The notes beneath the pieces are model-generated. The model was not told the origin of the DNA and ran no database searches. It was given only the letters and a program-made list of their open reading frames with translations. A stretch of DNA of 64,000 nucleotides from Datnioides undecimradiatus (taxonomy: Eukaryota > Chordata > Actinopteri > Lobotiformes > Datnioididae): assembly GCA_008933995.1 (NCBI GenBank), contig WARS01000013.1, forward strand, positions 18,293,806 through 18,357,805. Direction: 5' to 3'. Both the position numbers and the translations under genes were made by a program. This document shows positions 1 to 64,000 of the stretch, piece by piece (the stretch's first letter is position 1; the number at the start of each line of letters is the position of its first letter).

Positions 1-1589
1 TAGGCTGAGAGGCTCAGGGCGATTGCCTAGTGCAGAGTCACGGGGCTTTGGTAGTTCCCACTTGATTAAGCCCGACTCAATGCACTCGGCTCTCGCCTTA
101 ATTTAAAAACTGCAAGGGGGAAAAAAATGTAATGAGAAAGTCAAATTCATAGATATGATGTAATTGACTTTGCTGAACATCTAGGAATCTGAAGGAGTTT
201 GATTAGTGGAACCTAATCATAGTTTAATTAGTGGACTTAGACTAGATACAGTTTCCACAGAGGATCCTATGGAACAGCGGATCAAGAAGGCGGCAACAGA
301 CAGTGATTGAGACATCATTTATGTTAACATCTCATCCTGCTGCAGCTCTCCATCTCTTCTTGCCTGATTTGATCTACTTTTCATTCTCAGATTTCTATTC
401 ACAATCACACACCCCTCCTTGATTGCAAGCTGCTCTGCTAATAGAGTACATTGTATCTCAAGCTGCCGCTGACAGCCAAAGAAAGCTCTCAGCCTTATAC
501 TTATCTTGTCAGGATTTTTCCGCTCCATCTTTACCTCATGTTTGTTACACCAGCCCGCGTTTCAAGGTACCCTGCGAGGCTTCTCTGCAGCACCGTCTGC
601 TGCTGTCTGGCTATTTTGTCTGTTTTCATCTACCCTTTTTTATTCTGCCTCTTCAAATACTACAGTCCTCTACAGTAATTTTACTTTGATTTGGACATTT
701 TTCACCTGTAATACTTTACCCAAAATCAAAATGACGGTTTATTTTGTCCTTTTTCATGTTGTTTTGCCCATAATTTTCACTAGTTTTGAAACACGTGCCC
801 AGCAAATAAGCGTACTGACGAGCTGCAAACAAGCCAGCAGTTTATCTAGATTATGACCACTTTCTCTGGTGAGCACACCCTTGACATTGTTAATAATTCC
901 CTTGGTGGAAGTATGGTTCATCAAAGTCGAAACTGGGAGTCAGTCACCAAACTGTGACGTGTGTTGAAAGCAGATATAGACAGATATAGACACTGAACAT
1001 ATTTTAATATTTGAAACAAGCTTGCCTAACTTTACAGTCCATCACATTAAGTTTAATCTGAAGTTAACGTCAGATTAATGCCCATTAATGCACATTTTTA
1101 CAATTCTTGTCAAAGACCTGCACATGGAAAATACTCTATGATTAGGTTTTCGTTGTCATGGCACATACGACATGTAGTTTAGGTCAGGGTGTATGGAAAG
1201 GTAGGCTTGTGGTTGCGTAAACACTGCATGAAAGTCTGATGCCACAGGACTATCTGCTATCCAAAACTCCACACTCTATTTTCTGCTTCGCTACTAATAG
1301 GGCAAACTACTTCCTGCATTGGCATGGATTGCTGGCATTGGATGTAAATGATGTGGTGCACAACTGTCCAATAATTTACTTAATTCCTGGGCCGCTCTGA
1401 AATCCCAGCAATGAACTTGGTGAATATAATGATCGAGGGATGGCCAAATCAATGAAAAGTAGACCCAGACTGCATGAAACCATAATTTTCCTATACATAT
1501 GTGATGTGATTACTTGTTTTTTTCCTCATATAGTTCTGCAAATTCTCATCTGATGCATAGGAAAAATAAAAAATTAGAAAATATTTCAC
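1..1589. other. Gene-free stretch, nothing firm
   Basis: AT-rich sequence. No exon, RNA gene or recognisable repeat. Short overlapping frames at 420-860 have no domain. Confidence 0.5.
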
Positions 1590-1748
1590 CTTTTTTTCCC
1601 TTTATCGGGGCTCAACGGGCAACATGGGGATAGAGAGAGGGAAATGACCTGTGATAAAGGTCCTTGGCTGGATTCATGCCCGGGATTTTGCAGTTGCATG
1701 GTTGTAAAGAGTTTGTGCCTGAGACCAATGGGCCACCAGAACTCCCCC
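1590..1748 (-). repeat. Degraded tRNA-derived SINE
   Basis: Read on the minus strand, GGTGGCCCATTGGTCTCAGG (A-box region, compare TGGCNNAGTGG) is followed about 40 bp later by CCCGGGCATGAATCC (B-box region, compare GGTTCGAATCC). Then comes a tail of CCTTTATCACAGGTCATTTCC, CTCTCTCTATCCCC. This matches the layout of a common fish tRNA-related SINE. The A and B boxes are mutated, so transcription is unlikely. Confidence 0.55.
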
Positions 1749-4700
1749 TTTGTGTGACATTTTAACTTGTGTTAATGTTATTATCCACAGGCAGGGAATT
1801 TAAAAGGTCTGCAACAACAAACTCCGCTTCAGATGCTTTAAAGGCATTTCTCTATCTTCTTTCTTCCTGGTGAAATCTGCTCATTTACATTTGCTCCATG
1901 TGTCCGCCTCACTTCCATCCACGACATGACACAGTTAATCTATGTCATGGCATGAATAGATTTTTTTTTCTTTCTATTTTCCCCATCGGGTGCTACCAAT
2001 AGCTAATTCAGAGCCCAGTGAGGTGCAACAGTGTGCTGCCACTGCTCCGTTAACAAGGTTATTGATTTGGAAATCACCCTCTAAGTATGGTCGCTTCTCA
2101 AAAAACCCCCACTAATTGCCATTTATTTCTTACTTTCACTGTGGCATAAGTGACTGGTAATCCGTACAAGATGCAGCAGACTACTTTAAATTTTACACAT
2201 CAAACTGAAGGTGAAGAATATGTTAAGAGGGATACTTTGATGAAAAACAACTTCAAACAAACACAGCTCACTCCTATTCCCTTCTCAAACAACAGGCCAC
2301 CTGTGTCTGCTTGAGGAAGAGGAAAATACGGCGGCGCAGAGAGGAAATGAATCTCCCAGTGATAGGAGAGCACCGGTGTGTTTGTAGTTCTCTCTGCTGA
2401 ATTTGAGCCAGCCCAACAAGTATGTCCCACATACACAAGGCAACAATCATTTATCTGCACGCTTCTAACAAGACATCATAAATCTCAGCCCTCTAGCTGC
2501 TTCACAAGACAACACCCCAATAGAGTGGCATCCTCCCTGGTGCTCCCTCCTCCCCTCGCATTAATCTATCTGTGTGCACCCTGGGTCATCCATTAACCGT
2601 CCCAGTTTCTGTCTCCCCCATTTACTCAAATAAAAAAAAAAACCCTAGCTGGCAGCAACATCAAGCTCTCAAAAACTCAGGCATGTGGTTCAAGGTTCCA
2701 TCAGATGAGGGACCACCAAAGATGGAGGTGCAGGGTGTATAATCGAGAATAGGAATGAACCTTCATGTGATTAATCCATAGGCCCCCTGCTTCTTCCAGA
2801 TGGCATTTCAACAGGGAACGTGCATTAAAGTCTATGAACCTTGCAGTTGCTGCCACTGGTCTATCGCAGCATCCCCTGCTATAGCGAGTGCCTGTTTAGA
2901 TCCATTCAACCCTTGCCCCCCATGATGTCACTACAACCCACTCTATCCATACAGATATATGCTCGTGCACATATGAAGGAGGTATTGACATTTAAATCAA
3001 GCTGAAGGATTAGCCAGAGCAGACAGCTGCTACTTAAGATAGACACTTATATCCATAAAAACTAGACATGTATTACAGACCGCCAATATTCAGTGTTTGA
3101 ACTGAAATCTACACCTCTGAGAAATATTGGCTCCGGTATTCCTGCTGTGTGTCATGCTCCACATATGTCACATTTTCCTTGATCCCTGTGGCGCACACAC
3201 ACATACAACTGCATATGAAGGAATGGATCATACTCCCGGATGGATGGTTTAATAATGAAACGTAGCATTCGTATGAAGCACATGACCCAGTATTCAAGCT
3301 CTGTGGCTGCCAGTAAGCAGAGTGACATTTGTCATGGGAACGTCCGTATTGAACCTGATCATCAACGCTTTACATGTTCTGAAGAAATTGGTTCCCATCC
3401 AGCTGAAATTACAGACAGCTTATCAGGTGCATACTTCATATAGTGCTTGCGCGAATGGCTGGATAAATCTATAAATCACCCCTCGCATGCAGTTAAGCAG
3501 GAAAACCTCCCCATAATTTGTCATGGTGACGGAGGAAGATATTTTGTTGGAGGGCAAACCATCTGGACAACAGAGAGGACATGTCCAAATAGCAACTCTG
3601 AGAAATTACACCCATATAGTGGCAATTTTCAAAATACATGCGTTCAGAAAAAAGCAATTGCATTTTCGTAAAAGTACTGTAATAAGTAAACATTTTGATT
3701 GGACTTATCTCAAAAGTTATATCATGTTCAAACTGAATGCATCATGAAAACATAGACTTATAATGCATTTGATTTGCTTCCCCACCAATATCCTCTCATT
3801 GCAACTCAAGCATGATTACTGTCTTCCCAGTTTTATTAGGGTAAACCATTTGCAGTTGGTTAAAGTTTTCATCCTTAATATTTTCATAATATCAAATCCA
3901 ATTTTTGATTTTGATGTCATTGATTTTGCTACAGCCATTACGTGCATTTAGATTTATTAGCTGCTCCTTATTGCATGTTGTTGATGGAGTTCACTTTTGT
4001 CACAGTGGATTCAAACGGTTTGCATATTCAGACACAGGATGTAGTTCATGTATATACTAGATAAAATTCAGAGAAAGCCTTGTGCATAATGACAAAATGA
4101 TACACACATTCCTAGCTTTACCACCAGTTACCACGTCCAGTTTCCTAGACAACTGTATCGACTATTGACCGGAAACGTCAATTTTTACTTGAAGCACAAG
4201 ACTGGACAGTTTTATGTGTTTACCTATATTTTAAAGCAACCTAGACCTGTCCTGAACCTTAACCATAGCTCTTTTTCTCCCAATACTGCCAAAGTAACCC
4301 CTGGTCCCTGGAGTAAAAGCCATGCACGTACGTATGCGGTACAAGATTAGTAGCATGTGAATGTAATTTCTGAATGACAGTGCTGCAGATGGCCATGCTG
4401 AACAGTTTCCAGACCAGTCCAAACCTGGTAGGATGGAAACATCACAAACAAATGATTGATCTTTTCTTTAGGTTAACATTTTTCTAACAATGCCTGTGAG
4501 GGAGACAATTTTCTAATAAAGTCAAAATGTATTCCTTTGTTGATTCAGAGGGCCAATCCAACGGTCTCATTTGTTGATGTTATTGTGTGGCTCGGGAGAA
4601 AACACAGGTGCGACAAAGAAGCTGATCCTAACATCAGGGGAGGGAAAAACAGCACATCTGTTGTGGGTCACAGTGTTGTCAAGCAGACACACCATATGGG

Positions 4701-5892
4701 CTGCTTCCGCTCAGCACCAGCCATATCTCAGCACCACTAATCTGACAGGAATGACACCTCCGGAGAGGCTGTGAGCTATGTTTTAATGAACATTGTACGT
4801 TATTAAACTCATTATGTCCAGACTCTCCTTGCCACTACATCTCCTAAAGCCTGCTCCTCCATTGTTTCTCTCACTTGTCTTGCATGCATATGAGTGAGCG
4901 TGCGTGCACACGTGTCTTTAACCTTATGATAACAACAGGCACAACATGTCCTGTTCTCCGCAGCCTGTGTTACACTGGCTTATTGCAGATTGTATGATGT
5001 TGGGGCATAGCCTAGCCTGGTTTTCTAGCACCTTTAGGCACCAAATGCAAATGTTGGTATTTCCGAAACAAGGCACTGAATAGAAGCAATGCTAATCGCA
5101 TTAGTATTCATAAGTAGTTGCACACAAATGCTTATTTCATATCCTGTACACATGTCATGTCAACCCTGACTGTTTTATTATTGCATGAATCATCTGATTG
5201 GTGTCATTACCCCCTTGAGATGTATCTATATATTAGAGAATCTAAGGGAGACATAATTACCCCTGTGGATTGGTCGATTTTGGATCAGTTTGCTGGCATG
5301 TATGGATTTTCAAGTGGAACCTTGTTGTAATTATCTTTGCAAATTAAAAGACATTAGCAGGCGTCTTGGTAGTTGTGCAGGGGCATATAACTTCATTAGC
5401 CCAAAAGAGGGAATCAGCACTACCAAAGATGTAATTTGCAGTGATGGATATTTCAGGAGTCATTTCAGTCGGACCCACCTCTTGTTGGACGTGTGCTGCC
5501 TGGCAAATCAGGAAAAGAGACAGCAGTCTCTCTATGAAGAGAAGGGAGAGATATGACATGACACAAGACAGGAAAACAAACAGGGAAAATGAGGAATGCA
5601 GAAGGAATTCACAGTACGGCTGGATGCGCTGTCTTTCAGTCGATTATGTTGATTTAGTCGGTTCTATAAAGTCTGGGCATTCGGGCCATAAAATGAAGCT
5701 TTTACCCTGATTGTTTACATAAATCTGGATAAGGCTCATGACATTTCATGCTGGGTGAAAATTAAACCCAGCCACAGCAACTGACTCAAGTCTGTGTATT
5801 AATTAATGTATTCATTTGAAAAATAACACTAGTCTCATCATATTTCACACATCAAATTGGGACTGTGTTTTGAGAAGTTGAAAGAAAGCTCC
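1749..5892. other. Gene-free stretch, nothing firm
   Basis: AT-rich sequence without recognisable exon, repeat family or RNA gene. Open frames are short and compositionally random. Confidence 0.5.
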
Positions 5893-5906
5893 CATATAAT
5901 TATATA

Positions 5907-5965
<59 letters not shown>

Positions 5966-5970
5966 ATATG
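5893..5970. repeat. (TG)n microsatellite flanked by inverted TA-rich arms
   Basis: About 22 TG units (5907-5951) lie between ATAATTATATATG on the left and TATATATATATAATTATATG on the right. The flanks are reverse complements, so the whole could extrude as a hairpin. Confidence 0.9.
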
Positions 5971-8882
5971 TATAGACAAAACTGGTGTTACATGACTTAC
6001 TGATTTAAAAAAAAGGCTATATGAGTTGAGTCATGAAAGCCTTTTGATAATGGAGACAATAATTCAATTGATTTTACTAACCTTTGTGCCTGCTTCACAG
6101 ACCTGAGTAGGAAATGTAGCTCCTGGCATTTCAAGCAGCTCTTCAGTGCTGCTGGGACTGTGAGCTCTGATCGCTTCCTCTCAGACCTGCCGTTTGGTTG
6201 TAAAAAGAAGAATCCTTGAAATTCCTGACCTGATCACACAAACACACTCCTGGTACACAGGTTTAATGCATAAGAAACACAGATATCTCATTTCACTGTC
6301 CTTGTCACAATCTGCTCCTCAGCTCTTCTACCCATGCACACCCATGTAGACTTTACCTTCTTCCCTTATTGCCTGAGCAGACCCACCAATCCTCATTATC
6401 TAATCAACCTTCACTGCACATGAAAGACGATCTTCTTTGTTCTAAGTCAGATTGTTAAATATGGGCTCTGTGTGCTTCATGTTCCTGCTTCCTAAGCAGG
6501 ATTTTAGATTAATAAGTACATTTCAGGTTTGCCAAGTGTTTTCAGGGATTCAGTGGTGGTCCACTTCTTTCTAGGGTACACTGCCATGGTAATACACTTT
6601 ACCTGCTATGTTGTAGGCGGGGGAGGTGTGGGGAGGGGATGTCAATCAAAGTTGACAATGAAGTCTGTGCTTGAGTAGTACTTCCACTCATGGCACAAGT
6701 CGTTCCACTAACACAAATCTTTCCTGACTGTGAAAATGTCAGTGGATTGGTCATATGCTGCAAACACGACCACTTTAATATGAACGCACTCACTCATTTG
6801 GAAAGCCTGGGTTCACTCACTGAGTAAAACGTCCTGCCGTGTTTGAAGTTGTTGGGCTTAATGAAGACAGTAGGAGCATAATTCTTGGGTATGTTAATCT
6901 TACAGGCCGGAACCTGACTCTACCATACTGTTTTACCTGTTACCTATTTACTGGACTTTGGATTCATGCTTTCTTCTTTAGGATTGATTTGCTTGTGCTG
7001 CTGCTTTCTTGGTTTTACTCTGTTAGTTCCCTTGTTCTCTTGTTAGCTATGAAACATTTTAGAATAAATTCAACTTATGTACCGGAATAAACAGTTGTAT
7101 ACACAGTATTCAAAATAGATAATATAGAGAGTGATCTGCTTATATGCATTTAAATTACTATCTTATACTGTGGTGTATCTGTATGTTTTTTATTGCGTGA
7201 GTTTATTCATTATCTGATTTATTCCGTCTATCTGAAAGTGAAGAGGATTTAGCTGGCCACTGCCTTTGGCTCTATAACCAGGAGAAGTGCTTGAGAGTCT
7301 TAAGGCAGACAAATATAAGGTAGCGCAGCAGAAAGTCTTCTAGTTTAAGCCTTGAGTTGTTCAGGTTTCAAGTGGCGCATTTGTTAGTTGTGCTTTTGCT
7401 ATTGTTGAAAGCCTGTGTGAGCTTTGCTGACTGCCCATTAGATAAAGATGATACAAGTCGGGAACAATTGCAGTGCTGTGTGTTGCCGGGTGCTGGGCAT
7501 AAAGATTTTGATCAACAGCCAAAGATGGAGGTGTGCTTTACACCTGGACATTCATTATTGATACTTGAGTTTTGTAGAGGCTGTAAATGTGATTTATAAC
7601 CAAGGAACCGCACAAAAGCTGCCTAATGACCTTAAAGATTTGAATCTTTAAATCTCCCTCTCCCTCCCTTGAAGGTAATGCTTTCCAACACTACTATTTT
7701 CTCATTTGTAATTACGTGAGTTTAATCACAATTCAGTGTAAATTAAGAGGAATTACATGCAGAAAAATCCATTTACGGAACAGGTACCACGTTATGCAAA
7801 TGCATTTCCTACTCCTATGCTTGAACAATAATTTTTCAGGTTCTGCTCACAGCACTTTCTAACACAGTTCTGTGGCATCAACTCTGCCTGTAAGTTAGTA
7901 ATTCCCCACATTTTTGGCTCATGACTCAAACAGAGGTAAGACATTTTAGTTTTGTTTTTTTTTTTGCAAAGACAACAAGTCTTTCATTTGTGTTCTCCGA
8001 GGACTGCAGATATTTGGTTCCGACTGACAATGTTGCTGCAGTTTCATTGGTTCAAGAGGCCTGCAGTGTTAGTAATTGCTTGAAACCCTCTGTTATTCCT
8101 TCATTTTCCTGCAGTACTCCTTACTTAATACTGTATTTCATACATGAAATTAGGAGTTTACACAAGCAACGTGTGATTCAAACACAACAGCAAGTGTGCA
8201 GGAGTTTTCACTGTGACTCTCAGCAGGTGTTCAAAAACACTCACAACAGTTGCCAGCAGTGCTAACATTAGCATATTACGCTACCTAGGTTCCACATGGA
8301 AAGTGAAAAATACAAGATATGATCAAACCGTCCTGTGACTGTTCCTGCTCCAAACATAGCAAGTGTAACAAACCCAATAAAACTCTGTTAACGTCCATGG
8401 CATGTAAAATTCTGACATCCACGGCACAAAGTGGACAAAACAGGGAAGACAGCTCATGCAAGGTGGTGCACAGAATGTAAAGCAGCACAAAGCAACTACC
8501 AAGGATGCTGCAGAAGATGTCTGAAAATAAATAATTCTAACAGTGCCTTGAAAATGTGTGCCTTATACATCCACTCTCCACTATCGCCCTCTTCATGCCT
8601 TTTCTGCAGTATAAGAATGTAGAATTGAGTGGGTAAACATGTTGCATACATAATCGACACATTATTATATTGTAAACAACCGTTTAGCACTGTATGGATA
8701 TACCTAGAAGACACATTTTAACTAAACAATAATTATTTTTCTTAATTTACTTGAATATTTTGGGGTGGTCTGAGGAGGAAAAATAGAACAATTATTCAGT
8801 AATTTCAAAGAAAGAAAATTAAAAAGATAGGAAAATCTGAAAAAAACACACTTCCAGCAGAATTATGCTTTTTCTGCTGTAC
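5971..8882. other. Gene-free stretch
   Basis: No exon supported. A frame at 7357-7599 resembles a secreted cysteine-rich peptide (leucine-rich start, six or more cysteines) but begins at TTG, has no ATG before the hydrophobic part and no splice context, so it is not called. Confidence 0.45.
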
Positions 8883-8950
8883 AATCTTGTTCTTGGCGGT
8901 CCCTTGTGGGGGTCCTGACTCTTAGGTTGAGAGCCACCGCTCTATGAGTC
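8883..8950. repeat. End fragment of a fish MITE-like repeat
   Basis: TTGTGGGGGTCCTGACTCTT, AGGTTGAGAGCCACCGCTCT resembles the common repeat end GGGTTGAGAACCACTGCTCT seen throughout fish genomes. Only this end is recognisable. Confidence 0.35.
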
Positions 8951-11900
8951 AGGCTGCATTCTTTCATCCATTTTGCCCGGCATGCACTGAATTGCACTTT
9001 CTGAATATTTCACCAAGATGCGGATAAATACAGTTCTGCTCCCAGGTTCAAACCATAATAATCATATTTGGTTAGTGGTACAAGCTCCTCTGCTATTCTA
9101 ATACATTTTACTTTATTGATATCACACAAAGACAGGCTGAAAATATTGTTCCTGCAAAAAAAAAAAAAAAAAAAAGGAGAGCTGAAGCAATAAAAAGACA
9201 GAGACAGAGCTGTAGAAGGTGAAGGGGCTGTTTCTTTAGACGGACAAAGAAGGAGAGAAAGTGTGTGGCAGTAAGAGAGCAAAATGCTTCGTAGCCTCGG
9301 GGATGTGCGCTGCTGAAAGAGACAGCCTAATGGAGGGTCCCTGTGAGGAATGTTGACAGTCTATTTGCTTCAACCCAGTCAGCAGCTCTCCGTACAACCA
9401 CTGAAAGCAGGTGCACTGTAAAATCAGAACAAGGGGGGGTTGTTGTACTTGCAAACGAATACCTCCTAATTAAAGGTAAATATACATATTTAATGAGACT
9501 GAAGTGGTCTCATCTTCACCTCCTGCAGGGGTGTCTGCATAATGTCCATGCTGCACTAATTATTAGCAGCCACACAGCAGGAGAGAAACAGAGAGACAAT
9601 GAGAGGGTGAGTAAATCTCTGCAATATTAGAAAGCTAGCTCGGTCCCTGCTTCTACCAATAATCCTTAGTGCTGGCGAGGTTTAATTTACAGCCACAGTT
9701 TATGTTTTTTCCCCAGTGCAAGGCTCAGAGAAGGTGTCCGAGCTTTGGCATTAGCTATAATTGTTTTAAGTATTTAAAATGTGGGTCACATACTGGAGCA
9801 GTGACCTTGGAATTTGGGGGAGAAATAAAGGCGTCTTTGATGCCGTAATTCACAACACAGCCAGTGCATAAATAGATATGTCATCTCTCAGGCGTACGTA
9901 TTCATAATGCATGAAAATAAAAAAAATAAATGTAAAAATAGGTATCCTGTAAGATGTTATTTAAAAGTGGCAAAATGAATCTCCCTCTCCATATGAAATA
10001 CACCTCTAAGATATGCTTGGGTAAATCTTCATAAGTGTCTCAAAGTTCAGCGGCCACATGCTGCCTGACAGGTACACAGCCACGGCTAACCGATGAGAAA
10101 TAATGCAACATTTTGGGCAGTCGCTTCCATGGAACCCAAAAGCATTTTGTCCTCCCAAGGCGGACCTGCCTCGGGAGTAAGTGTGCACAGCAAGATAGCA
10201 AGTGCAGTTCCTTTAAGGCCCCTGTAGCTATATTTTTAAGAAGAGCTTTCTATTTTAAGCAAACCACCACTGAGCTAGGCTGCATGCTAGTCAGTGCTGG
10301 ATGTCAAAAAACACCCAGCTGCAGCTACACTATGGGCTCAACCACTCCACTTTGACTATTTTCCTCCCCACTTAGCTGTTAAAAAGAGAATATCTTGTTT
10401 TTTTAAATAAAGTACTGAAGAAAGTGAAGTAAAAAAAACAAACATTTTTTGCCAATAAAGCAGACATTAAAGGGAATTTACCTGAAATGCAAGGAGAGCC
10501 AGGTAGTAATCTCTCCTGTAAGCTATGTGAGACCTTGTGAGGTCTTTTGAAGGATTATATTTGTTATTGTCGGTGCACTTAGTTAAAATTACTTTAACCT
10601 TTAAATGCTGATGTATATTTACCTTGGAAATTAGTTTGTTCTGATTGGCTGCAATTTCTTCTGTTAAAATTGTATAACAGGACTTCCTCTGGTCAGCAGT
10701 TTCACCATTGCTCTAATCCATCAGGCAAGGTGAACGCAGGTAACCATAGCAACAGTACATCAGCATTGGGGTACATTACCAGGTAACTTTCACTGATGTT
10801 ACGATAGTTTAAATTTACTACAAACACATTTTGAAAAAAAATTGGAAGACAAGGCCGCGCTGGGTAAAATTATCATCCATTGTTGCCTTTTAGTTCTGGT
10901 CCGTTTCATGTTCAGAATGGGTTCATACAAACAAGCCAAGAAGTAATGTGGACTGACAGGTAATTCATCCTGCATCAGTGCGACATGGGGGAAAATCAAA
11001 TTCTGGTGACTGACAGCAAGTCATGCTGCACTTTATTGCTTCTTATGTGTTTATTTATCTTCTCCACCGTCACAAAAAGCTCTGAAAACCCCCCACATAT
11101 TATTGGCATTATACGCCAATAATATAAGAGACTGGACTTTTGATGTCATGAATAATAAAAAAACAGGAAGGACAGCATGAACAAGAGGCGTTTTGTACTG
11201 TAATATTACCGTGGGAAGTCCACCAAATTAACAGACAAATATGTTATTCGTCCATATCCTCTGTGCCAACTGAAGAGTTTTCTGATAAAAAGCTGCTATT
11301 TGCAAGAAAAAAAAAAAATCACTTCATGATGTGACAACAGTACGGTTAAGGTTTGGTTTGGTTGGGACACAAAAATCTGAAGGAACATGTGGTGCAATAA
11401 GCACTAAACACATGGTTATGGTTAGAGAAAGAAAGTAATGATAGCAAATAAAATAATAATAATCATTTTTGGAAATGATTAATAGAAATGACTTAACTTG
11501 AAAATGACTGTCAGCCATCGCTCATGTTAAATTCTTATGCTTCGTCGACGTGTCCATCCACCGCGGCCCTGTTACACGGACTTTGCTGCTCACCTGACTT
11601 TCCTCCTTTGCTCATATCAGTTATGACCGCAAACATGTGTGACCAGCGCTGTTGTTCGTAGCGGTAGCATAGTCTCGGGAGTTACTTTGTACATTTCGCT
11701 CTGTTCTTAATGTGGAACTGCTAAAACACATCTCTGAACGGCTTTACACTCTCTGATATTCAAAAGAAATCCTTACTCTTACATGCCGGCGTGCATATTT
11801 GTTGCCATAGCTACCCAAAGATCTCGCATATTTACATCGATCTCTAAATTGCTTTGGATTTCGCTTCCCTCGCTGTTCACAATCAGCACATGGATTGTTG

Positions 11901-14001
11901 TTGGACAGCTTTGCTTGTTCACCATAAATCAATCACACCACAATTCACTTGGAAGCGTACTGAGACCCACCTTTTCAGGTCGTCTCGGCCCAGTTGTCGG
12001 CACTAGTGTTCATTTGTGTTCAATTGACAGCTTTCGCAGCAGCACAAACAGGCATTGCGGTTCATTTAAACAGCACCAAACAGCTTGTGTATGTGTGTGT
12101 GAAAGCATCCTATAGCTTGTCTTTGATAACTGTGGTATAGCTGTGAAAGTATTTCAGCTCCGCTTTACATCTTGGCTCCAGTCTTGTCTTTTTGTTGGAA
12201 GAAGACAAGAGACCAACAAACATGAAATGCAAACATTATTAAGAATTAAAAAAAACCAAAACAAAACAGCAGCCATGACATACTTTAGACTAGTTCTTCC
12301 TGTGATCCTGCGATCTCTCAAGGGCTCACAAGATAAATCTTAGAGATGATTAACAAGGTGAAAAAACACATCCGCTGCACAAATTATTTTATTTTTTAGA
12401 CTTTTCTCTAATTGTTTGTTATAATATATTCTGGATGATTTTACCTTCAAAGGTTATTCAGATAAAACAAACCAGGGAAGAGAACTTCTGCTCCCAAACT
12501 CAAAGACAATGAGAGCGTGTGAGATCACGAGGAGACAGGGGATTGTGGGGAAAGTGGTATGGGATGAAGTGAGGACCCCACTCCATGAATTCGATCCAGA
12601 TCTGTTCCTGGATCCATGATTTGTGGCAGGCATGGAAAGAGTAAAAATGGCAATTTTTAGCACACAGTTTGATGTGATCTTCTCTGATAAAGAAACAAGG
12701 GAGACAGAGACAAGGATAGAACAGGGTGTAACGATGGTAAGCCAGATTCAGTTTTCACAGCCGGCTTGAGCAAACACAGCCAACCAGTCTGCCCTCTGCC
12801 AGCCTTTTGTACTCTTTTTAACTATCACCATTAATGGCACCAACTGGGAAGGCAATGTTTTGGCTACCCCACCAAAATTTATCCCATTAAAGAATATTGA
12901 ATGCCTTTTTAAATTATAATCAGATCACTAATCCGTTGTATTAAGCTCCAGTTGGGTTTTTAAGATTCCTCCTCTCAGATCATTAACTTCTCAACCCATG
13001 CTGCTCCTTTTTTTTTTATTGATGGCTCTGGTCACACTCTACACTGCTGGTACTGGGATCTATCCTATCCACATATGATAAGATTATCCAAATTAGGGAA
13101 CCATCTGGTGCTCAGTGCTGTGTTGTTGATAGTTATTTTAAAACCATTCAAGAATAGAAATGGAAAAGAAATGGCAAAAAAAAGGCAATTTACATCCTAC
13201 TTAAAAATAAAATATCATTACCTGAATTATATGAAAAGATTGAATGTTTTCTACCTGAAGTCTGGCCGATGCATTATGTGTTTGACATTAAAGTGGTGCT
13301 CAGGGAGCCCAAACCCAATCAATCTCTGCAAGGCAGTTAGAGAGAAGCCAATTGCTTAAGTGTTCAGATATTCTGATTGGAGTCCCAGGTGACCAGCGCT
13401 GTCAGTAATGAGATATAATATGTGCAGCCCTGGGAGACTTCTATTCACATAATGCCTGGGGAGACAAGAGTTGCGATGGCATTTGAAATCTAATTGGAAA
13501 CACTTTTGTAGTGAACGAAGGGGGACAGTAGGCACTCTTGCCATGTGTGAGGCACAATGAAGCATAACAACACTCTTTAAAACAGTCCCCGCAATCAGTG
13601 TTTCAAATATAAGTTACCACTGAAGCAAAGTAAAGCCAGCTGTTTAAGCAGGAGCTGGTATCAATGTGCCGAGCGTCAGTTTGCAGTTCAAAGATTTTAA
13701 TTCAATCTCATGCATCATGATTCATTTTATTCATCGTTTATACCAGGTGTTAATTAGGGTTAGGGAGCAAATTTTCTACAGCTTTTGTCATGGAGAATAA
13801 ATCATGCAGCGGGGGGGCAAACCAATCAGCAGTGACATAACCTCTGACAACCATTCACATATGTAGCGGACAACCTGTGGTTGACATGAAGTTATCACCT
13901 GTTTTGTGTCTAATCTCTATGCAAGTGCTATTTAGTTCATGTTCTGTGTTTGATTTATTTCTATATCTTGGTGTATATCTCAACTACAGCTACAGTACCA
14001 T
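8951..14001. other. Gene-free stretch; poly-A run and an RFX-type X-box
   Basis: No supported exon. A 20-base A-run lies at 9156-9175. A perfect X-box word occurs at 10740-10753. The block 11520-12120 is more GC-rich and CpG-containing than its surroundings and holds a 110-codon chance frame, with no domain seen. Confidence 0.45.
10740..10753. promoter_or_regulatory. RFX X-box-like site
   Basis: GTAACCATAGCAAC fits the RFX consensus GTNRCC-N2-RGYAAC at every constrained position. RFX factors control ciliary genes, among others. No promoter or gene is visible next to it, so a role is unproven. Confidence 0.35.
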
Positions 14002-14880
14002 GGATTTAAGAAGTATACACACCCCTGTTAAAATGCAGATCTTTTTAAATGCAGACTGAAACCGTGTCAGCCATAATCCATCTTAAATATGACGGTAGAA
14101 CAACAAAAAGAAAGTTAATTATGATGAGCCTTTTACATTTTGCACATCTAGACTTTGTAGATTCTTTGCATCAAAGGTCAAGCTCCTTCAAATCGTAGGA
14201 GGATCTCCCATGTACAGCTATCTTTGGGTCATTCCACATGTTTCTGATGGGATTGAGGTGTGGGCTGTGAGCTGATGCGACATTTTGATTTTGAAGCTTT
14301 GGTCCACTTAGATGTGTGCTGTGGACCGTTGTCATGTTGAAATGTGAAATTGCTCTTTATCGTCACCTTTTTTAACAGAGGCCATCAGGGTTTGTTACAA
14401 AATATCTTTAGATTTTTAGAGCTATTCATTATTTCTTATATTTTATATTCCTGATTATTAGGGGATGTTATGAAGGCGATGGTGAATCAGACCGCAGACC
14501 AGCAGATCAACTGAGCCGAGCTTTAATTGAAGCTTTGGTTCACATCACACATGCCATGTGAAGAGACAAAGAACACACACTTGCTGGGGAGTATTTAAAG
14601 CATTCTGGACGTTTCCTCTTCTGCTATCTATTACACGCTAAAATATGTAACAAGCCCACACATGTACCACAGCTGACCCTTCCTCGTCTTACATGTCACG
14701 GTACTTCTTAACATTGACATTGCCTTTTCTGGACTGCATTCCTACGTCAGCAGGGATCCAACTTTAGCTCACCATACATCCCGGGCCAAACTACAAAGAA
14801 GCTGCTCCAAAGCATGATGCTACCAGCACCATGCTTCACGGTCCGTATGGGTTTCTAGGATTTGCTGTTCCTTGTTTTAT
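14002..14880 (-). mobile_element. Degraded Tc1/mariner-type transposon, probably with a nested insertion
   Basis: The plus strand begins TTAAGAAGTATACACACCCC TGTTAAAATGCAGAT, which I recall as an edge of common fish Tc1-type repeats. It continues with GGGATTGAGGTGTGGGCTGT, GGACCGTTGTCATGTTGAAA and CCAAAGCATGATGCTACCAG, ACCATGCTTCACGG. The last is the antisense of a Tc1 transposase core that encodes VKHGG and a SIMLWG-like motif, so the transposase is on the minus strand. The frame is destroyed. About 300 bp at roughly 14456-14780 do not fit the consensus order and may be an insertion. Confidence 0.65.
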
Positions 14881-17219
14881 TTGCTAAATATTAGTCCATT
14901 CAGTGACAAAACCAAAAACTCCCTGTAATAATTAATAAATGCTCCCTGTAATAAAAAATGCTGCGAGAAGAAATGATATTTGGGCTTGTGCTGAAAACAA
15001 ATATCAGTAGCCTAACTGTCCTGTGTATTGCTAACTCTAATGCACTGTCCATGGTTCTGGAGAAGCAGACAGATTAGTAATTGTGCCTTTTTTCTCAGTG
15101 TCCCACCCCTCTGACACTTATCACGGTAACAATGTATTATCCCAAACACAAGCCAGGGCCAATTCAAGCCATCACGTCTTTCATATTTGAGTCATCACTG
15201 CGCTGCAAAGGAAGCAGTCCAAAACATGGCTGAATGGTGCCACACTGGAGATTGTGCATCACTGTGTAGAGAAAGGTTTTGGTTTTTTTTGTCTTAAGAT
15301 CCACAGCATTTCACTCTGCATCTCCCCCTGTCTATGAACACTGCGGCACATTGCACTGTGGGAGTTCACTTCCAATCAATTTATATTTATCTGTTTCTGT
15401 TGAGCCAAGAGCAGACATTTCTCGCATGTTGCAGCTCCAGTAGCATTTCCAAAGCCGGCCCTCTACATTACATTTCACCAATGTCTGTGGCTCTCTTTCT
15501 TCATCTGCTCCTCAGCTGCCTCACTCACTGCCTTTATATTCATAGCATGCATATACGCACAACTGTCATATACCTGATTTAAATGCATCTCTGTGGGCAC
15601 AAGAGCTCAGAAACTACTTTGGGTCTCAGTCTGGCTATTCCAGAGAGTGACGGCCTAGTAAAATGCGCAGCTGCTCTGTGGGATGGATTGAGTGCATGTT
15701 TGGGCTCATGGCGCTAAGAGCTGCTTAGCATGTTGGGACTGGAGGTGGTGACACAAGAGGCAAGGCTATGTCACAGTTAAGGCTGCACATTAACAGAACC
15801 AAAGCCATTCCCCAGACAGAGCATCAGCCGGAAAGAACATAAATCTGTTGTCTAAAGGCCTTGGCATCCAATTAACTCACAGACAAAGGGACAAGTGCTG
15901 AGTTTTTGGACACCAAAACTCTTGCTTTTTTTTTTTTTTTTTTTTTGCTGGGTTTTAAGGTCATCCTGGTACACAGACACCCTGTCATTTTTACAACATG
16001 TCCTGCTCCAGCCTTTAAAACAGACCCCTGTGAGAGCAAATTTATGTATAATATTCTGCTGTCATACAACATGCATTCACTGAATCTTGCATTTAAATGA
16101 CCTTGAAAAGGATTGTTTCATTAATTTGCATAGCGCACAAAATATTACAGCGAAGCCCTGTAAAGTATGAAGATCATTAAACATGAATTTTCATATCTCT
16201 AATGCTCCAATTTATAATGGGAAGGCCTGTTTGCACGAGCACTTATGAGATGATAATTGATAAAAATCCACGGCACAGGAAGCAGGGAAGGATGTTCTGC
16301 TAGCTTCATAAATGGGTGGTCTAGCTGAACTTTATTTTAAGTGGACTGAGGTCCAAGCAGCGTTTTGCAACCTTGAGCTTGGAAAATCAACCTTGACAGA
16401 GATTTTTTTTCAGAGAAGTGCACTTTGCATGAGAACAATTTGATACACTAACAGATGTGTGGCGAATGCAAATGTTTGCTTAAGAGGAGGCACATGGATC
16501 CTTGAGAGCACAGACTGGCAGGGATTCATATCTCAGAGGCATCTCTGGGTGGAAATACGGTACAGAAGTCTCCACTGATCACAACATATGACATCTACAA
16601 AATGAGATGCTTTATCTGAGCGCACTGTGAAAGCCATTATTCCTAACAAATCCACAATTTCAGATCAGATTTTTTCCTGCTCAGTGCTACAGAACAGATA
16701 GCGCCCTTCTTGGTTATCGCATCATATTTTTTTCCTCATAGATCACAAATGGTTAAATGCCAGATCACATCATTCTGACAGCCTACTCAAGCATTTATAA
16801 ACCTATTCATACCATCTGCTAGCAGCATACAGCAGTGCTGTCATTGTATTTACTACACAGCTCTGGCCCAGAACCCCCATAGTCACGTTCAACCCCATGC
16901 TTCCATTCAGCCATTGTTATTTCCATGGCTTACAGAAGATGTCTTGGACAGTCAGTTGCTTCGACATCAATGGCTGGAAATCACAATGAGGCCACTGTTG
17001 ACTGGACAAGAGGAGCTGTTGGTCTGGAAAGCATTCTTGGCCTTTTACTATGTGATATGATTTGACATCTCTGGTCAAACACTAGACAGAAATAAAATGT
17101 GGAGCTTTGCCTCATGCAATCAGCGCAAGTTAGCCAAAGTACAAGCCTAAGAGTCTGCAGCTATGCTAAATGGCTCTGTGAGATTATTCACAGTTTGTGC
17201 AGTGTTTACGTGCGCGCTC
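14881..17219. other. Gene-free stretch with poly-T and an octamer
   Basis: A 21-base T-run lies at 15926-15946. AT-rich non-repetitive sequence at 16090-16300 includes the perfect POU octamer ATTTGCAT (16124-16131) and ATGATAATTGATAAAAATCC. No exon recognised. Confidence 0.45.
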
Positions 17220-17490
17220 TGAGCTTAACGCTAATCTGCATTGTCTGAATGCTAACATGCTCACCCCAACCATGCTCAGATGCTGACAATTAGCAGATAT
17301 CATGTTTACATTTTTTACCTGCTTAGCTTGTTAGTGCAGTGAAGTGTGTATTTGGTCATTTCATATTCGACCTGATTTTGGCTCTTCGAAATGTTAGATG
17401 ATCCCCAAAGTTACTACAATTTATCAAGGATTCAGTGTTGGCACAGAATTTCTTGTCAGTCCATCTAGTAAATGTTGAGATATGTCACCG
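17220..17490 (+). repeat. Common fish dispersed repeat, plus orientation
   Basis: Contains GAATGCTAACATGCTCACC, GTGTATTTGGTCATTTCATA, GATGATCCCCAAAGTTACTA and GTCCATCTAGTAAATGTTGA, GATAT. This corresponds to the family form GTTAGCATGCTAACATGCTA ... GGATCACCAAAGTTATTACA ... ATCCAATAGTTGTTGAGATA. Diverged copy. Confidence 0.55.
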
Positions 17491-18399
17491 GATAAAAGAA
17501 GAAACCTTCTTTTAAATGTGCTGGTATGTGTGTGTGTGTACTGAAATGAACGGGAATCAATTCAATATTTTTTTTTAGGCATATTATATCACATATATTA
17601 ATAAAAAACCCAGAAATGTCATCCTCGGTGGCACTTAAACACGACGCATTCAAATTAAATATCAACTGAATCGAAGCATAAGAGCAGATAACTCTGGTAC
17701 ATTGCAAGCTCTCTGTTCTGGGACACACTGCTACTGTAGCTTGGAAAGGAAATGCCAACAAGAACTGGTATGTTTCCCAGACTAAGATAACAATGGACAT
17801 CTGAGTGACTTGCATGGAAATGTCAGCCAATGTGCGTCTAAAGAAATAGCAGCATGCAACAATGTAGAATATGTATATTTAACATTGAGAGAAAGTTCAA
17901 ACAGTGTTAAAGGTCACTGTGACGAGTCTGGAGGCCAACTGGATGACATCTGACAGTGTGCTAATTATGCTCCCACTGCAGCTGAGGCAGCAACACCACT
18001 GCAGTGCTCTCATAATGCTTACAGTGGAGCCACCACTGTCAAGGGGGTCTGCAAATGTTCTTTAAAGCTTTATGCGAAGACTTTTCTTCCAGTAAAATGT
18101 TAACATTTCATTTTTAGCAGTGTTTTGTGTATGACAGTTTTGCAGACAGTTAGGGGGAACTCTATTAATTTTATACATCAAGATCATCAAGTGGAGAAGG
18201 GAAGTGCTCAGCCTGTGAATCTACAAAAACTGTCTAGTCTGAAAAAATAACCATCTTATCCTGGCTCATGCTTGTGACTGCAAATTTTTAACTGAAAGCC
18301 TGTGTAACAAATCTTATCAACTTGTAGAATGACTGTTTTCCAGGAGGGAAACGGTTTATTCTATCTTCAATTGTAAATATGTCCCCAGGGGTTGAATAC
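17491..18399. other. Spacer between two inverted repeat copies
   Basis: No gene or repeat family seen. The 121-codon minus frame at 17465-17830 starts within the repeat edge and has no domain. Confidence 0.5.
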
Positions 18400-18740
18400 T
18401 TTGTGGATATAATACAACTGGTATTAAACTTTGCTACCAACATAGTTAGGGTTAGGACCAATCCTCATGACTTTGGTGATCACCAAACATTTTATGTACT
18501 GCCAGTCTGAGCACAATCTTGTCAGTTATCCAGTAAAATATTTGTATATATATATTTTCTGGACTGGCATAAAATTAGGTTTATGGACATGAATCCTAAT
18601 AAATTTGGTGATCCCTCACTATTTATTCACTTAATGTTTTTGTTTTGTCATGTAATGTCTCAGCATCTATCAGACAGATCGCCATTACATCTCGTGCTCA
18701 TGTCCTAATTTCCACTGGATAATTTTTGGCATTTTTTTTT
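18400..18740 (-). repeat. Common fish dispersed repeat, minus orientation
   Basis: Contains ATCCTCATGACTTTGGTGAT, GACTGGCATAAAATTAGGT, GACATGAATCCTAATAAATT and AATGTCTCAGCATCTATC, matching from memory a widespread fish repeat with GACATTCATG, GGATGAATCCTAATGACTTT and ATGTCTCAACAACTATTGGA. It is the opposite strand of the copy at 17220. Superfamily unknown. Confidence 0.55.
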
Positions 18741-21700
18741 GTGATTGTCATCAGTCATCAATTATCATCAAGAGGCAAGAACATTTCAAATACTTCAATT
18801 TATCACCAAATATGCGCAAGATAAATGAACATTAACATTGTCTTTCGAGGCTTACTCCCAAATGGCTCAAAGCAGTGAACCATCATTTTACATTTCAGAC
18901 GCAATCTCCTCAGTTGCAGAGGTTAATCAGCAACAATAAACCACACTAAAGTCAGCTATTTGTATAAATATAATATCTACCTTAATGCCTTAAAATGCAG
19001 CCTGAACACACAATTTATTTAGCAGTGCAGGTTTTTCAAATACAATTTGATTGTTCGGTGGCTAAAAGGGTCTGCTAACCTTAATAAATATCCCACCTCA
19101 TACCCTCAGTCTTATTAAATCTGTCTCTTGTTAGTCCATCAACTTAATGGAACGGCGATCCTAAAATGCTGGACTACCCCTTTAAAGATATGGTCCAGGA
19201 TTTTTATCTCCCTCCTCTGGCAGCGACAATAGATACACAGAGACGCTGTTGAAATGGTTATGATGCCGCAGGCTCTGCCTACTCCATAGCTACGGTTGCT
19301 TTCCGCTTCAGCTCTGGCAAACCAATCACCGATGGTTGACGACACCATATTTAAAAACTCCATATACCTGTTAAAGAGATAAATTTGAGGTGACAGACTT
19401 AATCAATGTGTGAACCTGTTTTGCAAGAGGAATGTAGCAGTTCATTTTTAGCCTCACAGTATAGCTGTAAAACCCTTCAGAATTGCCTACTCCGATCTAT
19501 GCTGTAAACTGGGTCTTAGCACGGCGCAGTAGAAAAGGATAGTTTCCTTAGTTTTTAATTAATGGCGGTTCTGGTAAGAACACAGTCACCTTTCAGCATG
19601 TGCTTCTTAATCCAATCATGATCTGCAATCACGATTTATTGTCCAACAAATGCAACAGACGACGTTAACAACTCTAGACCTTTTGTCCAAGGTGACGTGA
19701 ATGTGCCAGGTTGTCACGTACAGCTTTAATTGAGAAGCAACTTATTTATACTGCAATATAACTTTGGGTAGAGGGTAAACTGTTGTTTTGAATAATGGAG
19801 TGTTCAGCTGAGGAGATCAAGACAGGATCAGTGTGGCAGTCAGCCATCTCTCCCACAGGAACACACTGAAAAACACAAAGTGTCTGTTAATTTTCTCGCT
19901 GGCTGACGCCTCGGGGGTGGAACAACATTTGCGAAGCCTACCCTGGAAGTGTGACCTTGGGCCCTGGCCTAGTACTTAGACAGGGAAAGCTAAACAGGTT
20001 TTGCATACCAAGAGAGGTGCCTCCTTGTTTTCAGTCCAGCAGGGAGCCACATAATAGCAGAGTGGAGCAGGCCGAACGATCCCTCCCTCCAACTTCCCCT
20101 CTGTTTACTTTGTCCTGAACACCTGCTGTCTGTCAGCCTGTAAATTAGAGGGTGCATCACAGGAGCAGTGTACAGTATATGTGGGAGTGCAGCACACAAG
20201 GATTAATTGCCAGCACTGTGATAAGAGCCCTCCTTCTCTCTGTGCTCTCATCAGAGACTTCAGAACTCCTACTTCCAAAGCCCTCCAAGCACTGTGCCAC
20301 CTCTGCCAAAACAGATCCCTCTGAACGAATGAGGATACATCTGTGGTGACAGAACCAAACCTCCCAGTCATTTATATATTTATCTATCAGTTGGACATCT
20401 GCTGGTGAATTTCAGTTCAATAAGAAAAAGGCGATGAACTGGAATGGCTGTGGGGAGGAAGCTAGAAAATGAGAAGAAGGGGTTGGATATGTGTTTTTCT
20501 CACTTATGCCAACCTCTGTTACTGTTTGAGGAGTGTAGACCTCAAATGTGTTTTCCATCTGTCACTGTGCAACTATATCACTAAACAGGAGGTGGAATAC
20601 ATAGGTTGCATTTTGTGTTGTGCATCTATCCATCCGTCCATACTGTCATACTCTGTTCAGGTTTGCATGAGTTAGACTGGGAAGCCTCTAACCTTGAGAA
20701 CACAGTAATGTCCTGTAAATAGACAAACCCACTGACATTCACATTCTCATATTCTCGCATGGGCAATTTAGAGATTCCAGATCATTTTACCAACAGAAGT
20801 CCAGCCTTATTTACACATAATTTAAATGTGATTGCAAAGAATGACTTATGTATATGCATGATGTTGATAATAAAATGTCCTAACTCAAAAGTTTCAGAAC
20901 AGTCAAAAGAAAGTAATGCACGTGCCTGTGTGACACTGAGTGCACCAAAAACTAAATAGAGAGAGATCGCAGACAAAGCCTGTTTTTGAAAATGCAGGTA
21001 GTGATGTCTTCATAACGCTAAATGATTTCTAATGTGAATCAACAAAATGGGAACAGGACAAGCCTTGTCAAAGTGAAATAAAACAATAACAGTCGGGTTA
21101 ATGTGTGATGTGACTATTGTATTAAATAATAATAATACAAAAAATGTTCCCAGCTGAAAATCAAATAACTTCTACGGCCCTGTATCTGTGTTGTTTTACT
21201 TCATTTGTCACACAGTCAACATGCCACAGGCTTTACATCCGCATATAATTTGGATATGGAAGCTTGTAGCTGTCTAATTTGCCGAAACACCCACATGCTT
21301 AATATCTTATTTATTTATTTTTCATCTGAAATGAAAGATCCCTTCCATATTGTATGTAGGTTCCACTCATGTAAATATGATTTATTATGCCCTCAGAACA
21401 CAGCATTTATATTCTCCTGGCTATTTAATTGCAATCACCTAGGGTCCCAGGTGCACAATAGCTGCTGATTAGACGTCTCCAATTAAAACCTGCAAGGCTC
21501 AAACTACCGAAGATCAGATTGGAATACTATATGGTCTCCTAGTTATTATGAAAAATGGGCTTATGAATGTTTACTCCATTTGTTTGTTTGTCCTTTTCTT
21601 ACAATGAATACATTACTTGCACAGGTAGATCTTCAGAGTTTGTAATCATTTGTATCAGGGGACACGTACAGTGTTTGCAGGCATTGTATGCATTGTATTA

Positions 21701-22214
21701 AATTTGATCAGTTATAGCTGTATTTTTCCCCCATGGAAAGTTAAATATATATGCCAATGAATAGTAGACAGTACAGGGTTCTAGTAAGATTTGGTCTCCT
21801 GTGAATAGATATGCCTAGTGATAGATAGACATGGAGGGATCGACGGAGGGAATGCTGATTTGTGGGCCTGACTCTTGGAACTGACTTGTAAAGATGCAGC
21901 AAACTCTATCTGTAATTTCAAGTCGTCTCCTGTACATTGCAACTGATTTGCGTTAGTTCAAACTACACTCTGGGACAGCACCTACATCGTCTACAGCTAA
22001 TGCTGCAGTACACAATGAGTACAATCAGTCTCAAGACCAAGTAGGCTAATGTCTGCTGGTGTTTGAATCATGGAGATTTGTTTTTTTATGGCCATGATTG
22101 AGATTTCTGCTGCTACCCGATTATAATGGAAGTGAATAGGATTTTTGGATTCAGACATCCTATCGGTTATCCTATTTCAATAGGCGTTGCAGTTGTATTA
22201 GATGATTTTCAAAT
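18741..22214. other. Gene-free stretch, nothing firm
   Basis: No exon or clear repeat. The piece at 19160-19380 (CCCTTTAAAGATATGGTCC...) looks repeat-like but has no visible matched ends. An AT-rich block at 21290-21530 includes TTTAATTGCAATCA, CAGGTGCACA and CTGATTAGACG, resembling regulatory sequence. Unproven. Confidence 0.45.
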
Positions 22215-22216
22215 TA

Positions 22217-22577
22217 CACTCACAGGCCACTTCATTAAAGAGACGTCATGTTGAGAGGTGTGTATTGGTTAGGTCGTAGTTTGCAGTAGTGTTGAATTGG
22301 CACTGTTTCGAGTTGTTCCTTGTATTTTGTCCATCCCCTTTGTAAATGAGGGGCAGACTATTAGAAGCACCTTTCGACATAATGCACTCCAGTATCACAC
22401 CACCAACTACCACACAATCAACAGTGTATATAATAACATAAAGGAGAATTATTACCTCTCTGACACAAAAACTGAAAAATTATGAGCCTCTTAAAAGTAG
22501 ACTTTATGGATGGCAAAGCTGTTATATAGGATCACATTTGATTGTACTGTTGTGCCTAATGAAGTGGCCAGCGAGTG
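22217..22577. mobile_element. TA-flanked MITE with ~20-bp inverted repeats
   Basis: The left end, after TA, reads CACTCACAGGCCACTTCATTAA. The right end, on the opposite strand, reads CACTCGCTGGCCACTTCATTAG. Both are followed or preceded by TA (22215-22216 and 22578-22579), consistent with a TA target duplication. The ends match the widespread fish repeat (usual form ACTCACCGGCCACTTTATTAGG). The interior (361 bp including ends) has no transposase, so it is non-autonomous. Confidence 0.8.
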
Positions 22578-23179
22578 TACACATGTTATGTAAATGATCT
22601 GACGCCTCTGAAATCTCTACAGTTGGACTCTTACAGCATAGAGGCACCAATCACAAGCTCTGCACACCGTCATAACTCCAACTGTGTTATGTAGAACTAG
22701 TAAATTTGTTGAATTGCATTTTACCAAATTTTTGAATATTTCAACATCAGCAAACCCCAGCAGTACTGATAAAGTGACTCATGCTTTTACATTTCCCTGC
22801 CTGAACCTTGAAACTCTTTGCTTACCTGCTTCAATACTTGAGCTGTGGCTCAGCTTCCTTTCAGCATGGGAGGAATTCTGCAGCCTGGAAACTGACTAAG
22901 ACCCCCCTCCCCTCCCAACTTCTTTGCAGTACTTGCCAATTTCTGTCTGAATCCACTTTAAAATTACATACCAGACATTACATGGCCTGGCAATGGATTA
23001 TTTTAGTGAACTTTTTACACCTTCCTGTCCCCAAAGGCCTCTCAGAATGAGTAGTTTAAGTCTTTTTGCGTTACAGAGTCCGGGTTAAAAGTTTTTGCTG
23101 TGCTGGCTTTGGAGCAGCACATTCGGTATTCTGTCTGCTGGCACGGTCTGTGTTTTTAAACCTCGCTTCTAAACATATT

Positions 23180-23455
23180 TTTATAGATTCTCTAACTGAC
23201 TAATGGCTGTTTTGTTGGTGTGTAATAGTGTTTTGTCATGTTATCGCATCCATCTGTTGGTTTTGCTTTTTGTATCTTTTATACAGATATTTTTTTGATA
23301 GATTTCTTTGTTTGTGTCTAAAGTTGGTTTAACTTCCTTTGTGTTACAGATGCTCTTATGGTACTTTATATTTTGTAATTGCACTTTATTTCCCTTCCCT
23401 TGAAAAGCATTTTGTGCTTGAAAAGTAAACACAGTTATTATTGTTATCATTATTA
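23180..23455 (+). repeat. Possible LINE 3' tail
   Basis: T-rich sequence ending CCTTGAAAAGCATTTTGTGC, TTGAAAAGTAAACACAG and then an ATTATTGTTATCATTATT tail. This resembles the 3' ends of fish CR1/L2/Rex-type LINEs, which finish with AAAGCACTTTG, AAGTGCTATA and short A/T-rich tandem repeats. No coding part is preserved. Confidence 0.35.
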
Positions 23456-24720
23456 CCTGGGACTCAAGTTGTCAAAGTTATAAAATTCTACAGCTTTAAC
23501 AATACAACAATCAGAAGCAATTTTTATGCTGATTCACCTGCTATGGCAATTTGGAAACGTTGGTTGGGTACAATTCGATTTCAGTTATCCAACACAGCTT
23601 GCTTACTGGTGATAATAAGGAGCCTTTTGAACAATGTGGATTCTTTTCCTCAGATACTCAACGCAGAAAAGATGGAGCTGCATCAGTCTTTGTATTTAAT
23701 TAAGGGATCGCTTAGCATAGGCAGCATTACAACTTCTCCCAGAATTGATTTGACAGCCCTAAGCCTGCCTCTTTTTGTAGCTCGCACATCCCATCTGTTT
23801 GTCACCTCTTAATATGAACAGAGTCACTCAAGCTGAAAATGTGTTGCAAGACTAATATTTACGGAATACCAGTTATCCTAATGCATGCCAGAGCTAGCAG
23901 CATAATGCCTGAACACCAGGCTTATGGTGCACTTTGCATGACAAATGTGCTGGTGCCAGTGATACATGTGATTAGACCAGGCAGTCCCTGGAGCATTACA
24001 CGGTCCTAATGGAGAAGCAGTGTTTAGGGGGGGGAGGTGGAGGGGGAAGCTTGACCGTGTTTGACAGTAATCAGTTAAAACAGCAATGATGATGTAATGA
24101 AAAATATTACTTTAATGTGGACAGTCAATTCCGCTGACTAACATCATTAATGGGTCATGACCACCTAATAGTTGTGTGCTGGCTCGTTCATCATTTTAAC
24201 CCCTTCATCTCTGAACATGGTTACGAGCCAAAAGCTTCTTTACTCTTTTTATTCCTTCTTTAGCAAAGATATATGTATATTTTTTTGTATTACAACAAAA
24301 AATAAAGCACACAGCTGCCTAAACATTACCCACTGACACTTTGCGTTGGTGATCTTATACATATAATGGACTCTTTTAGGTGGAGAAAAAGGATTTTAAC
24401 ATGTTTTGTTTCCTGGGTGCACATTACTCAGTTCACTTCAGCTGAAAATGGTAGTTAATCATCTGAAGATTGATTTTTTGGGGTTGTTTTTTTTTTTCCT
24501 CCAGACTTGCCAGCTTTAAAACCTCACTGAGCATTTTAATGTGACCGTCATCAGTGCCTGGAAAAGCGTCGTTACCACACTGGGGCAAGCTGAGCGATTC
24601 AACAGGCCGCAGGGATATCAAGACTTGACAGAGGCAAACTTCAAAACCAGAAGCTTATCTGGTATTAAATTATTTACAGGCCAAAAGAAATCAATTTTCA
24701 AAGGTAATGGCGAATATCTT

Positions 24721-24955
24721 CTCCTGTCTTCTGAAGTACAGTTCCATCTTACGTTTTCAGCACACTGTCAAAACCTTTTGAAAACCACATAAATATAAAT
24801 CAGCGCTGATTTTTACAACTGAACTCTTTGTGTGCTAAGATCAGGGGCAATGATGATATTGTTCTGACTCCCTCCTCCAAAGCACAATCCCATCTGATGT
24901 GCTCACAGCACTGTCAGAACATTTCTAAAATCACATAAATATAAATCAGCAGAGA
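24721..24955 (+). repeat. Diverged duplication of an ~88-bp unit
   Basis: Copy one (24721-24808) and copy two (24868-24955) share CTCC...CCATCT...CAGCACTGTCA.AAC and an exact ACATAAATATAAATCAGC. They are separated by about 60 bp. Identity is roughly three quarters by eye. Confidence 0.65.
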
Positions 24956-25897
24956 GTGCTGTAACTAACAGATTCTGGAGACGTGCTGATGCTCTGATGA
25001 TTTTTTTTTTTCTCATTTGCGCTCACGTTTTTCTAGCGTTTGTGTTTTACATGTTGCACATAGACTCAATTTTCAGCTAGCGTTAGCATGCAATCAGCAT
25101 GGATATATTATCTGGATAATCATCTACTCATGGGACCTTTGCATTTACACATATCAATAATTATTGTCATTACTGCCATTGCTCCTGCTTTGTGAGCAAA
25201 TCTAAATATGCAAATTAGGTAGGCGGAGCTCACAAACCTGACACTAACTCAGGTCTAAGGAAGAGGTGCAGGATACTCAAGAGGGGCTGCTGTGAATATG
25301 GACACAAACTGGATAGTGTTTTCCATGATGGTGTGTTATTCCTTCCAATCAGTATTGCACATTGGGTGCATACTGTACACCAAAAAGACATTTTTTAGCT
25401 CACAGAGCCATGCACGCTAGTGTGAATCCACAGTGTATTTTGTTCATTTGCCCTTATGAGAACGCAATTGACTCAAGTGGACTTGAGATCGACCTTCTGA
25501 GAAGAAGGGAGTGAGTGAGCAATGATGAGTCATACCACACATACTTGCCCAGCATGCACTGCGTGGTTGGAAAAACCAGAATCATTGTTTTGCTTTTGTA
25601 TTTTGAACCACTCATACTTTTTTTTTTTTCAGAAAAGTGTGATGTAAGTTTGAGTGTTCTCTGACCTACAGATAAACTGTTTTAGGTTGCCCTTTTTAAA
25701 GATTTTACTTCGCATAACTCTATTTTCTCAAAGTATTAGAAGTGATACAGACAGGGAATGTGGGAATAGATGGGGGTAAGATGCAACAATGGTCCCCCCA
25801 GCCATATATAATAGATGTAGTTGAGATGTAGATGTAGATGCACGTTAGCCATTAGACCTCTGGTCTAGTTTTACATAAATACACAAATAAATAACCA

Positions 25898-25899
<2 letters not shown>

Positions 25900-25931
<32 letters not shown>
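25900..25931. repeat. (TAA)n microsatellite
   Basis: About ten TAA units. Confidence 0.95.
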
Positions 25932-26039
25932 TACACAAAAATCGACCAACACACATATGTGCTATTCATGAAAGTAACAATAATATGAAATGACTTGGTG
26001 CACTGAGAAGATATAAATCAAAATACAGTCAAATAACAT

Positions 26040-26560
26040 GAAAAGGCACTATGAGTTGTTCGACTACCAACCAAACCTCAGCAAGTAGCAGGAAAAACAG
26101 GCTAAAAGGCTAACACGCACTGAGTCTACTGTCTGACTTTGGTAAATGAGCGAATCTGGCGAACCAACAGCAGAAGTACTGAGGGCAGAAAGTATATGTG
26201 AGAGCTGGTACCGGCAACAGTCGAGTTGAGTCAGGTTGCGTCGAGAATACAGGTTTGTAGAACTGAATGGTCTCAGGAGCGAGTGCATAAGCCCAGAGGG
26301 GAAAATATGATTCAGTAACCACCTGCGTTGCTTCAAGCAAGCTTTGTCACAGAGTGCTGGAGTGAGTTTATAATACTGTTTAAGGCTGCAACATTTCCAT
26401 TTTGATAACTGGCAGTTAGCCTGGTCCCCTATAAAAGCCCAGTAGGTGGGAGAAGCCTGTGTTAGTGTTGGACTATAAGCAGAGGGCTGTTTCCTGGAAG
26501 CAGTATCCACCAGTGCAGGCCTAGTTAACACTGTTGCATACTGTTACAGTCCTGTCTGAC
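26040..26560. other. Unrecognised higher-complexity block between two TAA arrays
   Basis: A 155-codon minus-strand frame (26064-26531) with an ATG lies here but shows no domain and no codon pattern that convinces. The plus strand carries CCCCTATAAAAGCC (about 26427), a TATA-box word. Together with the flanking TAA runs this could be a decayed LTR or other mobile element, but no direct repeat or primer-binding site was found. Treated as unknown. Confidence 0.25.
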
Positions 26561-26598
26561 CACAAAAATAACACGTCAAGACTGACTGTATCAAGTTG

Positions 26599-26632
26599 TA
26601 ATAATAATATAATAATAATAATATTAATAATA
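26599..26632. repeat. Imperfect (TAA)n microsatellite
   Basis: A broken run of AAT/TAA units, about 670 bp from the larger TAA array at 25900. The two bracket an unexplained 26040-26540 block. Confidence 0.85.
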
Positions 26633-26639
26633 GAAGAAT

Positions 26640-28884
26640 CATTATGATGTGTTTGTTATTTATTAATTGTGTTACAGCTATTCCTTTTGTAATGATTGTG
26701 TACTGAAGTCTCTGTTCCAGTGAGCCTCACTGGATCTTGCAGTACTGATTAGACCAAAGTCCGTCTAGCATCATTCCTTGCAACAACTAGGCTACAACCT
26801 GTAAGCCGAGAGCCATTTGGACACTTTTCTGTGCCTTTGCTAACTGTGCTAACAATTCAAACACTGTAAAAAGGTAATCAGGACTAGTGGAGAGGCGTGC
26901 TAGCACAAATTGGATCACATTCTAATTTTATATCACTTGGATATAAATCACGATTACATGTTAATTACAGATGTAAATAGGGTCATACAATGAGGTAGAT
27001 TTTTATGCAAATGTATCTAACTTTAATTAACATTGTGTAGACAGGTTCTTCATATGACAGGTATCCAATCATCTCACTTATTAAAGCTCACACAGCCCCA
27101 GTCAATGTGTCTTGTCTGAGTAAATGTTATCACTTTAGGGACAAGCAGCAAATGTTTCACTTTTGCCTCTGAATTATGAATGGAGGAATGTGCCATTGAT
27201 TTTATCTACATGTGAGGGATCCAAGTGTTAATTAATTAAAAAGCCCTGTCTCTTTACTCTGCTCTTCAATTACGAGTGAATTAAACAATGCCCATTGTGA
27301 ATTATGGCTAATCAGAGGAATAGATTTCACCAATTAAAGTGCCCTCCAGTCTGGAGGTGAGGCTAAAAATATGTAGCAGACTTGCTCATAAATCCAAGTA
27401 TTGATTTGAACGCGGAGGCCGGGTGATTCAATAAATATACCACTGCTCTCTCTGTGCATTGCAATGTCAGTTCCTATACACAAAAAGAGACAATGATTGG
27501 AGACCATTAAGCTGACTGCTGATGGCAGCAGGGGCTTAGAATATTGTTTATCATGTCAAAGGAGCCGTTGTGACTTTTAGTGGGAAAAATTTTAATGAGA
27601 GACCTTCAACAGCATGTAAACATTTTGTGTTCAACAATAGAGCACATTATCAAGCTGCTGTATAGACTGTGGGCGAGTATGATAAAGAATAAGTTTTTTC
27701 CTACTCTGAATGTTATATAAGAAGTCAGACAACAACCTCTATGACCATGTAGGTAACTTATTAATTGAATTTCGTGTTTAATGATGACATCCCGAAGCCT
27801 GCAGAGACTGTTAACTGTGATTAGCAGTTTTAGAGTGCAATATGTGACTTGAAATGCAGTTCCTCATTAAGTATTCTGTTTAAATAACACCCATACTTTA
27901 GTATTTTCGGCACTTATCAGTTTTACTAAGTGCTGCAAAATTTGAATAGCAATGCGGGCATCAAATAAAAATGCATGCTGATAAAATGAACATAATAAAG
28001 GTAATCAAAGTAAAATATGGACCGCAAAAATAGTAAATATAAACCTGAAAAAGCACAGTCTCGCCTGTGTTTTTTAAGATAAGGGTTTTACCAAGCAATG
28101 CATAAGCACAAAACAAAGAATAGCTATTTTTCCAACAAAAGTATGTATAAATGTATCTATGAAAGAAGAAAGCAATAAGAATATATACCACAGAGCTTTG
28201 TTAAGTGAAAATGAAATGAATAGTTTGTGATGAATCCCATGGTAAAACATAATTTTTTAGGTTGCCGGGGTGCACACAGAGATTTAGAACAATGCAATTA
28301 AAGTTATGTTTATATGCCTAACTGAAATTAATTACTGTGTGTGCTCAGTGCTATAATTTTTTATTGACATTACAGGTGTTTTTATTTATTTTCCTGTGCT
28401 CAAGTTATTTTCATTTTCTCCCTTAATTTGAAGCATTATTTAAAGGCTGTTCCAAAGGGAACACTGTTAACTAAGCCATTGATTATCTGTGTGAGGTGTG
28501 ACAATGATGAGATATCACATAGGTACTTCTTTTCATTTAATGTTAATACAGGTACTATAAATGTCTTGAAGATGTGTCTTGAAGACAGAGGCAAGACACA
28601 GAAACAGGTGATTAAGGCTAATCTCCATCCATTTAGGGCCAATTAGAAATCAAATATAGCAGCTACACAGAAATATGCATTAATGGTGATTACTACGACG
28701 TTCAGTCTAGTCAAAATGCATTGTAAACCACTGAGGAGATATACGTTGTAGACCACTGAAGAAATATCATGTTTGTTTTCAGTTTAAACACAAAGATTGA
28801 AATGATTTTAACCTGTGTTTGTGATGAGAAAGACGTGTCTAAACACGATGCACTTTCAGTGCATGTTATCTAATGTAAGGATAG
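26640..28884. other. Gene-free AT-rich stretch, candidate conserved non-coding DNA
   Basis: No exon or repeat family recognised. The part from about 27050 to 27760 is non-repetitive, with many homeodomain-type words (TAATTAATTAA, CAATTACGAG, CCAATTAAAG) and SOX-like words (AACAATAG, ACAATGATTGG). This texture is typical of vertebrate conserved non-coding elements near developmental or neural genes. Only cross-species alignment could show conservation. Confidence 0.35.
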
Positions 28885-29345
28885 TATATATTTGGAAAAG
28901 AACTGAACCCACAATGGACCCATGGAGGATATCACAGCAGTGACCTGAGCTCTCCAATGGCATCAGATAAAGTTCTGTTGAGCAGATAGAGAGAAAGCAG
29001 CCTAAAGCAGTGGCAGAGATGCCAACCCGGAGAGTAGGAGTGAATGATCGTCTGTGTCAAAACCTGCTCTGAGATCTAGGAGAACTAAAACAGGATTTTC
29101 CACCTTAGTTACTAAAAGCAAGCCATTCATCACCTTGAGAGGAGCTGTCTCGCTGCTATGAGGTGCACGAAAGGCAGATTGAAATTTCTTCGGAGACTAT
29201 TACAGCTCAAAAGAGTAATTAATTAGTTTGGCACTTTTTCTTCAAGAACCGTGGGCAGGAACGGCAATATAGAGATTAGTCAGCAGTAGGAAATAAGGGT
29301 CAAGATTTCTAAGGCAGAGATACAGACCAGTGATAGCATTGTTTC
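28885..29345 (-). pseudogene. LINE reverse-transcriptase fragment (L2/Rex-like)
   Basis: On the minus strand the reading FQSAFRAPHSSETAPLKVMN, then PVLVLLDLRAGFDTDDHSLL corresponds to the non-LTR reverse-transcriptase consensus FQSGFR.HHSTETALLK and LVLLDLSAAFDTVDH. The latter is RT motif A with its first catalytic aspartate retained. A frameshift follows, after which GISATALGCF matches GISGTALDWF. Frames upstream are broken. This is a dead fragment of a fish non-LTR retrotransposon; the exact clade cannot be fixed without alignment. Confidence 0.8.
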
Positions 29346-29556
29346 AGGCTGAGGATGGATGTATTAGTGCTAGTTCTGAAGTACTACTAAGTAACTTATG
29401 AAACAAGACATGCCAGTGATAAAGCTCCAACAACAAAAACCTAAAAAAAAAACAAAAAAAACAATGACCAAAACAAACAAACAAACCAAAAAATAGAGTT
29501 ACACAGAAGACAGATGAGGGGTGTGATAATAGAATCAGTGCTTTCATCACAGACAC

Positions 29557-29558
<2 letters not shown>

Positions 29559-29587
<29 letters not shown>
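29559..29587. repeat. (AC)n microsatellite
   Basis: About 14 AC units, uninterrupted. Confidence 0.95.
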
Positions 29588-29589
<2 letters not shown>

Positions 29590-30261
29590 GTATTTTTAGC
29601 CACACTAGCAGGGGTGCTATGGGGATGGCAGTGTCGGTCGCTTGCTGTCAGTCTGTTAGTACAACACCAAAGTCCAGGGTGAAATAATCTCGATAATGAT
29701 TGCTATGAACTATAATTATACAACCCCTCAACAAACAGGTTTTCTCTTTCCCAACATTGACTTTCAAGACAGAATAGCTAAACTATTGACTGCATTTCAG
29801 GAAGCCTCAGCTGTACTGTGTGATTTATGCTAACATTGCAAAGTAGCCCTATTTGTGACCCATTTGTTACTTTGCGATTCCTGTTGTCCTCCAGGGGTTT
29901 TGCATCTGTATTTTAGTGGTCTCACAAATGTTTTCTTTCAACCAGGAATGCTAAAATTTTTGCTTGAGGCAAAGCCAACACCTAAATCCAATATTTCCAC
30001 AGATTGTGTTGCTCTGCTCTGCTCTGCTCTTCTTCTCTGCTGTGGTAGCTATTGGCAGGCCAGGACTGTGGCTGGCCGGTGTTGTCTAATTTAAACATAT
30101 AGCCCCAGGCACGGTGACCAAATAACAGAATAATGTTCGCAGTACTGATGTTACAAATGGGGCAACATGCTAATATGCAAGCATTGTTTTACACAAACAT
30201 GCTAATGTTATGTCATGGATATACACATATATACCACATTGTTCACTGGAGTGATGTGCTA

Positions 30262-30265
30262 TGTA

Positions 30266-30317
<52 letters not shown>
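30262..30317. repeat. (TG)n microsatellite with TATA flank
   Basis: TGTATGTATG leads into about 20 TG units and ends in TATATATATA. Confidence 0.95.
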
Positions 30318-32224
30318 GGAAACAAATAATGTACATTCACACAAATACACATATATACATAAACAGTAAGACAGAGAGATTAAAGGATTATATGTGTAAT
30401 GAGATTTAAAGGCAAACAGACAATAGTGTTGCTATGGACGAAGGATGGGCATTAACAGAATTAATCTTGCAACAATCAGTGTTTAAATATGAACTGTAAA
30501 CTGTGTGTAATCAACTGTGTTGTACTGTTTAGCATCACATTAATATTCACTTAGTAAAATTAAAAAAAAATCACTTTGATGATAAAAATACACTTGTATA
30601 ACAGATTTCAATAATGACATAGTCGTATCCTCACAATAAGATGCCACTGATAGTTAACAACAATATTTAATTATGTTGCAGCCCTACGCAGCCCAAGTCT
30701 AATGAAAGTATGAGATGTAGGAAATGATGTAAACAAAATGATAAACGATTAAACAGACAATTTTATTTTACCCCAGTGAAAATAATGCTGATGTACAGAC
30801 AAATTGTAGTAGATTATACAGAGGTATAAATGGAATGAAACTTGAAACTTGAAACTTGAAATTTGATCTGCGCGACCTTCCAAACCTCGTCAAATTAAAC
30901 GTCTGGAGACATTCAATGAGACACTGCACCAATTTGGCAACAGTACACTGTATTAATTAAGATAATAGATCTGGCAGATACAGATGTAGATGGAGCTTGA
31001 ACGAGTGGCTGCTGCGCCAAGAAAAAAAGCTTAATTCAAAATCAAGCCTAAAAAACTAAACTAATTCAGAGACATGTGGTATTTAAAACGTATAAGATTT
31101 GCTTCCCCTCTCTCCGTACTCTTTTACAGGGTTGTCAGGCTCCATTACAGTGGGAGACAACCTTCCAACCTCACCTCCCAGAGCACTTGTGCACTTGTAC
31201 AGCACACCAGTTTCCAGCCATGCCTTTGCTATCTAATGCATAATTTGGTGCCTAATTTGACAGTATTCACTTCAGCCTGTTTTGCCTGTAGCTTCTCAGT
31301 CAGCAGAACAAGCTCTGCATGTATTGCATGCTATTTATATCTGAGCGTACATCTCTTGTTGATAGGTAATTGTCGAAGCCCTTCTTCTCATCACCATCCG
31401 AGTCTGGGAGCCTCGCGTGGCATTGTAACCTATTTCTTTATACTGAGGAGGGGATTTTTTTGTCCAATAATGATATGGTAAAATAAAATGAGGTCACAAG
31501 AGTGTTTTATTTACTGTATTATATTAACTTTGAATGTGGTAGAGAATGGTGTTTGAGACGGAGATGGAGAAAATTGAAACACATATAATGGGGCATTGCA
31601 TCAAACATTCACCCCTCATACTGGGTTTCTGCATCTCATTTGCGAAGCCAGTCCAATTACTAAATGTGAGCCCTTCACAGAGAACTGTTGCAAAAGTCAC
31701 CCGATTATCCTTTTATAGTCATGAACCAAAATCCTCCCCAATCCTATTTGTTGATAACTCCCACCTGTGCTGGCTTAAGAAATATGAGATGAAACCTGGG
31801 AAAGGGTATCCAGTAAAGTTGCCATTCTCTCCAGTAAACACAATGCCATTATATCTGCCTGTAATGAAATCGACCAGCATGGGCTAACCCGTCTCATCTG
31901 CAGTCATTGCTGGCACTCTGGAGATGGACTCCCTGTACGCATTCACAGTGTTGAGTGTTTTATCAGCAAACAATGATTCAATGCTTTGTGGTCTACCACA
32001 AGCTGTGCTTCTCACACATCAAGTGGAGTGCTATTAGAGAATACTTGGGGTGAAGAAGGGTGGGGGTTGGCGCCTCGGGGACAAAGTCTCTTTGCACTGC
32101 AGGAATTGCGCTGACTGAGCCATTCTGATAGACGGGCCATGTCTGTATCCAGAGCTCAGCGAGGTTCAGGAGCCCTGTGTGACAGCAGCAGTGTTTGCCA
32201 AGGGGATGGAAGAGGCCATGGCAA

Positions 32225-32265
32225 AACACACACACACACACATACACACACACACACACACACAC
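32225..32265. repeat. (CA)n microsatellite
   Basis: About 20 CA units with one T interruption near 32243. Confidence 0.95.
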
Positions 32266-35200
32266 GCTGCTTTAGTCCAGTGGAAAATTCTGATAGCTGG
32301 TCCTGTTTGCCAAAGTTCAGCTCTATCTAAAACAGGAGAGAGATGAGAAGTGAAATGATCAGCAAAGAAAATGTTTCAGACACTTATAGTATAGCTGTAT
32401 ACTACACATATATTAAATATGCATACTATAAATACATCTCTGCTAGCTCCAAACTTGACTTTTAACACTTGCATTTGAGAATAACATATAAATATATAAA
32501 TCAGAGTGCGGCCAAGCCTTTTGAAGTCACACTCAGACACCAGTACAAAACTGTTGGGAACAATCTTTTGTGTCTGCAGCTGCCATTTTATTTAACCTTG
32601 GAAACTCTTTTTTGTGAAAGAGACAATTGACCTGCAGACATGAACCCATTCAGAGCCAGAGTTTAGTTCTATAGACTGACGCCTGGATGAACTGTTTCCT
32701 TTTCCACCCAAACTCTCCCACATAATGTTACAGATTTAAATAATTAAAAGCGAAGAGAGCACATGTCAGACAGCAAGTTTCATTTAGTGTCATCTATGCT
32801 GTCCGTAAGGCTTTAGCAACTAGCAGTTCAAGGAAAAAGCCGTGCTGATCCAGCATGAATATTCTACACTACAAGTCCTGCAGTGGTTTTAACCTTAACA
32901 TATATAGTTGTGCTGCTCAGTTAAGAGCAGGAAGGCATTATTAACACAGTACCTTACAATCCAAGATGCCTGTCAAGAGTGAGTACTTAAGACCACAAAA
33001 AAATCATCAGTCATCTTGAGACTTTGTTGAAACAAATGGTTTCCCAGCATGCAGCTCTAATCGGTTTGATTGCCACATTTAAATGATAAAAACTGCACGA
33101 GACAGTACCTTTTTCAAGTATCTTGGATAGTTTTTAGGTGCATAGATATTCACTGCAAGCTTTGCATCATCTGTGTGTATATTAGTAATGCTGTTTGATC
33201 GTATTTGCCTTCTAGGTGAAAGTGCACTTACAAAACTATAAACTACTCAGAGGGGCAGAAACTGATGTGAGTAAAAGGTTCTTCTCATGGGGTCAACAAC
33301 CATTCTCTTCGTTCTGTCAAAACCTGCCACAATAGTATTCACAGATAGTTTTTAAGCTTCAACTTGCTTCCAGCAATTTTTTTTCTCTCACTTCTTACCA
33401 CTGGGGCTGAGTTTTAGTACCTGTCTCTTAGAAAGTGAGCTCATGTTACGAGACAAAAACCTCTCCTTTTTAGTACTTAACAATTCAAATTACAATGAGA
33501 TGAATTGTACCAAATCACAAAACCGAAAAATAGCACAGCCATAACCTCAACTGATACTTATAATATAATAATGATATTAAAAATCACATTTTCTGTGAGG
33601 TATATTTTTTATATTGAATAATTATATTTATTACTTATATGTATTCAGATGTCAACTGAGTAACTCAATCTGTTGTATGGATTAAAATGAAATTTTACAC
33701 AGGCTACCAGCAGGTCATAGTTTTTACTTCCTCTGTGAAATATTCTCATCACCTGCCGGGTGGATTGGCTCAAACGTCTGTGCAGACATTCACACCTTGC
33801 ATGTTATTATTAGCATAGCACGTGTGCCTGAAGAGTTGATAATTATTTTATTTTAACACACTGTGAGGACATGCTAATAAATAAATAACTCTTTAAAATC
33901 TTTAATTAGGCTTACAGTTGCATGTGTTATAAACCACCAAGTGTTTATACTCTTCCTATTAATGCTGAATGAGGGAGGATCTACTGAAGTTCGACCCTGT
34001 TCCACTGTCAAACGAGAGCAACTCACTAGCCAGATGTGTTATGACTGCAGATCTTTTGCATCTCCCTTGCCCTCTGTTACAGTGTTAATAATTCATTAGA
34101 GTTGCATGTTTGAGGCCGTCGGCGTCTGTGCGACCACCAGTGCACAGACCAGGTGCAGCCCAGGGGCAAGTGAATCCCGTGTCACTGCTTTGAGGTCTGC
34201 AGCTGGAGAATGCTTAAGATACAGTATACCACACCTCTTATCCCTTACACGTGGATACCAAATCAATCAGAGATTCAGGAGCTCACCCCTTTAATCCCAG
34301 GACCCTCTGTGATGTCAGTAAAAATATGAGGCAGCTGACAGATTGACAGCAATTGAATAATTCCCGGTATTTATGAGAGCAGTGAAGGACCTCCAAAGTA
34401 GTAGCAGATAATGAAAGCTGATGCTGATGTTGTGTGAAAAACACTGAGAGGAAGAACTGTGACTGATATTAAAGTAATCTAATTGTGTGGAATCAAATGC
34501 ATATAGGGCTGCATAAAGGGAGGAGGTTTGGCTCAAACTAGTATGGAGCTGTCAATTCAATAATGTGTCCGTCCTGGTACAGAATCTTATTCAATTCAGC
34601 AGAGGTTAAAACCTGATGATATGACTAGACAATTCCTCCACAGAAATCTTATTGTTCCTGACAGCCAGGAAAGACGGCCTCTAAATGACATACAACAAAA
34701 CAATGAAAGGAATAAATTCCTACTGCTTTTCAGCTGAGCGAGTGATATGCACATTCATACTGTGTGAACAGCCAGTTTGAATTGGAGGGAAAAAAACAGG
34801 TATTAGCTTCTCCTTGAACTGTTAAGTTCCAACCTCAACACTCACAAATAGCCTTTACAAAAGAAAAAAAAAAGCATTATTTGAATACATTTTATGATGT
34901 GATGCACTTCATCTCAATTCCAGTCATCTAGAAAGTGTTCACACAATTGCATGCATTAGTGCAACTATATACATTTTGATGCTGGAACATCCCAATCCGA
35001 CGTCTAGGAAAACACTGCATGCCCGGAATGTAAAATCAATCTCAGCCTTCATTAGAGACGAGCAAAGATCTCTATCGACACATACAAATGTACTGAAAGT
35101 GAAATTGATATATTCAACAACACATTCTGTGTGTGTCTCTCTGTGCATGTGTGTGGTGAGTTAACCTTACACAACATGCCAACCGTAAAGACTGCTCGCC

Positions 35201-35606
35201 CAAAGTAACAAGATTAGCTGACAGCACATGTGCAACAGGATAGTCTTTGTTGGAATCCACTCCTCACACACTCCATATTCTGGTCAGATTTACTGTTGCA
35301 AGATGCCAATGGCTTCCCAGTATTGTAATGTAGTATCCATTAGCTCTCATATTATCTTTGAATTAGGAGTAATTTCAAAAGATATAGTGGATTAATTTTA
35401 TAAGAGATAAGAACAACCTCTAGCTCATTGAACTGAACAACTGAGCGATTATTTACCAGCTCATTTCTGTGGAGAAAATGGACCCTATGTGTGATATTCT
35501 TCATATGAAGTTTGCCTGTTTTCTACATTTTCTTACCAATGCCTTCCAGCATACAAATCTGTCATATTATGATGGTTTGCGGTGGCGGGTGGGCTGTGAG
35601 GGCTGG

Positions 35607-35644
35607 GGGTGGGGGGAGTGTGTGTGTGTGGGGGGGCAGTTGGC

Positions 35645-35681
<37 letters not shown>
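35607..35681. repeat. G-rich and (GT)n microsatellite cluster
   Basis: A G-rich tract (GGGGGTGGGGGGAGTG), a short TG run, a seven-G run and then about 17 GT units. The G-runs on the plus strand could form a quadruplex. Confidence 0.9.
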
Positions 35682-35683
<2 letters not shown>

Positions 35684-36389
35684 CATGTGAACTTGGCAGA
35701 GACATGAGATGAGAAAATACACTCACCAATACTATTGTCTCCTAGAGATTGTACATCATGGTTCAGCCTGGGTGGTGTGTTTCTAAGCTCTATGATGCAT
35801 TTACCGTCCAAAGGGAGGATTAGCGAGGAACACGCAACAGGATTTGTCTTTTCTCTGGGATGGCTCAATTTTCATATCTCCTTCAGCAGAGGCTCAACTT
35901 GGGGTTCACAGAATGGTTGGAATCGCAAGATTGCTATATCAGTGGATTCTTATATAATTGGGAATGTGAGATGGATATATTGAATAAATCAGAAGCAGTA
36001 GATTGATTTCTGATGTCTGCTGCAAAAAAATGACCTTGATTGACCTTGATTTATATTTTAAATATGAGCTTACTTCTATGGAAACACCGAGCATAAGTAA
36101 TTTGTAGGTGTCAAAAGTTGCTTTCACACTTTTAAGGTATGAAATCTAAAAGTTTACTATCAAATGAATAAATACACAGTTATGAAGTAATAACCTTGTG
36201 AAATAATTGTGTTAAATGTGAATATAAATGTAATTTCATTTTAGAAATGTTTTTTTAAAGAATGCTGTTTTACAAAAGTTCGCTTCATAATTGCATTCCT
36301 TTTGATGTCGCTTTTCATTTATTATATGTGATATTTCATAATAAATTACATGAAGCTGTCACCAGACGGTGCTCCCTCAGGAATCAGCC

Positions 36390-37110
36390 AATTATAAGGT
36401 GCAATCAAAATGTCCTCTAATTGTTCCCATTACAAGCAAATACCGTATCTGATCTAAATTTGGCCATCATCGCCTTCAAAGTTGTCACCTTGTGCAGTGA
36501 TAAACCGCTCCCAGCGCTCACACCATGCTTGGATTGCTCCATGAAAGTCCCTTTATATAACCTCATAAAGCACCATCTGTAATGTGTGTGGATGTCCCCT
36601 GGACCTCCTCTATTGTTTGGTGACCCTTAAGCTTCAATTTAATTTTGGAGAAGAGGTTGAACCCACTGTCACCATAACCAGCAAGTAGTAGATAGGTGTG
36701 GAGCTCTGGGGCTCTGTGCAATGTTAATGACCGGTACTATTATGGAGAACCAAAATGCCATTGTGTCCAATTTAGGAGCTTGTGCCACATTGCCTTCCCT
36801 CAGATGCCTCAGAATGGGCCAATCAAGCTTTCCTCTGACAGTGAACCCTGGGGGATGCATTCACAGAGCACAACCTGATAAAATGCCAGAGAAACAACCA
36901 GCATGCCCTCCTGACCTGATGCACTGATTTTTCTCTTGGTCATTTTCACTGAGCAGACTGCTGTTTGGTCTCTGGGTCATACCCAATGATAATCAGCATG
37001 GATCATGAATGAAACATGAGTCTTGGGTTTGACACAGATCTTGATGTTTGCTGTTCGTTGGAGTCTGAAGTCCATGGTGGTTGTGCACAAATACCCAAGG
37101 ACAGCTTTGC
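36390..37110 (-). pseudogene. Degraded, internally deleted mariner-like transposase
   Basis: Minus-strand fragments in transposase order, in shifting frames: RLQRTANIKICVK near 37050 (start of the N-terminal DNA-binding region), YDPETKQQSAQ near 36970, PPGFTVRGK then ILRHLRE near 36820-36850 (compare mariner PPGQTVNGK and LRRLRE), KIKLKLKGHQTIEE near 36640, and WERFITAQGDNFEG near 36470-36510, followed by a stop. Stops and frameshifts interrupt it. Most of the segment between the N-terminal helices and the YDPETKQQ block is missing, so it is a dead deletion copy. Terminal inverted repeats were not located. Confidence 0.75.
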
Positions 37111-37159
37111 AGTGAGGCCAGTGCAAATGGTCACAAAGCTGCATGTAACTCTGATCCCG

Positions 37160-40100
37160 CTTTGTGATGACTCTGTATACTGACCTACAGCAGCTATAGC
37201 AAGCAGTTGCTGAGGTGAGGTGTGGCAGTGATGACAGTGAGAAGCAACTGTTTGCTACAGTGGCTGCTGATCTACTTGTTTGAAGTTAACCTTTGATAGA
37301 AGATGATAGGCAGATGGTTCATCCAATCAGCTGCCAAGAATTTCATGAAATTGCCTGCCCTTTTTACAAATGATAGTTCTGTGTAACAGTGTACAAACAA
37401 CCATCTGGCGTGTTGCATTATCCAAAGAAATAGGTTAGGTGCCAATTACATCATAAAAAGTCATTTAGTCTTTATTTAGAACTGAAGGAACCTTTTGGAT
37501 CAGAGCAGAATCGCCTTCAAATACTTAAAATCATGGGATAGTGAATATTTTAGAAGTTGTACTGTAATTTCACTCTTTATTGAGGTAATCACTTGAAAAA
37601 TTGATTGTGTATTGGATCGAACATACATTTGAGTGTTATTAGCCCCGTAGTCAAATATGTTTAAGCCAAAATACTCATCATATTGCGCAAAGAAGACATG
37701 ATGTTACACGTGACGGGATACAAGAAAACGTGCATTATGGTGCCACCTCCGTGTGAATCAAGCTCGTTGGTTCTACCCCCATCACTGCCAACTTTCACCT
37801 GAAACAAGCCCATCTGTGCCATCCTCATCATTGCTCATCACCACCTGTGTTTCTGAGAAGATTTCTACCATCCTTCAACGCATACATTGCCAAAACCTCA
37901 CTGAGAGCCTCACCCTCCCTTACTGAATAAAGCCTTGTATTCGGACACACCTGAACTGATGTATCCAGCCATTTTTGGATAAGTTAAGTTAATAAGTTTT
38001 CACAAAAAAGAGTCACTGATCATCCTTTTCTTGACCTGGAAGCAAAGAGGTTCTGAAGGATGGACAGGTCACGGCCACTGATCCCATCTGCTGCTCTGAT
38101 GACTTATCGAGGCTTGGCATATGGGCCTGACAGTGGTAAAATAAACCATCAGTGATGAATTGTCTTTGTCTTTGTTTTGACATTTCTCATGTAATTTTTG
38201 ATCTTTTTGATGCTTGCATGCTTTAGGGTCCTAAAATTATTAGTTTTTTATGTATCTTTTTTATATTATTGACTGACTACTGTTGTGTAAACACCAAACA
38301 TGTGAAACCAAAAGTCAACATTCCTTATTTTACTTCATATCTGTAAGTTAACTCATGTTATATATTTAACTCGTGCTGAGATACCTATCGTATCCACATA
38401 TTTAACATAACCTAGTTACTTTGACCCAAAAGATAAAACTTTCCCAAACCTAAATAAGTAGTTATGGTGGCTAAACTTACAAACAGTAACTGTTTCACAT
38501 TAACCACATGTTTATTTTTGCTAACATGACAACAAGGGTCACATGGATTTGTCCATTTCCTGCACATCCAAAACTTGTACATTGCTATTGGCGTTAAATG
38601 GCTGAAAAAAAAAGCTTGGCATTTTATTTATACACGAGATCCTGTTGTAAATTGTTACATTACATAATATTACAATGACAATATACTGTTACATATTGTA
38701 TAGTTTATATTACAGTGTATTACAATTGCATTCATGATTTTGCAATGGCATACTAACCTAAACATGTATTATTCGGAGTTGCAAGGAAGTTTCAGAATAA
38801 TCCTATTATCACAGTAACTCAGTCTCACTCCCGAATGCATGCGCAGGATGTGAGAGGCAGCATTGCCAAATTGGCAACTTCTTTGCTAGATTTAGCGACT
38901 AATTCAGACTATCAGTGAAAAGGTGGGAACATATACGAATGTGTTATATTGTAATTCATTCCCATGCATGCTGTTCAGAGTTATCGCAGTCCATAGTTCT
39001 TCTGCCAAAAGTGCCGGGGTCTCTCCGTCTCCTCCTGTGCCGTGTGCAGGCAGTCACTAGGTGTGGCATGTGAGGCTGGCAGGAGGACGCCGCTCGCCGC
39101 AGGAGTGGAGTTCGGTTGTAGCATGTTTCTATGGTTACACTGACACTCTGAATCTCAAGTTTGGAACTTTTCAAAGCACTAGAAAGTGGTGCATTCAAGG
39201 GCCATAGCTCTCATGTCATGCAAATGTTTTGTTTAACGTTTTTCTTTGTTTCTTTTTCAGGGATTTTGTTTGAACTTCTTTCTCCTTTTATAGATTTACC
39301 TTTTTTTTTACTTAAAATGTTTTGGCTTAAAGTGATTCCTTGATGCAGCTAATACAACAAGATTTATGCTACCAACAAGATTTATGCTAATGTATTTATG
39401 ACTTCATCAGTATGTAAATGTCTGTATGACATCATCTGGCAGCTTTTAGCAACTATTAGCTAATGCTAGCTTTTTTCCGTTGGAGAAGAGTAGGAGACAC
39501 TGGTGAGAAAGGAGGGAGAGATGCTGTCATGATGAGTCTTGTCTATCTGGTCTTTTCAAAGTGAATGCAGATTTCACTTTGAGATGCTGTATTTCGCTGC
39601 ATGAGAAAAAGGACACGTTGCTTGAGAGCTCATGAAAAAGAATTGTTTGATAGTAATGGTCAACGCATGAGAGCTGGCAGCCATGGATAATCTTGGATAA
39701 ATAAATAAAAGCTAATATCAAAATAAGAGTGATTAAACATACCTATAAATGAATGAGGTTGGTTTTATTTCAGTATTCATAGGTTCATATATTTTACTTG
39801 CATCATTTACTATTTGAAAATGCTGTTTCTCATTCTGTCAGTGTACATTTTTTTAAACGCACATGATAACGCAATAGAAGCATAAATAATCATTGAGTTC
39901 TATAATATGTAGACAATAAAAGTCAGAAAGAATGTTATAGTTTGAATCTCATGTTATTACAGCACACAGAAAAGAGAATCCATTGAGGAATTATGTATAG
40001 ATGTGAGAGAAATTTAAGATGCAGAGGCAGAAGTCAATGGAGCACCTGGGTTCATTGCCTCCATCATGTTTCAGCCAGTGTTTGAAGTGCGTGCGAGCTG

Positions 40101-43100
40101 CGCTGAGGTACGTCTGGGGTCTCTGCGGTGGAACCTTTGAGAGAAGGATTAATAGGAGTGGGGGTCTGCTGATGCATGCTCTTGCTCCTTCGGGTCTCCA
40201 TAATTCACATTGTCAGCTGAAGAGTCGGTGCTGAGCGCCAACCCGGAGCTGTCTCTCATCATCACACACAGTCAAGAGCCTGTCAGAACAGATGAAGCCA
40301 CCGGCTCAGCACTGTCGAGGAACATTGAGCCGTAATTCACATCCTCCTGCCCCGACAGGCCTCACTAAATCCAGGTCCTGCCATGAAACGCTGGCGTCTG
40401 ATCAAGGAAGCCCTGTGTCAAAACCACAGGAGAGCCACTATGCTATGAACTAGATTAGCAATGATCAACTTGCCCTGTCTCCCCATCACATGATATTGGC
40501 ACCGATAATTGGTATGTTGCTTTCTACAGCAGTTCAGTATGTGACCTTGCATGAGCTCTCTCTCTCTCTCTCTCTCACTCTGTGAAAAAAAAATGAAGAC
40601 ATATCTTTTCAGTTCGTAGCTAATTTGGAGACCAGGGATGTTGACGAGTGTGACACATAGAACTTTCATTCTGCATCTTTCTTGAGCACATTGCATTTCA
40701 AAATCAAACTCTGAGGGGTTGTTGGGTATTAAATTAGTGTAATGATGCACAACATCACACTGCTGTGTCCTTTTGCCACAGCTTAGAGAAGCGTGTGAGT
40801 TCATGCAACCCAGTGTGGCTGGATCTCTACAACAGTTATCAGCTGCAGCAGCATGATATTTGTGCTGATATACACATCTTGGCAGATGCATACAAAAGCT
40901 GCAAAGCCCCCATGTCCTTCCTACAGCAAAAAAAACCCTGTGAGTATATTTAACTGAGAATTTCAACACCATCAGCATACAGAATCCACATCTGTGTTTG
41001 AGTGGCTTAATTAAGCTATAATGATGAAGTGGGGATGCTACATCCAGCTCAGGGATTTCTGATGCCCAGTGTCAGACCTCATTTATACCACTAGGCTCTA
41101 TGATTGGCACCTCGGTCTTCAGGAAACCTCAGGGCAATACAAACACCAGGAACAGGACTGAAGAAATCATGCTTCTTGGCACTACAATCAAGACTGAAGA
41201 CCCCAAACATACAATGTGAGGAATTAAGGAGAGAGATCCAGTATCTAAAACAAGAATACTTTGTTGAAACATATTAATTTCACATTTATCATTGCACACT
41301 AATGATCATTCAAGAATATATATAAATGAAATAGCACCCGTGTCGACACGGGCTGATTTAACATAACAACAGTTTAGGATTGTTAATCACCACACCATCC
41401 ATTGCTTTAGCATGCTGCTGATACAAATGTATAATTCAAATAATTCAAATACATATTTAATTTGCTCCAGGCTTGTGTGCAAAAGAACAAATTACAGTGC
41501 AGAAAAAGAGCTGACATATGAACATATGTCATCTGCCAGGCCCTGGTTTTGTGCTAGCTGCTCAATTAAATGCCTGTTTAAATTCTCCATGCGCATGTCT
41601 TAAAGCTGTCACAGTTACACAGAGGACTGCGTAATGGCTTGCTATGATGCATGCAACTAACTTACATGCTATACCGTATATGCAGCATATAAATGTATGC
41701 ATTTACATGTGCTATTCAATACAATTGGTCTTTTACCTTGTTTATCAAGTACTAGAAAATGTCCATGTGTGGATAACACTGAAGAAATTGTATAGATTCT
41801 GTATAAGGATGCATTACTTAAGCCATATATTTTGCGTTGAGGGTTTAGGGAATAGTATCACAGCATATATACTGAGCTGCTGTAATCCATACCAAGGCTG
41901 CATTAATACAGAAATCTGTGGAACTGTGTTTGCTGTTTCTAAACACAAAGAAGTACAATAAGGAGCATGCAGCCGCTACAAGCCATTATACCAAGTTATG
42001 ACAGGTGATCACCAATGACACCTTTGGCTGCCTGCATGCATTTGTGCATTGTCACCACTGACCTCAGAGTTAAAAAACCTGTGTCAAACTCATATCAATG
42101 TCGCCATTCAGTGTCGGAGTCAATGTCGAGGCTGATCACTGGCCACAACCCAGAGACCAAACAGCAGCCCTACAGCGTCAAACAGGGAAGCTGGCGCGCC
42201 AGGTCAATAGGGTATGCTAGTTGTTTGCTTCAGCATTGGTGGGCTTGTGCACCGTGAATTCATGGGGCCATGCAGTCTGAGGGGGGAGCACACTCAGCAC
42301 AGAAGCAAAGATAAAAAGTTATTCTGTGTATTAAACAGTGTCAGAACTTTTGGTTATTGAGAACCAAAACAGTAAGTAGTGTTCAGCAATTGTGAAAATA
42401 GAAGCTGTTTTAGATTTGTTGACACTATGTTTCCTGAAACTGTTTCCAATGAACTTAGAAGTATAAACAAGGATGACTAAATGAATAAACTAACATGGTG
42501 CATTGTTTCAAGGTGTTAAGGTTTCAAAGTCTTACTACCAAGCATGCTGTAAAAAGTATAAAGTATCCAGTTTGTATCAGGTCTATCTCTAATTTGGTTT
42601 CAGCACCTTATTGCTTGGATTCAGGGGAAGATTTATCCTCAAGGTTTATTATTTGAGCATAGGCATAATCCTTTTAAGTTCTTTTAGCGGAGAATTGTTC
42701 ATGGTATAGGAAAAATTATAAAGCATGAAGAAGATCATCTATCACTGTCTTGATCACCAAGCTGCATGTGCTGGTATAATTTTCTGCCACTGCAGTGCTT
42801 TGTAATAAAAATGGCAATGAAAATACGAAAGATTCACCAAAATCCAATTAGACAAGTTCATAAAAAAAGGGGTACATACCTATGTTGCGAATATAAGCTG
42901 CTTCTTCTACCTTTGCTCTTTTCAAAAAGGCTCATGTAATGTTACACTTTGACATTAAGTTCAGATAAATAGGTTTCAAATGAAAAACGACATCCAGTTG
43001 TATAATGGGCAGACATTCGTGACATATACAGTGCAATCTGCAAAAATCCAAACCTGCACTTGTGTGCTACCTTGTTCTGTTTGAGCTGTTTTAAATGACA

Positions 43101-46100
43101 GCTGCTCCTGTTTACCCACCATAGAGTGATAATGAATGATACAGTGGATTAACACTTGCCGCTACTATGGCTGATGAAACTGATTTAATCTTTAATTAAG
43201 TCAACAATTGATTTTTTTTTTTTTTTTTACACATAGATCCCGATGAAAACCCGCACTTCAAGAGTGAGCAAACTCAGTGCTATCTTTCCCCTAAAAAAAG
43301 AAAAGAGCTCTATGAACAGTACAGTTAAAGGTGTATTACGCTGTTTTTTGACGTTTCTATGACAACAGCACGGAAATAAACTTCTGTTTTTACCAGACTA
43401 TACTGTAATGTCTAGTTAAATTTATGTATATATCCTGAAATCACAAATTTGTCTTAAAATGCAAATTCAAATTGTGAAATTTGTGCAACATTAGACTTTT
43501 ATTAAGTTATGAAAAAAATCAACAGAAAAAAAAACCTCTAATTGCGCCGAGACCTCAGAAAGAGTGACAGAGAAGTCTGTAAATGGGGAGAATAGGGAGC
43601 AGAGTGATTGTTGAGCTCCACAACCTTCTCTCTACCTCAAAAAACCTGCCAAGACGACAGAATACACTGGCACACAAGAGGCAGCGGCAGTAGCACAAAG
43701 AAAGAAAAGACAAGGGTGCTTTTCAAACAAGGTTGAAGTCAAGAGATGAATGAAACGGATAACACATGATTTGAGAAATAGGACATACCAAGTAATATTT
43801 AAGCTGCTTGAACTTTTTGTGACCACGTGACCTCTTGGGAATGGAGGCTGTGTAGTTACTGGGGTAGTTATACCTTGATGTTTTAGACGTTGGCATCCAG
43901 TCTCCAACTGAAATCCACTCTCGAATTCTGATAGGCCTTTCCTTTTTGTTTCAAAATGCACTATGCTTAGTGTTTAAAAGGCAGGGGACATAGCCAAAAA
44001 TTTGGGATCCTGTACACAGGCATTTCATATTCACCCCTCTCTGCAACTATGGCTCCTTCATTCCAATATGCGTCTTTGTAACCCCTTCTCATATGATGAT
44101 GAGAGCACTGCTCTACTCAGAGTCCACCAAGTCCTTCGCCACTGTGGATAGCAGTGATATTCGGAGCTCACCAGCCTTGGTGAGCAGCTAGTGAAGAGCT
44201 CTTCATATCTCCACTGGAAAAGCACCAAAGTTCGGCACAGTTGCTGTGTGGGTACCTTTTAGGCAAGAGGCTGTCAAAGCATGAGTGAGGCGACTACCAG
44301 TATATAGTCATAGCTCCGCTGTTGTTTTTTTAGTAGTCAAATTAAGGCTGGTGTTTGTCAGATTTAAGTAACTAGCGAAACTGAACAGCACAGTTAAATG
44401 AAATTACAGTTCACGCCCGATCATGAGTAGTGTCACTCTATTGCTGTCTGTGAAAGCCTGTTAACATTAGTGGAGCAGGGCTAAATTGGCCAACCATAAA
44501 TTAACCATGATTTAGAGCCGCAGCTCTTGCAAAGTAACAGTACAAGAACCACTCAAAATGGTTAAATAATGAAGGGAAAACATCACTCACATATCAACTC
44601 CCCTGTTTAAAATCTGATCCCTCTCATCATTGGCATTTAAATCTATGAGCAGACCATGATCTTGTGAAGTCATTGGCCATGGCATTACCAATCTGTTTTC
44701 ATGCTGAGCATTTTATTTCCACTGGTGATGCGTTGTGGGATTTTTGTACAAATAAACGTTTCATCTACTCATTTCAATCGTTAAGTGGCCCATAGAGTCT
44801 GGCTTTGGTTGAAGTTAACAATCAACACTCCTCTTAACCTTGACTAAAACTGTGGGCTGAGCTTAATGGAACAGCTTATTTTGCTAGAACACAACCAAAT
44901 ATTGTCTTCAGCAGCTGCAGACCAAAAGAGCCAGGCAACCTCACTTGTCCTTTAGGTTATTAACATTGCAGCTGATGTTGCAGTAGGACAAGAAGCCAAA
45001 ACCATGCAGGGAAGAGAAAACACTGGCGATCTATAAAATGATTAAAGTCACCACAAGTTATGTCACTTGAGAAAATATATCAGCCTTCGTGCAGCTCCCT
45101 ACATTCAGTACTATTCCTTAGGACCTGTGAGCAGACTGGCTGTTTTGTGAACTGGTGGCCAGGAAAAAAAATAAAGGATCAATCTAAAGAGCCAACTTCT
45201 AATAATGTGAAAGTGTCCTCTGATGTTAAAATGGAGGTCAAACTGAAATCTTACTTTCTGACAATGACTTTTTTAAATTGCAGTACCTCATACAAGGTGA
45301 GCCTACAGAGACTGTTTTAAGATCCAAGTCCTTGTGTGGTTACATTCTCAGCTTGACAAAAACAATTTATCTGATCTAGGTCACTCTTTGTTAGCGCACC
45401 GTTAGCATTGGAACATGCTAACCTTGTTTTTCACAATTTGTTATTCCTTATCTATTGTAGACGACAGGCCTCCCACTCACTCAGTTACATTTACAGCCAG
45501 GAGCTGCACAGCACAGTCACAGTCCTCTGCTGTTGACCACAGAGCAGAGCTACAAGGGCAAATGGGGGTTAAGTGCCTATATCAAGGGCAGTTCGATGGT
45601 AGTTGTTTAGGGAGGAAAAAAAAACTATTCCCCATTCACTTTCCCTGCTCGGATTTTCCCCACCAGTCTGGGATTTGAAGTGGAAACCTTTTAGTTAGAA
45701 ACCTGCCTGTATAGCCTGACCGCAGATGAATGCAGATGAAACCTAACACTGATGTATTTTGGTGGATTTTAATCAATATTTCATCCATAAAATATTGTAA
45801 TATTTGTTTTACTTTTACATCTCTTTCCTTCAGTAACGTTCTGCTTTTAACAGTCATTTGAAAGCACTGGGTTGTTGTTTTTTTTTGCGCAATAAGCAAT
45901 GTCCTGGTTGACTCTGCCGAGGTGGCCCTGTCTGGGCTCTGCACGACTTGCCAGTGGTTATGAAGTCACCCGCTGAAACCGCCAGCGCACAGCCACTGTC
46001 TCCTGGCCCTCCATGCCTGACCAGCTGCCTCTTGGAAGGAGCCTTGAATTTATCCTCCAAAGCTCAGTGAGATCTGGGAGCTGGTTGAGGTGGTTTGGCT

Positions 46101-46689
46101 GGAACCCCCTGTGAGTCAAAGCTCCCTTGTGAGGTTCCCTTGACCACACTGGACTGGAAGAGAGGACCTTGTCCCAGTTTGTCCCTCTCATGTCATCATC
46201 ACAAGACTTTTTTATTTTTCCACTAATGGCTCCATTCAACTTTGAGATATGAGCCACATTTACAGTTGAAATAAAAATTCAATATTTGGCAACTCTTTGT
46301 TGAAAACATTTCCATTCTGTGTTAGAAACTTTCATCTCTGCTGCAGAAAATGTTCAGTCCTGGGAACAGAAAGAAGGAGATGTCACATGATTTACCACTT
46401 TTCCCTCAAACAAATAATCTGTGCTCATTATATGCAACACGTCACCACATCTGACACTTTCCTTTCTGTCATCGATATTAATTTCCTATATACCAACATG
46501 TCCATATTTTCCTTGCACAACACCTGCTCAATTCCTTTGTTCTCTCTAAAGAACAGCCTACGTGCAAATGGATAATGACAGCTCTTAAGCAAAAGCCGTG
46601 CTGGTTGTGCAGGGATTAAACACCTAAGGACATGTCAAGACTATTTTAAGCCACGCTAGTGCAGTGCTCCAAAGTTAGCAGTGTGATAT
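37160..46689. other. Gene-free stretch of mixed unique and repeat-like sequence
   Basis: No exon structure recognised on either strand. A CpG-rich patch at 38840-39130 resembles a fish repeat containing TTGCTAGATTTAGCGAC. A CT microsatellite lies at 40553-40577, a T-run at 43212-43228 and a GC-richer block at 45900-46190. The longest frame of the window (40418-40978 minus, 186 codons) crosses the CT repeat and shows no domain, so it is not called. A nine-residue match to mariner (PETKQQ context) near 42140 is too short to annotate. Confidence 0.5.
40553..40577. repeat. (CT)n microsatellite
   Basis: About 11-12 CT units. On the minus strand it reads as a run of Arg-Glu codons and lengthens a chance ORF. 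Confidence 0.9.
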
Positions 46690-49600
46690 GGCTGGTCCAC
46701 CCCTTTGGTCCCAACTTCACAGAAATCAGATGGAATCACTGTTGGAATGGATATTCACTGTTTGTTGCAATGACTTTTCACTGAGAAACCAGTAGGTTTC
46801 CATCAGCAAGCAGCTGCCACGTGTTTAGTGCTGGTTAGCAAATGCTACATAACAGGCTAAAGTAATGAACATGGTAAACACTGCCTGCTGACAGTGAAGA
46901 CTCAAAGACTTCATAAAAAGTAATACAATTAAACCTAAAGCATTACCGAGATGCACAATATTACACAATTACCATAGGTGACTTTTATTTTTAGCGTTGT
47001 CAGATGTGCTGAATAGAAGCTCACTTACTTAGCATGGTTCACTCTTAATTGCTAATATATTGTGTTAATGTATAATTATAACGTATAATTAATGTATTGC
47101 AGTACTGTAACACAATATGTGAATTTTGCACACCAAATTATGCGTCGATTTCAGGGAGACAAAAAGGACAGGAGAAGCTGAAGTCAACAAGAATTCACGA
47201 ATGCACTCAATATTAAAAAACCACCTGCCATGGCATAAAAAAGCAAGAGTCCGTTCAAAGAACACATTGCATGTACCCTGTAAGCTCAGTGTGAACTGTA
47301 GATGTATCCTGCAGTTCAGTAACAATAAAATCTGAGGACTGAATGCTAAATATCTCTGTCAGTGGGGGGTGAAATTAGCACCAGGGAGGTTACAAGATGA
47401 CATTCAGGCGCTCTTTAAACAGAAATTCATCCAGGTGCACTCAAACTGAATTTGTCTTTTGTAACAATAGCAGAGATTTGTATTTGAGGTCCATTTCGAG
47501 TCTAAATAATTAGATGCTATTTGAGATGATGATTTTCTTTTCTTTACTTGTGCCTCCATTAAAGGTTGCCTCTAAAAGCTTTGCTCTGCTGGTGTCTCCA
47601 CGCAGTTTCCACAGTGATGGATGGAGCTCGCCTCTGATCGCTCCTTCTCATATTGTTCTCTGGCCACACAGGGCAGATACCCCCTCATTAATAAACCTCA
47701 GTGATTAATTTCCAGACCTCCCTCTTGTGTCCCTTCCCTTGTCGTCTGTAAAAAAAAAAAGGCGCCCTCCTAATTAGTGAACACTGATGGAGCATCTATA
47801 ATGCCCGGGGACAAAGGTAAGGAGCAGTGCTGCTGTTGAAAAGAAATCCATGAATAGCGTACTCACCGTGGCAGAACCCTCCATCTGTACCTCAAGTCTA
47901 GTGGTTGTTGCCTGAAGACGTATACCATTTTTTTATTCCAATGGCCCCCTGGCTTGGCAGAGGTTATGTAAAGTATCGTAACAGTGCTAGATGAATTAAT
48001 ATATTCAGCGACATGTATGTTATTTTTTCCCCCTAAAAATCAGTGGTGTGATAAAGCTGACATTTACATGTTTAATTAGGGAAATACTCGGGAAGTGACA
48101 CTTCTTAATTATGTGACATTTGGTGCAGTAGCCTCGTGACAAGATAAGACCTGATCCCAAGACTGAGTGTTTAATTGATTAAATTGATTTTAAGTATTGC
48201 TCACGTTCCACATCCTAAGTATAGCAAACAGGCAACATACACAGACAGGCAGCAGGTATACCATTTTTGAAAGCTAAGCAATGAATTGCTGTGGATATAA
48301 TCAGCAGCAAAATATATTTTAGCCACCTATGAGTAGGACCAATCAGTTTAAGTGTACGGTATTTTCACTGCTTTATGTCGCTGTTAGAAAGCCCTTTCTG
48401 ACAGGAAATTGAAGCTGTGAATGCAAACCAGCTATTTCGCTGAATCTAAACTAACCGTTTAAAACACCAGTGTCAGACATTAACACAAACAAACTAATCA
48501 ATTGAGGCAGCTACAGGCAAGCGACTCCAGTGTTCTGCGATGTAAAATTAGTGCTTTTGTCAAAGGAGTCTGGCCAATTTGAAAAGAGCACGGATGGATA
48601 TGATGAGTTCAGAGTCTGTGGAATCAACATTAACTGTAGCTAGAACACACTCACTGTGAATAAGTACCTTAAACAACCCCACATTAAACAAAAACCCAAA
48701 CTGTGCCTTTAATCTATGTGGAAAATTGCAGCATTGCTACTCACAGTGTTTATTCATAGCTGTAATATTTCATAATTGACCCTCTAAGTAATGGCAAGAA
48801 AGTGAATAAATGTGTTTCCTAAATTGTTTAAAATTGCCGTTATATTAATATAATTTCTGAATTAATCACATCTTTTCTACTTATTTTATTTTCTAGCAAG
48901 AAATATGGAGGGTGATGGCCTGTATCAAGAATGATAACTTTGATATTTTTCAACTAATTCCATAATCTGTCTTTTCAAATAAAGCAGCAATTGCACAAGG
49001 GTAGTTTAGTGTCTTTTGAAACTGCTGAGAGGCAATGAAACTGTCTGTCTTCATGTAACCTAAATGCACATAAATGTACACTGACCTTTCCGTTCCCGGG
49101 GGTTTTGTGTTAAAGTCCAGAGGTTTTTGGGTTTTTTTGCTTTATTATGAAACCTGACACACATACTGTATTTCAATTGTTCAGCTGTTTCAGTCCTGAC
49201 CCCATGTGTCACATATGCGTTGCACTCTCTTCGTCATCGTTCATGTGAGACTACAGCTTCTATCGACACTGTTTCTGTCTTTTCGAAGCCAAAATTTCTG
49301 TGTAGTGTTTCCCATCTACACTAGTTTACACTTGAGCCGCTCATAACGTTTCATTGAAATGAAAGTAGAATATGTGATTATTTTAACCTACAATACTCAA
49401 TACAATAAAATTAACTTGAACAGTAAGTAAACATTTCAGATTGTGGTTAAGCAGCTGAGACATGAGCCTGCACAGGCACCATGCAGACTATTACAGATTA
49501 AAATGAGTGAGACTCTGTTCCAGGAGATTTGCATTTAAAGAGCGCATCTGATATTCCTGAGGTCCAGTACACAGATATGCATACAGTAATACTGCAGAGC

Positions 49601-50757
49601 AATTACTGCCGCTGCTACATTTTGTTGGAAAAAAATAGCCCTAAAAGTGTTCACTGTGTCAGTTTGAAATGCTTTTATGTGAATATTTTGTGAAACTCTT
49701 GAAATAGCCCTTATATCAGGATACTTTAAAAAAAAATCCCCACATGTGAGGAAACTTTTCAGACCTAGAGAAGACCACAAGAGGATGAACAGGGGTTCAC
49801 TAAAGAAGAGCTTTCATTTATTTCTCATTACAACAGGACATTCAGTGATCATTTGCATGCATAATAGATCACATCTCGTCATAGATACTGTAAAAACCAA
49901 ACAAGGAGGTCAACGAGGGGTGAAGCAAATAAGCAGCCCTTTCTGACACATCAGCATGAGTTCATATCACACAGATTGTGTATTACTTAGAGACGACCTC
50001 TGGTCAGAAATAGAGAAACATCTATTCTTCATAGATACTGTGTCTGTGTGGGGCTAATGATGGGTAAAATGCACAGCCGAGAAGGCAGTGCAAAGCTGCG
50101 CTTTGATGAATCGGGTGATTATATTCTGAAACACTCCTTTGCTCTACAAACTGCTGTGGCATAAAGTAATCCTGTTTAGATCTCTCTGACTAAAAAGGCC
50201 TGCTTGCTTTTGATGTGTGAATCCCACAAGCAGAGGATTTCTGCCGTTCATGCCTCAGATTATGGATGGAGGCACCTTTAGTGAAATCAAGCATTGCCAT
50301 GATGTCACCATTCATGCGTCAGTTAATACATCTCTCACACTGTATTTTACTTGAGGGTCCTTAATAGACCTACAGGTCTTCAGGTTCTTTAAATGTAGCA
50401 TGTAGCGCCTAAAATGGGCGATATTACTGATGTTAGGTCTAATTTCAACTCTAAACTACAAACAATGTAAAGCTCAAGCATGTATGCATTGCATCATTGA
50501 TTTTTATTGCATAACGGGATGCTTCAAGGCTCAGAGTTCCTGCAAATAGATATTAAACCCAGATTATTTTTAAGAAACACTTTTAGATTAAATTTAGTCT
50601 TGGCACCCTTTGAACCTGGTATCCAGTTTCATTGGCCCAATCTGGCCCAATCTTGGGTCTGCCTTGGACTTGATTTCAGATTGTGGCTTGAAGGTAATTC
50701 AGTTTCACCATATTAGTGTGTGTGTATAGGTATATGTATAGGTATAGCTGTAGGGGT
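46690..50757. other. Gene-free stretch; dispersed-repeat fragment, possible regulatory DNA
   Basis: No coding exon supported. The first 200 bp (to about 46890) resemble a common fish repeat with GTTAGCAAATGCTA-type words. An AT-rich, non-repetitive block at 47960-48190 contains TTTAATTAGG, TTCTTAATTA and TTTAATTGATTAAATTG. Two perfect octamers, ATTTGCAT, lie at 49527-49534 and 49851-49858. These are consistent with neural enhancers but unproven. Confidence 0.5.
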
Positions 50758-50804
50758 ATACACACACACACACACACACACATATAAATATATATATATA
50801 TATT
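50758..50804. repeat. (CA)n-(TA)n microsatellite
   Basis: A CA run of about 12 units followed by a TA run of about 10 units, ending 20 bp before the left TTAA of the palindromic element. Short TATAGG-type units precede it (50722-50760). Confidence 0.9.
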
Positions 50805-50828
50805 ATGGCATGCGGTTCAGGAAATTAA

Positions 50829-51160
50829 ACCTTTGAATATATTGAATGAAACTTTGAATATATGGAATGAATCCTGAATATATGGAATGAATCCTGAATA
50901 TATTGAATGAAACCTTGAATATATGGAATGAATCCTGAATATATTGAATGAAACCTTGAATATATTGAATGAATCCTGAATATATTGAATGAATCCTGAA
51001 TATATGGAATGAATCCTGAATATATTGAATGAATCCTGAATATATGGAATGAATCCTGAATATATTGAATGAAACTCTGAATATATTGAATGAAACTCTG
51101 AATATATGGAATGAAACCTTGAATATATTGGATGAAACCTTGAATATATGGAATGAAACT
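50829..51160 (+). repeat. Left minisatellite arm, 16 units of 20-21 bp
   Basis: Tandem array with unit TGAATATATKGAATGAATCC (20 bp; a 21-bp variant ends AAACCT). Sixteen GAATATAT cores can be counted between the element edge and TGACGTCA. Units vary at the T/G after GAATATAT and at the AATCC/AAACC end. The array is open over long stretches in some frames, which gives spurious ORFs rich in Phe, Ile and Tyr. Confidence 0.9.
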
Positions 51161-51164
51161 TGAC

Positions 51165-51202
51165 TGACGTCAGACTTCACGGCAGTGCCTGCGGCCATCT
51201 TG
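51165..51202 (+). promoter_or_regulatory. CRE-like and YY1-like motif pair, left arm
   Basis: TGACGTCA at 51165-51172 is the full palindromic CREB/ATF site. GCGGCCATCTTG at 51191-51202 is the reverse complement of a YY1-type CAAGATGGC core. The pair lies about 20-60 bp upstream of the ATG at 51223, where a core promoter would be expected. The same pair occurs in the opposite arm. Binding is inferred from motif match only. Confidence 0.5.
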
Positions 51203-51222
51203 TGCAACAGTGTGTAAATTGA

Positions 51223-51498
51223 ATGACAATGAGTCAGGCCGCCCGCAATCTCGTTGCGGCAATATTAACTAATGATAACATGATAAATACACTGGCGAAT
51301 GTCTTACAAAATCCTTCTGATCCTTCTGAAGAAGAAGTTCGCTCCATTTTTAACCATGGCAGGCCTACAGCAACAGGCCAGGCTGCTTATCGGGCCAACC
51401 TGAGCAACCGGCCAACCAAACTTCTCTGGGACTGGAGAAGTGCGGTGCCATTACGCACGGCCATTCACTGTGTTTTACCTTCATTAAATCACTTATAA
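51223..51498 (+). pseudogene. Short ORF in left arm of the palindromic element
   Basis: Unrecognised reading frame of 91 codons starting MTMSQAARNLVAAILTNDNM, followed by INTLANVLQNPS and EEVRS. The minus strand of the other arm starts MTMSQSAQNLVAGILNNEDI and INTLANACQNPP. Identity is clear over about 45 residues, so both derive from the N terminus of one parental protein. The frame sits 50-60 bp inside the CRE-like and YY1-like motifs. The carboxyl end after about residue 75 looks like non-homologous run-on. No function is assigned; probably a fragment. Confidence 0.5.
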
Positions 51499-51520
51499 AA
51501 CTATATATAACTATATATAC

Positions 51521-51802
51521 CTAGCTATTCTTACATCTTGTGTCTTGGACCCTTTCTTGTGTATGGGTGGAGATTGCACACAGGGGCTGTTTTAGGGCAC
51601 TCCTGAGAGATTGAAGGCATGCTGAGGTTGGCTTGATAAACAGCTGCCTGGTCTGCTGTAGTAGGCGAACTTCTTCGTCAGAAGAATGGTATTGGGCAGG
51701 GGTATCAGGAGGATTTTGGCACGCATTCGCCAGTGTGTTAATGATGTCCTCATTGTTTAATATTCCTGCTACGAGATTCTGAGCGGACTGACTCATTGTC
51801 AT
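51521..51802 (-). pseudogene. Short ORF in right arm, homologous to the left-arm ORF
   Basis: A 93-codon frame starting MTMSQSAQNLVAGILNNEDI. It contains a serine/acid segment (HSSDEEVR) absent or shortened in the left copy. Just after EEVR the DNA homology with the left arm continues, but in a different frame: left encodes QAAYRANLS, and the right DNA encodes a matching QAAVYQANLS only in another frame. One arm therefore carries an indel. Unknown protein. Confidence 0.45.
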
Positions 51803-51833
51803 TCACTTTTTGCTGCAGCATCCACACGTTACA

Positions 51834-51858
51834 CAAGATGGCCGCAGGTCTGACGTCA
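51834..51858 (-). promoter_or_regulatory. CRE-like and YY1-like motif pair, right arm
   Basis: CAAGATGGCCGC at 51834-51845 and TGACGTCA at 51851-51858 mirror the left-arm pair. They are upstream of the minus-strand ATG at 51802. Spacing between the two motifs is shorter than on the left, where about 13 extra bases lie between them. Confidence 0.5.
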
Positions 51859-51872
51859 GTCAAGTCCAATAT

Positions 51873-52127
51873 ATTCAAGGTTTCATTCAATATATTCAGG
51901 ATTCATTCAATATATTCAGAGTTTCATCCAATATATTCAGGATTCATTCAATATATTCAGAGTTTCATCCAATATATTCAGGATTCATTCAATATATTCA
52001 GAGTGTCATTCCATATATTCAGGATTCATTCAATATATTCAGGATTCATCCCATATATTCAGGATTCATTCAATATATTCAGAGTTTCATTCCATATATT
52101 CAGGATTCATTCCATATATTCAAAGGT
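51873..52127 (-). repeat. Right minisatellite arm, 13 units, inverted relative to the left arm
   Basis: The same ~20-bp unit as the left arm in opposite orientation (core ATATATTC). Thirteen cores can be counted. Part of it alternates two variants, GGATTCATTCAATATATTCA and GAGTTTCATCCAATATATTC, giving a higher-order dimer of about 41 bp not obvious in the left arm. Confidence 0.9.
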
Positions 52128-52131
52128 TTAA

Positions 52132-52322
52132 GTGCAATAGTAATTTCAAACATCGCTCAGCATGGTCAGATTAACCTTTTAACAGGCTCCTATTTGCTGT
52201 TCGCCCAACTCGCTCCAGTTTGTGGTGACTTTTACTAAACACAATTTAGTTAGGCATAAACACTTGGAACAATATAAACTAAAAAATAAGGTCAGACTTT
52301 GGCCGAATTAAAAGGCAAGAGC
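52132..52322. other. Spacer between the two TTAA-flanked elements
   Basis: AT-rich unique-looking sequence. No gene or repeat family is recognised. It separates the two TTAA insertions by 191 bp between their flanking tetranucleotides. Confidence 0.6.
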
Positions 52323-52326
52323 TTAA

Positions 52327-52702
52327 AGCAACATTATGCAACTATTTCTCCTCACAACAACTTCAAAATCATTTTTGATACACTGTGTTGTGATAGAGAG
52401 ATTGGTCTCTGTTTCACCCTCACTCTGCGCCCCAAAGCCTCTTCTTCCACGTTGTAACTCGGGTTGAGCAGGTATCGGTTCAAACACTTTACGGCACATA
52501 GTCACACACACGGTATTCTCGGTATTCTCAGTGCAGACACCACTGCTGAAGTGAAGAGACCAAAGAGGAGAAAAAGGAGAGAGTAACAGCGGAGGAGGCC
52601 TGACAAGAGTAAACTTCGATTTACCGTTTTCAGTTTGTGTCGAGAGTAAATTGCATGACGTAACTGTAAGGCAAACAACAGCAACCATGGCATAATGTTG
52701 CT
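52327..52702. mobile_element. 376-bp TTAA-flanked MITE
   Basis: Flanked by TTAA at 52323-52326 and 52703-52706. The left end reads AGCAACATTATGCAAC and the right end reads, on the opposite strand, AGCAACATTATGCCATGG, giving a terminal inverted repeat of at least 13 bp. The interior has no transposase. TIRs starting AGCAACATTATG and TTAA duplications are frequent in fish MITEs that I associate, with limited certainty, with the Kolobok group. A 144-codon minus-strand frame crossing it is a chance ORF. It lies just beyond the likely 3' end of the contactin transcript. Confidence 0.75.
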
Positions 52703-52839
52703 TTAACATAACAATACAGACCTGCATTGGTTGATACGGTACAGTTTGTTGAGGCACAGTTTGCTCGAATAATCAAAAATCAATGTACACTGGAAGAATG
52801 CTGTTGGTGTGTCGATGAGTTAGGCAGAAGCACTTGAGC

Positions 52840-55800
52840 TGGCTGGAATAAACATTTTTATTAAGTTATAGCTTTAGAAAAAAATCCAACACAAATTCAC
52901 AAACAATGATTAACATGCACAATTTTAGTATACAAGACAAAACAGTTACTTTTCAATATGAAAATGCCATCCTACATGTCAGTATCTCACAGAGATCATT
53001 GATTAATACACCAGTATTAAGGTCGGCGAACACACTATATAAAAGCAATAAGGTTGTCTTTGATGGCCATGTTTAAAAAATATATGGAAGCTATTTACAC
53101 TGCACCAGGTACACTCCTTTCTAGCAACAACAACCACAGAAACCAATCTAAACAAACCGACCTTATGGATATAAACAGATATGTTGTTGTTCTGAGATCA
53201 GTACGTTTCAACCATTCCCGCTGGTGGCTCCTATCACCTCCTTCAATTCCTTTCGATTGTACTTTGTAGTATTTATTCAAGCACAAGGCCAGAAACAATA
53301 GTATTGTTTTGTTATGTGTGAGCAGAGGTAAGAAACATTAGGCAGCATTAAACCTATGTAAATAATAAGAAAACTGAGAAACTGCCACACATTTAAGCAC
53401 TGCAAATGAGCTCATGAGTAAGCCTGGCGACAGGGATACCCTACTTTGATAAGAATGCAAATATTAACATTTGTATCATGTTTTTGCACACACTAGCTGC
53501 TTCGAGGCCGGGTCACACCACAGAGTGGCACGGCAATATTCATCCACACGTTGCTGTGAAACAGGCGTTGCTAGAGGCTTGGTGACAAAGTGAGTGCTCA
53601 GAGGGCTAGTTCGTGAACTACTGAAGCTGTCGAGCTAACGGCTAAACACGGCAGACAGGCGGGAACATGCTCGTTCTTGTCAATCATTTCGTTTTCATGA
53701 CTGCACATCTTTTTTCTCTAGAAAGCTTGCTTGTTCGCTGCCAGTTAAAAAGCTAACTTGCATGGTAAATAATGGGACATTAAGTTCACACAGTTTATTT
53801 AAAAGATATTTGTACCGTCAAAAACCAGTCTAAAACCATGCCTCTTTTGTGGAACAAGTTATATTCCGACAGAGGAGAGTTACATGACAGTGGATAGTGC
53901 AACACAGCAAAAAAGCTAAGTTACCTTGCTCAATTTTTCCTCAAAGGTAAGCAATGTCAGGATGGTTGCTAATGCTCAACGCCACAAAAAACGTCAAAGT
54001 TGAACCTCATGCCATCAGATTTTCCAGATTCACCGACTGCAGCAAATCCCAAGTTTCAAAGTGCTGGTGTAACTGGGCTTTTATGCTGTTGGAAATTAAG
54101 ATACAAAAGCGTTAAACTATTGGAGCGCGACAGCCCAACAGTAGTTGCGTCCATCACGTAACTCAAAAGAATTAATCAGCAAATCAATTTCAGGCCACTG
54201 CCTCAATTCAAAATCACAATCGACCACTTCACTACAAATTACTTGTAAAAGAAAGTTAAAAAAAAAATAAAATAGATGAGCAAATACAGTGAGATTTCTA
54301 GTAAAAGCAAACCAAAACATTAGAGAAAAAGAATGTCTTTGAAGTTGCTTGATAGAGAGTAAAGTAGTGGAGGACATCTGAAACATCATTGACTGTAACA
54401 CAACAGAATGAGTGCAATAAGAAAGCGGCCATCAGTCAGTCAAGCAGCTGAATTGTGACAGCTGTAATAATGGGGCAGGAAAATCAATATCCCATTGACT
54501 GGTCTGCAGCAGTCTAATCAACAAGCACAGAGCTTTATGAAACCAGTCAAGGAGCAGATAGGACAGCCTGATTATGTCGGCCGTTTGGAGTTTTTACGGG
54601 GCCTCTGGGGTCTGCACACCTGTTCAGATGGCTAAGTGAGGACATCCAGTCACCTTGCATCAATTCCTTGTGCTTTCATTCGACTTTGGGGTGAGGGCGG
54701 TGGACGGGGGGCGGGGGTGGAGAGTGCAAAATACAGACGACGACAGCCTCCGAGCTAATGACCTACACAGCCTCATGTTCGGCAAAGGCACGGTAATGTG
54801 TAGCAGTTCAGTTGACTGTATCCTTCCGCTTCCACATGAACATTGTCAGGACCCCAGTAATCACACCTCGGCTCTTACTTGGGTGGCTTTTGACAGACTC
54901 ATCCACATGATAAAAGGGCGTGAAAAGTAGCTCCCTCAGCGGAGTAGCAATGTTCTTTTGTTACTGTTCAGTCTGGTATGTGTCCAATAGTCGGTGATGG
55001 GGTGCGGGTAAAATGACAGCTATGCCTTTCGCTCCATTTCCAGTCAGAGCTCTTTCACCGTGATATTGGCATCAATTATTCTGATGCCTTAATAGCCCAT
55101 AAATTATGCCACGGATGGAGTCATACATTTATTATACCACAGACCATAAATACTAAAACCAAAATTTCCACTATGTATCTCAATCCATTGCAGCTTTTCT
55201 AAAGCTTCTAACCCTTTTTGTCTTGGTTTCCCACGTGTACTTGTCTCAGTGAAAATTTAATCAGCATAACCTTTCCAGTAATGAACTCCATCTACATTGT
55301 GAGCTTCCTGTCTTTCATCACTAATTTCTCCTAATAAAAGCAAACAATGCCTCCTCTGCAACATGAATCTTTCTCCTAAGCTATTTGAAGAAGGAAAGAA
55401 AGAGAGAAAAAAAAAGATCTGAGTGAGCTCTAGTGAAGGCACTGTTATCCTGTAGTCCATTGTGCACTGGGCCAGGTGGTCATCTGGGGTGTAGATGGTG
55501 CATGTTCCATGATATGATATACGTATCTAGAACACAGGTCGTCTAAATGTAGAGGAGGAACAGTACACATGGGATCTGCTTGACTTAGTAACACCACACA
55601 TCTCTATTCTCCGCAATCCCGGCTTTTTCGCTAGACTGAGAATGCAGAGCATGATAGGCATTTATTATTTAGAGGAGCATGAGATAGAGAGCAAATGTCA
55701 GGATCTATCAGAGTGTTGTAGAGCGGGCCTTAAGCTCGGGAGCCGGCGGCTCGCAGAGAGTTCTAATATTACTTCAGTACACAGAAATAAGTGGGTTTGA

Positions 55801-56483
55801 GGCACAGTTGATCAATTTGCTGTGCACCTTTCATGTATCCCAACAAAGCCTGGTAAAACTTTTAAGTCTGCAATGGATGTTTCATTTGGCAATAGCTGCA
55901 GAAATGTAGTAAATGTGGATATTAGTTGATATTATAGAAGGGGAACTGATTTAGTTCAAGATTTATTTTTTGAGACGTAAAAATGTGAATGTAACCAATG
56001 AAATTAGGCTAATGACTTGCTTGACCTTGAGAAGATAAATTCTTGTTAACATATTTTTTTTTTGAAAATTATTTTTATATAAGATTCAAGAAACCATAAA
56101 GCAAGCAGCCTCTGTCATCTACTTTGGTATGGACTGTATGTGTAAAATGGGTTTTAAGGCAGTAGTACCTCCAAAGATACTAATAATATATGTCGTGTAG
56201 ACATCATAACTTTTAACATGAAACCTAGAGCATGGTGGCACTTATGATGCTGGAAGAAATACAGAAAGATATCATGCACGCACAAATCATCATGTCTCTA
56301 TCTGATGGTCCTTTAAAAGAAAGTGGCGTGGTCCCTTTAAGAGTTTGGCGGAGTCCAGTCCTTTCCAGTCTTTCCCAGCTCTGCCACTGAAGCCCGGGCC
56401 TTGTGCCAGTCCACTGGAGGGTTTACATAGGACAGGCTGACTGAAGGGATGGGTGGGGGCACTCAGTGGGCTCTGATTATACA
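52840..56483 (-). other. Probable 3' UTR and flank of the contactin
   Basis: No coding exon is seen on either strand here. The minus strand runs from the contactin stop through AT-rich, non-repetitive sequence. Several minus-strand AATAAA hexamers are present (plus-strand TTTATT near 55972, 53794, 53272 and 52857). The last would end the transcript near 52.84 kb and give a UTR of about 3.6 kb. A minus-strand TGTAAATA word, the Pumilio consensus, sits at 53092-53099. A GC-rich patch (54590-54790) includes a G-run. Which hexamer is used cannot be told from sequence; the UTR may be as short as 0.5 kb. Confidence 0.35.
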
Positions 56484-56575
56484 TCACCAGACAGAGCAGA
56501 GCAGTGCACTGATGAGGACTACAGTGAGGTACTGAGGGCTGAGACGGCTCACTCCTGAACCCCGTGCTCCCATGC
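56484..56575 (-). CDS. cntn6: Contactin last coding exon: GPI-anchor signal and stop
   Basis: This small exon was found by looking for a phase-1 acceptor followed by a short hydrophobic tail. After TTTGTTTCAG| it reads, with the carried [21 protein letters not shown] then [10 protein letters not shown] and a TGA stop at 56484-56486. The architecture is a small-residue region for GPI attachment (ARGSG), a polar spacer and a hydrophobic C terminus with no cytosolic tail. Contactin relatives carry SMDARGS or YARGSG at the same place. This supports a GPI-anchored rather than transmembrane product. The exact attachment residue cannot be fixed by eye. Confidence 0.93.
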
Positions 56576-59500
56576 CTGAAACAAAAACCAGCAGAGAAAC
56601 TTGTGAACAACTAGAAATACCCTCCAATCAAAAGAAGAAAATCGGCACTCTGCTGTGCTATCCTCTAAATTTCTGACAAGTCATCATAAATCAAAAGCCA
56701 ACTGTGAATTTTTTCCATATCTACATTATTACTGGCTTTCAACAGGAGAGGCTATTTAAGTATCCTGAGAAGATAAAGTTCGTATCACATCAAAGAGGAG
56801 AGCGGCAAACTGAGCCGCCTCACAATTTTGCACAGCAGTGGGACGGGAGCACAGAACTGCTTTATATGCTGCAGAGCTGTGCAGCCAGTCAACAAGGAAT
56901 AATAACCCAATGGCAGAGATGGATGACACCGCGCACGCATTTCTAAAAAGGTCGCTTTTCTCGCACTCAAAATAAGTCTATTACACAGGGTTGGAAAGGG
57001 ATGCAATGAAGCCAAATTAAATGTTGTCTTTGAGTTATTGAATCCTCACTTAAGCTTTATACATGGTCAAAAAGAAAATGATTTTAGAAAAAAGAAGCAG
57101 TGAACTCACTTAATTTGTGGATGTGGATGGGTTCACTGCCCACACCTTCACCACCTTCACTCATGGCCTTGATCTGAATGAGATAGTTGTCATTGGTGGA
57201 GAGGCTGAGCTCCACGCTGGTTTTGTTGGTCAGTTTGGTGTTGATGTCATTGTAGCGATGTCTCTTCAGCAGCACCTGAGCCGGGAGAGGATGAAAATTA
57301 ACTAATGCAAAAAACGTCGTCCTTGATTCTGGAGATAAATCAAAGCTTTTTACGGGGATCTGGGACCCACCAAATATCCAGTGACCTTTGACTCCGTCTC
57401 CATGGCTACTACAGGATCCCAGTGCAGCGTGAGTGTGGAGCCAATCATGGTCCATTGTATGTTGAGTGGAGCCCGATCTGGAGCTGGAAAAAGAACCAGA
57501 GGTATACAACGGGATATGCTGCATACAGTTTTCTAAAGAAATGCATATATGTATATTATATGTATATATGTATAGTGTTATAAAACAATTTACTGTGAAA
57601 CTAATACTTTATACAGTAGCTCCACTTGGACAGATTTTTATATTTAAAACTCTCATCTTATCAGTCTGAATAATAAATTGAGTCTGCAGCAGAGCACCCT
57701 CACTAATTAAAACAGAGTGAATTCTAAGGTGGTCCTGAGAGCTCAAACACACTGCAACTCGGAAAACACATGCAAACGAACAAAACCAAAGAAAATGTGT
57801 GGCAAAGTGAACAAAGTATAGAAAACGAACCCAAAACCAAAATGTACAACCAGGTACAGAGATATCCTGTTAATACGCGCTGTTAGAAATGTAGAAATAT
57901 AGAAATGCGCTGCAGTAAATTATCATCAGACACAGAAACACAGTGGTTGCACATAACACAACAAAATGAGCTGAAGGACCAGTGTGCAGGATTCACTGGA
58001 ATCTAACAGTGAGATTTCAGATTTCCACCCAGTGAATGCCACTTTGCTTCAAGTCCGCTGGAGAACCCATGGCAGAAACTGGAAAAACTTGAAAGGCCGC
58101 CTGTAGAGCCAGTGCTTGGTCTGTCCCTCTGGGCTAATGTAGGAACATGACGGCGCAACATGGGAGGCTCTGCAAAAGCAGGTCACTCCTTCTGTCAATA
58201 CAATTGTCTCATTGTAATCGAATTTAAAATGATATACTAAAATGATATTTTTTCCCATATATTCTATACATGGGACAAGTGCAATGTCTCTGTGGCTTCA
58301 GACTCCAGCCATGAACTGCAACATCCATGTTTGTATCCAGATGGTGGCCCTTTGCATTACTGTCTCTCTTGTGTCCTGTCACCTCTCCACTATCACTTTC
58401 TGTTGAAGGTACAAAATCCCCCCCCTTCCCCACAGTTCACTTATGTTTGTTACTTCTAGCCTAACCATCGCCCTCTGGATATTAACATTTTTTTTTTTCT
58501 TAACAAAAACCTTAATGTTGTGGACTGGCAGTGTTTCTATATTTGCCTGTGTTTTTTGGTTTTGCTATGTTTTAGGGTATTTTTTTGTGTTTGCAACTTT
58601 TCTTAGAATGCTGCACATGTTATTTTCAAATTGGTCATTTTTCTTTATTTGCATGTGTTTTTTTTGTTTTTTTGGTTTACTTTTTTTTTTTTTTTGCATG
58701 GTGTTTAGCTAAAATTCTCAGTTTTTCCCCTAATAAATGTTTTTGGTCAACTACCGTATGGTGGCCCGACGCAAATCTCTGGCTACAGGAAATGAAAAAG
58801 AGATATGGTCAAAGGAAGCTGGACTCATGGTATCATGAAACATCAGCGCGCTACAGTTAGTTTTTCATTCAAAATGTGGAATGTCTGTTTGCTGGATTTC
58901 CTAAATGTCAAGACTCTTGCTTGCGCAGCAGTTGTCTGGTTTAGCTTAACATCACTTGTCCATATTAAATACCTAAATTGTCACTGCTGCTCTGTTCCAC
59001 TCAACCCACTGATTCATCTTCTCTTCCCTTTGCTTTCATTCTGAGGTAGATGGAAAGCCCTCTTGTCAGATTGAATTTTGTAAGCAAAACCAACAAAGCC
59101 GAAGAAATGCCATGCCTATCAGGTTGAGGACAGTGCAACATATCTGAAAAAAAAACATGGTTCATGAACGAGGACCATTTAGAAATGATTTCAATGCCCC
59201 TCTGGGACGCACTCACGTGGTTTCTTTGTGGTGGTGTTGATGGGCGCAGACTGTGGCCCGGGGCCAGCCGTATTGAAAGCAGCCACAGAGAGGTAGTACA
59301 CTGTGTTCGCTTTCAGCCCCGTGATGTTAACCAGCGTGTAGTTTCCAGATATGCGCACTTTGCCAACAGTGTCAGGCTTGGTGTCGTCTTCCCAGTACAC
59401 GACCTGTTGGGCGAAAAAATTAAAACAGTTTAAAAAGGCACAGTCTTGGGCAAACACAGACGGATTCTAGTGGTGCATTTCACTGCATTATTGAAATTCA

Positions 59501-62500
59501 TATTCCATCACGAAATCTGAAATGCTGTTTATATTACAGAAGGCGAGGGAGAGAGCGATGATGAATAATAAATTTTTCACTACTGAAGTCTCAATTACCG
59601 ATGCACATCCTCTCAACCACCCTGGCCACATAAACAGGGCATTAGTAGGTCATGTGATAACTGACCTAGAAAAAAAAAATCATTATTACTGCCTGTGTTG
59701 GTCATGAAAACAACCTCAGCTCCCGCTTTTGTCCAAGGAAATATTAAAAATGAGAGGGTCATGGATGAATCTTACAAATCGTTGAAAAGCTCTATATGTT
59801 CTCACACAGTTGAACAGCAAAGCAGGATTCTGTACTCTGATAAACAAGACGCAGAGTTTGCTTTCCTTCAGGCTATTAGCCTCCAATTAAGGGTGCAGGT
59901 GAAGAGATATTTGATAAAGCAAAGAGACTAATTTGCCGGCTCGCTCTGGTCATCAAAATTCATGTGTCTGGTATTAAGAGACATAAGAGTTAAGTCACTA
60001 AATAATTACACTGAAATGTGAAGTCTGCCCTTGGGAATAGTCCTGCAATAAATTGTTTCATTTCAAATTTGTTATCAATTAAAGCTGCGTATGATAAGCA
60101 CCAGAATTCAGTTTACAGTAATTTAATCTTTTGAGCAGTAATAATGATGATTACATTAAACCGAAACTGGATTGCATTTGCAATCGTAACAACATCTAAT
60201 TAAAGGCTGAGCTGCAATATACTGTATGTGCAGTCCACAGTCCCGGATCCATACTGTTGGTGGCCTATTGAGATTCAGCGGCTTAAATCCACTTCAGGAC
60301 CGCGTTTGGAGAAATAAGCTGCTCTGTTCTGAAAGGACAATGTGGCCACTGCTATGGCAACTGGAGAGCTTTGTGCTGAGGGCCAGAGGTGACAGATATT
60401 GAAAGAGCACCAGGGGAGAAAAGAAAAAACAGCAAAGCCCTCTTTGCATTCTTGAAAGGATGAGGGATTTTATTGTCCTCTTGTGGGTTTGCTGTTGGTG
60501 CACCAAAGTGCTGAGGTCAATGCATGATATTATTACTCTTTAAACTAAATCATTGCAGGGATACATGAGAAGATATACTAGAATATTATAAGTTAAAAAA
60601 AAGAGATGAAAAACTAAGTTTAAGAACAATGAAAGGACAGTTGTGAGCTGATGAGCAAGCCACAGGGAAAAGCTCAATTATGATGTTATTTGGGAAAAAG
60701 AAAAAGATGATTTTGCAGAGAGTCATAACATACCTCATACCCAAGCACTCTTTCAGGAATGGCAGGAAGAGCTTCCCAGATCACTTCAATTTGCACTGCA
60801 GACACACTTCTAGTCCTAACCCTCTTAGGAGCCACACTGGGGACTGCAGAAATAGAGCGCTGGTGAGAATCCCAGAGACTCATCCAACACCATCACACAC
60901 ACTAATAGCAATAAGAGGAAAGGCACAGAATAGACCTGTAGTTTCACTGAAAAGCTATTTCCCCAGTTCTCTTTTAATGGGATCTGTGACTGACATAAGG
61001 GAAGACTATCTGCCCAGCAAATTCAATTAACAGAATACCTCCCTGACAGTGCGGTGTGCTAAGTGTCTGCTAGGATTTCCTGTAATCTACCAGCATGATA
61101 ACTAATATCAAGTTGACATTCCCAGCTTGAGAGGGAGGGAAATAAATCATTTCATCATTACTATTCCAAGGTCATAGTTGTAAGGAGAGAGATTATAGCT
61201 TATTTAAGCGTCACTCTCTGCTACCGGGCTGTTGAGTCTGTACCCACCTTCCTCTGCAGAGTACACGGTGGCAATAGTGCTGAAGGGCCCCTCCCCTCTG
61301 TTGTTGTACGCCCCCACTTTCACATCAAAAGGTGAGAAGGGTGGGATGGTGTCATTGCGGAAGACGTAACGCGCCACACCAGGTGTGGAGATAACTGCCC
61401 GGGTCCACGTGACTGTGCCCACAGGCCTAAAGGCGATGATGTAGCCAAAGCCCTCTCCATTCTGCAGTTCCTCAGGAACAGGCTGGGAGCAAAACACAAA
61501 ACTATAGTGATATTAAAACGCATACAGACAAAGAAACAGACAGGCCCGTCTCTGCGCTGTACCTCGACAAGGGCTTCTGTGATTAGACACAGTCCCTTTC
61601 TTTGCGATTACTGCCCAGAACACTCCACAATCACCTTTTGCCTTATCTTTTCCTCCTGCATGACTATGTAATTGTGGCTAAAGTGCAAAACTCTTCAGAG
61701 GAAGTGCTCTCTGTCCCTGCTTTTGGAGGGAGAAATGGTACTTGGAAGCTGAGGCTGAGGAGAGGTTAGGGTTAATGCTCTAATGTGGGTCATAAAATTG
61801 CTCCGTTCAATTCTGCACAATTAAGCAAAACCATTACTCGGCCACGGAGAGAACAGTAAAATGTGACAGATGACTTACCTCCCAAGTTATCACTAATTCA
61901 GACTTTGTGCCGCCTCCACCTCCGACATCAGTGGGAGCTGTATCAGGAACTGAGAGGTAAAGCCCAGAGGGGAGCAATTAGAACACAGTTTACAAAGCTC
62001 GACAACAAGCCTACAACTACACTTGCAGCCTTATGACAAGGGTGCCCGCTGAAGATACTGTCGTCTGTTTTACACCCCACAAACTCCTCACTCCGTTCAA
62101 ACACAAATATTTAAGAGACTAGTGAATACTGATGCTGCCCAAATGTCACTGTGCATAAACACCAAGCAAAGATCTGTAGTATTTTGCAAATGACAATCGA
62201 CTCAACCCACTCCGTTCCTATTCCCACTCAGCTGTTTGTGCACTGCACTGTGATGCCAAAGCTGATAGCGGAGGTGGAGGAGTCCTCATAGTATCCTTTA
62301 GTAAGTGGAGCATCACATCTAATGTGACAGCAAATGGGTTTTTTTGCAGCATTTATGTCTGATGCCCATGTATGGCTGTCTATAGTGGCTGAACATTGGG
62401 AACTGAGATTGCAACACTTCGTGGGAATTCTTGCTTTAACGTGGCTGTGTATTCATTAATTGAAGACTAGACTATGCACTGAAAGAGAAATGCAATTCCA

Positions 62501-63640
62501 GGCCTCGTGCTATTGTTGTGGCTATATTTTGACCTTGAAACGCCATTAGTAGAGTGATATAACACTTAAATATGAATTAACTCAAGAAGAAGAAGCCACA
62601 AAGCCACTCCTTAATGAAAAATAGAGCTATACAAGTTATATAAGTGACCTCTGCACATAGGACAACCTCTCAACATCAGGAGATTAGTCTAGAAATATTA
62701 CTATGAAAGCAAAAAGCAATCACTTTTGTGGCTTTCATTGACAGAGGTGTGCGCACACATCACAAAATCACAAAACCTCTCATGTATGTTGATTTTTGCC
62801 TCTTTGAACTTTTCTTTAGAAACGTTGCGTCTATCACAGCTTGAAATGTCAATTAAAATGCAGCTCTGAGTTCTGAGCTCCATTAGGGCTTTTTCTTTTC
62901 AGCAGACGATCAAGTATGTTTTTTTATTTTTTTGGCCCACCTCAAAGGTAGTGTGAAGGAGCTGGTGCTGTGCTTCCATGTACACACAAATGATTACAAA
63001 TTACAAATTAAAAACATCAAAAAATTAGGATAAAGATTTTTTTTTAAAGTGAATAACTGCTGCCCTGAAGTTAAAACATATAGTTAGGTATAGTAGAGTG
63101 TGATTGTATCACAGTTAAGTAATACTGTAATACAATTACCACAATTACCTCAACATCATTGTCTATGTATGTGTGTGCGGTGAAGTGTTTAGATCCACAT
63201 ACTAGCATCCTCTGTCCTTGTCTTGGTCGAGGCTGGACTGGGCTCTCCCAGGCCTACAGTGTTGCGAGCCACCACTCTGAACTCATATTCCACCCAGGCA
63301 TTCAGACCAACCACTGTGGCTGTCAGCATGTTACCATTGACAACCTCTGGCACTGAAATGTTGAAATTAGTTCCTTAGAAAGTCATGCTGAGTCATAACT
63401 GAGTTCAAATTGAATTATTGATGAATAAAACCTAACATTAAAAAAAACAGATAAATAGACCAAAGGGACAAGTGGAATGTGTCATGGTACCTGTGTCAAC
63501 AGCCTGCCAGCCCACAGTAAAGGGTGTCCGGGCTTGGATAATGTACCCGGTGATAGGGCTGCCATTGTCCCTTCCGGGAGTCCATGAGAGCTGGGCCGTG
63601 CTGTCTGTGATCTCCTCTACTGATACTTTGTCTGGAGGAC
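56484..63640 (-). CDS. cntn6: Contactin (CNTN3/4/6 group, probably CNTN6-like), C-terminal half, nine exons
   Basis: Contactins are GPI-anchored neuronal adhesion and signalling molecules with six Ig and four FN3 domains. Coding exons on the minus strand are 63491-63640, 63203-63352, 61879-61949, 61248-61482, 60734-60843, 59217-59403, 57371-57483, 57110-57275 and 56484-56575. All visible junctions are GT-AG. Junction phases run 1,1,0,1,0,1,0,1, so each FN3 domain is built from two exons. The joined frame is open for about 423 residues, the expected length from FN3-1 to the C terminus. Hallmarks include [19 protein letters not shown] and ITGLKANT. The paralogue call rests on memory: FN3-3 ([21 protein letters not shown]) and FRPVG look most like CNTN6, while GWQAV and SELVITWE also fit CNTN4 and the C-terminal SMGARGS resembles CNTN3. 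Family certain; paralogue about 55% sure. Signal peptide, Ig domains and promoter lie beyond 64000. Confidence 0.95.
57110..57275 (-). CDS. cntn6: Contactin exon: second half of FN3 domain 4
   Basis: This 166-bp exon encodes [20 protein letters not shown], then [20 protein letters not shown] and [20 protein letters not shown] is a family-typical glycosylation sequon, and the YLI.IKA.SEGGEG stretch is the FN3-4 F and G strands. The acceptor is GGCTCAG|GTGC and the donor ATTAA|GTGAGT. The one-base overhang (A) joins the last exon to make a serine codon. Confidence 0.95.
57371..57483 (-). CDS. cntn6: Contactin exon: first half of FN3 domain 4
   Basis: This 113-bp exon, with a carried C, encodes [20 protein letters not shown], then [18 protein letters not shown]. 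The family pattern is N.......L.L.W..V.....ESEV.GYKV. Here the usual asparagine of NESEV is replaced (TESKV), so a sequon common in relatives is missing. The acceptor is TTTTTCCAG|CTCC and the donor ATTTG|GTGGGT. It ends in phase 0 and is followed by an intron of only 95 bp. Confidence 0.94.
57484..59216 (-). other. Contactin intron (1733 bp) carrying a dispersed repeat
   Basis: This is the intron between the FN3-3 and FN3-4 exons. From about 57972 to 58260 it carries a recognisable teleost dispersed repeat (listed separately). The rest is AT-rich, with long T-runs near 58490 and 58680. Chance ORFs in it are T-run artefacts (phenylalanine-rich). Confidence 0.7.
57972..58262. repeat. Teleost dispersed repeat (non-autonomous, MITE-like) in intron
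   Basis: The stretch starting GGACCAGTGTGCAGGATTCA and containing AAAGGCCGCCTGTAGAGCCA, GGGCTAATGTAGGAACATGA and CGGCGCAACATGGGAGGCTC matches, from memory, a very common fish repeat (usual form: GTGTGTAGGATTTAGTGGCATC ... AGAGCCAGTGTTTGGT ... ACATGGCGG). The copy is diverged, and its right part, which normally ends with a copy of the first bases inverted, is truncated or lost. I cannot assign a superfamily. Confidence 0.6.
59217..59403 (-). CDS. cntn6: Contactin exon: second half of FN3 domain 3
   Basis: This 187-bp exon reads [20 protein letters not shown], then [34 protein letters not shown] and INTTTKKP. Three N-glycosylation sequons are visible (NYT, NIT, NTT). NITGLKANT followed by a tyrosine and the YW.DD.K pattern match my memory of mammalian CNTN6 better than CNTN3 or CNTN4. 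The acceptor is GCCCAACAG|GTCG and the donor ACCAC|GTGAGT, phase 0 in and phase 1 out. Confidence 0.96.
59404..60733 (-). other. Contactin intron (1330 bp)
   Basis: This intron splits FN3-3. It is AT-rich. A non-repetitive stretch at 59940-60240 contains several TAATTA/TCTAATTAAAG-type words and could be regulatory, but nothing is demonstrable. No repeat family was recognised. Confidence 0.6.
60734..60843 (-). CDS. cntn6: Contactin exon: first half of FN3 domain 3
   Basis: This 110-bp exon reads, with a carried [21 protein letters not shown], then [17 protein letters not shown]. It contains the FN3 core tryptophan (VIW) and the GYE motif that precedes the C-prime strand in contactins. The acceptor is TTTCTGCAG|TCCC and the donor TATGAG|GTATGT. 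It ends in phase 0. The stretch just after VIWEALP is variable across the family and does not help to pick a paralogue. Confidence 0.95.
61248..61482 (-). CDS. cntn6: Contactin exon: main part of FN3 domain 2
   Basis: This 235-bp exon has the most family-diagnostic sequence in the window. It starts [19 protein letters not shown], continues PVGTVTW, then [30 protein letters not shown] and TVYSAEE. It carries the FN3 tyrosine corner region and one N-glycosylation sequon (NDT). The acceptor is GCTCCCAG|CCTG and the donor GGAAG|GTGGGT, phase 0 in and phase 1 out. GEGFGYII and FRPVG favour CNTN6 over CNTN3 (FRPLG) or CNTN4 (FRPYG), from memory. Confidence 0.97.
61879..61949 (-). CDS. cntn6: Contactin exon: start of FN3 domain 2
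   Basis: This is a 71-bp exon, too short to stand out as an ORF. With one base carried from the previous exon it reads [20 protein letters not shown] then ITWE. The glycine run followed by SELVITW is characteristic of contactin FN3-2. The acceptor is CTCTCAG|TTCC and the donor GGGAG|GTAAGT. It ends in phase 0, as the family structure requires. Intron sizes on either side are 1253 bp and 396 bp. Confidence 0.95.
63203..63352 (-). CDS. cntn6: Contactin exon: second half of FN3 domain 1
   Basis: This 150-bp exon is separated from the previous one by a short 138-bp intron. It continues as [20 protein letters not shown] and [19 protein letters not shown], then RTEDA. The tyrosine and valine pattern (VEYEFRVVA) is the FN3 F-strand signature. 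The acceptor is TTTCAG|TG and the donor is GCTA|GTATGT. The exon is symmetrical, phase 1 to phase 1. The usual contactin residue at the N-A-W position is proline (NPW), so NAW is a small departure. Confidence 0.96.
63491..63640 (-). CDS. cntn6: Contactin exon: first half of FN3 domain 1
   Basis: This 150-bp exon begins in phase 1 and reads [19 protein letters not shown], then [19 protein letters not shown] and AVDT. It holds the conserved FN3 tryptophan (QLSW) and the QARTPF strand typical of contactins. The donor at 63490/63489 reads G|GTACC. Upstream on the minus strand two AGs lie nine bases apart, so the exon could instead start at 63649 and add Gly-Pro-Pro in frame. I chose 63640 because the family has only one Gly-Pro-Pro there. 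The preceding exon, which would encode the last Ig domain, is outside the window. Confidence 0.95.
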
Positions 63641-64000
63641 CTGGCGGACCTGGCGCAGTCAAACAATGGTAAGTGAGAACCTGAGGCAATCAGCCATTCC
63701 ATGAAGCCTCTCCTCATCAGACTCATAAAGGTTTCTGCACGTTCTGAGATATCAAGGCCATTTCACACCTTTTAATTAAAGCCTGCGTCCTTGGGTGTGT
63801 GCATGTGTGTCTTTTTTATTCTCTGCGTGTGTTATGTGCAGGGCTAAAAAGTGTTTACTCAACGTGGGAACGCCAGCAGTGGGTAGAGACACAGGATGGG
63901 ATCTTTTATGAGAAAAAGAAAGAAGGGCTACATGGGAGCAGACACCAGTGAGAAGAATAAAAAAGAGTTAATAGAGAGAGAGAAAGTGTGTTTTGACGCT
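63641..64000 (-). other. Contactin intron upstream of FN3-1, truncated by window end
   Basis: This is intronic sequence leading into the first exon of FN3-1. It contains the tandem acceptor at 63640/63649 and a purine-rich (GA) tract near 63910-63990. The intron continues past the window edge, so its length is unknown. Confidence 0.7.

Follow-up and report, generated by a model that had tools for sequence, protein, structure and literature searches.

A probable fold-back transposon copy in Datnioides undecimradiatus with arms of two subfamilies, each carrying a leader and a HECT-type first exon

We describe an imperfect palindrome at positions 50806-52131 of a 64,000-nucleotide stretch of the Datnioides undecimradiatus genome (C315:18293806-18357805; hereafter the window, with all positions given relative to its first nucleotide). 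We are fairly confident that it is a copy of a low-copy, non-autonomous fold-back DNA transposon, that it is a composite of the 5' ends of a HECT-gene element belonging to two subfamilies, a and b, and that it is immobile at this site. An original prediction, made from the window sequence, had proposed a TTAA-flanked fold-back element consisting of two inverted copies of one end of a parent transposon; the inverted structure holds, while the nature of the ends and the origin of the arms turn out differently.

The element displays the layering of FB-like elements, namely an outer domain, tandem repeats and an inner domain arranged around a middle domain. The two ends match as predicted, with TTAAACCTTTGAATATAT found exactly at 50825-50842 on the plus strand and at 52114-52131 on the minus strand; with up to 3 mismatches allowed there are 3 matches in the window compared to 0.23 expected from shuffling, the third being located at 50846 with 3 mismatches. 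The left end is hosted by a (CA)n/(TA)n microsatellite (50758-50805), recognized from the sequence, in which the longest dinucleotide run within the outer 80 bp is 22 bp. The left terminal repeat proper, TGGCATGCGGTTCAGGAAATTAAACC, occupies 50806-50831 on the plus strand, differs from the family end by 1 mismatch and contains TTAA at 50825-50828. It is followed by a minisatellite of ~16 units of 20/21 bp (50834-51157, plus strand; Tandem Repeats Finder) and, in arm a, by the motifs TGACGTCA at 51165-51172 and GCGGCCATCTTG at 51191-51202 (both plus strand, from a motif scan of the arms), which we take to be CRE-like and YY1-like, respectively, the former being palindromic. An ATG reading frame of 91 aa extends over 51223-51498 on the plus strand. 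The middle domain (51400-51534), delineated by alignment and by partial matches to other loci, consists of the junction and part of the lineage-b intron 1; its portion 51421-51530 has partial matches of 91-96% in loci L013, L015, L017 and L020. Arm b follows on the minus strand with an ATG reading frame of 93 aa (51521-51802), exon 1 (51535-51796), the YY1-like motif (51834-51845), the CRE-like motif (51851-51858) and a minisatellite of ~12.6 units of 20/21 bp (51867-52122; Tandem Repeats Finder). The right end (52114-52131, minus strand) stops at TTAA and has lost the outermost 20 bp of its terminal repeat.

As originally described, the arms are inverted copies of both the minisatellite and an inner segment with a start codon; the inner segments 51216-51328 and 51697-51809 are 80% complementary, and there is one ATG frame in each arm. 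The proposed whole-element palindrome is real as an inverted structure, although imperfect, the two arms being 79% identical in the leader and exon part. The claim of a fold-back element whose arms each hold a leader and a coding part therefore stands. So does the suggestion that a transcript could fold into long dsRNA, given a predicted folding energy of -696 kcal/mol, about twice that of controls (-335 ± 24 for 19 window stretches and -329 ± 10 for 20 dinucleotide shuffles), and 433 of the 516 predicted pairs joining one arm to the other. A scan against Rfam gave no matches at gathering scores.

The coding part of the arms resembles the beginning of a HECT-type gene. Arm a is homologous to the first exon of this family from the MSQ at 51229 to ~51399 and unrelated to it beyond that point, and the exon-1 frame of arm b, which also begins with MSQ, is broken by a ~22-nt deletion. 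A search with the left frame yielded 4 relatives at E ≤ 1, and a profile built from the arms and those 4 relatives yielded 29 proteins at E ≤ 0.01, mostly short predictions from public contigs, one of them fish-named (Goodea atripinnis). Twelve longer relatives are all teleost-named. Of 10 relatives scanned, 5 score above the curated cut-off for the HECT domain (PF00632) and a sixth falls just short of it. Judging by this homology, the parent gene is a teleost HECT-type (G2E3-like) E3 ligase. Exon 1 of the right arm terminates in ...TRKGPRHKM followed by GTAAGAATAG; this is the end of exon 1 in the family, and the GTAAGA that comes next resembles a splice donor. Several relatives stop at the same place in GPRHKR- or GPRQKR-like residues, which is expected if AG|GTAA is read as AGG TAA. 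Neither the arm proteins nor HECT had a relative in scans of viral_contigs and genome_contigs, and a sequence search of PDB with P0001 gave nothing at E ≤ 1. A Pfam match of P0001 to LIFR_D2 (E 0.0055) was below the cut-off and was disregarded.

Upstream of exon 1, TGACGTCA is conserved exactly in 14 of 19 arms collected from the genome, and GCGGCCATCTTG exactly in 10 and with at most 2 mismatches in 17 of the 19. It is plausible that the leader has promoter activity. The same minisatellite and leader precede exon 1 in two proteins from public contigs, P0029 and P0030, whose sequences differ from the host arms. Both translate the minisatellite as MKLWIYW repeats, with W residues at positions that are TGA in the host genome; the two proteins were probably predicted under a code in which TGA means W.

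The inner segment has other copies in the genome, as the original prediction anticipated for a mobile element. The arm-a segment used as a query against the 581 Mb genome produced 18 rows at 13 loci including the window, and 6 of the 13 (window, L011, L013, L014, L015 and L016) are two-armed palindromes, while L010 is a 604-bp copy with a single leader and a terminal repeat at each end. The copies reside on different contigs and have common end points and unrelated flanks. Both terminal repeats are kept only in L010, L011 and L016; they are absent in L013 and L020, and L021 is rearranged. The centres vary through deletions, a long one being kept in L013 and L014 and a short one in L016. Such a pattern fits a single composite ancestor whose copies were trimmed separately, and equally a parent whose long inverted repeats had diverged. 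No autonomous copy was found among the element copies in the genome, and inspection by eye of open reading frames of at least 100 aa at seven loci revealed no transposase-like frame inside the element. About 0.5 kb beyond the element end in L019 there is an open frame (L019:629-1069, minus strand) that we take to resemble the end of a Tc1/mariner-type transposase. Some loci share repeats unrelated to the element, namely L012 and L019 (oriented, 8.4 kb; 4.4-4.7 and 9.4-9.8 kb) and L011 and L018 (~7 kb). A 19-mer match in a viral contig has no surrounding minisatellite and was taken as chance.

The arms fall into two subfamilies. The DNA tree of 19 arms separates 8 a arms from 11 b arms with support of 100/100 for the split; the bootstrap of this analysis had not quite converged, and three of the aligned rows are less than half occupied. 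On average, a arms are 94.7% identical to one another and b arms 91.5%, against 81.3% for a versus b (2 of 171 pairs with fewer than 60 shared columns excluded), and the a and b arms of the same copy are 76-85% identical. All six two-armed copies consist of one a arm and one b arm. In the protein tree, arm a groups with P0003, P0004 and the Collichthys and Neoarius first exons (92/92), and arm b groups with P0005, P0007, P0008, P0009 and P0018 (85/87). Uniting all 8 arms used in a single host clade is rejected (AU p = 0.032) in the tree of 22 of the 41 homologues (P0003-P0043) and 8 of the 19 arms. In the trees that contain 26 of the 41 homologues and only the two window arms, neither a clade of both arms (p 0.084) nor a clade of both arms with P0003, P0004, Collichthys and Neoarius (p 0.167) is rejected; rows that were short, odd-framed or longer HECT sequences did not enter the protein trees. 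The separation of the arms among their relatives is modest. Taken with the DNA tree and the identities, the protein tree leads us to reject the duplication of a single end, the origin originally suggested for the palindrome, and the arms were most likely already distinct lineages when they were joined. The reading frames of the two window arms give dN of 0.17-0.18 and dS of 0.38-0.51 (NG86), and 21 differences over 114 sites are distributed 4/5/12 among the three codon positions (binomial 0.02), a weak but suggestive indication of past coding constraint.

The main competing explanation is that the autonomous parent itself had long inverted repeats, each with a leader and exon 1, and that the palindromes are its internal-deletion derivatives. 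The constant pairing of one a arm with one b arm in all six two-armed copies is in keeping with this explanation, and so is the fact that the copies differ chiefly in how much of the centre was retained (long in L013 and L014, short in L016). In addition, the inner region of L012, L013, L014 and L019 is matched by the tail of the homologue P0007 over 17 residues (71-76%), and by the tail of P0009 over 7 residues only (E 0.10). On the other hand, no intact parent was seen, and the HECT protein P0032 starts at a single exon 1. We give this explanation a substantial chance of being correct, if somewhat short of even.

The search for the rest of the HECT gene bears on a further alternative. The HECT protein P0038 compared with the whole genome gave 9 rows among the best-scoring candidates, of which 4 are the exon-1 ends of element copies (window, L013, L015 and L017) and 5 are fragments of the HECT region, the best by E-value being 45% identical over 76 residues. 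Among these best-scoring candidates for the single query there is no intact gene of the G2E3-like HECT family, tblastn detected no HECT exon in the 12 other loci, and the window element itself contains exon-1 frames only and no C-terminal HECT domain. The full-length parent foreseen by the original prediction was not found in this genome; its gene is, by homology, identifiable in other teleosts. A fragment on C28 (G000:C28:1323804-1323938, locus L025) matches P0038 with 60% identity along 47 residues, contains 2 stops and may be what remains of the parent gene family. An inverted duplication of exon 1 of a host HECT gene that was subsequently spread by segmental duplication would account for the inner segment being the first exon of an annotated fish gene family. 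We nevertheless consider such an origin highly improbable, with copies that lie on different contigs, have unrelated 250-bp flanks and share common end points, and with no intact G2E3-like HECT gene appearing in the genome search.

The ends of the element are not where they first appeared to be. We compared 13 ends chosen for the presence of the motif TTAAACCTTTG or a near variant of it. In 12 of the 13 (11 ends of other copies and the left end in the window) the sequence TATGGCATGCCGTTCAGGAAA, with a few mismatches, extends outward beyond TTAA, so that the conserved end begins ~20 bases outside TTAA, which in the window places the left end at 50806. The right end in the window is the sole end of the 13 that stops at TTAA; unrelated DNA lies directly beyond it, and its outer 80 bp are free of dinucleotide runs. 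TTAA is therefore internal to a longer terminal repeat and is not a target-site duplication, as it had been read, since the same 20 bases precede it in 12 of 13 ends; nor does the element end at TTAA, given that the left end is further out and the right end is truncated. A fold-back MITE of the TTAA-targeting piggyBac or Kolobok type, which would explain why TTAA adjoins ACCTTTG at both window ends and why TTAAACCTTTG recurs in several other copies, accordingly has next to no chance of being right, TTAA being inside the terminal repeat in every compared end except the truncated one.

A genome scan for GGCATGCNGTTCAGGAAATTAAACC with at most 3 mismatches detected 18 sites, divided evenly between the strands (9 each); the reversed pattern, used as a control, has none. 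Two of these end sites, on C122 and C492, are 99.94% identical over 6.6 kb and are probably one locus assembled twice; the duplicated-looking stretches are L031:1-6622 and L032:501-7122. The 250-bp flanks of the 13 ends can be aligned only in their innermost part, up to 83 bp, which is made up of microsatellite and the 20 conserved bp. Of the 18 end sites, 16 (13 of 14 in a smaller set) have a dinucleotide run of 10 bp or more within the outer 80 bp, compared to 1.5% of 15,065 random stretches; the ends in L019 and L033 have no outer run of 10 bp. In L033 a (CA)n/(TA)n microsatellite at ~8501-8899 adjoins the minisatellite on its inner side, and consequently the microsatellites could be a part of the element or could have grown after insertion. 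We favour a target preference over repeats that the element brought along or seeded, because L010 and L016 carry the same type of repeat on both sides. Inspection by eye of the three copies that have both ends disclosed no consistent target-site duplication, and duplications would be unreadable there because the microsatellite flanks mask them.

The fold-back composite most likely arose as follows. Each long inverted repeat comprises a 26-bp terminal repeat, the minisatellite, a conserved leader with CRE/YY1-like motifs and HECT exon 1, and subfamilies a and b had most likely already differed when they were brought together head to head. The composite would then have been mobilized in trans, presumably by a cut-and-paste mechanism, by a transposase encoded elsewhere that probably recognizes the 26-bp terminus and perhaps also the minisatellite, whose units are probably repeated transposase-binding sites. 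Insertions would have occurred mostly into dinucleotide repeats, and separate copies would afterwards have lost different central or terminal parts. Because both arms face inward, their transcripts would be able to pair. With one end lost and arms that encode exon 1 only, the window copy should be immobile.

We also propose, tentatively and with rather more doubt than belief, that the teleost G2E3-like HECT genes belong, or once belonged, as the native gene to a DNA transposon not yet described, which inserts into dinucleotide microsatellites and has ends made of the minisatellite, promoter and first exon. By acting on host factors, the E3 ligase might aid the spread of the transposon, and the fold-back copies would be fossils of a full-length form lost from this genome.

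Tetris and other Drosophila fold-back elements are reported to have layered inverted repeats (outer flanking, tandem repeats, inner and a variable middle), to be non-autonomous and to occur as rearranged copies, with no transposase found, and the tandem repeats of other fold-back elements are discussed as being recognized by transposase (PMC4079207). The window element has in common with them the layering, the non-autonomy and the rearranged copies, and no transposase-like frame was seen inside it among those inspected. Unlike in Tetris, its inner domain is a leader and the first exon of a HECT E3 ligase, its arms come from different subfamilies, its flanks are mostly microsatellites, and no duplication of 8-10 bp is recognized in its family. 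The piggyBac and Kolobok MITEs bear a superficial likeness in having TTAA beside an inner terminal motif, unlike the present family, where TTAA is within the terminal repeat. Cryptons are not known to have terminal inverted repeats, whereas L010, L011 and L016 have them at both ends; the microsatellite flanks of the window element otherwise resemble the insertion sites of some CryptonV families. Insertion in microsatellites is reported for some of these families, and CryptonV is reported to encode a tyrosine recombinase (PMC8869645). The closest relatives of the coding part, the teleost G2E3-like HECT E3 ligases (P0032 from Collichthys lucidus and its relatives), share exon 1 and its end with the window arms; the window element holds exon 1 alone, in two decayed inverted copies and with no HECT domain.

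The present results correct a natural misreading of TTAA as the target site, provide a usable terminal signature for a mobile family in the 26-bp terminus TGGCATGCCGTTCAGGAAATTAAACC, and indicate that fold-back arms can stem from two diverged subfamilies instead of one duplicated end. They also link the G2E3-like HECT ligases of fish with mobile DNA. Such a link would agree with the unclassified repeat contigs reported from Cottus, which have blastx matches to proteins including G2E3 (PMC5638112). No HECT-encoding fish transposon is described in the titles or abstract openings among the matches listed, and "hect" is not mentioned in PMC4255032. If this terminus proves to bound the HECT genes of other fish, the idea of a ubiquitin ligase carried by a transposon can be tested directly.

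Two minus-strand frames to the right of the element, 61204-61512 and 57084-57608, match contactin fibronectin domains. The former has contactin-3 as its best match and a chicken CNTN3 fusion as its best solved relative; the best solved relative of the latter is KIAA1496, which we take to be contactin-3. Because these nearby frames match contactin fibronectin domains, the element lies within or just 3' of a contactin-3-like gene. Elsewhere in the window there is a 78-bp direct repeat (24727-24804 and 24873-24950), the copies of which are 77% identical and 146 bp apart from start to start.
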